A stretch of DNA of 64,000 nt from Acinetobacter pittii ANC 4050 (lineage in GTDB: Bacteria > Pseudomonadota > Gammaproteobacteria > Pseudomonadales > Moraxellaceae): positions 248,001 through 312,000 of the forward strand of contig NZ_KB976987.1 of the NCBI RefSeq assembly GCF_000399685.1, read 5' to 3'. Both the position numbers and the translations under genes were made by a program. The notes under the pieces are model-generated. The model searched no databases. It saw nothing but the letters and a program-made list of their open reading frames with translations, and was not told the origin of the DNA. This document shows positions 1-64,000 of this stretch, piece after piece; the stretch's first letter is position 1, and the number at the start of each line of letters is the position of its first letter.

Positions 1-2124
1 CAACCTGCGATTATCCAGATTGGTGTGAGCCAACAAGATATTGCATCAATGGTTAAACAAGGTGGAAACTTAGTGATCCATTTGAAAAATGGTGAAACGC
101 TTGTTTTAGAAAACTTCTTTAATGAAGCAAATAATACGACAGATCATTCACTTGTTTTTCCGACTGAACATGGAAAATTTGTCGAAGCACAATTTGATGC
201 TAAGGGTAAGGTGATTGACTATACAGGTCTAAACCATGTCACAGATTTAGCCTATACCAGCACGAGCCAACCAGCTGCATCAATGGCAGTCGATGAGTCC
301 CCAACTTTTTCGATGGGTAATGTCCTAAAAGCAGGCTTAGCAGTTTTAGCCGCTGAAGGTTTATACCTTTGGGCCTTTGATAAAGATGACAAAGACGACT
401 CTTCAGGACCTGTAGATATCCTACCGCCTGCTGCACCGACGGCTACCGTTGCCGATGATACTGTTACGGTTAATGGTAAAGCAGAAGCTAATGCAAAAAT
501 TTATCTTAAAGATGCTGCTGGAAATACAGTCGCAACAGGTGTCGCAGATGCAAGTGGTAATTTTACAATTAAACTCGATAAACCTTTAGCAAATGGAAAT
601 AAATTAAATGTTTTTGCTGAGGATGCTGCTGGTAATATGTCTAAAGCAGGTACTGTGACTGGTAGTAAAGACACAATTGCTCCCGATGCCCCACAAGCCC
701 AGTTAAGTGAAGATGGTTCATTGTTAACTGGTAAAGCTGAAGCAAATGCAAAAATTACTGTTTATGACGCTAGCGGTAAGATATTGGGTACTGTAACTGC
801 GAATAAAGAGGGTATTTTTTCTTTAAAACTTACTTCTCCATTGACGAGTGAAGCAGGTGGAAAAGTTATTGCAGAAGACGCAGCCGGCAATAAATCTGAG
901 CCAACTAAAATCATTGCAGGAAAAGATACTTTTGCTCCAGATGCTCCTTTAGTTGAAGTAAATAAAGAAGGCACCAAGGTTGAAGGACAAACTGAGCCTA
1001 ATGCAAAAGTTCAAATAAAAGATGCTGATGGTAAAGTGATTGGAACCGGTACGGCAAACGCTCAAGGCGAGTTTCAAATTACGCTTTCTTCTGCTTTAAA
1101 AGAATCACAAAAGGTAACGGTTATTGTTGAAGATACAGCGGGTAATACATCTAAACCTTTAGAAATTTCCTCTGGCTATGACACTATAGCGCCAGATAAG
1201 CCTACCGCTCAAGTGAATGCGGATGGCACCTCTGTTACTGGTACAGCTGAACCCAATGCAAAAATCGAGATCAAAAACTCAGCTGATAAGGTTATCGGTA
1301 CTGGTACAGCAGATGCAAATGGTAAATTTACAATTACGATTTCACCTGCTTTAACCGATAGCTCGAAAGGTTCTGTAATAGCAATCGACAGTTCAGGGAA
1401 TAAGTCTACTGCGCTGGAAATTGTTGGCAGTGATAAAGATACGATTCCACCAGCTAAGCCTGTTTTAAAAAGTTTAGATGATGATGTGGGGGCTTTAAAG
1501 GGGGCAATCCTAGCTGGTTCTGAAACTGATGATGCCAAACCAAAATTTACTGTTCAAGTTGAATCCAATGCGACTTTGACTATTTACGATAATGGGGTAG
1601 CCATCTCAATTATTAAAGTAGGTGATTTAGGTACTAGTAAGACTTGGTCATTCACACTAGATAAAGATTTAGCCTTAGGGAAACATACCATTACTTTAAT
1701 GCAAACAGATGCTGCAGGGCTTACAAGTGAAGTGAGTTCGCCATTTACGTTTTATGTGGTTGCTCCAAAGACTGCGAGCTTAAGTGATGCAGCAGTTGAT
1801 ACTGCTCATGCAGAAACTGTATCTGTTGCTGATAGCGTTGGCCTAAATACATTAAAGTTAGTCCAAAACACAACGAATGAAGCGGACAGTCAGCAGCATA
1901 AATCTGTACCAATAGATGATTTGTTAAAAAGTTCTGCCTCTAGTGAACCAGACCCAATTGAAACTCTTTTATCATCAACAGCACTAAAGCCTACACAAGT
2001 AAATGATCAAAGTGATATAACTACCAACGCTAACAATACGACAGCTCATCTTGAGCATGTTTTACCTGATACAACTTCTTCCGTTTTACAAAACCTCATA
2101 GAACAGACGAATCCTGTCGTTTAA
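1..2124 (+). CDS. BapA-type Ig-like repeat protein (BLP2-like adhesin), 5' end outside window
   Basis: Probable cell-surface, biofilm-associated protein. The frame is open from base 1, and the first possible start (GTG at 25) has no convincing ribosome site, so the true start is probably upstream and the gene is partial here. The N-terminal part resembles the BapA prefix domain and is followed by a hydrophobic stretch (about 325-380) and an Asp/Lys-rich linker (about 380-410). Ig-like repeats then start near 421, 676, 931, 1186 and 1441, an even 255-nt (85-residue) period, each opening with a Pro-Ala-rich linker and containing a GxAExNAK-type strand. The last ~130 residues are Ser/Thr/Asp-rich. 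I recall a shorter Bap-like protein of about this size in A. baumannii (BLP2). The match is from memory; surface location and adhesion are family inference. Confidence 0.8.
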   Translation, partial: QPAIIQIGVSQQDIASMVKQGGNLVIHLKNGETLVLENFFNEANNTTDHSLVFPTEHGKFVEAQFDAKGKVIDYTGLNHVTDLAYTSTSQPAASMAVDESPTFSMGNVLKAGLAVLAAEGLYLWAFDKDDKDDSSGPVDILPPAAPTATVADDTVTVNGKAEANAKIYLKDAAGNTVATGVADASGNFTIKLDKPLANGNKLNVFAEDAAGNMSKAGTVTGSKDTIAPDAPQAQLSEDGSLLTGKAEANAKITVYDASGKILGTVTANKEGIFSLKLTSPLTSEAGGKVIAEDAAGNKSEPTKIIAGKDTFAPDAPLVEVNKEGTKVEGQTEPNAKVQIKDADGKVIGTGTANAQGEFQITLSSALKESQKVTVIVEDTAGNTSKPLEISSGYDTIAPDKPTAQVNADGTSVTGTAEPNAKIEIKNSADKVIGTGTADANGKFTITISPALTDSSKGSVIAIDSSGNKSTALEIVGSDKDTIPPAKPVLKSLDDDVGALKGAILAGSETDDAKPKFTVQVESNATLTIYDNGVAISIIKVGDLGTSKTWSFTLDKDLALGKHTITLMQTDAAGLTSEVSSPFTFYVVAPKTASLSDAAVDTAHAETVSVADSVGLNTLKLVQNTTNEADSQQHKSVPIDDLLKSSASSEPDPIETLLSSTALKPTQVNDQSDITTNANNTTAHLEHVLPDTTSSVLQNLIEQTNPVV

Positions 2125-2136
2125 ATTGGTCTTAAG

Positions 2137-2163
2137 AAAAGCGCTCATTGAGCGCTTTTTTAT
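2137..2163 (+). terminator. Rho-independent terminator after the Ig-repeat gene
   Basis: The inverted repeat AGCGCTCA/TGAGCGCT is followed by a run of T, 13 nt after the stop codon of the adhesin gene. It lies against the 3' end of the opposing DUF2238 gene and may serve both. Confidence 0.8.
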
Positions 2164-2802
2164 TTATGAGTTATTTGTTTTAGAGGGAAGCACTAGTGCT
2201 GGAAGTCCATAGATAATTGCCCCAATCGTTGCTAATAGCATATCTTTATGTGCATCCCACATGTCACCTTGTTGCCCATTATAATTTTCGGCTTCTTCAG
2301 GTGATAATCCAATTGCAATTGCCCATTCAATAAGTTCATATAAAACGCTTGATGCCATTACGAATTGAACCACTAGTAAAAATAGACTAAATGGTTTTGC
2401 TGAGGGTAACCATACTTGAAAAACACGATAAATAAGAGGGTAGAGCAAAACGCCATAAACGAGGTGAACTAAACGATCATACATATTACGGGACCAACCC
2501 ATATATTGATCTAAGTTGAAATGGAATACCTGCTGTATCCAATCATTGTACGGAACGTATGAATACAAATAGTGCGCACCGATAATATGGATGAGCAAAA
2601 ACAGCAAATAAAAAGTAAAACTTAAAAAGTCGAGCCCAATCTTTTTAAAGATAACAAAGAGCAAAATTAACATGAAAACAGTGCCAGCTTGATGAAGTAA
2701 ATAAGCTTCGAATTCAAGAGGCTGAATACCTGAGATGACAATTGCAATCAAAAGCAGGCCAAGAGCAATATAGTGTTTTAGTTTGAATTGTTTTTCGATC
2801 AT
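2164..2802 (-). CDS. DUF2238 (YjdF-like) inner-membrane protein
   Basis: Small integral membrane protein of 212 residues with about six hydrophobic segments (residues ~12-28, 38-52, 58-75, 110-130, 138-160, 188-205). The conserved part is the stretch with YDRLVH, then SSVLYELIEW, then GDMWDAHKDM, as in the DUF2238 family (E. coli YjdF). The charged residues in those motifs sit at membrane borders. Function is not established for the family and nothing in the neighbourhood defines it. It is convergent with the upstream adhesin gene and sits downstream of purB on the same strand, separated by a terminator, so it is probably transcribed alone. Confidence 0.8.
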   Translation of the reverse strand: MIEKQFKLKHYIALGLLLIAIVISGIQPLEFEAYLLHQAGTVFMLILLFVIFKKIGLDFLSFTFYLLFLLIHIIGAHYLYSYVPYNDWIQQVFHFNLDQYMGWSRNMYDRLVHLVYGVLLYPLIYRVFQVWLPSAKPFSLFLLVVQFVMASSVLYELIEWAIAIGLSPEEAENYNGQQGDMWDAHKDMLLATIGAIIYGLPALVLPSKTNNS

Positions 2803-2839
2803 TTTATGAAGGCTTTATTGTGATTTGTATCAGTGTAAT

Positions 2840-2870
2840 AAAAAAGCGAAGCCTAAGCTCCGCTTTTTGT
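2840..2870 (-). terminator. Terminator after purB
   Basis: Hairpin with arms AAAAAGCGGAGC and GCTTCGCTTTTTT when read on the minus strand, immediately after the purB stop codon. A/T runs on both sides make it potentially bidirectional. Confidence 0.8.
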
Positions 2871-2881
2871 AAACTTTTTAA

Positions 2882-4279
<1,398 letters not shown>

Positions 4280-4325
4280 TTAATGTTGGAATAAACATAA
4301 AACTAAAAAAATCTCGTTTATAGTC

Positions 4326-5057
4326 TTAAATGACTTGGTACTGTAAACGAGCAAGTGCTTGAATATCCTGTAGCAATTTACGTTTGCTAAAAATCATGTT
4401 CCATGAACTACCGCCGAGTTGTCGCCATAAATGGGCCATTTGCAAGCCAGTAAACAGACAAGCGCGGATGCGGTTAGTATGGTTGGTATCTTTAAATGCT
4501 TCTGCATTACCACGAACTAAAATGCGTGGATTAATCTGCCCGGCAGTATCAACATAAGTTTGTGCCAAATTGGCTAAAATGCTTGGATGTAAATAGTTAT
4601 TATCAAAAAAAGAAAGCTGTTTTAAAATTTTCTGCTGAGCTTTCTCGATGATTGCGACATATTCAGGATTGCTATAAACCTTTTTCTCTAGCTGTAAAAG
4701 CGACATCGCGTAGGACATTGGAAGTTTGGCTGTGCCCATTTTTGGAAGTCGAGATTTAGGCATGTTTGAAAAAGGTTGAGTAATACAATTTTCGAGTGTT
4801 TTAAGCCCTAAAGAAATATCAGCCAACTGATTAAAAAAATCTAAGGTTTGAACACCATTATTGGCTGTAGGGCGAATATTTAAACTCGCTTTAATTAACA
4901 GCTCAAAATAGAAGTTACCACTTTCACCAATACTTTGTTGACCCGTCATCGCTGTCATATGAGTAAGCTGGGTGGCCTGAAATACCCCAGCCAAGGCAAG
5001 GGCACGGTTTTGTCGAACATTCAAGGCTTGTGATTGTTGAAATGGTAACTCCACCAT
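4326..5057 (-). CDS. hflD: High-frequency-lysogenization protein HflD homologue
   Basis: Homologue of E. coli HflD, a peripheral inner-membrane protein that in E. coli affects lambda lysogeny by binding CII; its general cellular role is unclear. The region with [15 protein letters not shown] is the family hallmark. I chose the ATG at 5057 (product starts MVELPFQ, 243 residues) because an AAGGGA site lies nine bases before it and it avoids overlap with mnmA; the longest frame would start at 5114, inside mnmA. It sits 13 bases after mnmA and before purB, the conserved operon position. Confidence 0.92.
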
Positions 5058-5070
5058 GCCATTCATTCCC

Positions 5071-6697
<1,627 letters not shown>

Positions 6698-6764
6698 AAA
6701 AAAGCACCATGATTTAAAAGACGTATAATACGAAATTTAGGGGTTTTTGGCTATGGTGATCTGC

Positions 6765-6802
6765 TAAACGATATGAGCAATACTACAAAACCATATCGTT
6801 TA
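6765..6802. repeat. 11-bp perfect inverted repeat between yrdA-like gene and nudJ
   Basis: TAAACGATATG (6765-6775) and CATATCGTTTA (6792-6802) are perfect complements with a 16-nt loop. There is no T-run after it in the minus-strand direction, so it is a poor terminator candidate. It may be a weak terminator of the gamma-carbonic-anhydrase gene or an operator ahead of the nudJ operon. Confidence 0.5.
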
Positions 6803-6841
6803 AAAAACAGAACTTTTACTACTTACCATCAAGATAGATAA

Positions 6842-7393
6842 TTAATCTTGATTTGCCTGTGCAGCTTTATGATTATTTTGCACTTTTACATAATGTCTTG
6901 CTGAATAAGGAAGAAATGCGAGTTCTTTTTCAGTGAGTGGGCGCACTTGTTGTACAGGGCTTCCTACATAGAGATAACCACTTTTTAAGACTTTGCGTGG
7001 TGGCACTAAACTGCCTGCCCCAATCATTACATCATCTTCAATAACCACGTCATCTAGAATAACGGTGTTAATACCGACTAAAACACGGTTACCAATGGTG
7101 CAGCCATGCAACGTCACATGGTGGCCAACGGTTACATCTTCACCAATAATCAGAGGTGAACCATTGGGTTTTGCGTCATTTTTATGGCTAACATGCAACA
7201 TACAATGGTCTTGGACGTTACTGTTTTTACCAATTTGAATACTATTTACGTCACCACGGATGACTGCAAAAGGCCAGACAGAGACATTTTCAGCTAAGCT
7301 AACGTCACCCACCACAACAGCCATGTCATCGATATAACAGGTTGCATCTACTTGAGGGTGGTGTTCAAGATAAGGACGAATGTTCTTTGCCAT
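6842..7393 (-). CDS. Gamma-carbonic-anhydrase-like hexapeptide protein (YrdA family)
   Basis: Left-handed beta-helix protein of 183 residues, close in length to E. coli YrdA. Hexapeptide repeats (GDVSLAENVSVWPFAVIRGD, then IGKNSNVQDHCMLHVSH, then GEDVTVGHHVTLHGCTIG) carry the three His metal ligands of gamma-class carbonic anhydrases (in DHCMLHV, VGHHVTLHG). Whether it hydrates CO2 is uncertain; many YrdA/PaaY proteins have unclear activity. The longest frame starts at 7441, but the residues before MAKNIRP are low-complexity and unlike the family, so I place the start at 7393. Confidence 0.88.
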   Translation of the reverse strand: MAKNIRPYLEHHPQVDATCYIDDMAVVVGDVSLAENVSVWPFAVIRGDVNSIQIGKNSNVQDHCMLHVSHKNDAKPNGSPLIIGEDVTVGHHVTLHGCTIGNRVLVGINTVILDDVVIEDDVMIGAGSLVPPRKVLKSGYLYVGSPVQQVRPLTEKELAFLPYSARHYVKVQNNHKAAQANQD

Positions 7394-7431
7394 GATGAGT
7401 ATCAAAATAAAATTTAGTCGAATTATAAAGT

Positions 7432-7465
7432 AAAAAAGCACTCAGGCTAAATAGCATGAGTGCTT
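7432..7465 (-). terminator. Terminator after dacC
   Basis: AAGCACTCA and TGAGTGCTT form a stem with a 12-nt loop, followed on the minus strand by a run of T (7432-7437). It lies 20 nt after the dacC stop and ahead of the yrdA-like gene. Confidence 0.8.
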
Positions 7466-7483
7466 AATTCACCTATTCAAAAA

Positions 7484-8632
7484 TTAGAATAAGTTGCTGA
7501 AGAATTGTTTGATATGGTCGATTAAACGAGCAAAGAAGCTTGCTTCTTCAACTGGCTTTAATGCAACTAAAGGCTTTTCAGCAATTACTTTGCCATCTAG
7601 GCTAGCAACAAGTTTGCCCACAACCTGACCTTTTTGAAGTGGTGCATTTAAGTTAGGTTGAACCACTAACTGAGTTTTAATGCCATCAGCTTTACCTTTA
7701 GGCATAGTCACACTAAAGTTTTCAGCTAAACCAACTTGAACTTCATCTTCTTTACCAAACCAAACTTTTGCTTTTGCAAGAACTTGATTTGCTGGTTGAA
7801 CATTTGCAGTTTCAAAGTTAGCAAAGCCCCAAGCCAGTAAGGTACGCGTTTGATCTGCACGTTCAGACATGCTTGGCGTACCAAAAATCACTGAAATTAA
7901 ACGCATTGGACCACGTTTACTTGACGTTGTTAAGCAGTAGCCCGCTTCATCTGTATGGCCTGTTTTTAAACCATCTACACTTGGGTCGGTGTAAAGCAAG
8001 GCATTACGGTTACCTTGTTTGATACCGTTAAATGTGAATTCTTTTTCAGAGTAAATTGGATAGTATTTTGAGCTGTCTTTAATAATATGTTGCGCTAAGA
8101 CAGCCATATCTTTTGCAGTTGAATAGTGACCTTCAGCAGGCATACCGGTTGAGTTAATAAACTGAGTGTTTACCATGCCGATACGTTTTGCTTCCTGATT
8201 CATCATATGAGCAAACGTGCCTTCATTTCCGGCAATATGTTCAGCCATTGCTTTCGATGCATCATTACCTGACTGAATAATAATACCGCGGAGCATTTCT
8301 AGAACAGTCGCTGTACCGTTTAAAGGGACATACATACATGATTCAGAACTACTTCCTTTACACCACGCAGACTCGTTCATACGAACCTGCTCATTTTCAG
8401 TCAGTTCACCTTTTAATAATTTTTGTTCAATGATGTAACTGGTCATCATTTTTGTCATAGAAGCAGGTGCAAGCTTTTCGTTTTCATTTTTAGAAGCGAG
8501 AATTTGTCCTGTCTCATAATCCATTAATACATAAGACTTATTATTTAATTCTGGCGGAGCTGATAAGACAGTTGCTGCATAAGAAAAACTTGGTAAGAGG
8601 AGTAGTGCAGCAATAGCGCTTTTTCGAGTCAT
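7484..8632 (-). CDS. dacC: D-alanyl-D-alanine carboxypeptidase (PBP5/6 type)
   Basis: Periplasmic, membrane-anchored low-molecular-weight penicillin-binding protein that removes the terminal D-Ala from peptidoglycan pentapeptides. The signal peptide runs from MTRKSAIAALLLLP to about residue 20. The SxxK motif is SMTK (Ser58, Lys61), followed by SGN and KTG, the three catalytic boxes of the family. The C-terminal PBP5 beta-domain ends in an amphipathic helix (FFARLIDHIKQFFSNLF) that should anchor it to the inner membrane. The start at 8632 places the signal peptide at the N-terminus; the longer frame to 8692 adds 20 residues that fit no signal sequence. Single gene between two terminators. Confidence 0.95.
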   Translation of the reverse strand: MTRKSAIAALLLLPSFSYAATVLSAPPELNNKSYVLMDYETGQILASKNENEKLAPASMTKMMTSYIIEQKLLKGELTENEQVRMNESAWCKGSSSESCMYVPLNGTATVLEMLRGIIIQSGNDASKAMAEHIAGNEGTFAHMMNQEAKRIGMVNTQFINSTGMPAEGHYSTAKDMAVLAQHIIKDSSKYYPIYSEKEFTFNGIKQGNRNALLYTDPSVDGLKTGHTDEAGYCLTTSSKRGPMRLISVIFGTPSMSERADQTRTLLAWGFANFETANVQPANQVLAKAKVWFGKEDEVQVGLAENFSVTMPKGKADGIKTQLVVQPNLNAPLQKGQVVGKLVASLDGKVIAEKPLVALKPVEEASFFARLIDHIKQFFSNLF

Positions 8633-8691
8633 TCTAGGTAATTCCAATATCTTGTATGAAGCAGAAGAGCCTAGCATTTTAGGATAAAGCA

Positions 8692-8724
8692 AAGCCGACT
8701 TCTATGGGGGAAGTCGGCTTTTTC
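8692..8724. terminator. Terminator between dacC and the small secreted-protein gene
   Basis: AAGCCGACTTC and GAAGTCGGCTT form an 11-bp stem with a 7-nt loop, flanked by T on the plus side and by T-rich sequence on the minus side. It ends the transcript of the minus-strand gene at 8759-9181. Confidence 0.8.
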
Positions 8725-8758
8725 AAACAGTATTGTAACTCAAGAGTTTTTTACTAAT

Positions 8759-9181
8759 TTAGTTTTGCGATTGATATGCTTTCACGTCTTGGCAAACTAA
8801 TGTATTTTGCTCATCACCCGCAGCTTTTGCATCTTTACGCGCTTCTTTTAAGTATTTTTTGAAACCTTTGTCTTTGCTACGTTTTTCTAATGCAGAAACG
8901 GCATCCGTTTCATTTGGTAGATAGTCTTTCACTAAGCGTTCATAGCCTTGAGCAAAATCGGTATCTTTTTTACCAATCAAACTTGGGCAAATTTCAGAAA
9001 GTACTTGAATTGCAGCTAATTCTTCAGGAGTTGTGCCTTGTTGTGGAGTCACTTCAACAACATTTTCATTTTCGGTTTTCTTCTCAGTTGTTTTTTTCTT
9101 ATCAGCAGCGAAACCAACTGTTGCTATGCTCATAAGTAAAACCAAAGAGAGTGATTGAACTAAGCTTTTCTTCATAAACAT
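8759..9181 (-). CDS. Small secreted protein, MCR_0457-like family (paralogue 1)
   Basis: Protein of 140 residues with a signal peptide (MFMKKSLVQSLSLVLLMSIA, cleavage near GFAA), a charged Lys/Glu/Thr linker, then a helical domain with a conserved Cys pair: AAIQVLSEICPSLIGKKD near the middle and TLVCQDV near the C-terminus, probably disulfide-bonded in the periplasm. The same pattern occurs in the next gene upstream. It may belong to the small family annotated MCR_0457 in Moraxellaceae; this is from memory. Function unknown. Confidence 0.75.
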   Translation of the reverse strand: MFMKKSLVQSLSLVLLMSIATVGFAADKKKTTEKKTENENVVEVTPQQGTTPEELAAIQVLSEICPSLIGKKDTDFAQGYERLVKDYLPNETDAVSALEKRSKDKGFKKYLKEARKDAKAAGDEQNTLVCQDVKAYQSQN

Positions 9182-9265
9182 CGATAACTCAAAATAAAAT
9201 TTTTAAATATGCGGTTAGCTTAACCAATTTAGATTTTAAAAAAATGGAAAAAATGTATTGTTATG

Positions 9266-9299
9266 TTGGTTTTCTGCTTAATACCAAGCAGAAAACCAA
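9266..9299 (-). terminator. Long hairpin after the paralogue 2 gene
   Basis: TTGGTTTTCTGCTT (9266-9279) and AAGCAGAAAACCAA (9286-9299) form a perfect 14-bp stem with a 6-nt loop. On the minus strand it follows the stop codon at 9336 and leads into a moderately T-rich tail. Confidence 0.7.
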
Positions 9300-9335
9300 A
9301 AATGAATAAATCCTTATATCTAAAAAGAGCAAGAT

Positions 9336-9707
9336 CTATTCTTTATAATTGACAATCTCTTCGCAGAGCTCATGTTGTTCATGATGGTCCATTTGCTTTG
9401 CCGCAAGACGTGCTTCATTTAATAGAGTTTTAAATTCAGCATCGTTTTGTAGAGTATTTAAGGTCATTGATTTATTTGAATAACCACTTAGATACATTGC
9501 AATAATTTTTTGAGCATTTGACTCAAGTTTTTTATTTGTTCCGACGAAAGCTGGGCAGATTTCCTGTAAAACTTGCGTTGCGGCAATGTCATCTTTAATT
9601 AAGCTATCAGCCTCTTGTGTTGAAATGTCCTCATCTGCAAAAACCGCTTGCGTACACAATGTGATACTGATCCCCAATACCTGAAAAAAAGGAGCGAAAG
9701 TTTTCAT
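9336..9707 (-). CDS. Small secreted protein, MCR_0457-like family (paralogue 2)
   Basis: Protein of 123 residues with a signal peptide (cleavage near AVFADED) and the same helical domain as the neighbouring gene. AATQVLQEICPAFVGTNKK aligns with AAIQVLSEICPSLIGKKD, and HELCEEIV aligns with TLVCQDV. The pair therefore looks like a tandem duplication that has diverged strongly. Each has its own hairpin, so they are probably separate transcripts. Function unknown; periplasmic location is inferred. Confidence 0.75.
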   Translation of the reverse strand: MKTFAPFFQVLGISITLCTQAVFADEDISTQEADSLIKDDIAATQVLQEICPAFVGTNKKLESNAQKIIAMYLSGYSNKSMTLNTLQNDAEFKTLLNEARLAAKQMDHHEQHELCEEIVNYKE

Positions 9708-9808
9708 TTTTTCACAATTTTATAATGCTATGGAGGCATAAATATATATAATTCAACAAATAATTCAATTGTGAAAACCTTTAGGTTTATTTGTAGAGAA
9801 AGATTTTA

Positions 9809-10579
9809 GTGAATATTTTGATAGCGAATGATGACGGTGTTTTTGCGCCAGGTATACAGGCTTTAGCTGAAGCATTAAGACCGCTTGGACGCGTGGTTGT
9901 GGTTGCACCGGAAAGTGAAAGAAGTGGTTTCTCAAGTGCATTAACCTTGGACCGACCATTACGCCCAATTCAAATTTCCGAAGATGTCTGGGCAGTAAAT
10001 GGTACACCAGCAGATTGTGTTTATTTATCCATGAATGGTTTGTTTGATTTTGAGTTCGATTTGGTCGTAAGCGGAATCAATAGTGGCGCAAACTTGGGTG
10101 ATGACGTTTTATATTCAGGAACGGTAGGGGCTGCATTTGAAGGCCGTTTAATGAAACAACCCGCAATTGCCGTGTCTTTAGCAGGTCCTGATGTGCGTGC
10201 CTATAACAATAAAGAAGATTATGCTCAGGCAGCGCAGTGGGTACATGATTTTATTGCAAGCGGTTTACCAGCTTTGCCTCCGCGACATATCTTTAATATC
10301 AATATTCCTGATGTGCCGCAGTTAAAAGGAGCACAGATTACGTATCAAGGACGTCGTGCTCAATCTAAACCGATTACTAGTCACGTCGATCCACGAGGCC
10401 GTCAAGTTTACTGGATTGGTTTAGCAGGTGAGGCAGTTACAGATCCGCAGCGTGTTTCAAGTCAGATTCAATCTGATTTTTTTGCGGTTGCAAATGGTTA
10501 TGTAAGTGTTACACCGATTCAAATGGATGCAACAAATTACGCCGTTTTAGAAGATTTACAGCTCAGTCTGAGTCAATAA
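9809..10579 (+). CDS. surE: 5'/3'-nucleotidase SurE
   Basis: Metal-dependent nucleoside monophosphatase/exopolyphosphatase of stationary-phase survival, cytoplasmic. The N-terminal [15 protein letters not shown] contains the DD metal-binding pair, followed by [22 protein letters not shown] and [19 protein letters not shown], all SurE signatures. It starts with GTG at 9809. In many gammaproteobacteria surE lies in surE-pcm-nlpD-rpoS; here pcm and rpoS are absent and an NlpD-like gene follows directly. Confidence 0.96.
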
Positions 10580-10615
10580 TCTGCTTCAAATGTTATAACT
10601 TTGTGAATAAAGAAA

Positions 10616-10643
10616 AAGAGGAACGTGTTTCCTCTTACTTTTT
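10616..10643 (+). terminator. Terminator after surE
   Basis: AAGAGGAA and TTTCCTCTT form a stem with a CGTG-type loop, followed by ACTTTTTT. It separates surE from the LysM/M23 gene, so the two are not simply one transcript. Confidence 0.75.
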
Positions 10644-10741
10644 TGGTACTCTTAGCCGAAATGATTTGTAGCATTTAGTGAGGGAGATCAATGCATTTAA
10701 TTGGGCAACAAAGCAGAGTGCATATCCAAAAAGACAAAATA

Positions 10742-11518
10742 ATGAAAATTATGATGTTGTCTGTAGCAGTAGGTTTTACTGCGGTTATGGCGGGATGTGC
10801 TTCTAAACCACAAATTAATAATAGTTCTCGCTATGCAATGGCCCCTAACTATTACACAGTTCGTTCAGGTGATACTTTAAGTGGTATCGCAATGCGTTAT
10901 GGTCTGGACTATATCAGTATTGCCGAAATGAATGATATTGCTCCACCATATCGTATTTATGTTAATCAGTCTTTGCGTTTGAAGAAAGGTTCTTCACCAA
11001 GAACGGTATCTACACAAGTTATGGCGCAGCCTGAGCAAATCAAGCGTCAAACGATTGCTTTACCAACTACACAACCTGTTACCCCAGTAACTCCGCCTAC
11101 AACGACCGCACCGTCAACAAATACGACAGTGACTTCAGTTGCACCAAATTCTAGCTTACGCTGGATAAAACCGACCAATGGACCAGTGATTCAAGGCTTT
11201 AATTTGGCAAATAATGTCAAAGGAATCCGTTATGGTGGAAATCAGGGCGATCCTATTTATGCCGCAGCGGATGGTCAAGTTGTGTACGCAGCGGATGGCT
11301 TAAAAGAATATGGTAATCTGGTTTTAATTAAGCATATTGATGGTTATATCAGTGCCTATGCTCACAATAGCAAGATGTTGGTGAAAAGCGGTGACAATGT
11401 AACTGCTGGACAAAAAATTGCCGAAATGGGTTCTACTGGGGCATCTCAGGTCATGCTTGAGTTCCAGATCCGTCTGGATGGAAAACCAATTAATCCTATA
11501 AATCTTTTACCAAAATAG
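10742..11518 (+). CDS. NlpD-like LysM / degenerate M23 lipoprotein (amidase activator)
   Basis: Outer-membrane lipoprotein expected to activate cell-wall amidases during division. The start at 10742 gives a signal with lipobox VMAGC; the longer frame from 10691 puts 17 extra residues in front. A LysM domain follows (YYTVRSGDTLSGIAMRYGL to LRLKK), then a Pro/Thr-rich linker and a C-terminal LytM domain. The LytM zinc ligands are missing: RYGGNQG stands where HxGxD would be, and VMLEFQIRL replaces HLHFE. It should therefore be non-catalytic, as in NlpD and EnvC. It lies next to surE, as nlpD does in other gammaproteobacteria. Confidence 0.88.
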   Translation: MKIMMLSVAVGFTAVMAGCASKPQINNSSRYAMAPNYYTVRSGDTLSGIAMRYGLDYISIAEMNDIAPPYRIYVNQSLRLKKGSSPRTVSTQVMAQPEQIKRQTIALPTTQPVTPVTPPTTTAPSTNTTVTSVAPNSSLRWIKPTNGPVIQGFNLANNVKGIRYGGNQGDPIYAAADGQVVYAADGLKEYGNLVLIKHIDGYISAYAHNSKMLVKSGDNVTAGQKIAEMGSTGASQVMLEFQIRLDGKPINPINLLPK

Positions 11519-11620
11519 CTAATGCATAAAACTTAGGTTTCCTCGTATAATATAATTGGTTGCTTTCATTACAACAATAAGCATTTTTTTATAAATTTAG
11601 AATTAGATTTGAGGAAACCT

Positions 11621-12550
11621 ATGTTAGATCAGCTTCGTGCGATGGGTGTTTTTGCTTGTGTGGTTGAAAAAAGTTCATTCAGTGGTGCGGCACGTGAATT
11701 AGGAATTACAACAAGTGCGGTGAGCCAGCAGATTCGCTCCCTTGAGCATGAAATGGACGTAATTCTATTACACCGTTCCACTCGTAAACTTAGTTTGACA
11801 GAAGCCGGACAGGCTTTTTTTTCAAGCTGTCAAGAAATGTTGGCAGCTGCTGAAAGGGGAAAAATCAGAATTAATGAATTGAGGGATGACTTAATTGGGG
11901 ATTTGCGTATCGCAACAACTCCTGATTTAGCAGTTCAACACCTCATTCCTGCATTATCTCACTGGATGTCAGCTCATCGCGGTTTATCTGTGCATTTTGA
12001 AGTTGGGCATCGTTATATCGACTTAATTGAAGAACGAATTGATATTGCAGTACGCATGAGTTCTACTCCGGTAGAAGAAAGTAGCTCTGTCATTCCAATG
12101 GCTTTTGTCGATCAAATTTTAGTAGCTTCTCCAAGTTATCTAAATCAATCGAGTCCAATTGTGCATCCTCATGATTTAAGAGATCACGAGCTGTTGTCGA
12201 TTAATGTAATGAATGAATCACACAATTTCCATTTTCAGCATGTAAAAACGGGTGAAACGCTTAATGTTGAAATGCAAAGCCGTTTGCAGAGCAATAATTT
12301 ACAAGTTGCAAAAGCGTTATGTCAGCAAGGCCATGGAATTGCCCGAATTTTATATTTAGATGCTCAAAAAGAGTTAAAAAATGGCTCTTTGATTGAACTC
12401 ATGCCTGATTGGAAATTGCCAACTTTTACGTTGTATGCAGAAGTTGCCAAGCATGATCAACAACCCATGAAAATTCAGCGCTGTGTTGAAGCACTTAAAC
12501 AATATTTTAGTCAGTTAGCAGGAGGCCGAGCGATCCAAATCGTCCGCTAA
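11621..12550 (+). CDS. LysR-family transcriptional regulator
   Basis: DNA-binding regulator of 309 residues. The N-terminal winged helix-turn-helix (FACVVEKSSFSGAARELGI, then TSAVSQQIRSLEHE) is followed by a LysR substrate-binding domain of the CrgA/AaeR-like type. I use the ATG at 11621, which has GAGG six bases upstream; a TTG at 11609 in the same frame is less likely. Its position after the NlpD-like gene is where rpoS stands in many other gammaproteobacteria. No target is evident. Confidence 0.9.
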   Translation: MLDQLRAMGVFACVVEKSSFSGAARELGITTSAVSQQIRSLEHEMDVILLHRSTRKLSLTEAGQAFFSSCQEMLAAAERGKIRINELRDDLIGDLRIATTPDLAVQHLIPALSHWMSAHRGLSVHFEVGHRYIDLIEERIDIAVRMSSTPVEESSSVIPMAFVDQILVASPSYLNQSSPIVHPHDLRDHELLSINVMNESHNFHFQHVKTGETLNVEMQSRLQSNNLQVAKALCQQGHGIARILYLDAQKELKNGSLIELMPDWKLPTFTLYAEVAKHDQQPMKIQRCVEALKQYFSQLAGGRAIQIVR

Positions 12551-12569
12551 TTTTCTAAGACTAAAAGTA

Positions 12570-12599
12570 AAAGGGCCTGTTTATTACAGGCCCTTTTTT
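12570..12599. terminator. Bidirectional terminator between lysR and lonB-like gene
   Basis: AAAGGGCCTGT and ACAGGCCCTTT form a strong stem with a TTATT loop, followed by a T-run on the plus strand and preceded by A-rich sequence. It serves both convergent genes. Confidence 0.85.
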
Positions 12600-12600
12600 A

Positions 12601-15219
12601 TTACTTTTGTTTTAAGGTTGCAACTTCCTCTACACTTTCTTGCGGCAGATCTTCCGCAGTAAGCTCTTCATGCTTCTTGATTTTTTTCTTATTTTTCTTT
12701 TTCTTTTTTGATTCCTCTTCAACTTCAGCACCATCTTCGATTGCTTGCCAGTACTCAAGTTGTTCCATTACAGCCGCATAAATTGAGTGTTTGCTGTATT
12801 TACCTTTTTTATCAAGTGTACCTACTGGGCGAGCCATTAAGATTTCAAGTGCCTGATCAATCGTGTCAATCGCATGAATATGGAATTGGCCGCTTCGAAC
12901 AGCATCGATTACATCTTGGCGTAACATTAAATGCTGCATGTTTTGACGAGGAATAATGACACCTTGCTTACCAGTCAATCCTTGTAATTTACAAGCATCA
13001 TAGAAGCCTTCAATCTTTGCATTTACACCACCAATTGGCTGAACTTGTCCTAACTGGTTCATTGAGCCTGTAATTGCCCAAGATTGATCAATTGGTAACT
13101 GACTAATCGCAGAAATCAATGCTGAAAGCTCAGCTACAGTTGCGCTATCACCATCGACTTGACCGTAGCTTTGTTCAAATGCGAGGGCAGCAGAGAAGTG
13201 CAAAATTTGTTCACGACCAAAGTGAGCTTTTAAGAAGCTAGACATCAGCAACACGCCTTTTGCATGCAGTGAGCCACCGAGCTCTACACTACGCTCAATA
13301 TCAAGAATATCACCACCACCTTGATAAACAGATGCCGTCAAACGTGAAGGTAAACCAAATTCAACATCTGCATAATGAATAACGGAGAGGGCATTGATCT
13401 GACCTAGACGGTAACCTGAAGTCTCAATTAATTGAGTACCACGTGAAAGATCTTGCCAGTAAAGCTCTCTTAAATAGCCTAAGCGATATTGTCGGTGTTG
13501 TAGCGCTAGGTTGATATGTTGTTCAGTAACGATCTTATCATCAGCTTTAAACGCATGGTGATGTGCTTCTCGAATGAGATCACCCAAAGTAGAAGCATGC
13601 AATGATAATGAGCTTTGATCTTCTGCTTGTCGGCTAGAATCAGTTAATAGAGCAGCCAAAGCACTACGGTCAAACGGTAATAATTTATCCGCTTGCACGT
13701 AGTCAGCAATCAACTGCATATAAGCTTGTTCATTGGTTTCGTTACGTTGCAGGGTATCGGTAAAATCTGCACGAATTTTAAAGACACTGCCAAGTTCTGG
13801 TTCTAACTCCAAAATTTCATAATAAATTTCAGGCTCAGCCATTAAAATCACTTTAATGTCGAGTGGGATTGCCGCTGGTTCAATCGAAATACTGCCTGTT
13901 AAGGTGAGCATGTGTTCGAGTGAAGACAATCTAAGTTGCCCAGATTTAAGAGCGCGTTTTAAACCTTGCCACGCATAAGGTTGCTCTAATAACTGCTCCG
14001 CCTCCAGCATTAAAAAGCCACCATTGGCTTGATGCAAAGAACCAGGACGAATTAAGGTGAAATCTGTGGTAATTGTGCCGTTATGAGTGAGCTGTTCAAC
14101 ATGACCTAGTAAATTATAATGCGTTGGAAAGTCTTCAAAAATAACAGGAGCACCACTATTTGGCTTGTTCGCTACAATGACATTGGCTTGATAACGTGCG
14201 GGTACACGATTGAACATTGAAGGAGCAAAGTCGTCTTCATCTTGTTCTAAAATTAGTTCAACATTCTCAATAATATCTTGAGCATATTGTTTTAAATAAT
14301 CTTCAAGCCCTTTAACCTGACCATATTTATTTAAAATAAGGTCCATTCTTGGCATAACGACTTGTGTTGCAATGTCGCGATTTAAAACAGATACTTTGTC
14401 GCGAGCATCATCTTCTAAATCACCTAAATGTAAGCCAAGACGTTCCAGCTTTTTATCCATGTAGCGGATATTGGCTGCAATTTCGGCACGTTGCTTACTA
14501 TTAAGTGCATCAATTTCTGTTTGGGTGAGCTCTTGAACCTGATCATCTTTTAACTGCACAGGTACAAAGCCATGCTTTTCATTACGAGAGATGAGTTTTA
14601 AGTCGAGCTCTTCGCCTTCTTTGGTTAACTCGACAAGCGCTTCTTGCTGTTCATCTCCAGTTTCCTGACGAATTCTTTCAATACGATTATGATAAGTCTC
14701 GGCGCTAAAACGGCGTTCGAGCTGTTTTAAAATAATTTGCCAAGCTTGATGAAGTGCTTGTTGAAACTTTGTTCCTTGACCTGCTGGAAAACGTAGCGCA
14801 ATCGGTTGACGTGCCTGTTTAAAATTATAGACATACACCCAGTCATCAGGTGTTGGCATCGTTTTGGCGTGTTGTTGTAGCAAACGTTTAATCATAGTAC
14901 GTTTGCCTAAACCGGCAGTTCCTACAGCAAATATGTTATAGCCTGAATAGGGCAAAGAAATTCCTGCCTCTACAGATGCTTTAGCACGATCTTGACCTAA
15001 AAAGTTATTAAGCGGTTTGATGCGTTTGGTTGAAGCTGGAATTTTTTCAAAATCTGGAATATGTGTTAGTTGTTCGGGTTTTAAGGCTGTCTTATCTAAG
15101 GTCATTTTTATATCAGGTTGCTCAAAAGCTGAAGGAAATGCATTTACTGTGACGTTTGTGGTGTTTGTTTTAGCGAGTGATAAAGTTGAGATAGTCACTT
15201 GATCAAGTTTTTGTGTCAC
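12601..15219 (-). CDS. LonB-like ATP-dependent protease (YcbZ/LonH type)
   Basis: Cytoplasmic AAA+ protease of 872 residues, related to E. coli YcbZ. A Walker A-like GTAGLGKR lies at residues ~100-107, a long coiled-coil insertion follows (about 170-300), and the second half carries the AAA region and the Lon protease domain. The catalytic Ser lies in DGDSATVAEL (about residue 690) and the Lys in VNAKIEGF, giving the Lon Ser-Lys dyad. The C-terminus has a lysine-rich tail (about residues 835-850) that is unusual and low-complexity. The start codon is GTG at 15219 with a weak GGAT site. Confidence 0.88.
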   Translation of the reverse strand: MTQKLDQVTISTLSLAKTNTTNVTVNAFPSAFEQPDIKMTLDKTALKPEQLTHIPDFEKIPASTKRIKPLNNFLGQDRAKASVEAGISLPYSGYNIFAVGTAGLGKRTMIKRLLQQHAKTMPTPDDWVYVYNFKQARQPIALRFPAGQGTKFQQALHQAWQIILKQLERRFSAETYHNRIERIRQETGDEQQEALVELTKEGEELDLKLISRNEKHGFVPVQLKDDQVQELTQTEIDALNSKQRAEIAANIRYMDKKLERLGLHLGDLEDDARDKVSVLNRDIATQVVMPRMDLILNKYGQVKGLEDYLKQYAQDIIENVELILEQDEDDFAPSMFNRVPARYQANVIVANKPNSGAPVIFEDFPTHYNLLGHVEQLTHNGTITTDFTLIRPGSLHQANGGFLMLEAEQLLEQPYAWQGLKRALKSGQLRLSSLEHMLTLTGSISIEPAAIPLDIKVILMAEPEIYYEILELEPELGSVFKIRADFTDTLQRNETNEQAYMQLIADYVQADKLLPFDRSALAALLTDSSRQAEDQSSLSLHASTLGDLIREAHHHAFKADDKIVTEQHINLALQHRQYRLGYLRELYWQDLSRGTQLIETSGYRLGQINALSVIHYADVEFGLPSRLTASVYQGGGDILDIERSVELGGSLHAKGVLLMSSFLKAHFGREQILHFSAALAFEQSYGQVDGDSATVAELSALISAISQLPIDQSWAITGSMNQLGQVQPIGGVNAKIEGFYDACKLQGLTGKQGVIIPRQNMQHLMLRQDVIDAVRSGQFHIHAIDTIDQALEILMARPVGTLDKKGKYSKHSIYAAVMEQLEYWQAIEDGAEVEEESKKKKKNKKKIKKHEELTAEDLPQESVEEVATLKQK

Positions 15220-15384
15220 TGTTGATATCCAGCAAAAGAAAACGAAGGTTGAAGCTTAAAGGTATACAGGTTTAGCATAAAATATCAAGCAAACTTGCCG
15301 TTTTTATCGCCAAAACCAAATTGATTGCATAAAGAATCTTGAAAGCAATTGTAAGAAGAGTTTGAATAGGCACATTTATAATTT

Positions 15385-17571
15385 ATGGAAAATAAAAAAC
15401 GAATGACCACACAAGCTTCGGGTTGGGTCTCGGCTTTTAAAGCATTTTTAGATCGCCGTGCATTAATTATGCTGTTTCTGGGTTTTTCTGCCGGAATTCC
15501 AATTTTATTAATTTTCTCAAGCCTTTCTTTATGGCTTGGTGAGGCGGGCATTGATAAAAGTGCAGTCACTTTTTTTAGCTGGGCGGCTCTTGGTTACTCT
15601 TTTAAATTCGTATGGGCTCCTCTTATTGATGAGCTACCTGTGCCAGTCTTAACCAAGATGTTAGGCCGAAGACGAGCTTGGTTATTGATTGCACAGTGTT
15701 TGATCGTTTTGGCTATTTGTATTATGGCTTTCTCTGATCCTGCTTTAGGTCAAAGTTATCTTGTTCAAATGGCGGTAGGTGCAGTATTACTTGGTTTCTC
15801 GGCAGCGACCCAAGATATTGTAATTGATGCTTATCGTATTGAATTAGCAGAAACTGAAATGCAAACGGTATTGGCATCTACCTATAATGCGGGTTACCGA
15901 ATTGGGATGATTGTGGCTGGAGCGGGCGCATTGTTTTTAGCTGCCCACTTGGGAACGGCTAAAGGTAATTACATTTACGAAGCTTGGAAAACGACTTACC
16001 TAACTATGGCCGCCGTGATGTTGGTGGGTATTGTAACGACTCTGCTTGTTCGTGAACCTCAGGTAAATCGTGTTTATAAAAACTATAAGAGTAGTGATTA
16101 CTACCGTTTGGTGATCGTATTTTTTATTGCCGTTATTTCATTCGTAGTGACTTATATTTATTCGGGGCAAGTTACCGAAGCAATTTCACAAGCTGGCAAT
16201 ATTAAAGACAGTGCTGCATTATTTGGCTTGGAAGCACTAAGGTTTTTAACAGCAACTGGTGCAGCCATTTTTGTGGGTTACCTACTCGTTAAAATCGGTG
16301 TGGTTAACCAGCAAATGGCTAAAGAGACGTGGATTGCACCAATTCTAGATTTCTTTAAACGTTATGGTGTCAAACTTGCATTAGTGTTGTTGCTACTTAT
16401 TGGTTTCTTCCGTATTTCAGACATTATTGCTGGCGTCATCTCTAATGTGTTTTACCAAGACCTAAACTTTAGTAAAGAACAAATTGCAGAAGCAGTAAAA
16501 ATCTATGGTGTGTTATTTAGTTTAGTCGGCGGTTTCTTAGGCGGACTTTTAGCACAGCGCATCAACATTATGAAACTCATGTTTGTTGGTGCTGTTTTGG
16601 CAAGCTCTACCAATTTAATTTTTATTGGACTGGTAAAATCTGGTCAGCCTTTAGATATGGTAGATGTAAAAGTTGGTGGACATAGTTATCAAGTCAAGCC
16701 AGATGAAGTCGGGTTATGGAAATTAGAAGTCCCAAGCTCTGCTTTTAGCGGAACAAAACAAATCGAAGTAAAAGCTGCTTATGCTGCACAAAATGATGTA
16801 GCACCTGTCATCCGTACTCAGCCATTACTTACGGCTGAGTCAGCTAAATTACCTCTACAAATTTTACCTGTCATGGGGAATGATCAGGTTTCACTTAAAG
16901 AGGGAGAGGGAAGTGTTGTCGTCCGTGGACAATATTTTGGTCAAGCTTTAACTCCTACCCAAAAAATTATTATTAGTCTTGATGGGCAAAATTTTGATGC
17001 AAAAATGACTGATCAAAAAGGTGTTTTTAGTGCAGCCATTGATGCGAAAAAATTAGTCGCATCGACCAGTAAAGAGCTTCAGGTAGCTGTAATAGAGGGT
17101 GAACAAAAAATACTTTCTGCATCTCATCCATATGCTGTTAACCCAAATCTAAAAGCACCAAGTGAACTTGATGTGAATATTGATCCGATATCGTATATTG
17201 ATCCGCTTTCTGGTCAAACAGTTGAAATTAGCGGTAAGGTCATTAAACCATATAGTTCTTTATGGCTTTATTTTGCCATTATTGTCGATAATTTGGCTTC
17301 TGGTTTGGCTGGTGCAGCATTTATTGCATTCCTTTCAAGTTTAACCAGTGTTTCGTTCACAGCTGTTCAATATGCAATCTTTAGTTCACTCATGACACTT
17401 ACACCAAAACTTTTGGGTGGATATTCAGGTACCATAGTGAGTAATATTGGTTACCCAAAATTCTTTTTGATGACAACTATTATTGGTATTCCAATCTTGA
17501 TCTTAGTGGTTTGGGTTGGAAAACTGCTAAAAGATCATCAAGCACATGAATCAGAAAAGGCAGGTGAATAG
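15385..17571 (+). CDS. ampG: AmpG-like muropeptide MFS transporter with a large insertion
   Basis: Inner-membrane permease importing GlcNAc-anhydroMurNAc peptides for cell-wall recycling. The first ~430 residues match Amp[22 protein letters not shown], then [19 protein letters not shown], then LGRRRAWLL. At 728 residues it is much longer than E. coli AmpG (about 490). Residues ~430-610 form a hydrophilic, beta-rich segment that looks extracytoplasmic, before the last two or three membrane helices. gloA starts 2 nt after the stop, so the two are co-transcribed. The transport role is inferred from the family. Confidence 0.85.
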
Positions 17572-17573
17572 AC

Positions 17574-17975
17574 ATGCGAATGCTTCATACAATGTTGCGA
17601 GTAGGCAATCTAGAACAATCTTTAAAGTTCTATACCGAAGTATTAGGGATGAAGTTACTTCGTAAGCGTGATTATGAAGAAGGGCGCTTTACACTGGCAT
17701 TTGTTGGCTATGGCGATGAAGAAACCAATACCGTGCTTGAGCTTACCCATAACTGGGATACATCAAGTTATGATTTAGGCAATGCCTATGGTCATATTGC
17801 GATTGGTGTTGACGATGCTTACAAAGCGTGTGAAGAAATTAAAGCACGTGGTGGCAAAGTTGTGCGTGAAGCGGGTCCAATGAAAGGTGGTGTTACCGTG
17901 ATTGCATTTGTTGAAGATCCGGACGGCTATAAAGTCGAATTGATTCAACAAGATGCTAATGCGACTAATAACTAA
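17574..17975 (+). CDS. gloA: Lactoylglutathione lyase (glyoxalase I)
   Basis: Cytoplasmic Ni-dependent enzyme converting the hemithioacetal of methylglyoxal and glutathione to S-lactoylglutathione. The 133 residues cover the VOC fold, and all four metal ligands are at the positions used by E. coli GloA: His5, Glu56, His74 and Glu122. It begins 2 nt after the ampG stop codon. Confidence 0.96.
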
Positions 17976-18030
17976 AAATTGACTGTGACGCTTTAAGATT
18001 TAGTTCTTAAAAGTCTAGCTTTATTTTTTT

Positions 18031-18087
18031 AGCCCAGTATGATGAAGGCTTGACCAAATGGTCAATTTATCAACTGGGTTTTTTATT
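18031..18087 (+). terminator. Terminator after gloA
   Basis: Outer stem AGCCCAGT/ACTGGGTT encloses an inner hairpin TTGACC/GGTCAA and ends in a T-run. Located about 55 nt after gloA. Confidence 0.65.
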
Positions 18088-18114
18088 TATCTAAAATAAT
18101 CATAGGATATGGCT

Positions 18115-19080
18115 ATGCTGAAGTTATTGGCGCTTGATCGATTTACAATTTTATTGGTTGGAATGGTACTACTCGCAACATTCTTTCCAGTCAGTGGTCA
18201 AGCAGCGCAATATTTCAATACACTGACCACAGTCGCGATTGCAATTTTATTCTTTTTACATGGTGCGAAACTATCAAGAGAGGCGGTGATTGAAGGCATT
18301 TTGCATTGGAAAATGCATGTACTTGTCTTTGCATTTACTTTCTTTATTTTTCCAGTAATTGGTTTATTGGCTAAGCCCATTCTGTTACCTCTATTAGGTC
18401 AGCAGTTGTACTGGGGTTTTTTATTTATGTGCTTTTTACCCTCTACAGTTCAATCCTCTATTGCATTTACATCAGTGGCAAAAGGGAATGTGGCTGGAGC
18501 GGTGTGTAGTGCATCTTTTTCCAATTTGATTGGTATGTTTATCACACCAGTATTGGTGAGCTTTTTTATTTTAGGTCAAAGCCAACATGGGTTCGATCCA
18601 ACGGCTTCAATTATACAAATTACATTATTACTGTTAGTACCATTTATTTTAGGTCAATTATTACGTCCTTATATTTTCCCTTATATGGCAAAAGTTCCAA
18701 GTATTGTTAAAGCATTCGATCAAGGTTCAATTTTGATGGTGGTGTATGGTGCATTTAGTGGGGCTGTGGTTGCAGGGCTTTGGCATCAAGTGAGCTGGAA
18801 AACTTTACTCATTCTCACAATTGCATGTTCAGTGCTTTTAACGGTCATTATGCTATTAGCACTTTACCTACCGCGTGCTTTAGGTTTTAACCGAGCAGAT
18901 CAAGTCACGGTTTTCTTTTGTAGCTCTAAAAAGACGTTGGCAAGTGGTGTTCCGATGGCGCAAATCTTATTTATTGGTCAGCCTTTAGGTATGATTGTGT
19001 TACCTATTATGATCTTTCACCAAATCCAATTAATGGTGTGTGGGGTGATCGCAAATTACTGGGCTAAATCGAAAGATTAA
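18115..19080 (+). CDS. Bile acid:sodium symporter family protein (YfeH-like)
   Basis: Inner-membrane transporter of about 321 residues with nine to ten hydrophobic segments. It resembles the SBF-like/YfeH family: FLHGAKLSREAVIEG after the second helix, FLPSTVQSSIAFTSVAKGNVAGAVCSA in the middle, and FFCSSKKTLASGVPMAQILF in the C-terminal half, the paired crossover motifs of this fold. The substrate is unknown. I prefer the ATG at 18115 because AGGA lies 7 nt upstream; an ATG at 18109 in frame is also possible. Confidence 0.85.
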   Translation: MLKLLALDRFTILLVGMVLLATFFPVSGQAAQYFNTLTTVAIAILFFLHGAKLSREAVIEGILHWKMHVLVFAFTFFIFPVIGLLAKPILLPLLGQQLYWGFLFMCFLPSTVQSSIAFTSVAKGNVAGAVCSASFSNLIGMFITPVLVSFFILGQSQHGFDPTASIIQITLLLLVPFILGQLLRPYIFPYMAKVPSIVKAFDQGSILMVVYGAFSGAVVAGLWHQVSWKTLLILTIACSVLLTVIMLLALYLPRALGFNRADQVTVFFCSSKKTLASGVPMAQILFIGQPLGMIVLPIMIFHQIQLMVCGVIANYWAKSKD

Positions 19081-19104
19081 TTCGCAAAAAGAAATTATTT
19101 GACG

Positions 19105-19225
19105 TATAATGTTGCCCACTTGTTGTGCTTAGCTCTAACCCTAGAGGTTTCGGTGGGCCAAAAGAATGGTCTGTTGTGGTGTTGATCTGCTCATTTTGAG
19201 CCTGTCCTCAACTGAAGTTGAGAGT
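19105..19225 (+). promoter_or_regulatory. Structured leader of rpmE (candidate L31 autoregulatory leader)
   Basis: A TATAAT box (19105-19110) precedes a leader of about 160 nt. Several stems can be drawn: GCCCAC (19114-19119) with GTGGGC (19153-19158), enclosing CTCTA/TAGAG; GCTCA/TGAGC (19189-19201); and CTCAAC-TGAA-GTTGAG (19207-19222). Leaders that bind L31 are known in gammaproteobacteria; whether this one belongs to that class is inference. Confidence 0.55.
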
Positions 19226-19277
19226 GATCAATTGCGATGACAGCTTAAGCCTTTCTTCCAATTAGGAGTAATCGACG

Positions 19278-19502
19278 ATGCGCGCCGATATTCACCCAAA
19301 ATATGAAAAATTAGTTGCAACTTGTTCTTGCGGTAACGTAATCGAAACTCGTTCTGCTTTAGGTAAAGAAACTATCTACCTTGACGTATGTTCAGCTTGC
19401 CACCCATTCTACACTGGTAAGCAAAAGAATGTAGACACTGGTGGTCGTATCGACAAATTCAAACAACGTTTTGCTGGTATGTCTCGCTCTATCAAGCGTT
19501 AA
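19278..19502 (+). CDS. rpmE: 50S ribosomal protein L31 (zinc-binding form)
   Basis: Ribosomal large-subunit protein of 74 residues. Cys16, Cys18, Cys38 and Cys41 (TCSCGN and [15 protein letters not shown]) form the zinc site of the C+ type L31. An AGGAG site lies before the ATG. It is preceded by a long structured leader and followed by a strong terminator, so it is monocistronic. Confidence 0.97.
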
Positions 19503-19517
19503 TACTGCAACACGAAA

Positions 19518-19548
19518 CAAAAAACGGGCTTTATGCCCGTTTTTTGTT
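19518..19548 (+). terminator. Terminator after rpmE
   Basis: AAAAAACGGGC and GCCCGTTTTTT form a strong hairpin with a TTTAT loop, 16 nt after the rpmE stop. The symmetry lets it also stop the convergent minus-strand transcript. Confidence 0.88.
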
Positions 19549-19565
19549 TTTAGCGTACCAGCCCA

Positions 19566-21692
19566 TTATTGGTCTTGTACGTCCGTTAAACGATCAAGTT
19601 TTTTCTGAAAATATTGGCCTTGCAAGAAACGAGTTTCTACATTCCAAGCATTTGCAAATGAGTTCATGTCATTAAGTTCACTTAGTAAAATCCCGACTGG
19701 TTTTACAGTCAAATAGTTCAGAACCTTTTCTTGTAAGCGAGTTAGCCCATCATCTGAGTTTAACAGCTCGGTTTTCTTCGATTGCAGTTTTAAATATTGA
19801 ACATCAAGTTGTTGCAATATTGATTCGCTATACATAGAAGAAGAGAAATCCCGAATCGAAATTTCTGCGCCATGTTGACGCAGGCGAGTTATGTGTTGCT
19901 GAGCAATTGCAAGATGAGGTTGAATCGCTTGTTCTGAAAATTGTAAAACCAATGGGCTTTCAAGCTTGCTACCAATAATGGTGAGTAGTTTTGAAATCAA
20001 CTCAGGGAATGACTTATCTTTGAGCAAGATATCAATATTCAGGTTGATAATCAGTTTAGCTTTAGGGTACTGAGTAATAAAGTTATGTAGTTGCTTACAC
20101 GCCTCGACCAAAATCCAGCGGTCTAATTGAATAGAAAGCTCACTGTCTTCTCTTAATTCAGCCAAGTCATTTATGTCATACCATTGTTCATCACTAATAA
20201 AACCACTAGTCACTTCATAGTTATGAGTTTCCTGATCATGCTTGTCGTAGATCTGCTGATATTTTAAATGAATTTCACTTCGCGTTAGTTGTTGCTTTAA
20301 TTGCTGTAATACAGATGATTGCAGAGGAGCATCAACGTGTTGAAGGCTTAGATCAAGCGATATAGGCGAGTTGGCAGGCTCAGCAGTGACAATATCAATC
20401 GTTGGTGCTAACTCAATTTCTGACTTCGCCTTAGGTAACTCTTGTTGATGAGTTTGATCAAGTAACTTTGTAAAGCTATCTTCATTTAAAGGTTCAGTTA
20501 TTGGGGCATAACTCAGCTTAAACTGGACCGAGTAGTTAAGCTCATTAATCTTTAATAAATGCTCTTTCTGCAAACTTTGCAGAGTAACCAGTTGAGAGTT
20601 AAGAACATTACTGTTTTCAGCTTGTAAAACGCCAACATACGCACCAAGTTCGATATTGAAAATCTGTATTTGCGCGTGCTCTTTTAAGAAACTTTGTAAC
20701 TGGTTGAAATATTGTGCAGGGGTTTGCCAATCTTGTTGAAATACTCGTTCTGGGCACTGATTTAAGCGAAACAAAATTAATGTATTCGCTTGAGCTGGGT
20801 AGCTCGATAGATGTCGATTAATTTGTTGCCAAGCTGTTTGTACACCATCACTCTTTTCGGAAAAGAGTGTATTTGCTGGTGTTGTTAAATCCAGTTGGTA
20901 GTCAATAGTCAACTGTACGGCATCTTCTTCCTGACTAGGAATAAACTCTAGTTTTAGCGCGTTATTACCTGAAATTGCTGTATGTTGGCTTTGAATTTCA
21001 AAACGTGCCTGATCGAATTGGCCTAATGAAATTTTCTTAAATCTTTGTTTAAAAACATTTAAATCATTAGGTTGTAAAACATCTAAGATAGGTAGACCAA
21101 TAATCTCATCTTCTTTTTTAAAGCCAAAAAGGTTGAGATATTCTGTATTTGCTTTGACATGCATGCCTTCTTGAAAAAGGGCAACTGCTTTATGGCTGTT
21201 ATTGACCAATGTCTGTGTATGGGAGTGAATTGTTTCTAACTCATTGGTCAGACGTTGTTCGGTTTGTAATAAATGACTATATGACAAGGTCCGAATAAGA
21301 GTGATATAGAAATAATCTAATGGTTCTAATGGAACTACATCATAAATGCCTTTTTGAATATAAGCCTGATATTGCTGAGGTTGATAATCTTCAGGTTGTA
21401 ATAATAAAACAGGTAAATTTGGCTGTTCAGATGCTTGAATGAGGGAGAGAGTTTGTTCAATTTTTAGATCATAAGCGCGACCAAAAATAATAGCATCCCA
21501 CGGCGTATTTAACTGTTTTTCAAAACTTTTTAAATCATCAAGTAATAATGCCTGAACTTGATAATCATTCCCCAATAATAAATTTAAAATCTGGTTATAA
21601 CGTAGCTGGTTGTCATCAATAATGAGTAAACGTGTTTCAGTACGTTTTAACTTTTTAGATAATAAAGAGTTTCTCACTTTAGTGCTTCCCAT
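19566..21692 (-). CDS. FimX-like REC-PAS-(GGDEF)-EAL protein, probably catalytically inactive
   Basis: Cytoplasmic c-di-GMP effector candidate of 708 residues. Order: receiver-like domain (about 20-135, with LLIIDDNQLRYNQIL), PAS domain (about 150-270), a degenerate GGDEF region without a GGDEF motif (about 275-430) and a C-terminal EAL domain (about 460-700). The EAL signature is replaced by YEVTSGF, and the DDFGTG loop reads RDFSSS, so phosphodiesterase activity is unlikely and nucleotide binding more likely. Domain order and length resemble Pseudomonas FimX, which controls type IV pili. It overlaps the end of the upstream PilZ-like gene by 19 nt, indicating co-expression. Confidence 0.78.
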   Translation of the reverse strand: MGSTKVRNSLLSKKLKRTETRLLIIDDNQLRYNQILNLLLGNDYQVQALLLDDLKSFEKQLNTPWDAIIFGRAYDLKIEQTLSLIQASEQPNLPVLLLQPEDYQPQQYQAYIQKGIYDVVPLEPLDYFYITLIRTLSYSHLLQTEQRLTNELETIHSHTQTLVNNSHKAVALFQEGMHVKANTEYLNLFGFKKEDEIIGLPILDVLQPNDLNVFKQRFKKISLGQFDQARFEIQSQHTAISGNNALKLEFIPSQEEDAVQLTIDYQLDLTTPANTLFSEKSDGVQTAWQQINRHLSSYPAQANTLILFRLNQCPERVFQQDWQTPAQYFNQLQSFLKEHAQIQIFNIELGAYVGVLQAENSNVLNSQLVTLQSLQKEHLLKINELNYSVQFKLSYAPITEPLNEDSFTKLLDQTHQQELPKAKSEIELAPTIDIVTAEPANSPISLDLSLQHVDAPLQSSVLQQLKQQLTRSEIHLKYQQIYDKHDQETHNYEVTSGFISDEQWYDINDLAELREDSELSIQLDRWILVEACKQLHNFITQYPKAKLIINLNIDILLKDKSFPELISKLLTIIGSKLESPLVLQFSEQAIQPHLAIAQQHITRLRQHGAEISIRDFSSSMYSESILQQLDVQYLKLQSKKTELLNSDDGLTRLQEKVLNYLTVKPVGILLSELNDMNSFANAWNVETRFLQGQYFQKKLDRLTDVQDQ

Positions 21693-23422
21693 AAATCTTG
21701 GCTGCTAGAGTTATTACCCTTTTTCATCATGAACTGATCAAGCAGGCCTTGTTGCTGCTCATTCAAAAGTTCGAAATGAAATTGAATAAAACTTTGCGTA
21801 ATGAGTTGTGCTTTGAGTAGATACACTTTGATTTCTTCTGTCCCCAATCGTAAATGAATTGTTTGTTGCTCTCTAAAAATTTGAGAGCCCGGTAAAATAA
21901 GCGTGTTTTGTATTTCTTCTAGATTTTGTGTTTGTAGTAATAGTGCGGGATGATAATTACGAGTATGGCGCTCTGCTTGAATATGCACTGCGCACGGGAA
22001 CATGGCTTGTGACAAGATCTCTAAACCTAACTCTAGAGATTTTTCAGTTGATTGCTTAATCCAGCGAATCACGCCACCGCGCCATTGTCCGTGCAAAGTC
22101 TCTTTAACTAAAATGTATTCACCAGTTCTTAAGTTTTTCGGCGCTTCGCCAGACCATTTAATACGGTATCCATTGACACTAATATCAAGAACAGTGGTTT
22201 GATAAATGGTTTTGCTCTCACGACTCAAGCGTTGATAAAAGCTTGTTTGTTGTTCTTTTTTCTCTAAGTTAGATAAAACTTTAGATTCACTTTGTAAGTT
22301 ATAGTTATGGTTAAGCTGTAATGTTTCTTCAAAGTTCTTTGCTTTTGATAGATAGAAGTGAGCAGTGCTTAAACCAAAACAAATTTGTAGTTCTGCATTG
22401 TACTCATAACGTTCATGACGACGTTGAGCTGTGGTTCCTAAAATCGTTTGGACATGAAACTTTAAAGCTGGGCTTAAATAAAACTTTTCATTCTTAGAAA
22501 TATATTGAGCATTTTTATGCATGGTTGCAGTGACATGCTCAAGTAAGGCTTGCGTACCTATAAAGATGCTCGGATTAAAATTAGAGCTACGCTTGGTATT
22601 ATAAACAGGTGGATGATCTTTATTTGGGTCGACGACGTATTTTGTTAATGCGGTATCTTTCGGCAAAATATGAATCATTCTTGCCCAGTCAAAACTACAT
22701 TGAAATAATGCCTGAATCTCTGACTGACGAATCTGGTTGGTATTTAAAATATCGAGCAAAATCAGTTGAGCATAGGCCTGAGTGATATTTGCTAGCGGGT
22801 GGTGGATGCCCTGAATATGATTGATATTTGTCAGATGGTATTTGTGTTGAACAGCGGTTTCATAGAGCTGATGTGCAATTAACCATTGTCCTTTAAGAGG
22901 CTCGCTATAGAGCATATGTTGCTGATATAGAAGACTCGTTAACTGCTTTAAAGCATGAAAAGTTGATAGAGTACGCGCCGTTTGCAAATTCTTTTTTTGC
23001 TTATAGGCAAAGAGTGAAAACTTTTGATGCTGTAGTTGCTCATGACTATTTTGCGCAATATTCAAATAAATACTGGCGAAATAGCAGCGGAGCAACATTG
23101 CTAATTCAATAATATGTTCATTACGATCTGTACTAATAACACCTTGGTTAAAGAAGTTTTTTTCTAGGCTCGCAAGCACATTATTAATGGTTGGATGAAG
23201 CGTTTGTATGAGATCAAAACGTAGAGTCTCACTACATTTTAATTCATTGAGTTCTAAAATGGCTGTGAATAATGCTTTTGACGTATCACCGAGTTGCATA
23301 ATAGAAAGGGTAGTGACCCATTCATTAAGATCTTTAATATTGGCTTCACAAAAGCTTAACCGTTCACGAGTGAGTGCGGTTTGATTGTGAAAAATGTCTG
23401 ACAGCGCATTATTCATCATCAC
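21674..23422 (-). CDS. PilZ-like domain protein upstream of the FimX-like gene
   Basis: Cytoplasmic protein of 582 residues. The N-terminal ~330 residues are helical and unrecognised. The region around residues 340-500 has features of a PilZ/YcgR-type domain: RRHERYEYNAEL, then TTVLDISVNGYRIKWSG (D-x-S-x-x-G), then GVIRWIKQSTEKSLELGLEIL. This suggests c-di-GMP binding, although the arginine cluster is not the canonical RxxxR. It overlaps the FimX-like gene, and the two probably act together, possibly on pili or surface behaviour. The start at 23422 has three consecutive ATG codons. Confidence 0.7.
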   Translation of the reverse strand: MMMNNALSDIFHNQTALTRERLSFCEANIKDLNEWVTTLSIMQLGDTSKALFTAILELNELKCSETLRFDLIQTLHPTINNVLASLEKNFFNQGVISTDRNEHIIELAMLLRCYFASIYLNIAQNSHEQLQHQKFSLFAYKQKKNLQTARTLSTFHALKQLTSLLYQQHMLYSEPLKGQWLIAHQLYETAVQHKYHLTNINHIQGIHHPLANITQAYAQLILLDILNTNQIRQSEIQALFQCSFDWARMIHILPKDTALTKYVVDPNKDHPPVYNTKRSSNFNPSIFIGTQALLEHVTATMHKNAQYISKNEKFYLSPALKFHVQTILGTTAQRRHERYEYNAELQICFGLSTAHFYLSKAKNFEETLQLNHNYNLQSESKVLSNLEKKEQQTSFYQRLSRESKTIYQTTVLDISVNGYRIKWSGEAPKNLRTGEYILVKETLHGQWRGGVIRWIKQSTEKSLELGLEILSQAMFPCAVHIQAERHTRNYHPALLLQTQNLEEIQNTLILPGSQIFREQQTIHLRLGTEEIKVYLLKAQLITQSFIQFHFELLNEQQQGLLDQFMMKKGNNSSSQDLWEALK

Positions 23423-23434
23423 TTATTATATAAC

Positions 23435-24451
23435 TCAAAATGTTGTGGCCCCAAAAAGCGGTGTTTTATTCTTTTCGCCCGCAATTTCCCTGACAAGTTT
23501 AGGAACCAAATACCCCGGTAGGTTCGCTAACACGTCACGATAGATCTCATCTATCTCAGATGAATCTAAATCAAAATGTTGTGCACCTTTTACTTTATCT
23601 AAAACATGTAAGTAATAAGGCATAACGCGAGCTTCAAATAAACGATAACTTAAATCGACTAAGGTCTGTGCAGAATCATTCACACCTTTTAGCAATACTG
23701 CCTGATTCAGTACAGTAATATGATGCTCAGATAACTGCAACAATTTTGAACAAGTGAAGTCATCGAGTTCAGAAGCATGATTTGAGTGTACCACCAGAAC
23801 TATACGCAGCCTACTGTTTTTTAATAAAGAAATCAGCTCTTCGTCGATCCGATTAGGAATGACAATAGGGACTCGTGAATGAATTCTCAGAATCTTAATT
23901 TGTTTGAGAGATGATAGGCGTTCTAACCAAAGTGCCAATTTACGGTTAGAAAGTGTAAGGGGGTCGCCACCACTTAAAATGATTTCATTGATGTTCGGGT
24001 TTGCTTCAATATAATTTTTAATATTTAGCCAGTCTTCATTTTTCGGTAAGTTTTCTTGATAGGGGAAATGACGACGGAAGCAATAACGACAATGGACGGC
24101 GCAAGCACCTGTCAAAGTCAGTAAAAAGCGTGATTTATATTTATGTAATACACCCGGTAGTTGATTTGCTGCTTCTTCGCCCAATGGGTCAGTGACAAAC
24201 TCCGGATGTTCTTCAAGCTCTAAATGATGAGGTAATACTTGTAGCAAAAGCGGGTCAAGCGGGTTTTTAGCGTTCATTTTTCCGACGAACGCGCGAGGAA
24301 CACGCAATTTAAACTTTTCAGAAGCCAGAATCGCACCCGATAATAGCTGTTCTGAGGATAACTCGAGTAGGCTTAGCAATTCAGAAGGATCAGTAATAAG
24401 GTCACTCAGTTGAGATTGCCAGTTTTGCTCTTGGTATAAATAGTTTATCAT
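23435..24451 (-). CDS. epmB: EF-P beta-lysylation protein EpmB (lysine 2,3-aminomutase type)
   Basis: Radical-SAM enzyme of 338 residues that makes (R)-beta-lysine for modification of elongation factor P. The 4Fe-4S motif is CAVHCRYCFRRHF (C-x3-C-x2-C), followed by IILSGGDPLTLSNRKL and RIHSRVPIVIPNRI as in lysine 2,3-aminomutases. It lies divergently next to efp, its substrate, which supports EpmB over a catabolic aminomutase. The partner EpmA is not in this window. Confidence 0.95.
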   Translation of the reverse strand: MINYLYQEQNWQSQLSDLITDPSELLSLLELSSEQLLSGAILASEKFKLRVPRAFVGKMNAKNPLDPLLLQVLPHHLELEEHPEFVTDPLGEEAANQLPGVLHKYKSRFLLTLTGACAVHCRYCFRRHFPYQENLPKNEDWLNIKNYIEANPNINEIILSGGDPLTLSNRKLALWLERLSSLKQIKILRIHSRVPIVIPNRIDEELISLLKNSRLRIVLVVHSNHASELDDFTCSKLLQLSEHHITVLNQAVLLKGVNDSAQTLVDLSYRLFEARVMPYYLHVLDKVKGAQHFDLDSSEIDEIYRDVLANLPGYLVPKLVREIAGEKNKTPLFGATTF

Positions 24452-24524
24452 TTGACACGATTAAGATAATGCAACAACGCATTATATCGCATAGTTGACT
24501 TGTTAAGTTTGGAGTGTGCCTTTC

Positions 24525-25094
24525 ATGGCCTATTATTCTACAAATGATTTCAAAGCAGGCCTTAAGGTTATGCTTGATGGTAACCCATGTTCAATCATGG
24601 AAAACGAATATGTAAAACCAGGTAAAGGTCAAGCGTTCAACCGTGTAAAATTACGTAACCTTAAAACCGGTAAAGTATTAGAAAAAACTTTCAAATCAGG
24701 TGACTCTTTAGAAGCTGCTGATATTGTTGAAGTTGAAATGGATTATCTATACAACGATGGTGAAATGTGGAATTTCATGGATCCTGTATCTTTTGAGCAA
24801 ATCGCTGCAGACAAAACTGCAATGGGCGATGCTGCTAAATGGTTAAAAGATGATTCAAATGAAAAATGTACAATTATGTTGTTCAACGGCGTACCTTTAA
24901 CAGTAAACCCGCCGAACTTCGTAGTATTAAAAATTGTTGAAACTGATCCAGGCGTACGCGGTGATACTTCTGGCGGTGGCGGTAAACCAGCTAAGCTTGA
25001 AACAGGTGCGGTTGTTCGTGTTCCGTTATTTGTTCAGCAAGAAGAAAGCGTTCGTGTAGATACTCGTACTGGTGAGTATTTAGAGCGTGCATAA
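24525..25094 (+). CDS. efp: Elongation factor P
   Basis: Translation factor that rescues ribosomes stalled at polyproline. 189 residues from ATG 24525 (MAYYSTNDF), with GGAG ten bases upstream. Lys34 in YVKPGKGQ is the residue that EpmA/EpmB beta-lysylate. The C-terminal [11 protein letters not shown] and VVRVPLFV segments are typical. The longer frame starting with GTG at 24516 adds three residues unlike other EF-P proteins. Confidence 0.97.
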
Positions 25095-25260
25095 TAGTTA
25101 AAAAATAAACTATTATCGAAGGGATGATGTAAATCATCCCTTTTTTTATGCGAAAGTATAAGAGGAAAAAAATTAAAGGAGGAGTAGAGTCACAAGGATT
25201 ACGCAGAGAACAGTACATAACAATATAAAAATGCTGTAGTTATTTATTGAGAGGTTAAGA

Positions 25261-27357
25261 ATGGACACAATGCAAGCGAAATCTACGCTTCCCTCCAAGC
25301 TGGTCTGGAGCCTAGTGGCAATTATAGGTGCAATTTCTTTTGGGATGCTGGCACTCAGCCGTGGTGAACATGTCAATGCGGTTTGGCTTGTACTCGCTGC
25401 AGCATGTGTATATAGCATCGCATATCGATTTTATAGTCTATTTATTGCAACTAAAGTATTTGAATTAAACCCAAGACGTTTAACCCCAGCACATCGTTTA
25501 GCCGATGGACTGGACTATGTACCCACCAATAAATATGTGCTTTTCGGTCACCACTTTGCTGCAATTGCAGGAGCGGGGCCGTTAGTTGGACCAATTTTGG
25601 CTGCACAAATGGGCTTTTTACCAGGAACGATCTGGTTACTGGTCGGTGTGGTTCTGGCGGGTGCGGTACAAGACTTTTTAGTTTTATTTATTTCAACGCG
25701 TCGAGACGGTCGATCGCTTGGTGAAATGGCAAAACAGGAATTAGGTTCTTTTGCCGGGATTGTCGTCATGCTCGGTGCGCTTGGGGTAATGATTATTATC
25801 CTTGCGGTACTGGCTTTAGTTGTGGTGAAAGCACTTGCCCATAGTCCATGGGGGGTTTTTAGTATTGCAGCGACGATTCCAATTGCATTATTTATGGGCG
25901 TTTACATGCGTTTTATCCGCCCGGGACGTATTGCTGAAGTTTCTATTATTGGCTTCGTCTTAATGATGCTTGCCATTGTTTATGGCGGACATGTTGCAGC
26001 AGATCCTTATTGGGGTGAATTTTTCACTTTAACAGGTACACAACTCACATGGTGCTTAATCATTTATGGATTTATTGCATCAGTTTTACCTGTCTGGTTA
26101 TTGTTAGCACCACGTGATTATCTATCAACGTTCCTTAAAATTGGTGTCATTTTAGGTTTAGCAATCGGTATTGTCATTGCATTACCTGAATTGAAAATGC
26201 CGGCAGTGACTCATTTTATTGATGGTACTGGTCCTGTTTTCTCAGGTAGTTTATTTCCATTCCTATTTATTACCATTGCCTGTGGTGCTATTTCTGGCTT
26301 CCACGCACTTGTATCAAGTGGTACGACACCAAAACTCGTGAATAACGAAGCGGATATTCGTGTGATTGGTTATGGCGGCATGCTCATGGAATCTTTCGTC
26401 GGTATTATGGCGATGATCTGTGCAACTGTCTTAGATCCAGGTGTGTACTTTGCGATTAATGCTCCTGCGGCTGTGCTTGGTACAACTGTAGAATCTGCGG
26501 CAGAAGCTGTGCGCAATTTAGGCTTTGTCGTTACTCCTGAAATGCTAACTTTGTTGGCTCAAGAAGTAGGTGAAAGCTCAATTCTTTCACGTACGGGTGG
26601 TGCCCCTACATTTGCGATTGGTATGGCACATATCATTTCGGAAATTTTTAATAGCCGTGAAATGATGGCGTTCTGGTACCACTTTGCGATTTTATTTGAA
26701 GCATTATTCATTTTAACTGCTGTAGATGCAGGTACTCGTGCTTGTCGTTTTATGGTGCAAGACACGGTTGGTATTGTTATTCCGGCGGTTAAAGCATCAG
26801 GTTCATTCTTCGGTAACTTGGTCGGTACGGCAGTTGCTGTAGGTGGATGGGGCTTCTTCGTCTATCAAGGTGTGATTGATCCACTCGGTGGCGTTAACTC
26901 CTTATGGCCTTTATTTGGTGTTGGTAACCAAATGTTGGCTTCGATGGCACTCATTTTGGGTACAGTCATTCTGTTTAAAATGAAGAAAGAAAAATATGTT
27001 TGGGTGACAATCATCCCAACAATTTTCTTATTTGTAACCTGTATGACGGCGGGCTGGCAAAAGATTTTCCACGAAAATCCAAAGATTGGTTTCTTGGCTC
27101 AAGCTAATAAATTTTCAGATGCGATTGCTCGTGGTGAAATTCTTAAACCAGCCAAAACTATTGCTGAGATGCAAAATATTGTGATGTCAAATCAGATTAA
27201 TGCTGCGCTTTGTGGCTTCTTTATGATTGTTTCGATTGTCATGATTATTGCTTCAATTGGTATTGTGCGCCGTGCTTTAGCAAGCCCTAAACCGACTGTA
27301 AACGAAGCGCCAGCTGTATATGCCGATCCGGAAGTGGTCACCCCACGAGGAGAGTAA
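25261..27357 (+). CDS. cstA: Carbon starvation protein CstA family transporter
   Basis: Large inner-membrane transporter of 698 residues with about 16 to 18 hydrophobic segments. The family blocks are present: FGHHFAAIAGAGPLVGPILA, then ACGAISGFHALVSSGTTPK, then ALFILTAVDAGTRACRFM. E. coli CstA and BtsT (YjiY) import peptides or pyruvate; which one applies here is not decided by sequence. A GAGAGG site precedes the ATG. The stop codon overlaps the start of the YbdD-like gene (TAATG), as in E. coli cstA-ybdD and btsT-yjiX. Confidence 0.93.
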   Translation: MDTMQAKSTLPSKLVWSLVAIIGAISFGMLALSRGEHVNAVWLVLAAACVYSIAYRFYSLFIATKVFELNPRRLTPAHRLADGLDYVPTNKYVLFGHHFAAIAGAGPLVGPILAAQMGFLPGTIWLLVGVVLAGAVQDFLVLFISTRRDGRSLGEMAKQELGSFAGIVVMLGALGVMIIILAVLALVVVKALAHSPWGVFSIAATIPIALFMGVYMRFIRPGRIAEVSIIGFVLMMLAIVYGGHVAADPYWGEFFTLTGTQLTWCLIIYGFIASVLPVWLLLAPRDYLSTFLKIGVILGLAIGIVIALPELKMPAVTHFIDGTGPVFSGSLFPFLFITIACGAISGFHALVSSGTTPKLVNNEADIRVIGYGGMLMESFVGIMAMICATVLDPGVYFAINAPAAVLGTTVESAAEAVRNLGFVVTPEMLTLLAQEVGESSILSRTGGAPTFAIGMAHIISEIFNSREMMAFWYHFAILFEALFILTAVDAGTRACRFMVQDTVGIVIPAVKASGSFFGNLVGTAVAVGGWGFFVYQGVIDPLGGVNSLWPLFGVGNQMLASMALILGTVILFKMKKEKYVWVTIIPTIFLFVTCMTAGWQKIFHENPKIGFLAQANKFSDAIARGEILKPAKTIAEMQNIVMSNQINAALCGFFMIVSIVMIIASIGIVRRALASPKPTVNEAPAVYADPEVVTPRGE

Positions 27358-27662
27358 TGATGAATTTTAAATTTGCAAAAAATGGAACTGTCATTATTGC
27401 GAAAATCATCAAAATGACGGTGCTCTCGCAAAAAGAGCTATTGCTTTCTCCAAAGAACTGGTCGCGCATTGCAACCTTGTGGCAGCGTTTGCAGCAAAGT
27501 TTCCGACTGATGGTTGGTGTGCCAGATTATCAGACTTATCTGGAACACATGAAAGCTCATCATCCTGATTTAACTCCTATGGATGCGAAGACTTTCTACC
27601 GTCATTGTGTCGATGCGCGTTATCCATCGGCAGGCGGTACTTTGAAGAAATGTCCTTGTTAA
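27357..27662 (+). CDS. YbdD/YjiX family protein (CstA partner)
   Basis: Small protein of 101 residues whose C-terminal two thirds match the YbdD/YjiX (DUF466) family: LMVGVPDYQTYLEHMKAHHP, then FYRHCVDARYPSAGGTLKKCPC, ending in the conserved CxC. The N-terminal ~35 residues are longer than in E. coli. It is translationally coupled to cstA through TAATG, with GGAGAG just upstream. The role is unclear; pairing with CstA-type transporters is conserved. Confidence 0.9.
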   Translation: MMNFKFAKNGTVIIAKIIKMTVLSQKELLLSPKNWSRIATLWQRLQQSFRLMVGVPDYQTYLEHMKAHHPDLTPMDAKTFYRHCVDARYPSAGGTLKKCPC

Positions 27663-27686
27663 GTTGAGAGTTAAATTCAGCTAAAC

Positions 27687-27725
27687 AAAACGGTATGTGG
27701 TTAAACCATGTACCGTTTTTCTTTT
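27687..27725 (+). terminator. Terminator after cstA operon
   Basis: AAAACGGTA and TACCGTTTTT form the outer stem with an internal TGGTT/AACCA hairpin, followed by a T-rich run. Confidence 0.85.
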
Positions 27726-27789
27726 TTTGAAAATGAAAAAGAGTTTGCTTAAAGTCTGCTCATTTGTATTTTTTTCAATTGAAAATCAC

Positions 27790-27818
27790 TTGTTTTGCTT
27801 TTGAAAAATGAATATGAT
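27790..27818 (+). promoter_or_regulatory. Promoter of tRNA-Val
   Basis: TTGTTT (27790-27795), 17-nt spacer, TATGAT (27813-27818); the tRNA begins 13 nt after the -10 box. Good sigma-70 geometry. Confidence 0.65.
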
Positions 27819-27830
27819 GCTTTCCATTCT

Positions 27831-27907
27831 AGGTGTATAGCTCAGTTGGTTAGAGCGCTACGTTGACATCGTAGAGGTCTCCAGTTCGAGTCTGGATATA
27901 CCTACCA
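27831..27907 (+). tRNA. tRNA-Val (GAC anticodon)
   Basis: A full cloverleaf can be drawn. The acceptor stem is AGGTGTA with TATACCT (one G-T pair), the D arm GCTC/GAGC, the anticodon stem CTACG/CGTAG with loop TTGACAT (anticodon GAC), and the T arm TCCAG-TTCGAGT-CTGGA. The discriminator A and CCA are encoded. It is the integration target: its 3' end forms the left copy of the 37-bp direct repeat of the element. Confidence 0.95.
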
Positions 27908-27929
27908 AGATATTAAAATCATATAAACT
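27893..27929 (+). repeat. attL: left 37-bp direct repeat
   Basis: Starts with TGGATATACCTACCA (end of the tRNA) and ends ATATAAACT. It is identical to 58293-58329. Similarity continues imperfectly for about 60 bp further at both ends, including a shared hairpin terminator. Confidence 0.9.
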
Positions 27930-27949
27930 TGCATAGCTTTATTTGACCT

Positions 27950-27987
27950 AAAAAAGCCCTAAATTATAATGATTTAGGGCTTTTTTA
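27950..27987 (+). terminator. Terminator downstream of tRNA-Val
   Basis: AAAAAGCCCTAAAT and ATTTAGGGCTTTTT form a long hairpin with a T-run. A close copy (three or so changes, several compensatory) stands at 58351-58387 beside attR. Confidence 0.85.
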
Positions 27988-28032
27988 TTGCTTTATATAA
28001 ACTAACATAAACTCATATAGCAGATCGATCCT

Positions 28033-28078
28033 TGTATCATCATGTGTATCATGATTCAATTACTGAACTCATGATACA
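28033..28078. promoter_or_regulatory. Candidate integrase arm-binding sites, left end
   Basis: TGTATCAT occurs at 28033-28040 and 28045-28052 and inverted (ATGATACA) at 28071-28078, between attL and the integrase gene. Two more copies lie at 58214-58221 and 58226-58233, just inside attR. Position at both ends fits arm-type sites; they may also regulate the integrase. Confidence 0.6.
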
Positions 28079-28099
28079 AGCTTGTTTGCCATAATTTGT

Positions 28100-29305
28100 A
28101 TGAAAAGAACTGCAATTAAGAAAAGACCCTTATCTGATACGACTTTGGCTAGTCTTGAGCCAGAAGATAAAGACTATAGAGAATTGGATAGTAATGGTCT
28201 GTATTTCCTCGTACAAATGAAAGGAAATAAATCATGGCAATTAAGATATAAAAAACCTGATGGCAAGTGGTCTTGGATGGGGCTAGGAGCTTATCCAGCT
28301 ATTAGTGGAGCATTAGCCAGAAAGAAAGCAAATGAAATATTAAATAAGCTTTCTAATGGTGAGATGATACAAACCAAGGCAGATACAAGAAAACAGGCCA
28401 TTGAGCGAGAAGCGCTGCTATTTAAAAATCTCATGTATGACTGGTTAAATACTAAAGAGCCAAATTGGGGATTTGATACTTTTGATAAAGCAAAGAAATC
28501 TATTGAAAGGCACATTATTCCTAAATTTGGAAATAGAGACTTTACTAGTATTTCACCTAAAGAATGGTTTGATTTCTTCCAAAGTCTACAGCGTGATTTA
28601 GGTATTTACACTCAGACTGAAAAGCTGACGTCTTATTGTCGTAATGCATATGATTGGGCAAAGTTCCAAGAGAAAATAAAATTTAATCCGCTAGAAGGTA
28701 TAACAAAACATCTTGATAAAAATCAGGGCGGGAATATGAAGTTTGTCGATATTGATGAATTTCCTGCTTTGATTAGAGCTATCAGAAGTTATCCGAAACG
28801 GGATAAAGCAATTGGTTTGGAATTATTTGCTTTATTGTTTCCGCGTCCTGTCGAATTAAGATATGCCACTTGGGATCAATTCGATCTTGATAAAGCTGTA
28901 TGGATTAAGCCAGCTGTAATCATGAAAAAAGATATTCCTCATGCGGTACCTTTACCTCGTCAGGCTATAGTACTTTTAAAAGAATTATTAACTTATAAAA
29001 CTGAATCTAACTTTCTTTTCCCTGGAAGAGGAAGTTTAAGCGAACCCGTTTCAGACAATACATTTAATACAGCATTGAATCGATTGGGATATAAAGATAG
29101 ACAAAATCCTCATGGCTTTAGACACATTGCCAGTACTCAGCTAAACAATAGATTTAGTGATAAAGAGCAGGTAGTAGAAGCCACACTGGCACATTTAAAG
29201 AAAGGCGTTAAAGGTGTCTATGACAAAGGAGCTCACTTTGAAGAGCGTGTAGTTATGATGCAGTGGTGGGCAGATGAAATTGATAGGATAGTTGAAAATG
29301 GCTAA
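28100..29305 (+). CDS. Tyrosine integrase (P4/DUF4102 type)
   Basis: Site-specific recombinase that should insert and excise the element at tRNA-Val. 401 residues from ATG 28100. The N-terminal arm-binding DUF4102 domain (LDSNGLYFLVQMKGNKSWQ, then WMGLGAYPAIS) is followed by a core-binding domain and the catalytic domain. Catalytic residues are the Arg of RPVELRYATW, the HGFRHIAS box (HxxR), the LAHLKKG His and the Tyr in GVYDKG. A TTG start at 28082 in frame is possible but has no better ribosome site. Its stop overlaps the start of the next gene. Confidence 0.95.
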   Translation: MKRTAIKKRPLSDTTLASLEPEDKDYRELDSNGLYFLVQMKGNKSWQLRYKKPDGKWSWMGLGAYPAISGALARKKANEILNKLSNGEMIQTKADTRKQAIEREALLFKNLMYDWLNTKEPNWGFDTFDKAKKSIERHIIPKFGNRDFTSISPKEWFDFFQSLQRDLGIYTQTEKLTSYCRNAYDWAKFQEKIKFNPLEGITKHLDKNQGGNMKFVDIDEFPALIRAIRSYPKRDKAIGLELFALLFPRPVELRYATWDQFDLDKAVWIKPAVIMKKDIPHAVPLPRQAIVLLKELLTYKTESNFLFPGRGSLSEPVSDNTFNTALNRLGYKDRQNPHGFRHIASTQLNNRFSDKEQVVEATLAHLKKGVKGVYDKGAHFEERVVMMQWWADEIDRIVENG

Positions 29306-29777
29306 AGACTGGATGTTCAAAGGTTTGTCTGGTGATGTTACACCTGAAGACGAAATAAGTACTTGCATAAATCAAGGCAAATTCATGATCGAAATTGCTG
29401 AAAAACTAAAAAATAATGAGCTGTTAACTGAGTGGGAAAGGGAGTGGGCTGTAGGTATTGTGGCAGCTAGAGGTAAGGATCAAATAATAAATCCTACAAA
29501 ATATATTTCTAAAGATGAGAATGGAGCTCCAGCAGACCCTAGGAGATATGAAGCGGTTCTTACATATTATTCCTATCTAAAAATTCTAAAGGTTCAAAGA
29601 CGAGCAATTGAATTAGTTTGTTATTCATACGAAGGTATTACATCAGATAATTTAAAGAGTTGGATAAAACAAGAGAAAGCAGCGGGCCATCCAATTAAAA
29701 AACAAGCAGATAATAGAATTATTAAAAATCCAGAAAGCATAATTATTAGCTATGAGAAGATTAAAGGGAAAAAGTAA
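29298..29777 (+). CDS. Hypothetical protein coupled to the integrase
   Basis: Soluble protein of 159 residues; I do not recognise it. It begins with an ATG inside the integrase stop region (ATGGCTAA), so it is translationally coupled. It is rich in charged residues, with predicted helices (IEIAEKLKNNELLTEWEREW; KILKVQRRAIELVCYSYEG) and a basic C-terminus (KIKGKK). Possibly an accessory of the integrase or a regulator, but nothing proves that. Confidence 0.7.
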   Translation: MAKDWMFKGLSGDVTPEDEISTCINQGKFMIEIAEKLKNNELLTEWEREWAVGIVAARGKDQIINPTKYISKDENGAPADPRRYEAVLTYYSYLKILKVQRRAIELVCYSYEGITSDNLKSWIKQEKAAGHPIKKQADNRIIKNPESIIISYEKIKGKK

Positions 29778-29857
29778 AAAAAGTTTTTCCCTATTTTCTA
29801 AGGCTACCATGTGAATAATTAAGTACATCCCTGTTAATTCTGAAAGGATGTATTTAG

Positions 29858-29998
29858 ATGACAAATAAAATTAACCAAGCCAGAAAAGTAGCTTCAGATT
29901 CAGTAAAGTCACGCCATAAAACATTGTTAGATGCGTTAAATGTAATTTTGAATATCATTCGTATTTTGCTTGAACTCATCAATGCTTTATTTCTATAG
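29858..29998 (+). CDS. Small hydrophobic protein, 46 residues
   Basis: Short frame starting ATG ACA AAT, with AGGA ten bases upstream. The product has a basic N-terminal half (Lys/Arg/Ser) and a strongly hydrophobic C-terminal helix of about 20 residues rich in Leu and Ile ending at the stop. It could be a small membrane or toxin-like peptide. It is supported only by the ribosome site and the clean amphipathic character. Confidence 0.45.
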   Translation: MTNKINQARKVASDSVKSRHKTLLDALNVILNIIRILLELINALFL

Positions 29999-30173
29999 AT
30001 TTCAAATTACTGTGCGACACGATTAGACGTATTACTTGGCTTTATATGTTCTTATTTGGTTTTTTATCACTTATATTTGTTTTGCTAAGCCTAGGTTAGC
30101 TCCCGAAAGTCAGATACCCAATCTGATTGGCTTAGCTATTTCTAAATGGGAATTTTGTGCTGTGGGAGGCATT

Positions 30174-31379
30174 ATGGGATTGTTTTCTGAAAAAGAGAAA
30201 AATGTAGAAGAGAATTACATAAGATTATTGGATATTTTAGAAGTACTTTATCAACTTTCAGATAATGGATGGGAAGAGGTTGGGCATTTCTTATTTCAAA
30301 GTGATATAGATTCAATATGTACGTATGAATATTTTGATGATTATACTTCTGAAATAAGAGAATGTGAAAAAATTATAATTGAGCACGTCTATGAACATGA
30401 CTCTGGTTGGGGAACTTTAAAACAGGCTTTAATACCTTTTATTTTTAATAATTGTGATTCTCTAGATGGTGAGCATTTAGAGAATAAAATAATTGCTGGA
30501 ATTGAGCTAGAAAAAAGATTTGGACAATATTATTGGTCAAAAGAGGATGTTAAAAATTTTGATAAGTTTAAGAGGTTAAACTTAATAGAAATTTTAGAGT
30601 CTGGAAGGCCACTTAAGAAAAAAAAGAATAAAATAGGTATAACTGAAGCGATAAATCAAGAGAGTAAAAAATATATAGAATTAATTTGGTGTATTCAAAG
30701 CTTTTGCGAATCATTTAATCAACCAATTCAAAGTTTTGTTAAATTTTTGAAGAATACAAAATTTTATAGTCACTGTGATGTATATATCAGAGTAGGAGAA
30801 ACAGACTTCATAAAATTGAATAAAATTAATTCTGATCAGTCAATTTCTTTTGTTCTTAATTTCTTTGACGATGAAAAATTTAATTCAACTGATTTTGGTT
30901 ACGACGTAGATTATTATCATCTTAATCATATATTGATAGATGAAGATGATCTGCGCTACTTTGAACCATTAAAAGACTTAATTGTTGATGTGAAAATACG
31001 TCATGCTTTGTATACTGATATAAGATATGGAGATATAAAGCTTGATCAATTAGATGATTTTTCAAGATATATTGGTCAAGAAAGTGATAAATTATTTGAT
31101 GCACATTGGAAAAAAATTCAAAATTCAAATACTGAGAAAGAAGATATAATTTTACTCGACCAAACTAATTTGAAGACCCATCCCTCGCTTGACCCTAACC
31201 ATCCAAATCATGCTCCTGAACTATTAATAGCTATTGAAGCTTGGGAAGAAAAGTATTTACGTAATCAGTATCCATATCAAGAACATACCCCAGCTATAAC
31301 TAATATTCTAAAGAACCGAGATATTACCCAAACAAATTTAGTTAAAAGAATTTGCGCAATTACTAATCCAAAAAAGTGA
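30174..31379 (+). CDS. Hypothetical acidic protein of the element
   Basis: Protein of 401 residues from ATG 30174, which has GGAGG four bases upstream; the frame is open further upstream to 30036, but that stretch encodes an implausible hydrophobic tail. It is rich in Asp, Glu, Tyr and Phe, with no clear motif. The last ~65 residues (from THPSLDPNHPNHAPELL to the basic end) look like a separate helical domain. The coding DNA is more AT-rich than the core genes. Not recognised; cargo or regulator of the island. Confidence 0.75.
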   Translation: MGLFSEKEKNVEENYIRLLDILEVLYQLSDNGWEEVGHFLFQSDIDSICTYEYFDDYTSEIRECEKIIIEHVYEHDSGWGTLKQALIPFIFNNCDSLDGEHLENKIIAGIELEKRFGQYYWSKEDVKNFDKFKRLNLIEILESGRPLKKKKNKIGITEAINQESKKYIELIWCIQSFCESFNQPIQSFVKFLKNTKFYSHCDVYIRVGETDFIKLNKINSDQSISFVLNFFDDEKFNSTDFGYDVDYYHLNHILIDEDDLRYFEPLKDLIVDVKIRHALYTDIRYGDIKLDQLDDFSRYIGQESDKLFDAHWKKIQNSNTEKEDIILLDQTNLKTHPSLDPNHPNHAPELLIAIEAWEEKYLRNQYPYQEHTPAITNILKNRDITQTNLVKRICAITNPKK

Positions 31380-31399
31380 TTGGTTATAAATACTTACTA

Positions 31400-31430
31400 T
31401 GAGGTGACACTTTAAGGTACCACCTTTTTT
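31400..31430 (+). terminator. Terminator after the 401-residue hypothetical gene
   Basis: AGGTG and CACCT arms followed by TTTTTT, about 20 nt after the stop. GTGACAC-type motifs also recur here (around 31402 and 31437) and could be regulator sites for the next gene. Confidence 0.5.
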
Positions 31431-31474
31431 CATAGAAGTGACACTTGTATGTCACCTTATTTGATTTGTTTCAC

Positions 31475-31505
31475 TAGCTCCATCAAACACAACTGTATGG
31501 AGCTA
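31475..31505 (+). promoter_or_regulatory. Hairpin enclosing the ribosome site of the AlpA-like gene
   Basis: TAGCTCCAT (31475-31483) and ATGGAGCTA (31497-31505) are perfect 9-bp complements. The GGAG Shine-Dalgarno (31499-31502) lies inside the right arm, eight bases before the ATG at 31511, so the hairpin should hinder translation initiation. Confidence 0.6.
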
Positions 31506-31510
31506 AATAA

Positions 31511-31726
31511 ATGCAACCAATCCGAGTTACATATAACCAAGCATGTGAGTTATTGAGTATTAAGCGTAATGCTTTACGTGAGCTCACCTTAAATGATCCA
31601 ACTTTCCCTAAAGCGTATAAAGCCGGTACAACTCGCCAGGCTCCAGTCTATTTTGATTATGCACAACTAATTGAATGGCATAACAACCAAATCAAAAGCC
31701 AAACCAATGCAGAATTGGAGGCTTAA
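31511..31726 (+). CDS. AlpA-like helix-turn-helix protein
   Basis: DNA-binding protein of 71 residues. VTYNQACELLSIKRNALREL is a helix-turn-helix, followed by a TRQAPVYFDYAQLIEWHNNQ segment as in AlpA/excisionase-type proteins. In P4-like satellites such proteins control excision or early transcription. It is the first gene of the replication-module operon, 3 nt before the Rha-like gene, and a hairpin overlies its ribosome site. Confidence 0.78.
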   Translation: MQPIRVTYNQACELLSIKRNALRELTLNDPTFPKAYKAGTTRQAPVYFDYAQLIEWHNNQIKSQTNAELEA

Positions 31727-31729
31727 CTC

Positions 31730-32443
31730 ATGAATCAATTAGTTAATCCATCAATTCTTAAGATGACTAGTCTGGAAATTTCCGACTTGGTTCAATCTGA
31801 GCATAGAAATGTAAAAGTCTCAATTGAGAGACTCATGCAAAAAGGCGTGATTCGAAATACTCCAATGACGAATTTCGAAAGAATCAATAACTTAGGGCTT
31901 ACTTCAAAAGTTGGGGTATATATTTTTGAAGGTGAACAAGGTAAACGAGACAGCATCATTGTCGTGGCCCAACTTTGTCCAGAGTTCACGGCGAGTTTAG
32001 TCGATCGTTGGCAAGAACTTGAATATAAAGTTAAGGATGAAGTGGTGGTAGATATTTCTAACCCTCATGCTTTACGCCGTGCTCTTTTGGACTATACAGA
32101 GCAAGTAATTCATCTTGAAACTCAGAACCAGTCTTTAGAAAAAACGATCAACACCATTACTCAAACACCTACTGGTGTGAAGTTTCAGCAAGCTTGCAAG
32201 ATCTTAAATATTAAAAGGGAAGTATTGGCCAACTGGTTACGTAAACATGGCTGGGATCGCAAGCTTAACGGAGTACGTGCTTCAACTTACTACAGTCAGG
32301 AGCGCGGCTATTGCGAAACCAAGTATGAAGAAGTGGCTCGGATTCGACCTAATGGTGATCCATATACCTTTACCAAAATAGAGTTCTTCATCCTTCCTAA
32401 AGGTATGAATGTTCTAGCTAAACATTTTGGTAAGGGGGCTTAA
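31730..32443 (+). CDS. Phage regulatory protein, Rha-like N-terminus with KilAC C-terminus
   Basis: Phage-type antirepressor/regulator of 237 residues. The N-terminal ~95 residues (LEISDLVQSEHRNVKVSIERL, then SIIVVAQLCPEFTASLVDRWQELE) resemble the Rha domain. A coiled linker (about 105-140) leads to a C-terminal KilAC/ANT domain (KFQQACKILNIKREVLANWL to FTKIEFFILPKGMNVLAKHF). Likely binds DNA and counters a repressor. It sits in a tight operon with the genes on either side. Confidence 0.85.
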   Translation: MNQLVNPSILKMTSLEISDLVQSEHRNVKVSIERLMQKGVIRNTPMTNFERINNLGLTSKVGVYIFEGEQGKRDSIIVVAQLCPEFTASLVDRWQELEYKVKDEVVVDISNPHALRRALLDYTEQVIHLETQNQSLEKTINTITQTPTGVKFQQACKILNIKREVLANWLRKHGWDRKLNGVRASTYYSQERGYCETKYEEVARIRPNGDPYTFTKIEFFILPKGMNVLAKHFGKGA

Positions 32444-32444
32444 G

Positions 32445-32696
32445 ATGAAGAGTTTTGTTTTAGCTTCATATGCTCCGCTTACTGAAGAAGAAGATAAAAC
32501 AGATTTGGTTGTGAATAATCAAGCCATGAAGTTTATTGAAATGCTCGCCATAAATGGCGAGCTTCAAGAAATTAAAGATACTCGAGAATTATTATTGCAA
32601 AAGCTTTGTGTGCAGGATGTCTTAGTACTGCACGCTGGCAGCCTTCAGGTATTGCTTACCAGCATTATGGGAGAACCACCCTATGGAAAAGCATAA
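32445..32696 (+). CDS. Small hypothetical protein of the replication module
   Basis: 83 residues from ATG 32445, with an AAGGGGG ribosome site; the frame starts 1 nt after the Rha/KilAC stop. Acidic and soluble, with no recognised motif. Its last codons overlap the start of the next frame by 14 nt. Confidence 0.7.
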   Translation: MKSFVLASYAPLTEEEDKTDLVVNNQAMKFIEMLAINGELQEIKDTRELLLQKLCVQDVLVLHAGSLQVLLTSIMGEPPYGKA

Positions 32697-33015
32697 GAAT
32701 CTAATACCTATATTTTTAACAATACTTCTTGCAAGCTGTCATGTGCCTAGTTATGCTAAGGACGTTCATCAGAAAGCAGATGAGCTAACCTTGGCCGGTT
32801 ATATCGCAAAAGGCGCACAGTCCGCTTATCGGGCTTTTTTTGTGCGTAAAATCTCTATGCACCTGCATGTTACGGCGGGGCTGGAGAGGGACACCTTCGG
32901 GTGTGCAGGTGACCTTTTGCGCCTGTCGGCCAACCCTTTTCAGCTTCGCCACCCTCACTTGGCCGTGAATGGTGAAGCTCCAAACTTGCAAAAGGAGCGC
33001 ATTCATAATGCCTAA
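32683..33015 (+). CDS. Putative small lipoprotein or secreted protein (3' half uncertain)
   Basis: Frame of 110 residues. The N-terminus (MEKHKNLIPIFLTILLASC) is a plausible lipoprotein signal with lipobox LLASC. From about 32870 on, the DNA folds into hairpins that recur elsewhere in the window, so the C-terminal half may be read through a structured RNA. It overlaps the upstream gene by 14 nt. Could be a lysis- or membrane-related peptide; not recognised. Confidence 0.45.
   Translation: MEKHKNLIPIFLTILLASCHVPSYAKDVHQKADELTLAGYIAKGAQSAYRAFFVRKISMHLHVTAGLERDTFGCAGDLLRLSANPFQLRHPHLAVNGEAPNLQKERIHNA
32873..32966 (+). ncRNA. Candidate structured RNA, copy A
   Basis: Contains the tetraloop hairpin ACACC-TTCG-GGTGT and flanking AGAGGG and CAACCCT arms. 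Related in order and sequence to a second region at 61999-62091 (GAGAGGGACACC, GGTGTGC, CTGTC-CAACCCT and GCCACC are shared). The role is unknown, and RNA nature is inferred from the hairpin and its recurrence. Confidence 0.4.
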
Positions 33016-33325
33016 TAACAACTCGTCTTTAAAAAATTCTCATATAGAGCTTGCTATAAAAACTTATGACGCTAGTGATGTGTCTGAAGGTTATGCATTG
33101 GCATATGAACAGGTTGCTGACCTCGCTGTAATGCTTGATTCCATTCGTAGTAAATATGAAAAAACAGCAGAGTACCTGCAACAAGTCTATAACGTGCCAG
33201 AAAGCGTATTTAAAGATTTAAAACGTCTTTTGAATATTACAGATAGCATGATTGATGAAAATCTGGAGTTTTCAAAAGCACAAGAAGATCAGTTTCAAAA
33301 AGAATATGAGGAGTCACAAGCATGA
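33008..33325 (+). CDS. Hypothetical helical protein upstream of the primase
   Basis: 105 residues from ATG 33008 (MPNNNSSLK), with AAGGAG upstream. Mostly helical (MLDSIRSKYEKTAEYLQQVY; LKRLLNITDSMIDENLEFSKA), acidic at the C-terminus, perhaps coiled coil. Its end overlaps the primase start by 4 nt (ATGA), so the two are translationally coupled. Possible replication accessory; function unknown. Confidence 0.75.
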   Translation: MPNNNSSLKNSHIELAIKTYDASDVSEGYALAYEQVADLAVMLDSIRSKYEKTAEYLQQVYNVPESVFKDLKRLLNITDSMIDENLEFSKAQEDQFQKEYEESQA

Positions 33326-35769
33326 CTAAACGTGACGCCTCAAACATGACACCAACTGAAGTTTTGGCTCATTGTCAGATATATACACCTAATCAAACTG
33401 AATATCTTCAGCATAAAATTATCCAGCGTTTTGGTGGACCAAATCAGTCTATCTATATTGATCCAAATAGAGTTGAGATAGATAGCGTTGAATACTCTAA
33501 TCCCTTAATTCTACCGATCTATAACGGTGAATTGAGTATCATCCAATGTGCCGTTATGGAAAGTGGAAAAACTATTTCTGTCTTTCCTGAAGGGTTGGCC
33601 AGAGGGTTTGCTTGTTATGGTGAATTACAGCATGACAAGCCTGTAATTATTACTTATAGCCTTGAGTCTTTCTTTAAGATTGCTTCTAGTGGGTTATCTG
33701 TAGTGCTGGTCGTACTCAACAACTTATGTGCTTCACGCTTAGCAAAAACGCTTAAGGCTTTCGATTTTGAGCAGATCCAGTTTGTCATTAATCAATTGGC
33801 ACAAGCTGGATTTAAAAAGCTTTACCTACCTGTACGACCTGAATATTTTAAAAATGATGCCTTCCAGAAGCTCGAGCAGAATACTGCTGTTCGCTTAATT
33901 AACCAGTACCAGAAAATTGACGAGACTGAATTTCTAATCGAACTGACTAAAGATGAAGATCCGGAAGAAGTTACGGCATTTTTAAAGGAAGCTATTGCCA
34001 GACTTCCTCATACTGAACCTTTACCAAAAGGCCATTTGGCCAAACCATTTAAATGGGGTGATGGACGGTTTCATCTTTTAGAAACAGGTTTGTACTTTTT
34101 AGAAACGAATAACAAGGGAGATGACTATAAGCGTTATATCTCTAGTCCAATTAAAGTTGTTGCTCTGACTCGAGATAATTCCAGTACCTCATGGGGACGG
34201 TTGCTCGAATGGTACGATCCAGATGGCATTAAACACCTACAAGCCGTGTCTATGGAGTTCTTCCAATCTGACGGCGTAGAACTACGGAAAGCACTTTCTT
34301 ATCAAGGTATGACTATAGCGCCAGATGCTAAAGCAAGAAGCTTATTACAAAGCTATTTGATGAGTTATCCGGTCGAGCAGAGGGCCTTATGTGTCGATCG
34401 TGTGGGCTGGCATGATGAAGTGTATGTATTACCTCATTGTGAAGTTGGCCAAAGTAAAGATAACGATTTAATTGTCTATCAGGCTATTCACGGTTTAGAT
34501 AATCGCTATCAAAGCAACGGCACATTAATTCAATGGAGAGAAGAGGTATCTAAACTCGCTCAGAACCATAGCAAATTAGTATGTGCCATTAGCACGGCGT
34601 TTGCTGGCCAGCTTTTAGGTCCACTTGAACAACAGAATGGAGCAGGCGTTCACTTTGTTGGTAAATCATCTAAAGGTAAATCAACGGCATTATTTTTAGG
34701 TTGTAGTGTATGGGGTAAACCGAGCCGTTTTTATCGTACATGGCGAGCTACTGGTAATGCTCTGGAACATACGGCCTATATGCACAATGATAGCTTTTTA
34801 GCTTTAGATGAGATTGGAGAAATTGCTAACCCTAAAGAGCTGGGCAACATTGTGTATATGCTGGCCAATGGATTGGGTAAGGCTCGTTTAAACAAGCAAA
34901 TCACAGCTAAGCCTGCTTTTAACTGGAAGCTTATCTTTCTATCCAGTGGGGAAGAAGGACTCAAAGATATTATGGCCAAGCATGGTCAAAAGGCCAAACT
35001 AGGACAAGAGATCCGCTTAATTGATATTGATGTAGACCAATCAGAATATGGTGTGTTTGACAGTATTGATTTTGCTTCAGATGGAGCAATGCAATCTAGA
35101 ATGTTAGTAGAGCATTCAAACATGTATTACGGCGAAGCAGGTATAGCGTGGCTTGAATATCTCTGTAGCGATAAAAATGAAATTATTAAACAAGCTCGAC
35201 AGTTATGGGAACAATATCGAGAGCCATTAATTGATGGTCATTCAGAAGGCCATATTATCCGTGTAGCCAATACATTTGCTTTGATTGCTACAGCTGGTGA
35301 ACTGGCAACACAAGCGGGAATAACTGGTTGGAAAGTCGGCACTGCATTTAATGCTATACGGGCTGTGTTTGAACAATGGTTAGGTAGCTTTGACCGAGTT
35401 GGAAATTATGAAGATCTGGAAATTCTGGCTCAGATAAAAGCTTTCTTTGAAGCACATGGTAACAGTCGTTTTGAATGTATGACACCAGATGCGGAACATC
35501 TAGATAAAGTTATTAATCGAGTAGGTTATTGGAAGATTGAGAACGGCGAAAAGAAATATCTGGTCTATCCGGAACAATTTAAAAAAGAGCTTTGCAAAGG
35601 ACTAAATCCTAAACGTGTAGGCAAGTTACTTATACAACGTGGATGGCTGGATCATCTTAATAATGGCAAGTCTACAAAGCTCATCCGAGGTATAGATGGC
35701 ATGCCTAAAGCTATTCCTATGTATGTATTTAATGAAAAGGTACTCACAGATGATCTGGATGAACACTAG
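33322..35769 (+). CDS. DUF927-type primase-helicase of a satellite/plasmid-like element
   Basis: Replication protein of 815 residues. The N-terminal third has a Toprim-like primase segment (KPVIITYSLESFFKIASSGLS). The middle holds a DUF927 helicase with Walker A GKSSKGKST and Walker B FLALDEIGE, followed by the sensor-like KLIFLSSGEEGL. The C-terminal ~130 residues look like a winged-helix DNA-binding domain. By analogy with the P4 alpha protein it should start replication at an iteron origin; GGTTAC iterons lie directly downstream. It starts 4 nt inside the previous gene. Confidence 0.88.
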   Translation: MTKRDASNMTPTEVLAHCQIYTPNQTEYLQHKIIQRFGGPNQSIYIDPNRVEIDSVEYSNPLILPIYNGELSIIQCAVMESGKTISVFPEGLARGFACYGELQHDKPVIITYSLESFFKIASSGLSVVLVVLNNLCASRLAKTLKAFDFEQIQFVINQLAQAGFKKLYLPVRPEYFKNDAFQKLEQNTAVRLINQYQKIDETEFLIELTKDEDPEEVTAFLKEAIARLPHTEPLPKGHLAKPFKWGDGRFHLLETGLYFLETNNKGDDYKRYISSPIKVVALTRDNSSTSWGRLLEWYDPDGIKHLQAVSMEFFQSDGVELRKALSYQGMTIAPDAKARSLLQSYLMSYPVEQRALCVDRVGWHDEVYVLPHCEVGQSKDNDLIVYQAIHGLDNRYQSNGTLIQWREEVSKLAQNHSKLVCAISTAFAGQLLGPLEQQNGAGVHFVGKSSKGKSTALFLGCSVWGKPSRFYRTWRATGNALEHTAYMHNDSFLALDEIGEIANPKELGNIVYMLANGLGKARLNKQITAKPAFNWKLIFLSSGEEGLKDIMAKHGQKAKLGQEIRLIDIDVDQSEYGVFDSIDFASDGAMQSRMLVEHSNMYYGEAGIAWLEYLCSDKNEIIKQARQLWEQYREPLIDGHSEGHIIRVANTFALIATAGELATQAGITGWKVGTAFNAIRAVFEQWLGSFDRVGNYEDLEILAQIKAFFEAHGNSRFECMTPDAEHLDKVINRVGYWKIENGEKKYLVYPEQFKKELCKGLNPKRVGKLLIQRGWLDHLNNGKSTKLIRGIDGMPKAIPMYVFNEKVLTDDLDEH

Positions 35770-35785
35770 GAGTTACCAAAAAACT

Positions 35786-35885
35786 GAGGTTACAAAGGTT
35801 ACTGAGGTTACAGCCTTATGGAGCAAGGCTTTCAGGGTGTAACCTTTTAGAAAACTGAAAAGGTTACAGATTTCTGAGGTTACAC
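35786..35885 (+). repeat. GGTTAC iteron block, left copy (candidate origin or crr)
   Basis: 100 bp with five direct (A)GGTTAC motifs and one inverted copy, plus an internal GCCTT/AAGGC hairpin, immediately after the primase gene. The same block occurs inverted at 58034-58133 with seven mismatches. Iterons beside a primase-helicase suggest a replication origin. Confidence 0.7.
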
Positions 35886-35920
35886 AGATTTATCTAATTC
35901 ATTAATACGTGGGCAATAAA

Positions 35921-36154
35921 ATGACAATGAGTAAGAAAGAATTTTTAAGAATATTTGAGCAGCAAGAAGGGTACGCCGTGAATGAGTGGAAGTCTCTTAA
36001 GAAAGAGACTCCACCATATGGTCAACCCATTATTACCTTAGGTAAAGATGAGGAAGGGTACTTCTACCATACGAATAAAGAATTCATGAAAGGGGATGAG
36101 GAAATCCTTATAGAAATGGGAGTGACTGATTGGCAGATAGTTGTATTAAAATAA
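35921..36154 (+). CDS. Small hypothetical protein
   Basis: 77 residues from ATG 35921 (or GTG 35909, four residues longer); neither has a strong ribosome site. An acidic protein with a KKEFLRIFEQQEGYAVNEWKS segment and VTDWQIVVLK end. It faces the HEPN-type gene with a 4-nt gap between stops. Not recognised. Confidence 0.6.
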   Translation: MTMSKKEFLRIFEQQEGYAVNEWKSLKKETPPYGQPIITLGKDEEGYFYHTNKEFMKGDEEILIEMGVTDWQIVVLK

Positions 36155-36158
36155 TTGG

Positions 36159-37538
36159 TTAATTTTCTAGGTTCTTATAATTAAATAAAAGAATATCTGT
36201 CTCTTGAGAAGCATTAAAATAATTTATTGGACCAGTATAGGGTAATATTTGAAAAATCAAAGAATTAAATAAGTTAATACAAAGGAAAAAATTTTCCTTT
36301 TTTTGGTATTGTTTGGAAAGATTATAAACTTTAACTTTTGGGTGGGCTACCTCATTTCTAAGCACTTTCCAAGCTTCAATTTCTTCTTTTTTTAGAATTG
36401 CTGAATCTACTAGTAAAGATAGTGCTTTATTAGCAGTAATGTTTTTTAAATATGAAATAGAATTCATAAGCCTATCTTTATATGTCTGCTCTATCTCTAA
36501 ATCTTTTATTATAGCTCTAATTTTATTAATATCATTTTCTAACTTATCATCTCTTTTGGTTCGCGATAAAATAGGTATAAATATATCATTCAATAAACCT
36601 TCAATTGCTGTTGTTAACGTAAGATTAGTGATGTCTTGCTCGGAATTATAAGAATACCAGACACGTTTCCATTGAGCATAAATACTACGGAAAATGTCTG
36701 GCTTTTCTTTACTCAATTGGATAGAACTTCTTAAAATATTAAAATGATATTCTCCATCTCTAAATATATCATTTCTCAATGAGTAAGGGATGGCTGGCAT
36801 AAATTTTTTATTTAGATAAAGTTTATTAGTACTATATAATGTAATGGTTTCTTGATTGTTATAATTGCAAATTGAATAATAAGGTTGCAATAAAACCCCA
36901 GAAGTTAAACCGAGATAAAAGGCTAAACAGTCTATTAATGCTTCAGGATCTTCAGCACCTTCAACTACTATAAAATTTTGATTATCTTTATCATTGTTAA
37001 CTATTCTTATTCTATAATTTTCTTTTTCAAAATTAATTATAGATTCATTCCATGATGATGAGCTAGTGCCTAAAGTAGAAGTGCTTTGATTTAGTTTGTT
37101 TCTAGGGATACTAATACTTTGATTAAACTCTAAATAAAGGTAATTTTTAGAACTAACTGAAGAAGGATTAGTAATTATTAGGTTAATTAATAGAATATGG
37201 TGAATAGATGTTTTAGCAATAGACAATACATTTAAAGTAAACCGAAATCCCTCACTTTTAAATATTTTTCCTTGTGTATCCGTTGCGTCCAAATAGCAAG
37301 TTTGAGACTCATCAAGCATGTCACTAGGAAGCTGTAAGTCCCATTTTATATGAGGAATATTTTTTTTCTTTAAGCAGACAAATTCTAAATAGAAAGTACC
37401 AAAATCATTAATTTTAATAATCCCATATCCCTCTAAAATCAAACCGTTCTTTTGGTAAATTTTGACTGAAGGGCAGTGGGTTTCAAATGTGAAATTCCGT
37501 ATTTTTTCAAGAGCTTTATCTGAAATTGTATTTATCAT
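36159..37538 (-). CDS. HEPN-domain protein, ApeA-like (candidate antiphage RNase)
   Basis: Protein of 459 residues. The N-terminal ~300 residues are beta-rich and unrecognised. The C-terminal ~150 residues are helical and end the conserved part with WKVLRNEVAHPK, an R-x4-H motif (Arg394, His399) that marks catalytic HEPN ribonucleases. The layout (large N-terminal domain plus C-terminal HEPN) resembles ApeA-type abortive-infection proteins. It follows the GHKL gene on the same strand by 91 nt, so the two are probably an operon. The DNA is very AT-rich compared with the core genes. Antiphage role is inference. Confidence 0.68.
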   Translation of the reverse strand: MINTISDKALEKIRNFTFETHCPSVKIYQKNGLILEGYGIIKINDFGTFYLEFVCLKKKNIPHIKWDLQLPSDMLDESQTCYLDATDTQGKIFKSEGFRFTLNVLSIAKTSIHHILLINLIITNPSSVSSKNYLYLEFNQSISIPRNKLNQSTSTLGTSSSSWNESIINFEKENYRIRIVNNDKDNQNFIVVEGAEDPEALIDCLAFYLGLTSGVLLQPYYSICNYNNQETITLYSTNKLYLNKKFMPAIPYSLRNDIFRDGEYHFNILRSSIQLSKEKPDIFRSIYAQWKRVWYSYNSEQDITNLTLTTAIEGLLNDIFIPILSRTKRDDKLENDINKIRAIIKDLEIEQTYKDRLMNSISYLKNITANKALSLLVDSAILKKEEIEAWKVLRNEVAHPKVKVYNLSKQYQKKENFFLCINLFNSLIFQILPYTGPINYFNASQETDILLFNYKNLEN

Positions 37539-37629
37539 TTATTATACCAATTGAAAATTAATATTTAATTCTTAACTAACTTTAAAGAACTATTCAAAAT
37601 TTATTTAAAAAATAATGAAGAATAGTAAT

Positions 37630-39666
37630 TTAGTTTGAAGGTAGACCTAGCTTATCAAAAAAAGCTCTATTCCTTTCTTTTGCAGAATTCACTAAGCGAT
37701 CAAAGGATATAACTTCGATATAACAATTAATATTTTTTTTATAACCAAAAAATCCTAATTTATCTTCTGTTTCTGTTAAATCATGCACATCTCTACAACG
37801 TTCCTTCATAGAAGAAGTTAAATCACAAATTACATAACAAAAACCTGGTATATCTTTAGAATCAGGAATAGGACGCCCAGATGCTGTAGTTGTATTACCA
37901 TTTCTAATTCTTTTTAGGTAACCAAAAACTTGCTCAACTGGATCTTTATCTTCTCCAGATGAAGTATCATTCCTCATTGGTCTTTTAATTTCAATAATTG
38001 TAAGGGTGGCTAAAGGAAGTTTTTTGCCCTCCGCGACTAGTAACGGTTCATCGTAAACATTCAAAGCACAAATATCGGGCTCTTTATTCTCTTTACTCTC
38101 TGTAATAGGCATAGAGTTTAAGGTCTTATCAGATGCTAAGAAATCATGAAAGGCGAGCCTCTCATTAATTAACCATAAATTGCAATTTTCTAGTAAAACT
38201 TCATCAGATGTTTTTCTCATAGGCATAATAAGTTGATGAATTAAGTCTTCCCGAGCATATTTACCATCAGGTCCACGTTGGATAGCTTTTTCAAGGATAT
38301 CAAGGATGACTTTCCTGTTACATACATAACCTGCGAGATCTGATTTTTTTATATCATCAATTTTTTCCATATATTTTGTTATTTCAGTTTCATATTCATC
38401 CTTTTTACTAACAGTTTTATTTAATATCTCATGACCTTCAGCTAATACACTATTTTCAACTTCAGAGAGTTGTTTATGAAGAAGTAGATCTAAATCTTTA
38501 TCTGATATTTCTGGATTCACAAAAAATAATGGTTCTGGTATGTATTTTAATATTGATCTATATCGGGGAGCTTTTTTAGCTACAAAGTCATTTACTCTTT
38601 TTTTTCCAAGCTCTTTACTCTCATTTAAATATTCATTGAGATAGGTGGAGATTTTGGCGTAAGCGGCTTCTCTAATTTTTGGCTCTGTTATGCCGGTTGC
38701 ATACAAATCTTCATCATTAAGATTTGATAAATTGAAATCTATACGTTCAGGACGTACGTTTTCATCCAAAAACTTAGAAGTTAAGTAGCAACAGTAAGTA
38801 AAATCTTCACCCTTAGCTTGTATACGACCATGCAGACCAGGGATCTTTCCTGAGGTTATATTCTCTTCTTTCACTACTCGACCAGCAGCACACCAAGCAA
38901 TACAAGATTGTTTCGCTTTTGATTTAAGTTTTATATGTAAAAGTTCAAACTCTACCTCTCCAATTTTGAAAGAGTCTGAATAGGCCGTACCATACATATG
39001 TTGATCAAAAAGATCATTTAAATTAATAGTTTCTTCTTGATCTTTAATAAAAATATTAGGTGCCCCATTTTCTCTAACAAAGTACCATAGACAATGTTCA
39101 AGTAAGCTTTCAGCGATATTTATACAAGATTTAGGCGCTCTTTTTTCATATTTATCTATAAAATCTTCTAATGTAATCACAGTTTTATTTTCTTCTAAAA
39201 TAGCTAACTTTTTCTCTTCTAGTCGATATACCCCATTTTTTGCATTAAATAAGAATGTCTTCAATTTCGGATCATGATTTTCATCAATAAATTCACTATA
39301 AACAGAAACATTCGTGAAAGCTTTTAGCCACATTAAACGACCAATACCTCTACATCCTTGACTAGCTTTATACTCGCTGTCTAAAGTTTCGAAAGACAAC
39401 ATATTGTTCTTGGTAAAGCCAATACCATTATCAATAATTTTAAAACCGTAAATAGGCGTAGATTTTTCTTCTTGAGGTACAGCAACATTCAATGTATTTT
39501 GAATTTTTCTCATAATTTCTATTGTTATTGTACCAGTTGCTAATATTTTAGCTTCATCTATAGCATGAATAGAGTTTACAACGGCTTCAAATAAAGGCAT
39601 TAAACTTTGACTATAAGGTAAAGTTGTATTACGTAAACGACCTTGTAAAGATGTATTCAGAGCCAT
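37630..39666 (-). CDS. GHKL ATPase with PD-(D/E)xK-like C-terminal domain
   Basis: Protein of 678 residues. The N-terminal GHKL (Hsp90/MutL-type) fold shows the N-box EAVVNSIHAIDE (Glu27, Asn31), the G1 box DNGIGF (Asp79-Gly83) and the G2 box GCRGIGR (104-110). A middle helical region follows (about 340-480). The C-terminal ~150 residues have PD-(D/E)xK features: EPDICALN, then TLTIIEIKRPMRN, then EQVFGYLKRIRNG. This suggests an ATP-gated nuclease. It lies upstream of the HEPN gene on the same strand, with the structured array immediately beyond its start. I do not recognise it as a named defence family. Confidence 0.72.
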   Translation of the reverse strand: MALNTSLQGRLRNTTLPYSQSLMPLFEAVVNSIHAIDEAKILATGTITIEIMRKIQNTLNVAVPQEEKSTPIYGFKIIDNGIGFTKNNMLSFETLDSEYKASQGCRGIGRLMWLKAFTNVSVYSEFIDENHDPKLKTFLFNAKNGVYRLEEKKLAILEENKTVITLEDFIDKYEKRAPKSCINIAESLLEHCLWYFVRENGAPNIFIKDQEETINLNDLFDQHMYGTAYSDSFKIGEVEFELLHIKLKSKAKQSCIAWCAAGRVVKEENITSGKIPGLHGRIQAKGEDFTYCCYLTSKFLDENVRPERIDFNLSNLNDEDLYATGITEPKIREAAYAKISTYLNEYLNESKELGKKRVNDFVAKKAPRYRSILKYIPEPLFFVNPEISDKDLDLLLHKQLSEVENSVLAEGHEILNKTVSKKDEYETEITKYMEKIDDIKKSDLAGYVCNRKVILDILEKAIQRGPDGKYAREDLIHQLIMPMRKTSDEVLLENCNLWLINERLAFHDFLASDKTLNSMPITESKENKEPDICALNVYDEPLLVAEGKKLPLATLTIIEIKRPMRNDTSSGEDKDPVEQVFGYLKRIRNGNTTTASGRPIPDSKDIPGFCYVICDLTSSMKERCRDVHDLTETEDKLGFFGYKKNINCYIEVISFDRLVNSAKERNRAFFDKLGLPSN

Positions 39667-39767
39667 GCCTATTCCAAGCGAACATTTATTATTGAGATGA
39701 GTATAGGCTATTAAAATTCATCTATTCAATAATAGTAATTCATATAAAGTTAAATCTTTCCTTAAAA
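39667..39767. other. AT-rich spacer with the probable promoter of the GHKL gene
   Basis: 101 bp between the GHKL start codon and the first arm of the array. It is AT-rich. I see no clear consensus promoter but expect one on the minus strand. Confidence 0.35.
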
Positions 39768-41171
39768 TTTTGCTGGACATCAGTCATCTAAAACATAATT
39801 CAAATAACTCTCAAGTCTTTATAGCGGAAGACTTACTTCAACTTTTCTTAAAAAGAATTTCGTCTAGCTACGTCTAGCAAAAATTAGTCTTATGGCGCTA
39901 TATCTTTGGATACCAGAAAAATAGGTTCTAACCTATAGATTGCAAGCTTTACGTCTATTTTGACAAATACTGTTTCGTAAGGCTACGTAAGAGTAAATAA
40001 GTACAAATTCATTTTTAGATTTTGTATGACTACGTATAACAAAAGTGAAAACTTTAACTCGAAATCACTTCTCATTTCCTTGATGGTCAACTTATAGAAA
40101 GATCATTAAATTGCTCTCAAAAGTCCATGAATAATACATCTTATTAATTTTTGATAATCGAAATTTCATCAAGGGACATCAAGGAAACTTCTAATTTTTA
40201 CTTATACGAAGTGCTTGCAATTTACCTTGACAGACTATTGTACTAAAGCTGACTATTTTTCTTTTAAATCTTTTATATACCAATGGTTACAGACTATTTT
40301 TACAAGCTTTAAAAAATTGAATTTCGTCAAGGTACGTCAAGGAAGCTTTTACTTTTTGTGTATATAAAGGGTTTGCAAGTTAGGTTTATATAGAACTCCT
40401 AAAAAAAGAAGACCTATCTCAAATTTTTATATAGCAAGGTTTGCAGGCAATTTTAATAGATTAGAAAAGTTGAATTTCATCAACGTACATCAACGTAAAA
40501 TGGCATCTTAAAATTTAATCTTTAGTTATTTATCTAATAAAGAATTAGCTGTACAGCAATATTTGGAGGAAATAACTTCTATGCTAGGCAGTGCAAAGGT
40601 TTCGGCTCTTTTATAATTTTCATTTTGTACAGCTACGTACAACAAAAAACATGATTTATATTCGATTCTGTCTAAGTATGTCTAAGTAATTTTGCTTTAC
40701 GTCCATTTATATAAAATACGCCGTAAGCTATGTGCCATAAGGGTTCGTAGCTTTTTTCAAATATTCATCTCGTAAAGCTACGTAAAGCAAAAACATGATT
40801 TTTATTCAATTCTATCTAAGTACATCTAAGTAATTACTTGGACGGCTTAGCCATCGAAGATAATTTAAAATGCTCTATAAGCTATGTATATCAATGGATG
40901 AAGCAGATTTCTAGAAAGTATATTTATCTAAACCTGTCCAAGTACGTCCAAGTAAATTTTGCTTTACAGCGTTTTATGAAAAATACACCGTACGCTATGG
41001 GTCAGTAGGGTTTTAGTTTTTCTAAACCTCCATCTAGTAAAGCCACGTAAAGCAAAAAACTTAGCTTTTTGTTTGACGGCGGTTATCTTTAATTTCTTTG
41101 AAAAACTAGATATAGAAAGGCCTTGACTGAATTTTGAAGCATTGAATTTGTCAAACTACGTCAAACAAAAA
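39768..41171 (+). repeat. Array of 13 tandem 8-mer pairs with co-varying upstream arms (unrecognised structured elements)
   Basis: No gene is present. Each unit has an 8-mer, a 2-nt spacer (mostly TA) and the same 8-mer again, pattern YRTNNARS-TA-CRTNNARS. Starts and second copies: 39861 CGTCTAGC, 39976 CGTAAGAG, 40023 CGTATAAC, 40167 CATCAAGG, 40325 CGTCAAGG, 40478 CATCAACG, 40626 CGTACAAC, 40669 TGTCTAAG, 40771 CGTAAAGC, 40813 CATCTAAG, 40935 CGTCCAAG, 41036 CGTAAAGC, 41149 CGTCAAAC. Reverse-complement arms of 7-13 nt lie 80-111 nt upstream at 39768, 39884, 40075, 40225, 40546, 40690, 40834, 40957 and 41066. The arms change together with the 8-mers. All units point the same way. Function unknown. 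Confidence 0.85.
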
Positions 41172-41233
41172 ATTATTTTCTTTATTGATTAAAATTTTAA
41201 TTCTTCAGGAGTCACTTCTTTAATAAAATTCAA

Positions 41234-41248
41234 ATGAGAAAAACTCAT
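41234..41248. promoter_or_regulatory. LysR-type operator ATGAGAAAAACTCAT upstream of lysR
   Basis: Perfect inverted repeat ATGAG-N5-CTCAT with T-N11-A geometry, 225 nt before the LysR start. The identical 15-mer, and its next base A, occurs at 47685 before the Rieske operon. Confidence 0.7.
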
Positions 41249-41473
41249 AGATAGAATACTTTTACTCACTTTTTATTAAATTATATTTATGAGATTTTAG
41301 GGCTTTCCTGAGAAATGGATCATAATTGAAGAAATTCAAACCATTTATGCCGAGAATATCTGGTTTATTCGCTATTAGTATGTTCAAAAGACAATTTTCA
41401 TAGTAAATAGCGGAATAAAAGAACTCGAATTGGAAAAGAGTTTTTAAGGAAATAGGACAAATTAGGAGTGTCC

Positions 41474-42400
41474 ATGAAAATTAAGCCATTGCCGCCAATG
41501 AACAGCTTAATTGTATTCGAGGCAGCCGCACGCCACCTCAGTTTTACAAAAGCTGCAAACGAATTGAATGTTACTCAAGGCGCTATCAGTCGACAAATTC
41601 GACAGCTCGAAGAATATTTAGGTAAGGAATTATTCCTAAGAGCTAATCGAAATATTTCCCTAACTCCTACTGGATTGCAATATTATCAAACGATCTATAG
41701 TGCTTTATTAGATGTCGCCCAAGCTACTGCTGAAATCAAGAAATGGCAAGGAGAGCATCAAATAACTGTGGCTACGACTAATGCTATGGCTGCTCTTTGG
41801 TTACTCCCGAAAGTGGCTGCTTTTCAACAGAATAATGAGGGCGTTGATTTAAGAATTTTAACGACAGACAATATTTCAGATTTGCACAAAATGGACTTCG
41901 ATCTGGCATTATTTTATTGTCGTGTCCCTCCAGCGGGAATGAGAGTTACTACACTATTTCCTGAAGAGGTTTTTCCTGTTTGTAGTCCAAATTATCTTGC
42001 TCAATTTAAAGACGATACCTCTCCCGAAGAGATTTTTGGAAAAGCTCTATTATATTTAGATGACGCTCAAAAAGATTGGATTACTTGGTCTGAGTGGTTT
42101 GAAGCGGTAAATTATCCTATTGTAAAACCAAAAAATAGGGTGAATATCAACAACTATCCAATGCTTTTGCAGGCCGCAATTAATGGTCAGGGTGTGGCTT
42201 TAGCGTGGGGTTCACTCGTGGATGATTATTTACAAAGTGGTGCTTTAGTTAGACCTGTTGAGACTGTTCTTCGTACTCAAGCAAATTTCAGTATGCTAGA
42301 ACCAGCAGATAGGGGAGTTATTCCTTCTAGTGTTAAGCATTTCCGCAGTTGGCTGCTAGATCAATTACCAGGGCAAGTTGGACAAAAAGGTCTAAATTAA
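41474..42400 (+). CDS. LysR-family regulator (GcvA-like), probable regulator of the catabolic cargo
   Basis: Regulator of 308 residues from ATG 41474, with AGGAG five bases upstream. The N-terminal helix-turn-helix (FEAAARHLSFTKAANELNVT, then GAISRQIRQLEEYLGKELF) and the substrate-binding domain match the GcvA/AmpR branch. It is the only regulator in the cargo region. Six T-N11-A operators stand upstream of it and of five other cargo promoters, so it probably controls itself and the cluster; the effector may be the transported onium compound or a product. Regulation is inference. Confidence 0.92.
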   Translation: MKIKPLPPMNSLIVFEAAARHLSFTKAANELNVTQGAISRQIRQLEEYLGKELFLRANRNISLTPTGLQYYQTIYSALLDVAQATAEIKKWQGEHQITVATTNAMAALWLLPKVAAFQQNNEGVDLRILTTDNISDLHKMDFDLALFYCRVPPAGMRVTTLFPEEVFPVCSPNYLAQFKDDTSPEEIFGKALLYLDDAQKDWITWSEWFEAVNYPIVKPKNRVNINNYPMLLQAAINGQGVALAWGSLVDDYLQSGALVRPVETVLRTQANFSMLEPADRGVIPSSVKHFRSWLLDQLPGQVGQKGLN

Positions 42401-42466
42401 TTTTTTAGTAATAATTTTCTCTTGAAAACTAGGAATTTTGATATTTCTAGTTTTCAAGACCTTCAA

Positions 42467-43765
42467 TTAATTTGATAAAAGCTTAGTTTCAAAAGGATAT
42501 AATGTTAAAATTTCAGGACCCTTTTCTGTAATTAAGATCTGATTTTCAAGTTTGACACCTGGTCCACCAGCTTTATGACCTACATAACTTTCTACACACA
42601 TCACCATTCCTGGTTCTAATACGCCATCATAGCCATAGCTATCCCAAGCCTCTTTAAAGTAGATGCCAGGTGCTTCATCACATAATCCAACCCCATGATA
42701 AAGGAATGAATAGTGGTTATATTCATTTGGATCATACTGTAGAGCCTTATGAGTAAGTTCTTTATAAGTTATGCCAGCCCGCAATAATTCGGTATTAAAG
42801 TGAATTTGATCATATGCCATCTGATAAATTCGTTTTTGCTTATCGGTTGGAGTTTCATCCCCACACAACCAAGTTCGTGAAGTATCAACACAAATACCAT
42901 AAGCACCGATCATATCCGTATCGAATCCGACCAACTCACCATTCTGAATGATACGGCCGCTGCATTCTTGGTACCATGGATTACAGCGTGGGCCAGATGA
43001 GAGTAAACGAGTTTCAATCCATTCACCCCCACGTGCAATATTTTCCGCATGTAAGTATGACCATAGGCGTTGTTCTGAAACACCTGGTTCAAGATGATCA
43101 TGCATCACTTTTATTGCTGAATCTGTAGCATGTACAGCACAACGCATAGCATTGATTTCATCTTCACCTTTAATTGCACGTGCAAGCTCCATAATAACTT
43201 CGCCGTTTTCAATGCTTAAGCCAAGATGTTCAAGTTCTTTGATACCTTCGTCATTACATTTATCAATCGCAATTCGTTTATTGCCTTTACCAAATTGTAA
43301 AACAACGTCATAAATTTCGTTTGCCCATTTTTTCACTTGTTCATCAATGCGAGAACCTGCACAAAAATAAAACCATGAAATACAAGGACGAATTTGGGTT
43401 ACCACCTTAGAATGTTCAGCTAGGAAATCGCAATGGTCAAATTCCCAAAGTACTACCTGTCCCTCTGCAGAAATATAGGTATATCGACCAGCATTATGCA
43501 ATAACCATACTTGCATATTAGTTGTGCCTGTAGCATAGCGGATATTGATTGGGTCATATAACAATATTCCAGCTAATCCTTGTTGCTTCAGTAGAGCACA
43601 TATACGGTTTAAACGATATTGATGCATTCGATCAAGGTTAGGAAGAGTGAGGCCTGCTTGCTGCCATTCAGAAATAGCTAAATCACCTGGTCCAATCTGA
43701 TGCATATTTAAATGTTCAGGGTGACGATTACCAATACGATTTTGATGAAGTTTCATATTTTTCAT
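42467..43765 (-). CDS. M24-family metalloenzyme of the DddP (DMSP lyase) type
   Basis: Protein of 432 residues in the creatinase/aminopeptidase-P fold. Metal ligands: Asp282 and Asp284 (GFDTD), Asp294 (CVDTS), His357 (YHGVG), Glu392 (CVES) and Glu407 (KLENQ), with Asp363 in HGVGLCDE. Spacing and motifs match what I recall of DddP (D295, D297, D307, H371, D377, E406, E421), and the stretch RGGEWIETRLLSSGPR is also DddP-like. DddP cleaves dimethylsulfoniopropionate to DMS and acrylate. A related onium hydrolase or lyase remains possible. The ATG at 43765 has an AAGGAAG site. Downstream of BCCT gene 1, same strand. Confidence 0.75.
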   Translation of the reverse strand: MKNMKLHQNRIGNRHPEHLNMHQIGPGDLAISEWQQAGLTLPNLDRMHQYRLNRICALLKQQGLAGILLYDPINIRYATGTTNMQVWLLHNAGRYTYISAEGQVVLWEFDHCDFLAEHSKVVTQIRPCISWFYFCAGSRIDEQVKKWANEIYDVVLQFGKGNKRIAIDKCNDEGIKELEHLGLSIENGEVIMELARAIKGEDEINAMRCAVHATDSAIKVMHDHLEPGVSEQRLWSYLHAENIARGGEWIETRLLSSGPRCNPWYQECSGRIIQNGELVGFDTDMIGAYGICVDTSRTWLCGDETPTDKQKRIYQMAYDQIHFNTELLRAGITYKELTHKALQYDPNEYNHYSFLYHGVGLCDEAPGIYFKEAWDSYGYDGVLEPGMVMCVESYVGHKAGGPGVKLENQILITEKGPEILTLYPFETKLLSN

Positions 43766-43852
43766 ATTGCTTCCTTGATGAGATTTATCTTCCTATAATT
43801 CTTTGTTAGAAATTTATTATGGTTTAACTATTTGTTTTAAATTGAAAATATA

Positions 43853-43893
43853 AGTTTAGAAGAGAGTTTTAGATTATAACTTTCTTCTAAACT
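43853..43893 (-). terminator. Hairpin between BCCT gene 1 and the M24 gene
   Basis: AGTTTAGAAG and CTTCTAAACT pair around an AT-rich loop, about 20 nt after the BCCT1 stop, followed on the minus strand by T-rich sequence. It may reduce but not abolish read-through into the M24 gene. Confidence 0.5.
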
Positions 43894-43911
43894 GTGAGAT
43901 AGAAGTCTAGA

Positions 43912-45588
43912 TTATGCTTCAGGCTCGATCTTCGGATGTTTAGGTACAACGTTAATATTTGCTATATCTTCTTGTCTGAAAGCTTTCATAAGTGCTACAG
44001 CCATAATTGTGAGCAAAACAATAATAGGGAACCCAAATAGTGTGACAGCGGCTTGAATCGCTTTGAGACCTCCTACATAAAGCAAACCTAGGCTGATTGC
44101 AGTAACAAACACACACCACAAAAGACGAGTACGGATAGGAGTGTCTTTTTCAGATAAGGTATCAAGGAAACATAGAACATGTGTCCCGCCATCTTGTGAT
44201 GTTACAAGATAAGTAATGAGTAGAAGACAGGTTGCAATACTAAGAATTTGTCCAAAAATACCTCCTCCTCCAACAGCATCAAATAAAGCAAAAACGGCGA
44301 GGGTACTGTCTTTTTGTGTCGCTTTTACTATAGGACCACCAGTAAACTCTTCCTGTGGTTCTGCTTTATCTTCAGTTTGAGAAGTAATGGTAGGATGTGT
44401 TGTTGCAGTGGTTGATTGCGTATTCTCTACCAAAGCTGATTGCTGTTTTTCAAATGTATGGCGAGAGTCTTGCTCAATTTTTAGAGCTGAACCGCCGAAC
44501 ACTGCAAACCAGAAAAAAGTAACCAAAGTTGGAACAACAAGCACACCTGCAATGAGTTGACGGATAGTACGTCCTTTTGAAATTTTAGCAATGAACATAC
44601 CTACAAATGGAGCCCAAGTTGACCACCATAACCAATAGAAAGCTGTCCACCAGTTTTGCCACTCAGAGTCTTTTTGAGTATCACTCCACAAACTCATGCC
44701 TACAAAATTAGATGTATAGTTACCAATACCTTCTAAGTAAGAATTAGTAATGTATCTAGCAGGTCCAATGAGCATAAGGATTACAATCAAAATGATTGAT
44801 AGGATAATATTAAGTTCAGAAATACGGCGCATTCCTGTACCAATACCGCGCACTACAGAGAAAGTGGCAATACTGGATAAGGTAATCATGAGAATAAATT
44901 GAACAGTTGTGTTGGTTTCTAGGCCAAAAACTTTATGTAATCCGGCATTTATTTGTAAAACACCTAAAGCGAGAGTTTGAGAGATACCAAAAGTTGTGAC
45001 AACAATTACGACAATATCAATAAAATGTCCGATAGGACCATAAATACGATCGCCAATAAGCGGATGTAAAATTGAACGTAAAGAAAAAGGTAGACCTTTA
45101 CGATAAGAAAAATAACCAATTGCTAACGCTGCTATACAGTAAACAGACCATGCATGTAATCCCCAGTGAAAGTAGGTAATTTGCATTGCCATACTAGCTG
45201 CTTCATCCGTGAAGCCTTTTGTAAATGGATTACTCGCATAATGGTTCATTGGTTCAGCAACGCCCCAAAATACTAAACCGACTCCCATGGCACATGAAAA
45301 CAACATCGAAATCCATGCAAAATAACTGTATTCAGGTTTATCTGTATCTTTTCCCAGTTTTATTAAACCATAACGGCTGCACATGACATAAATTAAGAAA
45401 AAGCAGATCGCTGTAACAGATAGCAAAATGAACCATTTCATATTGCGCAGTAAGGCGCTTGATAAATCAGCAAATATTTTCGCTGCTTCGGTTGCATAAA
45501 TTGCGCAAAAAAGTACAAATGCGACTACTAATATTTTTGAAATAATTGAAACCGCAGAATTGGATTCAGCAACCCTTGTTGTACGCAT
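43912..45588 (-). CDS. BCCT-family transporter 1 (betaine/carnitine/choline type)
   Basis: Inner-membrane transporter of 558 residues with twelve predicted helices. The BCCT signature NWWTAFYWLWWSTWAPFVG lies in the middle, followed by AKISKGRTIRQ. Substrates of the family are trimethylammonium compounds and DMSP. Between the helices near residues 345-420 there is an unusually long, Thr/Glu/Gln-rich hydrophilic loop. The ATG at 45588 has GGAGGAG upstream; the longer frame to 45612 lacks one. A paralogue is directly upstream with a similar promoter. An operator (45701-45715) lies 113 nt upstream. Confidence 0.92.
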   Translation of the reverse strand: MRTTRVAESNSAVSIISKILVVAFVLFCAIYATEAAKIFADLSSALLRNMKWFILLSVTAICFFLIYVMCSRYGLIKLGKDTDKPEYSYFAWISMLFSCAMGVGLVFWGVAEPMNHYASNPFTKGFTDEAASMAMQITYFHWGLHAWSVYCIAALAIGYFSYRKGLPFSLRSILHPLIGDRIYGPIGHFIDIVVIVVTTFGISQTLALGVLQINAGLHKVFGLETNTTVQFILMITLSSIATFSVVRGIGTGMRRISELNIILSIILIVILMLIGPARYITNSYLEGIGNYTSNFVGMSLWSDTQKDSEWQNWWTAFYWLWWSTWAPFVGMFIAKISKGRTIRQLIAGVLVVPTLVTFFWFAVFGGSALKIEQDSRHTFEKQQSALVENTQSTTATTHPTITSQTEDKAEPQEEFTGGPIVKATQKDSTLAVFALFDAVGGGGIFGQILSIATCLLLITYLVTSQDGGTHVLCFLDTLSEKDTPIRTRLLWCVFVTAISLGLLYVGGLKAIQAAVTLFGFPIIVLLTIMAVALMKAFRQEDIANINVVPKHPKIEPEA

Positions 45589-45700
45589 AACTCCTCCTTG
45601 GATGCGTGGCAAACAGCTAGAATCATTAGCTGTTTTATACGAATAATATAGAGTAGTGAGGAGTACTAATTTTGCTCAACCGATTTATTTTCACTCTTGA

Positions 45701-45715
45701 GTGAGTTTTTATCAT
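45701..45715. promoter_or_regulatory. LysR-type operator upstream of BCCT gene 1
   Basis: GTGAGTTTTTATCAT, one mismatch to the ATGA-N7-TCAT consensus, 113 nt before the BCCT1 start and embedded in a promoter region similar to that of BCCT2. Confidence 0.6.
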
Positions 45716-45805
45716 AGGTAGTTGGATAGAAGACAATATGAAAAATTACACATTATAAAATTGGCTAGAAGATTTTACTTCTAGCCAATTGGGGATAATA
45801 GTTAA

Positions 45806-47503
45806 TTACTCTACAATCAGTTGATCATTTAATTCTTTATCCTCTTTTTTAGGAGTTTGAACTAATTTTTTCTCCAAGGGGGGAGCATCGGCTTGAATAT
45901 AAACTATTTCATTTTCCTGAAATTTCGGATCTTGTCGTAAGCTTTTTATTAATGAGAAACCCATAATTCCTAATAGAATCGAGATAGGAAAACCCGCAAT
46001 AATACAAGCTGTTTTTATAGCCGTTAGACCGCCAGCTAGTAGTAGTCCTCCACCAATTAAAGGAATAATAGCACTCCAAATCAGCCGAATTCCGATTGAT
46101 GGGTCCGTTGCACCAGAAGAATCTAAGAAACAAAGTACTAATATTCCAGAGTTAACTAAGGTAATCACATGAATGGCTAATAGTAAGCAAAGTAAGGCGC
46201 TGAGAATGATTTTAGTATCAGAGTTTGGAGTGAGATGGTCAAAGAACACGAATACCGCTCGTGCTGGATCTTGTTGAGTCGCTTCGGTGATAGTGAGTTC
46301 GTGAGCTGGAACTTTATCGACTGATGTACTAGAAGGGATATTCGTAACAATTGTTGAAGATGTTTGTTGGTGGGAAGTTTTCTCTATTTTCAGTGCGGCT
46401 CCACCAAATGCGGCTATCCAAAGAAAAGTAAGTAAAGTGGGGGCTGCAAGTGAGCCTAAGATAACTTGGCGAATGGTACGCCCTTTTGATATTCGGGCAA
46501 TAAATAATCCTACAAATGGTGCCCAAGTCATCCACCACGGCCAATAATAAGCGGTCCATGAGTTTTGCCAGCCAGAATCTTTCTGAGCATCACTCCATAA
46601 ACTCATCCCAATAATATTCTGTAGATAGTCACCAATACCTTCAAAAAAAGTATTCAAAATGTAACTTGATGAACCAATAAAGATAATAGCAAATACTAGA
46701 ATGTAGGAAAGAACCATATTACCTTCGGCAATAATTTTAAATCCTTTACTTATTGCAGATAAAAGTGAGAGAGTTGCTAGGGCACAAAGTACTAGTACTA
46801 GGATTAATTGGATTTTCACATCCATACTAATACCAAAAGTATGATTAAGGCCTGTATTTAGCTCAAGAATCCCCATACTTAATGATTGGGAAATACCAAA
46901 AGCGGTAATGACAATAGTTAATGTATCGACTATATCTCCAATTGGACCATATATTTTTTTCCCAATTAGAGGGTATAAGACTGAGCGCATTGCGAAAGGT
47001 AAGTCTTTACGATATGCAAAATACCCTAAAGCAACAGCTACTAAACAAAACAGTCCCCATGGGTGTAGTCCCCAATGGAAAAATGTTAACTGCATTGCCA
47101 TACGGGCTGATTCATCAGATAGCCCTTGAGTAAAAGGATTACTAGCATAGTGACTGATTGGCTCAGCTACAGACCAAAACATTAGGCCAATTCCCATACC
47201 GCATGAGAAAAGCATACATATCCAGGCCAAATTACTATATTCAGGCTTTTCGTTATCTTTTCCTAATTTTATTTGTCCAAAACGACTCATACATAAGTAA
47301 AGCAGAAATACTAATAAGCTTGTGGCTAGTAACAAGAGATACCATTTTGCATTTTGTAATAAGGTATTAGATATCAGTTGAAAATATTCACCTGCCTGTT
47401 TTTCCTTAAAAATGCAAAAAGCAATAAAAATGAAGAGTAATAACTTCGAGACAATAGTAACAGTTGGATTAAGCCCTTTCATGACTCCTGTTGTTGTACG
47501 CAT
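45806..47503 (-). CDS. BCCT-family transporter 2
   Basis: Paralogue of BCCT 1, 565 residues. Signature NSWTAYYWPWWMTWAPFVG, then ARISKGRTIRQ. The two proteins share the MRTT N-terminus, the helix sequences and the long variable loop, so they arose by tandem duplication. An AAGGAG site precedes the ATG at 47503, in the same context as BCCT 1. An operator (47618-47632) lies 115 nt upstream, almost the same spacing as in gene 1. Substrate probably overlaps with BCCT 1 but could differ in affinity. Confidence 0.92.
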   Translation of the reverse strand: MRTTTGVMKGLNPTVTIVSKLLLFIFIAFCIFKEKQAGEYFQLISNTLLQNAKWYLLLLATSLLVFLLYLCMSRFGQIKLGKDNEKPEYSNLAWICMLFSCGMGIGLMFWSVAEPISHYASNPFTQGLSDESARMAMQLTFFHWGLHPWGLFCLVAVALGYFAYRKDLPFAMRSVLYPLIGKKIYGPIGDIVDTLTIVITAFGISQSLSMGILELNTGLNHTFGISMDVKIQLILVLVLCALATLSLLSAISKGFKIIAEGNMVLSYILVFAIIFIGSSSYILNTFFEGIGDYLQNIIGMSLWSDAQKDSGWQNSWTAYYWPWWMTWAPFVGLFIARISKGRTIRQVILGSLAAPTLLTFLWIAAFGGAALKIEKTSHQQTSSTIVTNIPSSTSVDKVPAHELTITEATQQDPARAVFVFFDHLTPNSDTKIILSALLCLLLAIHVITLVNSGILVLCFLDSSGATDPSIGIRLIWSAIIPLIGGGLLLAGGLTAIKTACIIAGFPISILLGIMGFSLIKSLRQDPKFQENEIVYIQADAPPLEKKLVQTPKKEDKELNDQLIVE

Positions 47504-47617
47504 AACTACTCCTTCGATGCGTTTCCAACAGCTAAAAAACGATTAGCTGCTTAATACTAATATTACAGAGTAGTAAGGTGGCAGAAGATAGCTCAACTGA
47601 TTTATTCTCACCAACTA

Positions 47618-47632
47618 ATGAGTTTTAGTCAT
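47618..47632. promoter_or_regulatory. LysR-type operator upstream of BCCT gene 2
   Basis: ATGAGTTTTAGTCAT, a near-perfect palindrome with T-N11-A, 115 nt before BCCT2 in the 327-bp divergent region shared with the Rieske operon. Confidence 0.7.
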
Positions 47633-47684
47633 GAGTAGCAATTGTTTTTGTAAAAATCGTAGTAACTAAATCTGTTTCATACGT

Positions 47685-47699
47685 ATGAGAAAAACTCAT
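47685..47699. promoter_or_regulatory. LysR-type operator upstream of the Rieske operon
   Basis: ATGAGAAAAACTCAT, identical to the site upstream of lysR; 131 nt before the Rieske start codon. With the site at 47618 it sits in the divergent BCCT2/Rieske region, which otherwise holds AT-rich promoter sequence and no gene. Confidence 0.75.
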
Positions 47700-47830
47700 A
47701 TATGCCTAGCTAAAAAGTCGTTTGTCGGATGAATCGATATTTAACACAATCTCTAAAGAAATAGCAGAGTGTGCAAATCATCTCAACGCAGGGAGTTCTG
47801 CGTTAGTTTTAAATATATGGAGATCATCAG

Positions 47831-49021
47831 ATGAATAGTCGAGTTAGCCAGCAATTAATTACGGTTCAGCAAGTCGATAACGTTTTGAATCCTATTACTG
47901 AATCAAATGGTATGCCAAATTTAGCATATACCAGTAACGAATATTTTAATTTTGAACGTGACAATATTTTAAGTAAAACTTGGGTGTGTATTGGTTTTGC
48001 ATCAGATTTACCTAAAAAGAGCTATGTGAAGCCTGTTAATTTTATGGGCATGCCTTTGGTAATGATGCGCAATCGCGAAGGAGAAATCCAAGTTTTCCAT
48101 AACGTTTGTAGCCATCGCGGTATGATTTTGGTGCAAGAAGAAGGCACTATTGAAGGTGTGATTCGTTGCCAATACCACTCTTGGAGTTATGACCTAAACG
48201 GTAACTTAAAAGGTACTCCACATGTTGGCGGAATTAACCAACATAAAGATGAACGGTTTAAATGTGAAAAACATGGTTTAAAAGCTCTCCGTTCAGCAAT
48301 CTGGATGGATATGGTTTTCGTCAATATCTCTGGTGATGCACCAACTTTTGAAGAGCATATTGCGCCGTTGGTTGAACGTTGGAAGCCTTTCTTGGGTGAA
48401 AACGGTTTAGAGCTTATTCGTAGCAGTAAAGTAGGTTCAACTTTTGAGTTACCTGTAAAAAGTAACTGGAAACTTACAGTTGAAAACTATTGCGAAGCTT
48501 ATCACTTACCATGGGTACACCCAGCATTAAATACGTATTCAAAACTTGAAGATCATTACAACATTATGTTCGAAGATCGTTTTGCTGGTCAGGGTAGTTA
48601 TAAATATAACTTATCAGCTACGGCGGGTACGCATTTACCAAAATTCCCAAGCTGGCCAGAAGATCAACTTCGTCATGCTGAATATGTAGCAGTGTTCCCG
48701 AACGTATTGTTAGGTATTCAAGCGGATCATGCATTTGCAATGATGATTGATCCAATCGCTCCAGAACAAACAATTGAAAAATTACGCTTGTATTACGTTG
48801 GTGATGAATCACTAGACGCTAAATATGATGCATGCCGTGAAGCAACTTTAGAATCATGGAAAGTTGTATTTGCTGAAGATGTGTTTGCAGTTGAAACCAT
48901 GCAAAAAGGTCGTCATTCACCTGGTTTTGGTGGTGGAGTTTTCTCACCTGAAATGGATTTACCAACCCACTTCTTCCAAAAATGGTTAGCAAGCCAAGCT
49001 AAAAAAGCATTGGAGGCTTAA
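47831..49021 (+). CDS. Rieske non-heme iron oxygenase, alpha subunit (CntA/GbcA-like)
   Basis: Cytoplasmic oxygenase of 396 residues. The Rieske 2Fe-2S ligands are Cys93 and His95 (CSH) and Cys113 and His116 (CQYH). The mononuclear iron motif is N219-Y-C-E222-A-Y-H225-x4-H230. Glu222 stands where most ring-hydroxylating oxygenases have the bridging Asp; Glu is found in carnitine oxygenase CntA, with the same spacing (E205, H208, H213). That points to a quaternary-ammonium substrate, not an aromatic ring. GGAG precedes the ATG. First gene of a five-gene operon; the reductase is the fourth-gene-type flavoprotein two genes on. Confidence 0.85.
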   Translation: MNSRVSQQLITVQQVDNVLNPITESNGMPNLAYTSNEYFNFERDNILSKTWVCIGFASDLPKKSYVKPVNFMGMPLVMMRNREGEIQVFHNVCSHRGMILVQEEGTIEGVIRCQYHSWSYDLNGNLKGTPHVGGINQHKDERFKCEKHGLKALRSAIWMDMVFVNISGDAPTFEEHIAPLVERWKPFLGENGLELIRSSKVGSTFELPVKSNWKLTVENYCEAYHLPWVHPALNTYSKLEDHYNIMFEDRFAGQGSYKYNLSATAGTHLPKFPSWPEDQLRHAEYVAVFPNVLLGIQADHAFAMMIDPIAPEQTIEKLRLYYVGDESLDAKYDACREATLESWKVVFAEDVFAVETMQKGRHSPGFGGGVFSPEMDLPTHFFQKWLASQAKKALEA

Positions 49022-49022
49022 T

Positions 49023-50453
49023 ATGCAACATTACCTCAACTATGTTGATGGACAATGGCGAGATGCTTCTCGCCAATTGGAAGTTATCAACCCTGCAACT
49101 GATAAGGTTTTTGCAACAGTTGCTCGTGCAAGTGTAGAAGATGCAGATGCCGCGATGGCAGCCGCTCGACGTTGTGTGAGTAGTGGTGCTTTAACTGATG
49201 TTCGTCCTGCTAAACGTACAGCGTGGATGTTAAAAGCGGCTGAGGCAATTCGTGAAATTGCTGAAGAGGGTGCATTAATCCTGTGTCGTGAAAATGGCAA
49301 AAATGTTGATACAGCACGTGAAGAGTTCGATGAGGCAGCACGCTATTTTGAATATTACGCGGGTATGGCAGATAAAGTTGAAGGAATTTCAGTACCTTTA
49401 GGTAAAGATTACATTGATTTTACTTCATATATTCCTATGGGTGTATCAGTTCAAATCGTACCTTGGAACTTTCCCGTCTCAATCTGTGCACGCTCATTAG
49501 CACCTGCTTTAGCAGCAGGTAATGCAGTTGTAATTAAGTCACCTGAAGTTTCCCCTTTAGGAATGGTTTTACTTATCAAAGCTATTGAGAAAGCTGGTTT
49601 CCCACAAGGTGCAGTGAACTTGCTTTGTGGTAAAGGTTCAGAAGTTGGTACTCATCTTGTTAAGCATCAAGATACGAACCAGATTGTATTTACCGGTTCA
49701 GTACCAACAGGTCAACGTATTTTGAAAGATGCGGCTGAACGTGCCACACCTTCCGTAATGGAGTTAGGCGGTAAGTCAGCGGCAATTGCTTTTGCTGATG
49801 TTGATCTTGAGCAATTACTACGTAGCGTTAAAGTTGGGATCTTCTATAACTCAGGTCAAGTTTGCTCAGCGATGTCTCGCTTATTAGTACACCGCAGTCG
49901 CTATGAAGAAGTTAAAGCTGCCGTAGTTAATCTTGCAGAGAGCTTAACTGTAGGTATTGGCGAAAGTAATGCCGAACTTACTCCAGTTGTATCTAAAGAT
50001 CAGCAACAACAGATTCTTGCCATGATTGATAAGGCACGTGAAGAAGGTGCCAATGTTTTAACAGGTGGGAAGGCTGCAGATCTAGAAGGTTACTTCGTTC
50101 TGCCAACCATTATTGAAGCAAAAGATGATATGTCGATTGCTCAAGAAGAAGTGTTTGGTCCTGTAATGGTGATCATGCCTTTTGATAACGAAGACCAAGC
50201 AGTTGCAATCGCAAATGGTACGGACTTTGGACTTGTTGCAGGTGTATTTGGTGAAAATCTGAATCAAACACTTCGAGTAGCAAACCGACTTATTGCTGGT
50301 CAAGTCTTTATTAACGAATGGTTTGCTGGCGGTATCGAAACACCATTTGGTGGTGTGGGCTTATCTGGTTTTGGTCGCGAAAAAGGGCAGGAAGCCATCT
50401 ACAGTTATGTTCAAACTCGCAATATCGGTATCCGTTTGAAACATGGCGTGTAA
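49023..50453 (+). CDS. NAD(P)-dependent aldehyde dehydrogenase
   Basis: Cytoplasmic enzyme of 476 residues oxidising an aldehyde to the acid. The catalytic Glu lies in MELGGKSAAIAF and the nucleophilic Cys in NSGQVCSAMSRL; PWNFPVSICARSLAPALAAGN is the cofactor-binding region. It follows the oxygenase by 1 nt (TAATATG), so its substrate is probably the aldehyde released by that oxygenase, as malic semialdehyde is in carnitine breakdown. Betaine- or aminoaldehyde-type substrates are possible. Confidence 0.92.
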   Translation: MQHYLNYVDGQWRDASRQLEVINPATDKVFATVARASVEDADAAMAAARRCVSSGALTDVRPAKRTAWMLKAAEAIREIAEEGALILCRENGKNVDTAREEFDEAARYFEYYAGMADKVEGISVPLGKDYIDFTSYIPMGVSVQIVPWNFPVSICARSLAPALAAGNAVVIKSPEVSPLGMVLLIKAIEKAGFPQGAVNLLCGKGSEVGTHLVKHQDTNQIVFTGSVPTGQRILKDAAERATPSVMELGGKSAAIAFADVDLEQLLRSVKVGIFYNSGQVCSAMSRLLVHRSRYEEVKAAVVNLAESLTVGIGESNAELTPVVSKDQQQQILAMIDKAREEGANVLTGGKAADLEGYFVLPTIIEAKDDMSIAQEEVFGPVMVIMPFDNEDQAVAIANGTDFGLVAGVFGENLNQTLRVANRLIAGQVFINEWFAGGIETPFGGVGLSGFGREKGQEAIYSYVQTRNIGIRLKHGV

Positions 50454-50481
50454 TTTGTAAGAAATAAGGGAAATAGACAAG

Positions 50482-51837
50482 ATGAGAAAGTGGTTATGTA
50501 TTGTCTGTGGCTGGATCTATGATGAAGCTAAAGGCTGGCCTGATGACGGGATAGCTCCAGGAACAAAATGGGAAGATATTCCAGACGACTGGATGTGTCC
50601 AGAGTGTCAAGTTGGTAAAGCTGATTTTGAAATGCTCGATATTACTGATATTGAGGATGAGGAAATTCCTGTAGTAGCTGCAGCTCCAGTGATTGAACCA
50701 GTCGTTATTATTGGTAGTGGCCATGCCGGCTATCAAGTGGCTTCAACTTTACGTGCACAATCTCCAGACTTGTCTATTACCGTATTTACTGCTGATGATG
50801 GCGCTTTATACAGTAAACCAGCTTTATCTAATGCTTTAGCATTAGGTAAAGACGGAGACAGTTTAGTTCGCGAGACTGCTCTTAGTTGGGAACAACGTTT
50901 AAATATCCGCGTTTACCCACATACGAAAGTAACTCATATTGACCGTGCCAATAAAAAGCTTCAAACCACTATTGGTGATTATCCTTACGGCAGACTCGTA
51001 CTCGCAACTGGGGCAACACCAGTTGTAATTCCAATAGATGGTGATTCGACGGCAACACTAAGCGTAAATGATCTAGCGGATTACCGCCGTTTCCGCCAGC
51101 AATTATCAAATAAACAGCATGTCACAATTCTTGGTGATGGTTTGATCGGCTGTGAATTTGCCAATGATTTAGCAGCACATGGCATCAAAGTTACGGTTGT
51201 TGGTCTTGGTAAATGGGCAATGGAACGTCTTATTCCAGAACCTTTAGGTCATGCTCTACAAAATGCTCTAAGCCAGTTAGGCGTAGAGTGGAAATTACAA
51301 AATAGTATTCGTTCTATTCAATCTGTAAACGGTCGTTACCAGTTAACACTCCAAGATGGTCAATCATTTGAAACCGACTTGGTATTAAGTGCAGTTGGCT
51401 TGAGACCAAATATTGCACTTGCTCAAGCAGCGGGTCTAGAGACAGCACGCGGTATTTGTACTGGACTTGATCACCGTAGTAGTGATCCAGCAATTTTTGC
51501 TTTAGGTGATTGTGCAGAAGTGAACGGCCAGTGGGCACCTTATATCAATCCCATCACGCAAGCATTACCAGCTTTAGTTAATAACCTTTTAGGTCAGTCA
51601 ACTGCTGCTGATTTGAAATCAACACCAGTTCTAGTAAAAACACCAATTTTGCCACTTTCCGTCTTGCCAGCAATGGGAACAGGTGAGTGGGTAGTGGAAC
51701 AACATGACGGCGAGTTAGCTGCGGGTTTCTACAATGAACAAGGCAAATTAACAGGCTTTGCCTTACTTGGTCGCCAATTACAGCACCATCGTAGCGAGTG
51801 GCTTGAGAAACTAAATTCGTGTCCATCCACAGTTTAA
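50482..51837 (+). CDS. Rubredoxin-NAD(P)H:rubredoxin reductase fusion
   Basis: Fusion of 451 residues. The N-terminal ~55 residues are a rubredoxin with [10 protein letters not shown] and [10 protein letters not shown], two CxxC iron-binding pairs. After a short acidic linker comes a FAD/NAD(P)H reductase: [15 protein letters not shown] (GxGxxG, FAD), then [15 protein letters not shown] (NAD(P)), then [12 protein letters not shown]. Rubredoxin and reductase are usually separate, as with alkane hydroxylases. Here it is probably the electron donor of the Rieske oxygenase, replacing the more common ferredoxin-type reductase. Same operon, 28 nt after the dehydrogenase. Confidence 0.88.
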
Positions 51838-51854
51838 GTTAAGGGAATAACAAA

Positions 51855-53171
51855 ATGATTGCTTTACCAAATGATGATAATACCTGTGGTTGGTATGCGG
51901 CATTACCTCCAGCAGGTCCTGCTAAAAAGTTAATCGGTCCACAAAAAGCTGACTATGCCATTATCGGAGCAGGCTTTGCAGGGTTAGCAGCAGCTCGAAG
52001 ATTAGCTGAACTCAAACCGAATGCGCGTATTATTTTAGTTGATGCACAACGTGTAGCAGAAGGCGCTTCAGGACGTAACTCAGGGTTTGTAATTGATTTA
52101 CCACATAAATTTGCTTTATCACATCCTGATCCTTCGCATAAGCAAAAATTATTAAGTTTAAACCGCTCAGCAATTGCTCAATTACAAGGTTTAGTCGAGC
52201 GCCATAACATTGATTGCCAATGGTCTGCTGCTGGTAAATATCAAGGTGCTGTAGGCGAACGTGGTGAGGCACATCTCAATCATTTTGAGCACCTAATGAA
52301 AGATTTGGGTGAGCCATACCGTTGGGTCGAAAAAGCTGAGCTGAAAAAAGTATTAGGTACAGATTTCTATAGCCGTGCAATTTTTACTCCTGGTTCTTAT
52401 TTGATGCAACCAGCAGCTTTAGTACGCGGTATGGGTGACAATTTACCAAACAGCGTTGAGTTATTAGAGCAATCTCCAATTCGTAGTTTGCAAAAAAGTA
52501 ATAACCAATGGCTTTTACAAGGCGATGAAGGGTCAATCACAACACCTAAAGTACTACTTGCGACGAGTATTTTTACGCGTGAATTTGGTTACTTGAAGAA
52601 CCGTTTATTACCAGTCATGACTTTTGCGAGCTGGACACGTCCATTAACTGATCAGGAAATGAAAGTTTATCGTGGTGAATTAGATTGGGGACTTACTCCA
52701 GCCGATCATGCAGGAACAACCTTAAGAATGACCGCTGATCGCCGAATCTTAATCCGTAATACTTATAAACACGTGCCTAAATACGGTGCAAACATAAACG
52801 ATGATAATCGTCGCTGGATACAAGAAGATCATCGCAAAGCATTTTTAGATCGTTATCCAGATTTGGCGAATGTTCCATTTACCCATACATGGGGTGGTGT
52901 TTACGCTATTTCTCGTAACTTCACTAACTTCTTTGGTGAATTAGAAGATGGTGTTTATGCGAGTGCTTGTGACAATGGTGTAGGAGCAGCATGGGGCACA
53001 ATTTCTGGAACGCTATTGGCTGACCTTGTTGTTGGTTCAGATTCTCAAGCTTTAAAAGATATTCAGTATGTCACTGGTATGCCTAGCTTAAATCCACCAG
53101 AACCGTTCTTAGGTTTAGGTGTCAGAACACGTATTAGATTTGAAAAATGGCGCAGCCGTAGTGAATTGTAA
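51855..53171 (+). CDS. FAD-dependent amine oxidoreductase (DAO family)
   Basis: Flavoenzyme of 438 residues in the DadA/PuuB/glycine-oxidase family. ADYAIIGAGFAGLAAARRLAEL carries the dinucleotide motif, with FVIDLPH and a C-terminal ASACDNGVGAAWGTISG flavin-contact region. Such enzymes oxidise amines or N-methyl amines, giving an imine or aldehyde. In this operon it could remove a methyl group or oxidise the amine left by the oxygenase. It sits 17 nt after the reductase fusion. Substrate unknown. Confidence 0.85.
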   Translation: MIALPNDDNTCGWYAALPPAGPAKKLIGPQKADYAIIGAGFAGLAAARRLAELKPNARIILVDAQRVAEGASGRNSGFVIDLPHKFALSHPDPSHKQKLLSLNRSAIAQLQGLVERHNIDCQWSAAGKYQGAVGERGEAHLNHFEHLMKDLGEPYRWVEKAELKKVLGTDFYSRAIFTPGSYLMQPAALVRGMGDNLPNSVELLEQSPIRSLQKSNNQWLLQGDEGSITTPKVLLATSIFTREFGYLKNRLLPVMTFASWTRPLTDQEMKVYRGELDWGLTPADHAGTTLRMTADRRILIRNTYKHVPKYGANINDDNRRWIQEDHRKAFLDRYPDLANVPFTHTWGGVYAISRNFTNFFGELEDGVYASACDNGVGAAWGTISGTLLADLVVGSDSQALKDIQYVTGMPSLNPPEPFLGLGVRTRIRFEKWRSRSEL

Positions 53172-53184
53172 GCTGGAGAAATAG

Positions 53185-53538
53185 ATGAAAGAAGTAAAGT
53201 TAGTTGATAGTGCTCAACTTGATTTTAATTTACGTGGCGAAACACCAGACGGTACAGCTTATGTGGCAAGAGCATTAGGAGCTGACGTTTCCCCAAACAT
53301 GGGTATTGGTTTTGCACGTTGGGAAGGCGCGGAAGTAAGTTGGAAATTACTTTATGACGAAGTCATTTTTGTAATTGAAGGCTGTTTTGAACTTACTGCT
53401 AATGGTCATAAATATGAAGTTCGTCCAGGGCAAATGTTATGGATTCCTGAAGGAACCGAACTGATTTATGGCGGGCATGCGGTATTTGGTTATGTAGTAC
53501 ATCCGGGTAACTGGAAAGAATTGCACGGAATTGCATAA
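53185..53538 (+). CDS. EutQ-like cupin
   Basis: Single-domain cupin of 117 residues. The core KLLYDEVIFVIEGCFELTANG, then VRPGQMLWIPEGTELIYGG, follows the EutQ pattern, which lacks the HxH metal pair of motif 1 while keeping the Glu. A metal-independent or binding role is likely. It is the last gene of the operon, followed by a terminator. It might bind or process an ethanolamine- or aldehyde-type intermediate; that is inference. Confidence 0.8.
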   Translation: MKEVKLVDSAQLDFNLRGETPDGTAYVARALGADVSPNMGIGFARWEGAEVSWKLLYDEVIFVIEGCFELTANGHKYEVRPGQMLWIPEGTELIYGGHAVFGYVVHPGNWKELHGIA

Positions 53539-53542
53539 CAAA

Positions 53543-53592
53543 AGCGATCCATATTGTTCAGGAAAAGAATGATATGGGTCGCTTTATTTTTT
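53543..53592 (+). terminator. Terminator of the Rieske operon
   Basis: AAAGCGATCCATAT and ATATGGGTCGCTTT (one G-T pair) form a long stem followed by ATTTTTTT, directly after the cupin gene. Confidence 0.8.
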
Positions 53593-53742
53593 TGAGTACC
53601 TAGCCCTGCCTTAGGGCTAATGCGAATTAACGAAAATTTTAAATTTCGGGAGCTTCTCCTGAACAGGGAAGTGTTGTCTGAAAAAATAAGCAGAGGACAG
53701 GAAAGGTTTTCTGAAAATCTTCATTTAAACAAGGATTTGTAA

Positions 53743-54915
53743 ATGAGTAAGGTCTATTTAAAACTTGGATTTGGGTTAATTTCAGTTGGTATGGCATTAC
53801 CTGCTTTTGCCGGAGCAACTTTTGGAGATCCTAAAAGTGATACAGGTGCTTTAACAATTTCAGGTGCTTTACGTGGGAATTATCAAGATAAGGATTATGG
53901 TGAGTCTGCATCAGACCAGAAAATAAAATTTGATGCAGCTATTTTAAGACTAGGTTATGAGTCACCCGACTGGTTTGGAAAAGTCGAATATCGTTGTTAT
54001 CAATACGATAAATTCTGTGATTTCTCTACTCTGGTTTATGGTTATGTAGGCTACCATTTAAATACAACTGATCATATTACTGTAGGTGTGCAACCCATTC
54101 CTTTTGGTCCAGGTCGTTTTTGGGATAGCAGCTTTTATGCTGGTATTAACAACACTATGGGGTTACAGGATGCTTCTAATTTAGGGGCAAACTATCACGT
54201 TGAATTACCGTCTGCGACTAAAGTGGATTTGGCTTATTTCGCGACTGATGGCGGTAACTATCACGGGACCAGCAAAGATTCAGCTCGTTATACGGCTAAT
54301 GTTGTCAACTCATCTGATCCACTCAAAACCAACCTAAATGAAAAAAATATGTGGATGGCACGTGTAGATCAAGAGCTTAAGTTCTTAAGTACAGATGATC
54401 TCAAGGTATCAGTAGGTGGAAGTTATTGGTATTCAGACATTGAGAATAAAAAAACTTCTGCTGATGGTACGAGAAATACATGGGCTCTATTTAACCGCAT
54501 TAACTATAAAAATCTGAATGTGGTACTTACAGGTGGCAGACAGTCGATTAGCAATAAAGATGGGTTAAGCCCAGAAAGTTCTACTTTTGGTTCGTTTGAT
54601 GGTGAATACGACATAGCCAATAAAGGCTATTTCTACACAGTAGACACGAGTTATACCTTTAAGAATGTACGAGACTCACTCAACGTCACGCCTTATGTAG
54701 TGTTTAGTGGTTTCAACAAGAAAGAACAAGGCTTTGATGACTCTCAGCGCAACATTGTGGGTGTGGCATGGGACTACAAAAATATTTCGCTCTATACGGA
54801 ATATTTGATGAGTAAAAACGACCCATTTGTTGGTGGAACTGGCAGCTCGCTTGCAGCAGGCGATGATGGCAAGTGGAACAAACTCTTAAATCTCATGTTG
54901 ATTTATAGCTTCTAA
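53743..54915 (+). CDS. Outer-membrane porin
   Basis: Porin of 390 residues. The signal peptide ends near ALPAFAGA, alternating beta strands fill the length, and the chain ends in a terminal Phe (LNLMLIYSF), the outer-membrane assembly signal. It has its own promoter region after the operon terminator and an AAGG ribosome site. Close to the cluster's transporters, it probably admits the cluster's substrate through the outer membrane. The family of phosphate/carbohydrate-selective porins is the nearest I can name. Confidence 0.85.
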   Translation: MSKVYLKLGFGLISVGMALPAFAGATFGDPKSDTGALTISGALRGNYQDKDYGESASDQKIKFDAAILRLGYESPDWFGKVEYRCYQYDKFCDFSTLVYGYVGYHLNTTDHITVGVQPIPFGPGRFWDSSFYAGINNTMGLQDASNLGANYHVELPSATKVDLAYFATDGGNYHGTSKDSARYTANVVNSSDPLKTNLNEKNMWMARVDQELKFLSTDDLKVSVGGSYWYSDIENKKTSADGTRNTWALFNRINYKNLNVVLTGGRQSISNKDGLSPESSTFGSFDGEYDIANKGYFYTVDTSYTFKNVRDSLNVTPYVVFSGFNKKEQGFDDSQRNIVGVAWDYKNISLYTEYLMSKNDPFVGGTGSSLAAGDDGKWNKLLNLMLIYSF

Positions 54916-54991
54916 AAGTTTGCATGGTTTTTTCATTTATTAATTTTCAGGAAGTTTAAAAGCTTCCTGAAGTCGTTTAGGAATAATAAAA

Positions 54992-55606
54992 ATGTCATCA
55001 CCATTTATTAGTACATTCATTTTATTTTTCTCACTACTTAATCCCTTCCTCATGAGTATCTATATGATCGGACTAATTCGACATACAGAGACTAAAGTAT
55101 TTAATAAGGCTTTGATTCAAGGTGGTCTTATTGCATATGTAGTTTTTCTCTTATTTGCATGGGGTGGAGAAGCAATTTTTAATCGGTATTTAAATGTAAG
55201 GTTTGAATCATTTCTAATTTTTGGTGGCCTGATTTTTCTGGTAATTGGATATCGATATGTTTTTCAGGGTGCCGATACCATTGGTGAAATGCGAGGAGCG
55301 CCTGAACATTTAGCTGGGACGGTCGCTATGCCATTTATGATTGGACCAGGAACAATTAGTGCAGCTGTAGTGACAGGTATGAGTATGTCTCTTGTAGAGG
55401 CCGCTATAGTGATCGCCCTAGTACTAATTCTTAGTTGTAGTGTTTTGATAGCAATGAAATTTTCTCATGATCACTTACGTTATAGCCATGCCAAATACAT
55501 TGATCGTTATTTTGATATTGTAGGCAGGTTAGCTGCTTTATTAATTGGAACAATCGCAGTCGATATGATTGTTAATGGTGTGACACGATTGATTGATAAA
55601 GTTTGA
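54992..55606 (+). CDS. MarC-family integral membrane protein
   Basis: Inner-membrane protein of 204 residues with six hydrophobic segments. LLNPFLMSIYMIGLIRHT and AMPFMIGPGTISAAVV are the MarC-family repeats, and a charged loop (RGAPEHLAGTV) precedes the second. The function of MarC proteins is unresolved; they were once linked to multiple antibiotic resistance. It may move a metabolite of the cluster. 76 nt after the porin, possibly same transcript. Confidence 0.85.
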   Translation: MSSPFISTFILFFSLLNPFLMSIYMIGLIRHTETKVFNKALIQGGLIAYVVFLLFAWGGEAIFNRYLNVRFESFLIFGGLIFLVIGYRYVFQGADTIGEMRGAPEHLAGTVAMPFMIGPGTISAAVVTGMSMSLVEAAIVIALVLILSCSVLIAMKFSHDHLRYSHAKYIDRYFDIVGRLAALLIGTIAVDMIVNGVTRLIDKV

Positions 55607-55614
55607 TAACAGTA

Positions 55615-55651
55615 AAAAGTCACAGCCAAAATACGATGGCTGTGACTAAAA
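55615..55651. terminator. Bidirectional terminator between marC-like and EamA 1 genes
   Basis: AGTCACAGCC (55619-55628) and GGCTGTGACT (55638-55647) form a 10-bp stem with A/T runs on both sides, serving both convergent genes. Confidence 0.85.
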
Positions 55652-55653
55652 AA

Positions 55654-56562
55654 TTAAGAAGCTAATTTCGCTTGGTTATGTTGAACATGGTTTTTTCGAA
55701 TTGAGAACCAGCAGATTAATGACCCGAAAGTAACCGTTAATGCGCCGTACCAAAAATTGATTGTTAAATCGGAATTCAAAACAAATGCTGAAAACGCCGA
55801 TGAGAAAATTGGAGAAAAATAAGAAAGCATAATCAAAACAGGCATATTGCCTTTGATAATACCAATATTCCACGCTAGATAACCCATCGAGAAAAAAACA
55901 GCATTGATAAAGACAAACAGGTAGCTGTTAATTCCATGCGTATGCGGGAGATGGAAACCTTGAGTAGAGAGAGTAAGTATCCATAAAGCTATGGCTGTTA
56001 AGATAAAATAAAGCGAAACAGCATTAGTTCCATTACTTTGCTTTTTGGTGTAGATACAATAGACCGCCCAAAGAATAGATGCTAAAAAAATGAGTAGGTA
56101 ACTAATCGGGTTTTTTAAAAAGTTATCAATAAAGTTTAGGTTTGGATGATAGTTAATTATAACTATGCCTGCAAAACTTACGATCACTCCTAATATTGTC
56201 ATTAAATTTACTTTTTCTTCTTTTAATACTGCCAACATAATAATAATGAGAGTTGGCCACATATTAAAAATAATATTCATCTCAATCGATTTTTCTGATG
56301 AGTTTGCTAGAGTAATTGAAAAGGCAAAACACAATTCAAAAACAACGAAAAGCAAGCTAGATAGAATAAGAAACTTCTTTGAAACCTTTTTTAAATCGGG
56401 TAGGCCATATGTTAAGAATAAAATAATAGCACTGATGGTGTATACGTAAGTCACTGTATAGATAGGACCAAAACTTTCTGTAGAAAGCCTGAGTAAGCCA
56501 ACTAAAGTGGACCAAAGTAATAAAGCTGAAACACCGATTAAGGTTGAGATTTGACGGCTCAT
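55654..56562 (-). CDS. EamA-family (DMT) transporter 1
   Basis: Inner-membrane exporter of 302 residues with ten predicted helices in two EamA halves. Landmarks are SALLLWSTLVGLLR at the start and SYFSPIFSSAFSAF in the second half. Family members export amino acids, amines or metabolites, and the substrate here is unknown. The operator at 56648-56662 lies 86 nt upstream, which links it to the LysR regulon of the cargo cluster. Convergent with the MarC gene. Confidence 0.85.
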   Translation of the reverse strand: MSRQISTLIGVSALLLWSTLVGLLRLSTESFGPIYTVTYVYTISAIILFLTYGLPDLKKVSKKFLILSSLLFVVFELCFAFSITLANSSEKSIEMNIIFNMWPTLIIIMLAVLKEEKVNLMTILGVIVSFAGIVIINYHPNLNFIDNFLKNPISYLLIFLASILWAVYCIYTKKQSNGTNAVSLYFILTAIALWILTLSTQGFHLPHTHGINSYLFVFINAVFFSMGYLAWNIGIIKGNMPVLIMLSYFSPIFSSAFSAFVLNSDLTINFWYGALTVTFGSLICWFSIRKNHVQHNQAKLAS

Positions 56563-56647
56563 ACGATAGACCCGATTAAAAAATTAATCATAATTTTTAA
56601 CTGGGTACTTTAATAGTTATTTGAGCACGATAAATAATCATGAGTTA

Positions 56648-56662
56648 ATGACTTTTTATCAT
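56648..56662. promoter_or_regulatory. LysR-type operator upstream of EamA 1
   Basis: ATGACTTTTTATCAT, consistent with ATGA-N7-TCAT, 86 nt before the start codon. Confidence 0.65.
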
Positions 56663-56715
56663 CATTAAAAATAGATAATAAAAATATTTAAAATATATTT
56701 TTTATAATTTAATTA

Positions 56716-57630
56716 TTATTTTCTTTTAAGTGTAATAAGCATCACACCAAAAATATTAAGAAAACAACCTAGCCACTGAATTGTATTTAAATACTCGCCT
56801 AAAAGGAAGACTGAAAAAAGAATAGTAACAATAGGGCTAATGGATGAAATAATAGCGGACTGTGTTGCTCCTACGTACTCTATACTCAATATCAATAAGA
56901 GTGTGGGTAGAACAGTAACGAATAAACCTAAACAGATTCCGTACCAAATAACTTGTACTGGTAAAGAGGTAAGTAGCTGTACAGGATGACTAGTCACAAC
57001 TATAAAATGTATAAGAGTACCTATACAAGCTGCTGATAAAGATAGTCCCGTTAAGTTCCATGAACCAAATTTTTTGATTAATGGTGGGGTAAGTAAGAGG
57101 TAGCAAGCAAAAGCAACCGCACTAGCAAATACTAAGCTTGCTCCAAACCAGAAGTTATGTTGAGCTGAAAGCATTTTCTGCTCTTGAAGCATAACAATGA
57201 CTGTTCCACCATAGCTTAAGATCAGTGCAAATATCGTTTTTGAACTTAGTTTTTGCTTGAGGATAAAACTCGATGCTAAAACGGTCATGGTCGGATATAA
57301 GAATAAAATAATTCGTTCTAGTGACGCCGTAATAAACATGAGTCCATAGAAGTCGAGCCAGCTAGAAATGTAATAGCCTAATAAGCCAACAGAAAGTAAA
57401 TATAGAATGTCTTTTAGCTTAATATTGCGATTTTGATGTCGACAAAACCAACAGATAACTAAAAAGAAGGGTAGAGCAATTCCCATACGGATAGCCATTA
57501 GAGTAATGGCATCTAATGACGGAGTAAGGCTATATGCCTGTTTAATAAAAATTGCTTTACTGCTAAATAGAAATGCAGAGATAAATGCAAACAAGGAACC
57601 AAGTTGAATTAAAGAAATATTGAGCTTCAT
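56716..57630 (-). CDS. EamA-family (DMT) transporter 2
   Basis: Inner-membrane protein of 304 residues with ten predicted helices. FAFISAFLFSSKAIFIKQAY opens the first EamA half, SSISPIVTILFSVFLLGEYL closes the second. I use ATG 57630, which has AAGG just upstream; an in-frame ATG at 57645 lacks one. It follows the small antitoxin gene by 41 nt, apparently co-transcribed. Substrate unknown; distant paralogue of EamA 1. Confidence 0.82.
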   Translation of the reverse strand: MKLNISLIQLGSLFAFISAFLFSSKAIFIKQAYSLTPSLDAITLMAIRMGIALPFFLVICWFCRHQNRNIKLKDILYLLSVGLLGYYISSWLDFYGLMFITASLERIILFLYPTMTVLASSFILKQKLSSKTIFALILSYGGTVIVMLQEQKMLSAQHNFWFGASLVFASAVAFACYLLLTPPLIKKFGSWNLTGLSLSAACIGTLIHFIVVTSHPVQLLTSLPVQVIWYGICLGLFVTVLPTLLLILSIEYVGATQSAIISSISPIVTILFSVFLLGEYLNTIQWLGCFLNIFGVMLITLKRK

Positions 57631-57671
57631 GGAACCTTGCTGCATGAATAAAGAGTATTTTTGGAGATGCT

Positions 57672-57878
57672 TTAAGGTTCTGAATTTTCTTTAGAAGCTG
57701 AGATTTTATAATAGGCAACATCATATTCTGCTTTCTTGTAAGCCTCATAAGATGCTTTGCTAATTACAACAGCAGATTCTCGACCTCTACGAGTAATTTC
57801 TACAGGATGCCCAGCGATAGCCTGTTCCATAATCATGGTAAGTTGTGCTCTGGCATTTGAATAATTCCATTGATTCAT
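57672..57878 (-). CDS. Orphan Phd/YefM-family antitoxin
   Basis: 68 residues. WNYSNARAQLTMIMEQAIAGHPVEITRRGRESAVVIS is the Phd/YefM DNA-binding domain, and the C-terminal tail is Lys/Glu-rich. The usual YoeB or Doc toxin is missing; the next gene downstream is an EamA transporter. Without a toxin it may act only as a small regulator of this operon. An operator (57959-57973) lies 81 nt upstream. Confidence 0.8.
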   Translation of the reverse strand: MNQWNYSNARAQLTMIMEQAIAGHPVEITRRGRESAVVISKASYEAYKKAEYDVAYYKISASKENSEP

Positions 57879-57958
57879 TTGTAGTTCTCTCTGATTAAAT
57901 CATGTTCAAGATAGATGAAATGTACGATTCGCTTCAAAGGATTTATTCTCAAGGATGA

Positions 57959-57973
57959 ATGAATTTTTATCAT
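57959..57973. promoter_or_regulatory. LysR-type operator upstream of the antitoxin/EamA 2 unit
   Basis: ATGAATTTTTATCAT, consistent with ATGA-N7-TCAT, 81 nt before the antitoxin start. Confidence 0.6.
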
Positions 57974-58033
57974 GGATAGATGTGATTTTATTAAGCGTTT
58001 CCCTATATGAATTTCACTTTTTATAAAATTGAT

Positions 58034-58133
58034 ATGTAACCTCAGAAATCTGTAACCTTATCACTTTTCTAAAAGGTTACGCCCTGAAAGCCTTGTCCCA
58101 TAAGGCAGTAACCTCAGTAACCTTTGTAACCTC
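58034..58133 (-). repeat. GGTTAC iteron block, right copy, inverted
   Basis: Reverse complement of 35786-35885 with seven mismatches over 100 bp. Contains the same GGTTAC motifs and the GCCTT/AAGGC hairpin. It lies in the 414-bp gene-free right end of the element, which also holds an operator (57959) and two TGTATCAT motifs. Confidence 0.85.
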
Positions 58134-58213
58134 TAAAATTTAACTGATTCTTAAATCAGAGTGAGAAGATAGGTCTTGGTATAAGGCGACAGTAAAGATA
58201 GTAGGAATGTTTT

Positions 58214-58233
58214 TGTATCATGGTTTGTATCAT
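58214..58233. promoter_or_regulatory. Candidate integrase arm-binding sites, right end
   Basis: TGTATCAT at 58214-58221 and 58226-58233, about 60 nt inside attR. The same motif occurs three times beside attL. Confidence 0.6.
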
Positions 58234-58292
58234 CGATATATTTTCATATGTTAAATCAATAATTATCAATGAATTATAAATTTGTTTGGTAT

Positions 58293-58329
58293 TGGATATA
58301 CCTACCAAGATATTAAAATCATATAAACT
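58293..58329 (+). repeat. attR: right 37-bp direct repeat
   Basis: Identical to 27893-27929. Beyond it, similarity to the region after the tRNA continues imperfectly to about 58390. Confidence 0.9.
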
Positions 58330-58348
58330 CACATAGCTTTATATGACT

Positions 58349-58388
58349 TAAAAAGCCCTAAACTATAATGGTTTAGGGCTTTTTTATT
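58349..58388. terminator. Copy of the tRNA-Val terminator beside attR
   Basis: AAAAGCCCTAAAC and GTTTAGGGCTTTTTT form a hairpin equivalent to 27950-27987. It lies about 110 nt beyond the stop of the minus-strand four-gene cassette and could also end that transcript. Confidence 0.75.
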
Positions 58389-58495
58389 GGTCTAAACAAC
58401 TTATTAAACTTATTAGAAAATCTTTATTAAAATTGGGCAGAACAAATTAGAAATTCCTTTAAATGAACAAGTCTTTAAAAAAATAATATAATTAT

Positions 58496-59230
58496 TTAAA
58501 ATTTCTTTAAAGACTTTTTACCCAGCCTAATCCATTCATCTATATTTTTTTCTTTTAAGTCTCTTTCAATAATTAATTGTCGCAATTCATTTATTTTTTT
58601 TCTTGCAATATCATATTGATGTCGGACTAATTCTATGAATTTTAAATCTTCAATTAGATTGAATACGTCTGGTTGATCTAATTCTGTAAAAATATCAAAT
58701 ATATGGTGTGCATTTCTCTGCTGCGGAAATACAAGTGATACTTTTACAGATTCAATTTTTTCAGCTCCACTATGGGCTGCAAAGTTATGCCTTTGTTTCA
58801 TAATTTCCATATGAAGTTTAATAAATTTTTCATCAACATTTTTATGACTTAACTGCGCATTACGTCCTTCACATTTTGTGAAGCATTTACCATAGAATAT
58901 TAGTGAAGCAACATATAAGCCTTTTATAACATTAAATTTTTCTCTATCATTTGAAATACTTCCTCCTTTTACTATCTTAATACCTTCTTGCATTTTTTCT
59001 ATAGTTTCTAACCATATTATTGTACTTCGAAGATCTTTCTCAATTAATGCATATCCAGCTAATTGCTGTGCTAGTTTGCTATTTAAAGTAATTCTATAAG
59101 CAGGTTTGTTTTTATAAAAATATTTTCGAATACCATTACTGTCATTATTAGGATTTATTATTTCATGAACTAAAAAGCCTTTAGAAAATTCAGTTTTTTT
59201 CCATTTTTTGGGTTGAGTATTATTTGCCAT
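58496..59230 (-). CDS. Unrecognised protein with a HEPN-like R-x5-H motif (cassette gene 4)
   Basis: 244 residues, highly charged. The central helical part contains MKQRHNFAAHSGAEK, where R-H-N-F-A-A-H resembles the R-x4-6-H of HEPN ribonucleases. N-terminus lysine-rich; C-terminus a long charged helix (ARKKINELRQLIIERDLKEK). It is the last gene of a four-gene minus-strand operon, 14 nt after gene 3. I do not recognise the family; the HEPN call is tentative. Confidence 0.6.
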   Translation of the reverse strand: MANNTQPKKWKKTEFSKGFLVHEIINPNNDSNGIRKYFYKNKPAYRITLNSKLAQQLAGYALIEKDLRSTIIWLETIEKMQEGIKIVKGGSISNDREKFNVIKGLYVASLIFYGKCFTKCEGRNAQLSHKNVDEKFIKLHMEIMKQRHNFAAHSGAEKIESVKVSLVFPQQRNAHHIFDIFTELDQPDVFNLIEDLKFIELVRHQYDIARKKINELRQLIIERDLKEKNIDEWIRLGKKSLKKF

Positions 59231-59244
59231 TTATAAACCAAGTA

Positions 59245-59907
59245 TTATTTAGATTTTAAATTTAATATACAATGTCTTACTTTATAGCCAGAAAGTCCAG
59301 AATGAGGATGTATTTGGCTACTATAAAAAATATTTTTACTTTCATCAGGCCATTCAAGAGTTAGCCCTTGTAAGTTTTTATTTCGAGTCGAATCTATAGC
59401 AGCTTCTTCTAAGTCTTTATACCAAATTTTTAACATTTGATTAGTATTATAATCTGTATCAACAGCATATATTAAGACACCACCACAGTTTGCATTCTCT
59501 TCACCTGTAGAATAATCTTCTAATAATTGCTTAAAACCACCTTCTATTTTGCTAGCACCTTTCCAAATTTTAGATTCACCCAGCCATTTAAACGGAAAGC
59601 CTGAAACTTCGACATGTATATCTACATGCCCATTGTCGAACTTATCGTGTACTGCATCATAGTTTAGTAATTTTAAATCACGAACAATTTGAGTATTAAT
59701 ATCATCTTCGAATACTTTAAAAACTGCTTCATCAGAATCGACATCTGGATATTTTTTTACTGTTAATTTACGACTGGCTTGGATTTCTCTTAAAATTCCA
59801 TCTAAGTCTGAATATAGCAAATTAACAAAATCTTGATAGGATGCAGGATTTAGTCTAGTCATGAATTTAATAACGCGGGGATCTAAAATACCTTGATTAG
59901 TGAGCAT
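59245..59907 (-). CDS. Unrecognised protein with a PD-(D/E)xK-like motif (cassette gene 3)
   Basis: 220 residues. The segment GHVDIHVEVSGFPFKWLGESKIW, then GGFKQLLEDY, has the Asp...Glu-x-Lys order (ESK) and trailing Gln of restriction-endonuclease-like nucleases. It overlaps gene 2 by 11 nt. A nuclease role in a defence cassette is plausible but not proven; no named system recognised. Confidence 0.65.
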   Translation of the reverse strand: MLTNQGILDPRVIKFMTRLNPASYQDFVNLLYSDLDGILREIQASRKLTVKKYPDVDSDEAVFKVFEDDINTQIVRDLKLLNYDAVHDKFDNGHVDIHVEVSGFPFKWLGESKIWKGASKIEGGFKQLLEDYSTGEENANCGGVLIYAVDTDYNTNQMLKIWYKDLEEAAIDSTRNKNLQGLTLEWPDESKNIFYSSQIHPHSGLSGYKVRHCILNLKSK

Positions 59908-60346
59908 ATAATTTACTCACAAAAAAATCTGATGGAGAGAAGTAAGTTAATACTTGTTGGTTAAAATCTTCGGCACTTAAAATTTCTCCGTTCAGCGGAT
60001 GAATATAGGCACCGCTAGCTATAGAATTTAATATTTCTCTAATATCTTCGACGTCGATAATAGCTTCATATCTATCTATAACAGAGTTATATGCTTCAAA
60101 TTTTTGAGTCAAAACATTTATATTATTCTTAGTTAAGTGGAATACAGCACTATAGAATATATCTTCAGAGGTTGATTGATCTACGTGTTTATAGAGATCG
60201 ACAAAAGTTAGATGTGTTTTCTTTGAGGGAGCAACAGATACATAATCGATCAAATTTAGACACGCACTCAGCATCTCAGTCGAAACCTCTTCTAACTGTG
60301 ATTTAAGCTCATTTTTAAGCTCTAACAAATATTGAGAGCGTGCCAT
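59897..60346 (-). CDS. Unrecognised helical protein (cassette gene 2)
   Basis: 149 residues, helical, without signal peptide or known motif. It has a conserved-looking GAYIHPLNGEILSAEDFNQQVLTYF near the C-terminus. It starts 5 nt after gene 1 and overlaps gene 3, so it is translated from the same message. Could be a bridging or sensor component. Confidence 0.65.
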   Translation of the reverse strand: MARSQYLLELKNELKSQLEEVSTEMLSACLNLIDYVSVAPSKKTHLTFVDLYKHVDQSTSEDIFYSAVFHLTKNNINVLTQKFEAYNSVIDRYEAIIDVEDIREILNSIASGAYIHPLNGEILSAEDFNQQVLTYFSPSDFFVSKLYAH

Positions 60347-60351
60347 TCATC

Positions 60352-61458
60352 TTACCTTAGTGTTAAAAGTTTATTGAGAGCAAACTCAATATCTTCATAA
60401 GAACGAGACCCTATTATAAAGGCATTGTATAGATGGCTGCCATTAATATTGCTTAAAGCGTTGTAACTACTATTTAATGAAATTTCTATATCTCTGTCAT
60501 AGTATTTTTTACTAATTCTATAAGGCGTAATTGTTTCATCAAGTTTAACACCATCAATTTCTGTGTTTTTTAAACCATTTACACCTGATTCATGATATGT
60601 GACCTGACGGATATCAACACTGTCTCCACGTAACTTTTCGTGGTGAGCTGTACCTTCGGTTGTTGTGAAGTAGATCTCTGTTACTCCACTCACTTTATCA
60701 ACTGCTTCATCATAAAACTTCTGAATACAAGGGAACAGGTCCAATGGGGAAGAAAGGAAATCATATTTTTCCATAATATCCAAACCTAACTCCCTTTTTA
60801 TAAAATGTGAAAAATTACTATGGATAACATTAAGTTCGTTTCTTGGCATTATTCGTGCCAAATCAATTAAAACAATCAATATTTTCCTTTCAATATCAAT
60901 AATTACAGAGTCAAAACATGTTAATTCGGTGGTTTTGAAACCAAAAACTTGACTGTATAACTCGCTGATATTGTCTTTCAAATCAGAGGAGTCAATTTCC
61001 TGTCTAACAGTTAATTCGCGTACTTGAGAAAATTGATAAGAGATTATTAGATCTTCTCTAATATCATTTCTTTGTAAAGGATAAAATGTTCTCTTATTAA
61101 CTTGAGATTCAATTTCAGGGTTCGGTTGGTAATTCTCAAAAATTGTATCTAATTTTTCTTTAATTTCTTCAATATTTTTAACATCTTGATAAATAGTAAG
61201 AAACTTGTCATCAAATAAAATATGTCTATTAACAGTATCTGAAATTTTTTCTTGTAACTTTTCTAACTTATCTAAGTCATAGATTGCTGCTAGCTTCTGT
61301 TGTAAATCAGAAAATTTTCTTCCACTTAAATTTCTGCCAAAGCCTTTAAATATTTTTTGAAATTCCTTTAAAGACATTGTTCGCTCTTCAGCTATATCCA
61401 AAGAAGAAGCAATAATCTCTCTTACATCATCTGTATCGTAATTTTGGTCGTCTGACAT
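60352..61458 (-). CDS. Unrecognised protein, first gene of the cassette
   Basis: 368 residues, acidic, mostly helical at the N-terminus (about 20-125, coiled-coil-like DLDKLEKLQEKISD and KNIEEIKEKLDTIFEN) with a beta-rich C-terminal third (VTEIYFTTTEGTAHHEKLRG). No motif recognised. First gene of the four-gene operon. Low GC compared with core genes suggests horizontal origin. Confidence 0.65.
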   Translation of the reverse strand: MSDDQNYDTDDVREIIASSLDIAEERTMSLKEFQKIFKGFGRNLSGRKFSDLQQKLAAIYDLDKLEKLQEKISDTVNRHILFDDKFLTIYQDVKNIEEIKEKLDTIFENYQPNPEIESQVNKRTFYPLQRNDIREDLIISYQFSQVRELTVRQEIDSSDLKDNISELYSQVFGFKTTELTCFDSVIIDIERKILIVLIDLARIMPRNELNVIHSNFSHFIKRELGLDIMEKYDFLSSPLDLFPCIQKFYDEAVDKVSGVTEIYFTTTEGTAHHEKLRGDSVDIRQVTYHESGVNGLKNTEIDGVKLDETITPYRISKKYYDRDIEISLNSSYNALSNINGSHLYNAFIIGSRSYEDIEFALNKLLTLR

Positions 61459-61998
61459 TTAAAAACTCTAATTAGTTTAAATTTAAAGTGGTATTTAAGT
61501 TTGTTTAATAATTAAACCATACGATTATTGATTTTAAAATATATACTTTTAGATAATACTTTTTTATTGATTTTTAAATTTTTTATGTTTTAAGAAAAAT
61601 TAATATAATTTATTAGAAAAACTTAAATTATGTTTATGAATTGATTAAGCACATGTAAGTTTAATTTTACTAGATGACTCTCAATTAATTATTCATCATA
61701 TTATAATTGGCACATCCATTTTTTAAGAATGCTTTTATCTGGCAGACCAAATAAGAACCTAAAGTTCTATCAATCCTCAAAAAAATTTTATAAACCACTC
61801 TTAAACAATAACTTACTCATTATTTAGCTTTACTTTTTTAATGATCTAAATTAGAGCAAATGTCATTTTGTGTGCTTGACTGCTAAAGAGCAGAGCACTA
61901 TCCTTTGCCTGCTGGCCACATTGCCAGCCGGCTTTGACAGGCTGTTTCACTCACACATCAGAGCTATTCCATCTGAGGAACAGTTTTGTGTGTACTCT
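61459..61998. other. Gene-free AT-rich region upstream of the cassette
   Basis: About 540 bp with no convincing reading frame. It should hold the promoter of the cassette. From about 61905 it becomes more GC-rich and forms a GCTGGC/GCCAGC hairpin, entering the structured region that follows. Confidence 0.6.
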
Positions 61999-62091
61999 CG
62001 TTCCCTCCCGTAGCGGTAGGACGGGAGAGGGACACCTATGGTGTGCTAGTTGAGTGACTAGTCTGTCAACCCTCTTTCGTTCTGCCACCAT
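61999..62091 (+). ncRNA. Candidate structured RNA, copy B
   Basis: Related to 32873-32966. GGGAGAGGGACACC, then GGTGTGC, then CTGTCAACCCT and GCCACC occur in the same order; the hairpin ACACC-TAT-GGTGT replaces the TTCG tetraloop version. CCCG/CGGG and ACTAGT-type arms lie inside. Its repetition beside two different mobile segments is the main support. Confidence 0.4.
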
Positions 62092-62099
62092 AATTCTTA

Positions 62100-62333
62100 T
62101 TAATGTCTGGCAGAACTCCCTATAAAAAGGAGTTGGCTTTGCACATTCTTAATTTCTTGGCAGCCTGTGCCAAAAGCTATAACGACACGACTTAAATCAG
62201 ATCTATCAGCTTGTTGACCTTTAGGGTTTTCAGGCTTTAAGTCATTACGGCTCAAAAAAACTTGCATCAACAATAAAACTTGAGATGTGCCAAGCACAGT
62301 CTTTATGGCTTTGCTATGCCTTTTTTCTCCCAA
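62100..62333 (-). CDS. Small hypothetical protein of a repeated accessory family (low confidence)
   Basis: 77 residues with RPENPKGQQ-like ENPKGQQADRSDLSRV and GTGCQEIKNVQS segments that I associate with short frames repeated across Acinetobacter mobile DNA. It lies next to the structured region and overlaps the upstream part of the TetR gene region. It may be a translated repeat, not a true gene. Confidence 0.35.
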   Translation of the reverse strand: MGEKRHSKAIKTVLGTSQVLLLMQVFLSRNDLKPENPKGQQADRSDLSRVVIAFGTGCQEIKNVQSQLLFIGSSARH

Positions 62334-62379
62334 AAAAGTATCTCGTTTAGAAACAACAAGAATTTATAACGGTAAAAAT

Positions 62380-62934
62380 ATGCCACATTCAGATCTCCCG
62401 TTTCGTGCTTTAAGTGTGCTTCACACATCCCGATATCTTTTTAATAAATATGGCTTTCACAAAGTCGGGGTGGATCGCATTCTTGAATCTTCAAAAACTT
62501 CAAAAGCAACTTTTTATAATTATTTTCATTCAAAAGAGCGGCTTATTGAAATGAGTCTAACCTTTCAAAAAGATGGGCTTAAACATGAGGTGCTTTCAAT
62601 TATCTATGTTCAAAAAGATTTAATGCTGCTTGAAAAGCTTCGCAAACTTTACTTTTTACATGCAGATTTAGACGGACTCTATCATTTGCCATTTAAAGCT
62701 ATTTTTGAAATTGCGAAAACCCATCCAAAGGCGTATCAGGTCGTAATTGAATATCGAAACTGGTTCATTAATGAAATCTATAAACTGCTTTTGACCACCA
62801 ACGAAAATGCTGCAAAACAAGATGCACACATGTTTTTGTTTACGATTGATGGGGCGATGGTACAGCTTTTAGACCCAAACAAACCAGATGAACGGGAGAG
62901 ATTGCTTGAGTATTTTTTAATCCAGTTTAGTTAG
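62380..62934 (+). CDS. TetR/AcrR-family transcriptional regulator
   Basis: Regulator of 184 residues from ATG 62380. LHTSRYLFNKYGFHKVGVDRIL and SKTSKATFYNYFHSKERLI form the TetR helix-turn-helix; the C-terminal part is a divergent ligand domain. The frame extends upstream to 62287, but those residues do not fit a TetR N-terminus. Convergent with the metallo-beta-lactamase-fold gene; target unknown. Confidence 0.88.
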   Translation: MPHSDLPFRALSVLHTSRYLFNKYGFHKVGVDRILESSKTSKATFYNYFHSKERLIEMSLTFQKDGLKHEVLSIIYVQKDLMLLEKLRKLYFLHADLDGLYHLPFKAIFEIAKTHPKAYQVVIEYRNWFINEIYKLLLTTNENAAKQDAHMFLFTIDGAMVQLLDPNKPDERERLLEYFLIQFS

Positions 62935-62994
62935 TGCAACGGGGTATTGAGTTAAATCGATTGGAAAATTTATTTGTCTTGGTGGTGATTCATA

Positions 62995-63023
62995 TTAAAG
63001 CCCTGATAATTCAGGGCGTTAAT
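62995..63023. terminator. Terminator between tetR and the MBL-fold gene
   Basis: ATTAA-AGCCCTGA and TTCAGGGC-GTTAAT form a hairpin with a TAA loop between two convergent genes. Confidence 0.7.
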
Positions 63024-63048
63024 ATGTTTTTAACTAAATTCGTAAAAC

Positions 63049-63930
63049 TTAAAAAGAGAGTGTTTCACCGTCTAAAGGAATTAAGACTTTATCTTGAATA
63101 CCTTTTTGTTTTACATATTTTGAAAGCTGGGCACGTGATACAGACATATGGTTAATAGCATCCATATGAACGGCAACAATTTTAGCTTTAGGTGCTTTTT
63201 GAGTGGCATGATAAGTATCTTCTTTGCCCATGATAATTGATTCTTTGTATCCCTCCATCAATGCATTCCCTGTATTTAATACAATCACTTCGGGTTTGAA
63301 TTTTTCTATAGCTTGATCAACTTCTGGACGCCAAACGGTATCACCAGCAACATAAATAGTTTCATGACCTGCTGCTTCAAAAACCATGCCCATAGCTTCG
63401 CCTAAAGCAGCTCCTAGCTTAGTGTTGCGGTACATCTCATCAGTACCATGTTGACCACCGATTTTTGTTAGTTTGACACCTTCAAATGTAGTTTGAGTTA
63501 AGATGCGTACATCTTTAAAACCTTGAGACTGAATGGTCTTTTGATCTTGTTCGTTTTGTACGAAAACAGGCATATTCTTTGGTATAGCCGCTTGTGCCGC
63601 ATCATCCCAATGGTCTAAATGAGTGTGCGTTACAATAATGGCATCGACCCCTTCCAAAATTGTTTCAGGTTTAATCGGCAAATCTACCAATGGATTTCGT
63701 AAGTAGCTACGGTAAGTATGTGGGAACCCTTCATAAAAACCTTTTTTTGCAAACATCGGATCAACTAAAAAAGTTGTATCTGCATACGTAATTTTTACTG
63801 TTGCATTACGAATTTCTTGTATGTGAGTTATCTTTGATGTATCTCTTTGGACACTTTCATTCGCATATAAATTGAATGAAGCCGTTGCTAAAGTCATAGC
63901 GATAAGAGAACTATTTAAGATTTTTTTCAT
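63049..63930 (-). CDS. Secreted metallo-beta-lactamase-fold hydrolase (UlaG-like)
   Basis: 293 residues from ATG 63930. A signal peptide (MKKILNSSLIAMTLATASF, cleavage near LYANES) precedes an MBL fold with HTHLDHWDDAA (HxHxDH) and the later ligands in GGQHGTDE, YVAGDTVW and VAVHMDAINH. It resembles UlaG-type lactonases/YtkL proteins, not antibiotic-hydrolysing enzymes. A periplasmic zinc hydrolase; substrate unknown. The longer frame to 63984 would bury the signal peptide. Confidence 0.88.
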   Translation of the reverse strand: MKKILNSSLIAMTLATASFNLYANESVQRDTSKITHIQEIRNATVKITYADTTFLVDPMFAKKGFYEGFPHTYRSYLRNPLVDLPIKPETILEGVDAIIVTHTHLDHWDDAAQAAIPKNMPVFVQNEQDQKTIQSQGFKDVRILTQTTFEGVKLTKIGGQHGTDEMYRNTKLGAALGEAMGMVFEAAGHETIYVAGDTVWRPEVDQAIEKFKPEVIVLNTGNALMEGYKESIIMGKEDTYHATQKAPKAKIVAVHMDAINHMSVSRAQLSKYVKQKGIQDKVLIPLDGETLSF

Positions 63931-64000
63931 ATCTAATTCCAAATGATTTACTGATATTGGAATTATGAGCAAAGTGATAAACATAAAAAATTGTCCTTAA

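Follow-up and report, generated by a model that had tools for sequence, protein, structure and literature searches.

An array of three-copy sequence words on an Acinetobacter island, probably mimicking packaging-start sites of phages with presumed small terminase subunits (DUF2280)

Packaging sites of satellites and helpers

Among described elements, the PICIs would resemble the island reported here in that a terminase-less island is packaged via helper-like sites, in that more than one such site can be present and in that helpers show a preference among the sites (PMC6092414). EcCICFT073 carries two functional cos sites and is transferred by lambda and phi80, and SaPIbov4 has two putative cos sites (PMC6092414). 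However, as far as PMC9026076 describes them, PICIs possess one or two sites, which are alike in cosN and lack a clear helper cosB, whereas the present island has about 13 sites of the TerS type comprising at least 11 different words. Neither a cosN-like sequence nor an Rpp-type adaptor was identified in this island.

With regard to the architecture of the single site, the nearest worked-out case would be lambda cosB, for which a TerS hold across bent DNA has been proposed. In the account of PMC9026076, its elements are ordered R3, IHF site I1, R2 and R1, with a bend between R3 and R2. The likeness lies in three TerS-binding sequences (putative ones in the array) of mixed orientation, one of which is set apart over a bendable stretch. 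The two layouts differ in orientation, as lambda R2 runs opposite to R3 and R1 (PMC9026076), whereas the array combines two direct copies 10 bp apart with an inverted copy 85-121 bp away. In addition, lambda cosB has an IHF site between its separated TerS sites (PMC9026076), whereas the arrays show no enrichment of the IHF consensus.

Two further systems share single traits with the island. The staphylococcal oriT mimics are a case in which a non-autonomous element mimics the transfer site of another element, with several specificity types and a protein reading them; they serve conjugation and not phage packaging, however, and long many-word arrays are not mentioned in the abstract of that study (PMC8136818). 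The PICMI satellites of Vibrionaceae are likewise small satellites, for which headful-like packaging has been suggested (PMC10803314). The packaging site is not identified in that account, whereas here the candidate site itself is the finding.

We analysed a stretch of 64,000 nucleotides from Acinetobacter pittii ANC 4050, referred to as the window (G000:C1:248001-312000; genome size 3.84 Mb), which contains an array of paired 8-mers. In our view each unit of this array is probably a mimic of a TerS packaging-start site, and the array would allow the satellite island carrying it to be packaged by helpers that differ in TerS specificity. What appears to be new is the combination of many sites and many words in one array; no report of a many-word packaging-site array was found in the open-licence literature.

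A gene-free array of doublets on a genomic island

The thirteen tandem 8-mer pairs named in the original prediction are all present: between positions 39861 and 41166 there are 13 doublets, each composed of an 8-mer, 2 nt and a second 8-mer (10-bp period), all on the + strand (Table 1). The region was also correctly called gene-free, as a scan of six frames of 39667-41467 revealed no stop-free stretch of more than 69 codons. Exact period-10 repeats of 8-mers start at 16 positions in the 64-kb window, 14 of which belong to the array, and for periods 6-19 other than 10 there are zero exact 8-mer repeats within it; chance is therefore excluded as the origin of the doublets. The proposed rule YRTNNARS is followed by most units, but not by all, since the first copy at 41036 begins with AGT.

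Most doublets are accompanied by an upstream inverted third copy of the word. With D defined as the start-to-start distance between the inverted 8-mer and copy 2, 10 of the 13 window units have such a copy at D 85-110. Compared with copy 2, six of these arms have at most one mismatch and four more have two, the latter sitting at the same preferred distances, and no convincing third copy was seen in the remaining 3 units. The earlier count of nine units with an upstream arm was thus about right, and the six arm pairs quoted as examples are all exact.

Table 1. Features of the island and units of the array (window coordinates; D, start of inverted 8-mer to start of copy 2)
Feature	Position	Strand	Remarks
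Left direct repeat, tRNA-Val 3' end and beyond, putative attL	27893..27950	+	93% over 58 nt with right copy
Tyrosine integrase	28082..29305	+	phrog_1, E 2.8e-55
Ant-type antirepressor	31730..32443	+	beside C4 RNA
C4 antisense RNA	32868..32956	+	RF01695, 69.4 bits
DUF927 primase/helicase	33322..35769	+	same strand as the doublets
459-aa protein	36159..37538	-	without Pfam, PADLOC or PHROG family
678-aa protein	37630..39666	-	weak sub-threshold matches only: topoisomerase VI B, LiaS kinase (GHKL-type); without Pfam, PADLOC or PHROG family
Unit 1 doublet CGTCTAGC-TA-CGTCTAGC	39861..39878	+	third copy 39772-39779, 2 mismatches, D 99
Unit 2 degenerate doublet (2 mismatches between copies)	39976..39993	+	third copy 39887-39894, 2 mismatches, D 99
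Unit 3 doublet TGTATGAC-TA-CGTATAAC	40023..40040	+	third copy 39946-39953, 2 mismatches, D 87
Unit 4 doublet CATCAAGG	40167..40184	+	third copy 40078-40085, exact, D 99
Unit 5 doublet CGTCAAGG	40325..40342	+	third copy 40225-40232, 1 mismatch, D 110
Unit 6 doublet CATCAACG	40478..40495	+	third copy not convincing (3 mismatches)
Unit 7 doublet TGTACAGC-TA-CGTACAAC	40626..40643	+	third copy 40548-40555, exact to copy 1, 2 mismatches to copy 2, D 88
Unit 8 doublet TGTCTAAG	40669..40686	+	third copy not convincing (3 mismatches)
Unit 9 doublet CGTAAAGC	40771..40788	+	third copy 40694-40701, exact, D 87
Unit 10 doublet TATCTAAG-TA-CATCTAAG	40813..40830	+	third copy not convincing (3 mismatches)
Unit 11 doublet TGTCCAAG-TA-CGTCCAAG	40935..40952	+	third copy 40837-40844, exact, D 108
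Unit 12 doublet AGTAAAGC-CA-CGTAAAGC	41036..41053	+	third copy 40961-40968, 1 mismatch, D 85
Unit 13 doublet TGTCAAAC-TA-CGTCAAAC	41149..41166	+	third copy 41071-41078, exact, D 88
Right direct repeat, putative attR	58293..58350	+	repeat of 27893..27950

The array is part of a mobile element, as had been suspected. The island (27893-58350) comprises, in this order, the integrase, family-less genes, Ant, the C4 RNA, the DUF927 primase, the genes for the 459-aa and 678-aa proteins, the array, a LysR gene and a catabolic block. The direct repeats enclose 30.4 kb, more than is usual for a satellite, and this segment is missing from the corresponding place in G007, the only genome of the same species that was examined. 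What marks the island as a probable satellite is an integrase with direct repeats, a primase and regulatory genes, together with packaging genes not being found in an ORF comparison. For the latter, 14 TerS-bearing stretches supplied 60 query ORFs (minimum length 250 aa), and at E 1e-8 none of them matched within 27893-58340, giving no indication of an own terminase, portal or capsid gene. Against 15 other array stretches the same 60 ORFs produced one match, 118 aa long with 36% identity, which links L044 to a 316-aa ORF beside TerS in L057. No genes of CRISPR, TIGR, integron attC, REP or retron systems were found among the proteins scanned.

The catabolic block of ~17 kb encodes LysR, a peptidase, two BCCT transporters, a Rieske oxygenase, a rubredoxin-type reductase and an aldehyde dehydrogenase, is for the most part colinear with segments located elsewhere in G017 and G062, and may represent cargo. 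Packaging of the island would bear on gene flow in the genus because of this cargo, that is, the catabolic block and the genes without a known family. A second C4 antisense RNA (RF01695) lies at 62009-62092, beyond the right repeat, the first one standing beside Ant.

In comparisons with phage sequences the array yielded zero matches. Among plasmids, two chromosome-sized records match 10% of the query. The A. baumannii records L025 and L026 (3.7 and 4.0 Mb) are filed as plasmids and are chromosome-like in size. The genome of the window contains a lone doublet elsewhere (L047 7715; G000:C1:873714), whose stretch is 78% like 40957-41175 of the window and which is perhaps a remnant of another array.

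Helical phase of the third copy and the single site at phage DUF2280 genes

Taking this island and the related islands together, an inverted 8-mer with at most one mismatch was found in 30 of 62 non-redundant units and is lacking in the other 32. When words were swapped between units (200 swaps), inverted matches fell to an average of 2.0 (never more than 7), showing that the arms change along with the words, as originally proposed. The distances of the 30 close units are not spread evenly: D is 85-88 in 10 units, 98-100 in 13, 108-110 in 5, 121 in one and 61 in one, corresponding to a circular concentration of 0.91 at 11 bp. In a phase test that counted each combination of word and distance once (17 entries with D 80-125, the unit at D 61 being left out), the observed value was not attained in any of 20,000 random placements, the p-values here and elsewhere being rough owing to the partly shared ancestry of units and TerS genes. 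The three D groups were also found in units that had not entered into these counts. Nine of 12 units with exactly two mismatches fall on them, and in four unused arrays (L045, L049, L051 and L066; 19 units) so do 6 of 6 units with at most one mismatch (87, 88, 99, 99, 100 and 110), while of the two-mismatch units in these arrays two lie on the groups (99, 100) and one at 101.

The original prediction had taken the arms for parts of an RNA or ssDNA array, with a left arm able to pair with one or the other of the duplicated 8-mers in the manner of a switch. Structured RNA or ssDNA hairpins of this kind would agree with arms that covary with the words and with a region free of genes. They do not explain, however, why the spacing proceeds in helical turns, nor the kind of mismatches: the 36 non-Watson-Crick cells comprise 28 A-C, 3 G-T and 5 others, and 22 of the 36 concern the first letter of the word, unlike in an RNA helix. 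Helical-turn spacing in combination with A-C rather than G-U mismatches points to a protein on double-stranded DNA. In addition, promoter-like sites are not in excess in the array (6 as compared to 10.3 in shuffles), terminator-like sites were absent from the scan, and Rfam, searched at E up to 5, returned only two sub-threshold matches, both to eukaryotic RNAs. A structured RNA family was rejected for lack of G-U-kept pairs and of any Rfam match at gathering score, the latter agreeing with the earlier description of the element family as unrecognised. As the same sites also occur at TerS genes (see below), we regard hairpins as very improbable, and the apparent pairing is better explained by a single protein-recognition word that is present three times, once in inverted orientation.

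On the reading as TerS sites, a TerS oligomer would hold both direct copies, which are separated by about one helical turn, together with the inverted copy some 8, 9 or 10 turns away, TerS on the doublet reaching the third copy across bent or looped DNA. An IHF site between the copies was considered and not adopted, since the IHF consensus is not enriched there in the arrays (at most two mismatches in 23 of 28 versus 22.1 shuffled; at most one in 7 versus 4.9). At TerS genes the respective values are 68 of 74 versus 50 and, for at most one mismatch, 3 versus 7.9. A motif near AAGGCTTACAG (at most one mismatch), chosen by eye from the very segments counted, stands 20-21 bp before the doublet in 7 of the 10 units of the shortest class. 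It recurs at 22 bp in 2 of 13 units of the next class, in which the added turn lies on the other side of the motif (38 or 48-49 bp to the third copy). Such motifs 20-22 bp before the doublet can be seen in many array units, e.g. L044 9020, L147 5683 and L088 4803.

The three-copy layout of the array also occurs, as a single site, where the DUF2280 gene of Acinetobacter phages begins. This gene adjoins the TerL and portal genes; in L071, DUF2280 (PF10045) is followed by a large terminase (phrog_38) and a Mu-type portal. In phage vB_AbaS_Gln the gene is annotated as terminase small subunit (PP294865), while in PMC7760358 the DUF2280 gene before TerL is listed as function unknown. An AlphaFold model of the protein (mean pLDDT 70.5) has a confident N-terminal helical domain. 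A Foldseek search of the model against the PDB returned nothing at E 0.001 or better, the G20c small terminases following at E 2.5 and worse, and no sequence relative was found in the PDB. Because the fold search lacked a significant match, the fold is not used as proof. From gene place, deposited annotation and the predicted N-terminal helical domain, DUF2280 is likely the small terminase subunit (TerS), and it would be the protein that binds the three-copy sites.

On the strand of the TerS gene, the doublet is located just before the ATG and the inverted third copy within the gene around codons 27-31. We studied 91 TerS loci, of which 33 had been collected by doublet or DNA likeness and 58 through a protein search. 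In every one of them, the best-matching repeat of period 10 within 80 nt has its end 9-14 nt ahead of the start codon. The two copies agree at 8/8 positions in 61 loci, at 7/8 in 21 and at 6/8 in 9 (n=91). Many of these loci overlap, and 67 distinct ones remain after merging of repeats, with L166, which has no register, and two TerS with a misplaced start left out. The pattern is equally clear in IMG/VR. Among the best 80 of 553 relatives, one was cut by the contig end and 24 were redundant; in the resulting 55 non-redundant TerS genes the period-10 doublet is present in 55 of 55 (49 exact), as compared to 0 of 55 at each of the periods 6-9 and 11-15, and an inverted copy with at most one mismatch occurs at D 111-115 in 51 of these 55 from the best 80 of 553. 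Exact matches to CGTAAAGCTACGTAAAGC in IMG/VR are at TerS in 21 of 22 cases, with D 112. All four isolated Acinetobacter phages have an 8/8 doublet. No clear doublet was seen at DUF2280 in four phages from outside the genus (ZF40, Omnitron, ENT47670 and Kp4864-1), in which 5 or 6 of the 8 positions match, ZF40 having a weak one 12 nt before the start and an inverted 8-mer 114 away.

The third copy at TerS mostly lies at a distance of 112, which does not coincide exactly with any class seen in the arrays (110, 99, 88); the distances in the window are ~2 bp, or one to two helical turns, below the phage value. The third copy is situated within the TerS coding sequence (L071 4983-5453 and others), where it covers, for example, V-K-E-E or V-K-Q-E codons. 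DNA word and protein thus constrain each other. A GGC-AAAA block follows the doublet at TerS and is not kept within 18 nt of any of 64 array units; no shared cutting site was therefore found. In our reading, the three-copy site at TerS is a candidate packaging start, and contact of TerS with it would start packaging in the phages.

Since a unit on the + strand is oriented antisense to terS and the phage doublet precedes the start codon directly, the array could alternatively be thought to supply antisense RNAs, or to hold captured terS fragments, that silence terS mRNA around its start codon. Captured fragments should resemble terS between the copies as well, but 0 of 28 between-copy segments match 74 TerS segments at E <0.01. 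At E <1 there are 11 of 28, as compared to 7 to 11 for shuffled segments, while TerS controls score in 20 of 20 cases (self included). This explanation is hardly credible and ranks lowest among those we weighed.

Distribution in the genus and diversity of words

The pattern CRTMHARSTACRTMHARS was detected in 52 of the 119 genomes of the genus searched, and 47 stretches, mainly surrounding these occurrences, were taken. Of the 47, 33 contain a DUF2280 gene, with one doublet by scan in 32 of these (none in L046). The remaining 14 stretches, which lack DUF2280, include every multi-doublet stretch of the 47, and 8 of the 14 have a clear homologue of island genes (DUF927 primase, Ant or the 110-aa gene). 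In the multi-doublet stretches no TerS was found, and the array sites are termed mimics because there is no terS gene behind them. The stretches L045, L047, L049, L051, L066 and L077 contain none of the island's genes at strength, L066 having a weak integrase match. The array loci L045, L049, L051 and L066 are not clearly satellites. In L066, the 7 array units are found close to a phage lysozyme and to a P22-coat-like gene, and the stretch has no DUF927 primase.

DUF927 gave 44 matches in the genus. Three had little contig downstream and were left out, and 41 were examined, including L077, whose primase lies just outside the stretch. Sites of this kind occur in 14 of the 41 elements, some of the 41 having originally been found through their doublets, and 8 elements have three or more; the remaining 27 have no such site. 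The scan rule yields up to 12 sites per element, and the window reaches 13 with its degenerate unit. In IMG/VR, 3 of 4 DUF927 elements have sites. Wherever a DUF927-type primase is in the stretch, the doublets are on the primase strand, i.e. in 58 of 58 accepted units, six doublet-like matches (4 on the primase strand, 2 on the other) having been removed by hand as chance, also ahead of the counts of inverted arms and of repeated words.

The orientation bears on the possibility that the array is a decoy, which titrates TerS of incoming or induced phages, makes packaging of the phages' own DNA less efficient and so protects the host or the island, with no packaging of the island. The same sequence evidence, with many TerS words assembled in one place, would fit such a function. 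Its neighbours at 36159-39666 belong to no known family, and these genes for the 459-aa and 678-aa proteins are possibly defence cargo. A uniform strand, however, is needed for directional packaging and not for titration, the presence of an integrase, a primase and direct repeats speaks for a mobile element, and the single sites in the DUF927 elements L056 and L137 are too few to titrate. A decoy is thus unlikely, albeit the most serious competitor of the packaging-site reading. The two neighbouring genes were rejected as general partners of the array: tblastn found neither of them in 49 other stretches, and the proposed tie between the array and these genes is not a general one.

The words themselves link the arrays to TerS. 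Indeed, 52 of the 62 non-redundant array units contain a word from the vocabulary of the sampled TerS genes. The window array includes both TerS word types, and the copy 2 word of its unit 1 recurs as copy 2 at TerS of a prophage in the same genome (L048). At TerS, the word follows the protein: copy 2 ends with GC or AC in 30 of 31 TerS beginning MA(A/T)L(K)E(P/Q)VK-like and in 0 of 36 of the remaining types, and TerS similarity outside the overlapping codons correlates with word similarity (rho 0.50; maximum of 300 permutations 0.09), although the 67 TerS are related and thus not independent, kinship inflating both the split and the correlation. The plain reading of this link between type and word would be a word code that is read by TerS. 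Within arrays, words are seldom repeated. In 7 arrays, with L064 left out as a relative of L042, there are 2 repeated words among 45 units as compared to 6.2 after shuffling (fraction 0.0115). When the four arrays without satellite genes are added, which entered only this second count of repeats, there are 3 among 64 units in 11 arrays versus 7.5 (fraction 0.0194).

Direct repeats that are one helical turn apart and lie near a primase gene can mark satellite origins. The doublets might accordingly be iterons, or sites of a replication or regulatory protein of the island itself, with a secondary likeness to TerS sites. One protein would keep one word, however, whereas here the words differ between the units of one element. 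Together with the DUF927 elements that are devoid of sites and the share of units with words seen at TerS genes, this makes iterons improbable, if slightly less so than hairpins.

Packaging by helpers can be spelled out in its further steps. In the presence of an active helper, its TerS would find the matching word in the array, and island DNA would be loaded into the helper's heads. Many words per array would widen the choice of helpers, and in this way word diversity may serve helper range. The satellite seems rather likely to keep a selected repertoire of packaging sites, each for the TerS of a different helper lineage, comparable to a multi-helper "key ring", which would record, one word at a time, the TerS specificities that the lineage of the island has met. 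This would be a sequence-level answer to how a satellite uses multiple helpers, namely by many packaging words and not by one. Presumed TerS proteins can be paired with their presumed DNA words across a whole phage group, which makes the recognition code testable, and the helper range of Acinetobacter islands would become predictable from sequence. A contig scan with a single word, finally, identified 25 stretches, 12 of them from Acinetobacter and 13 scattered.
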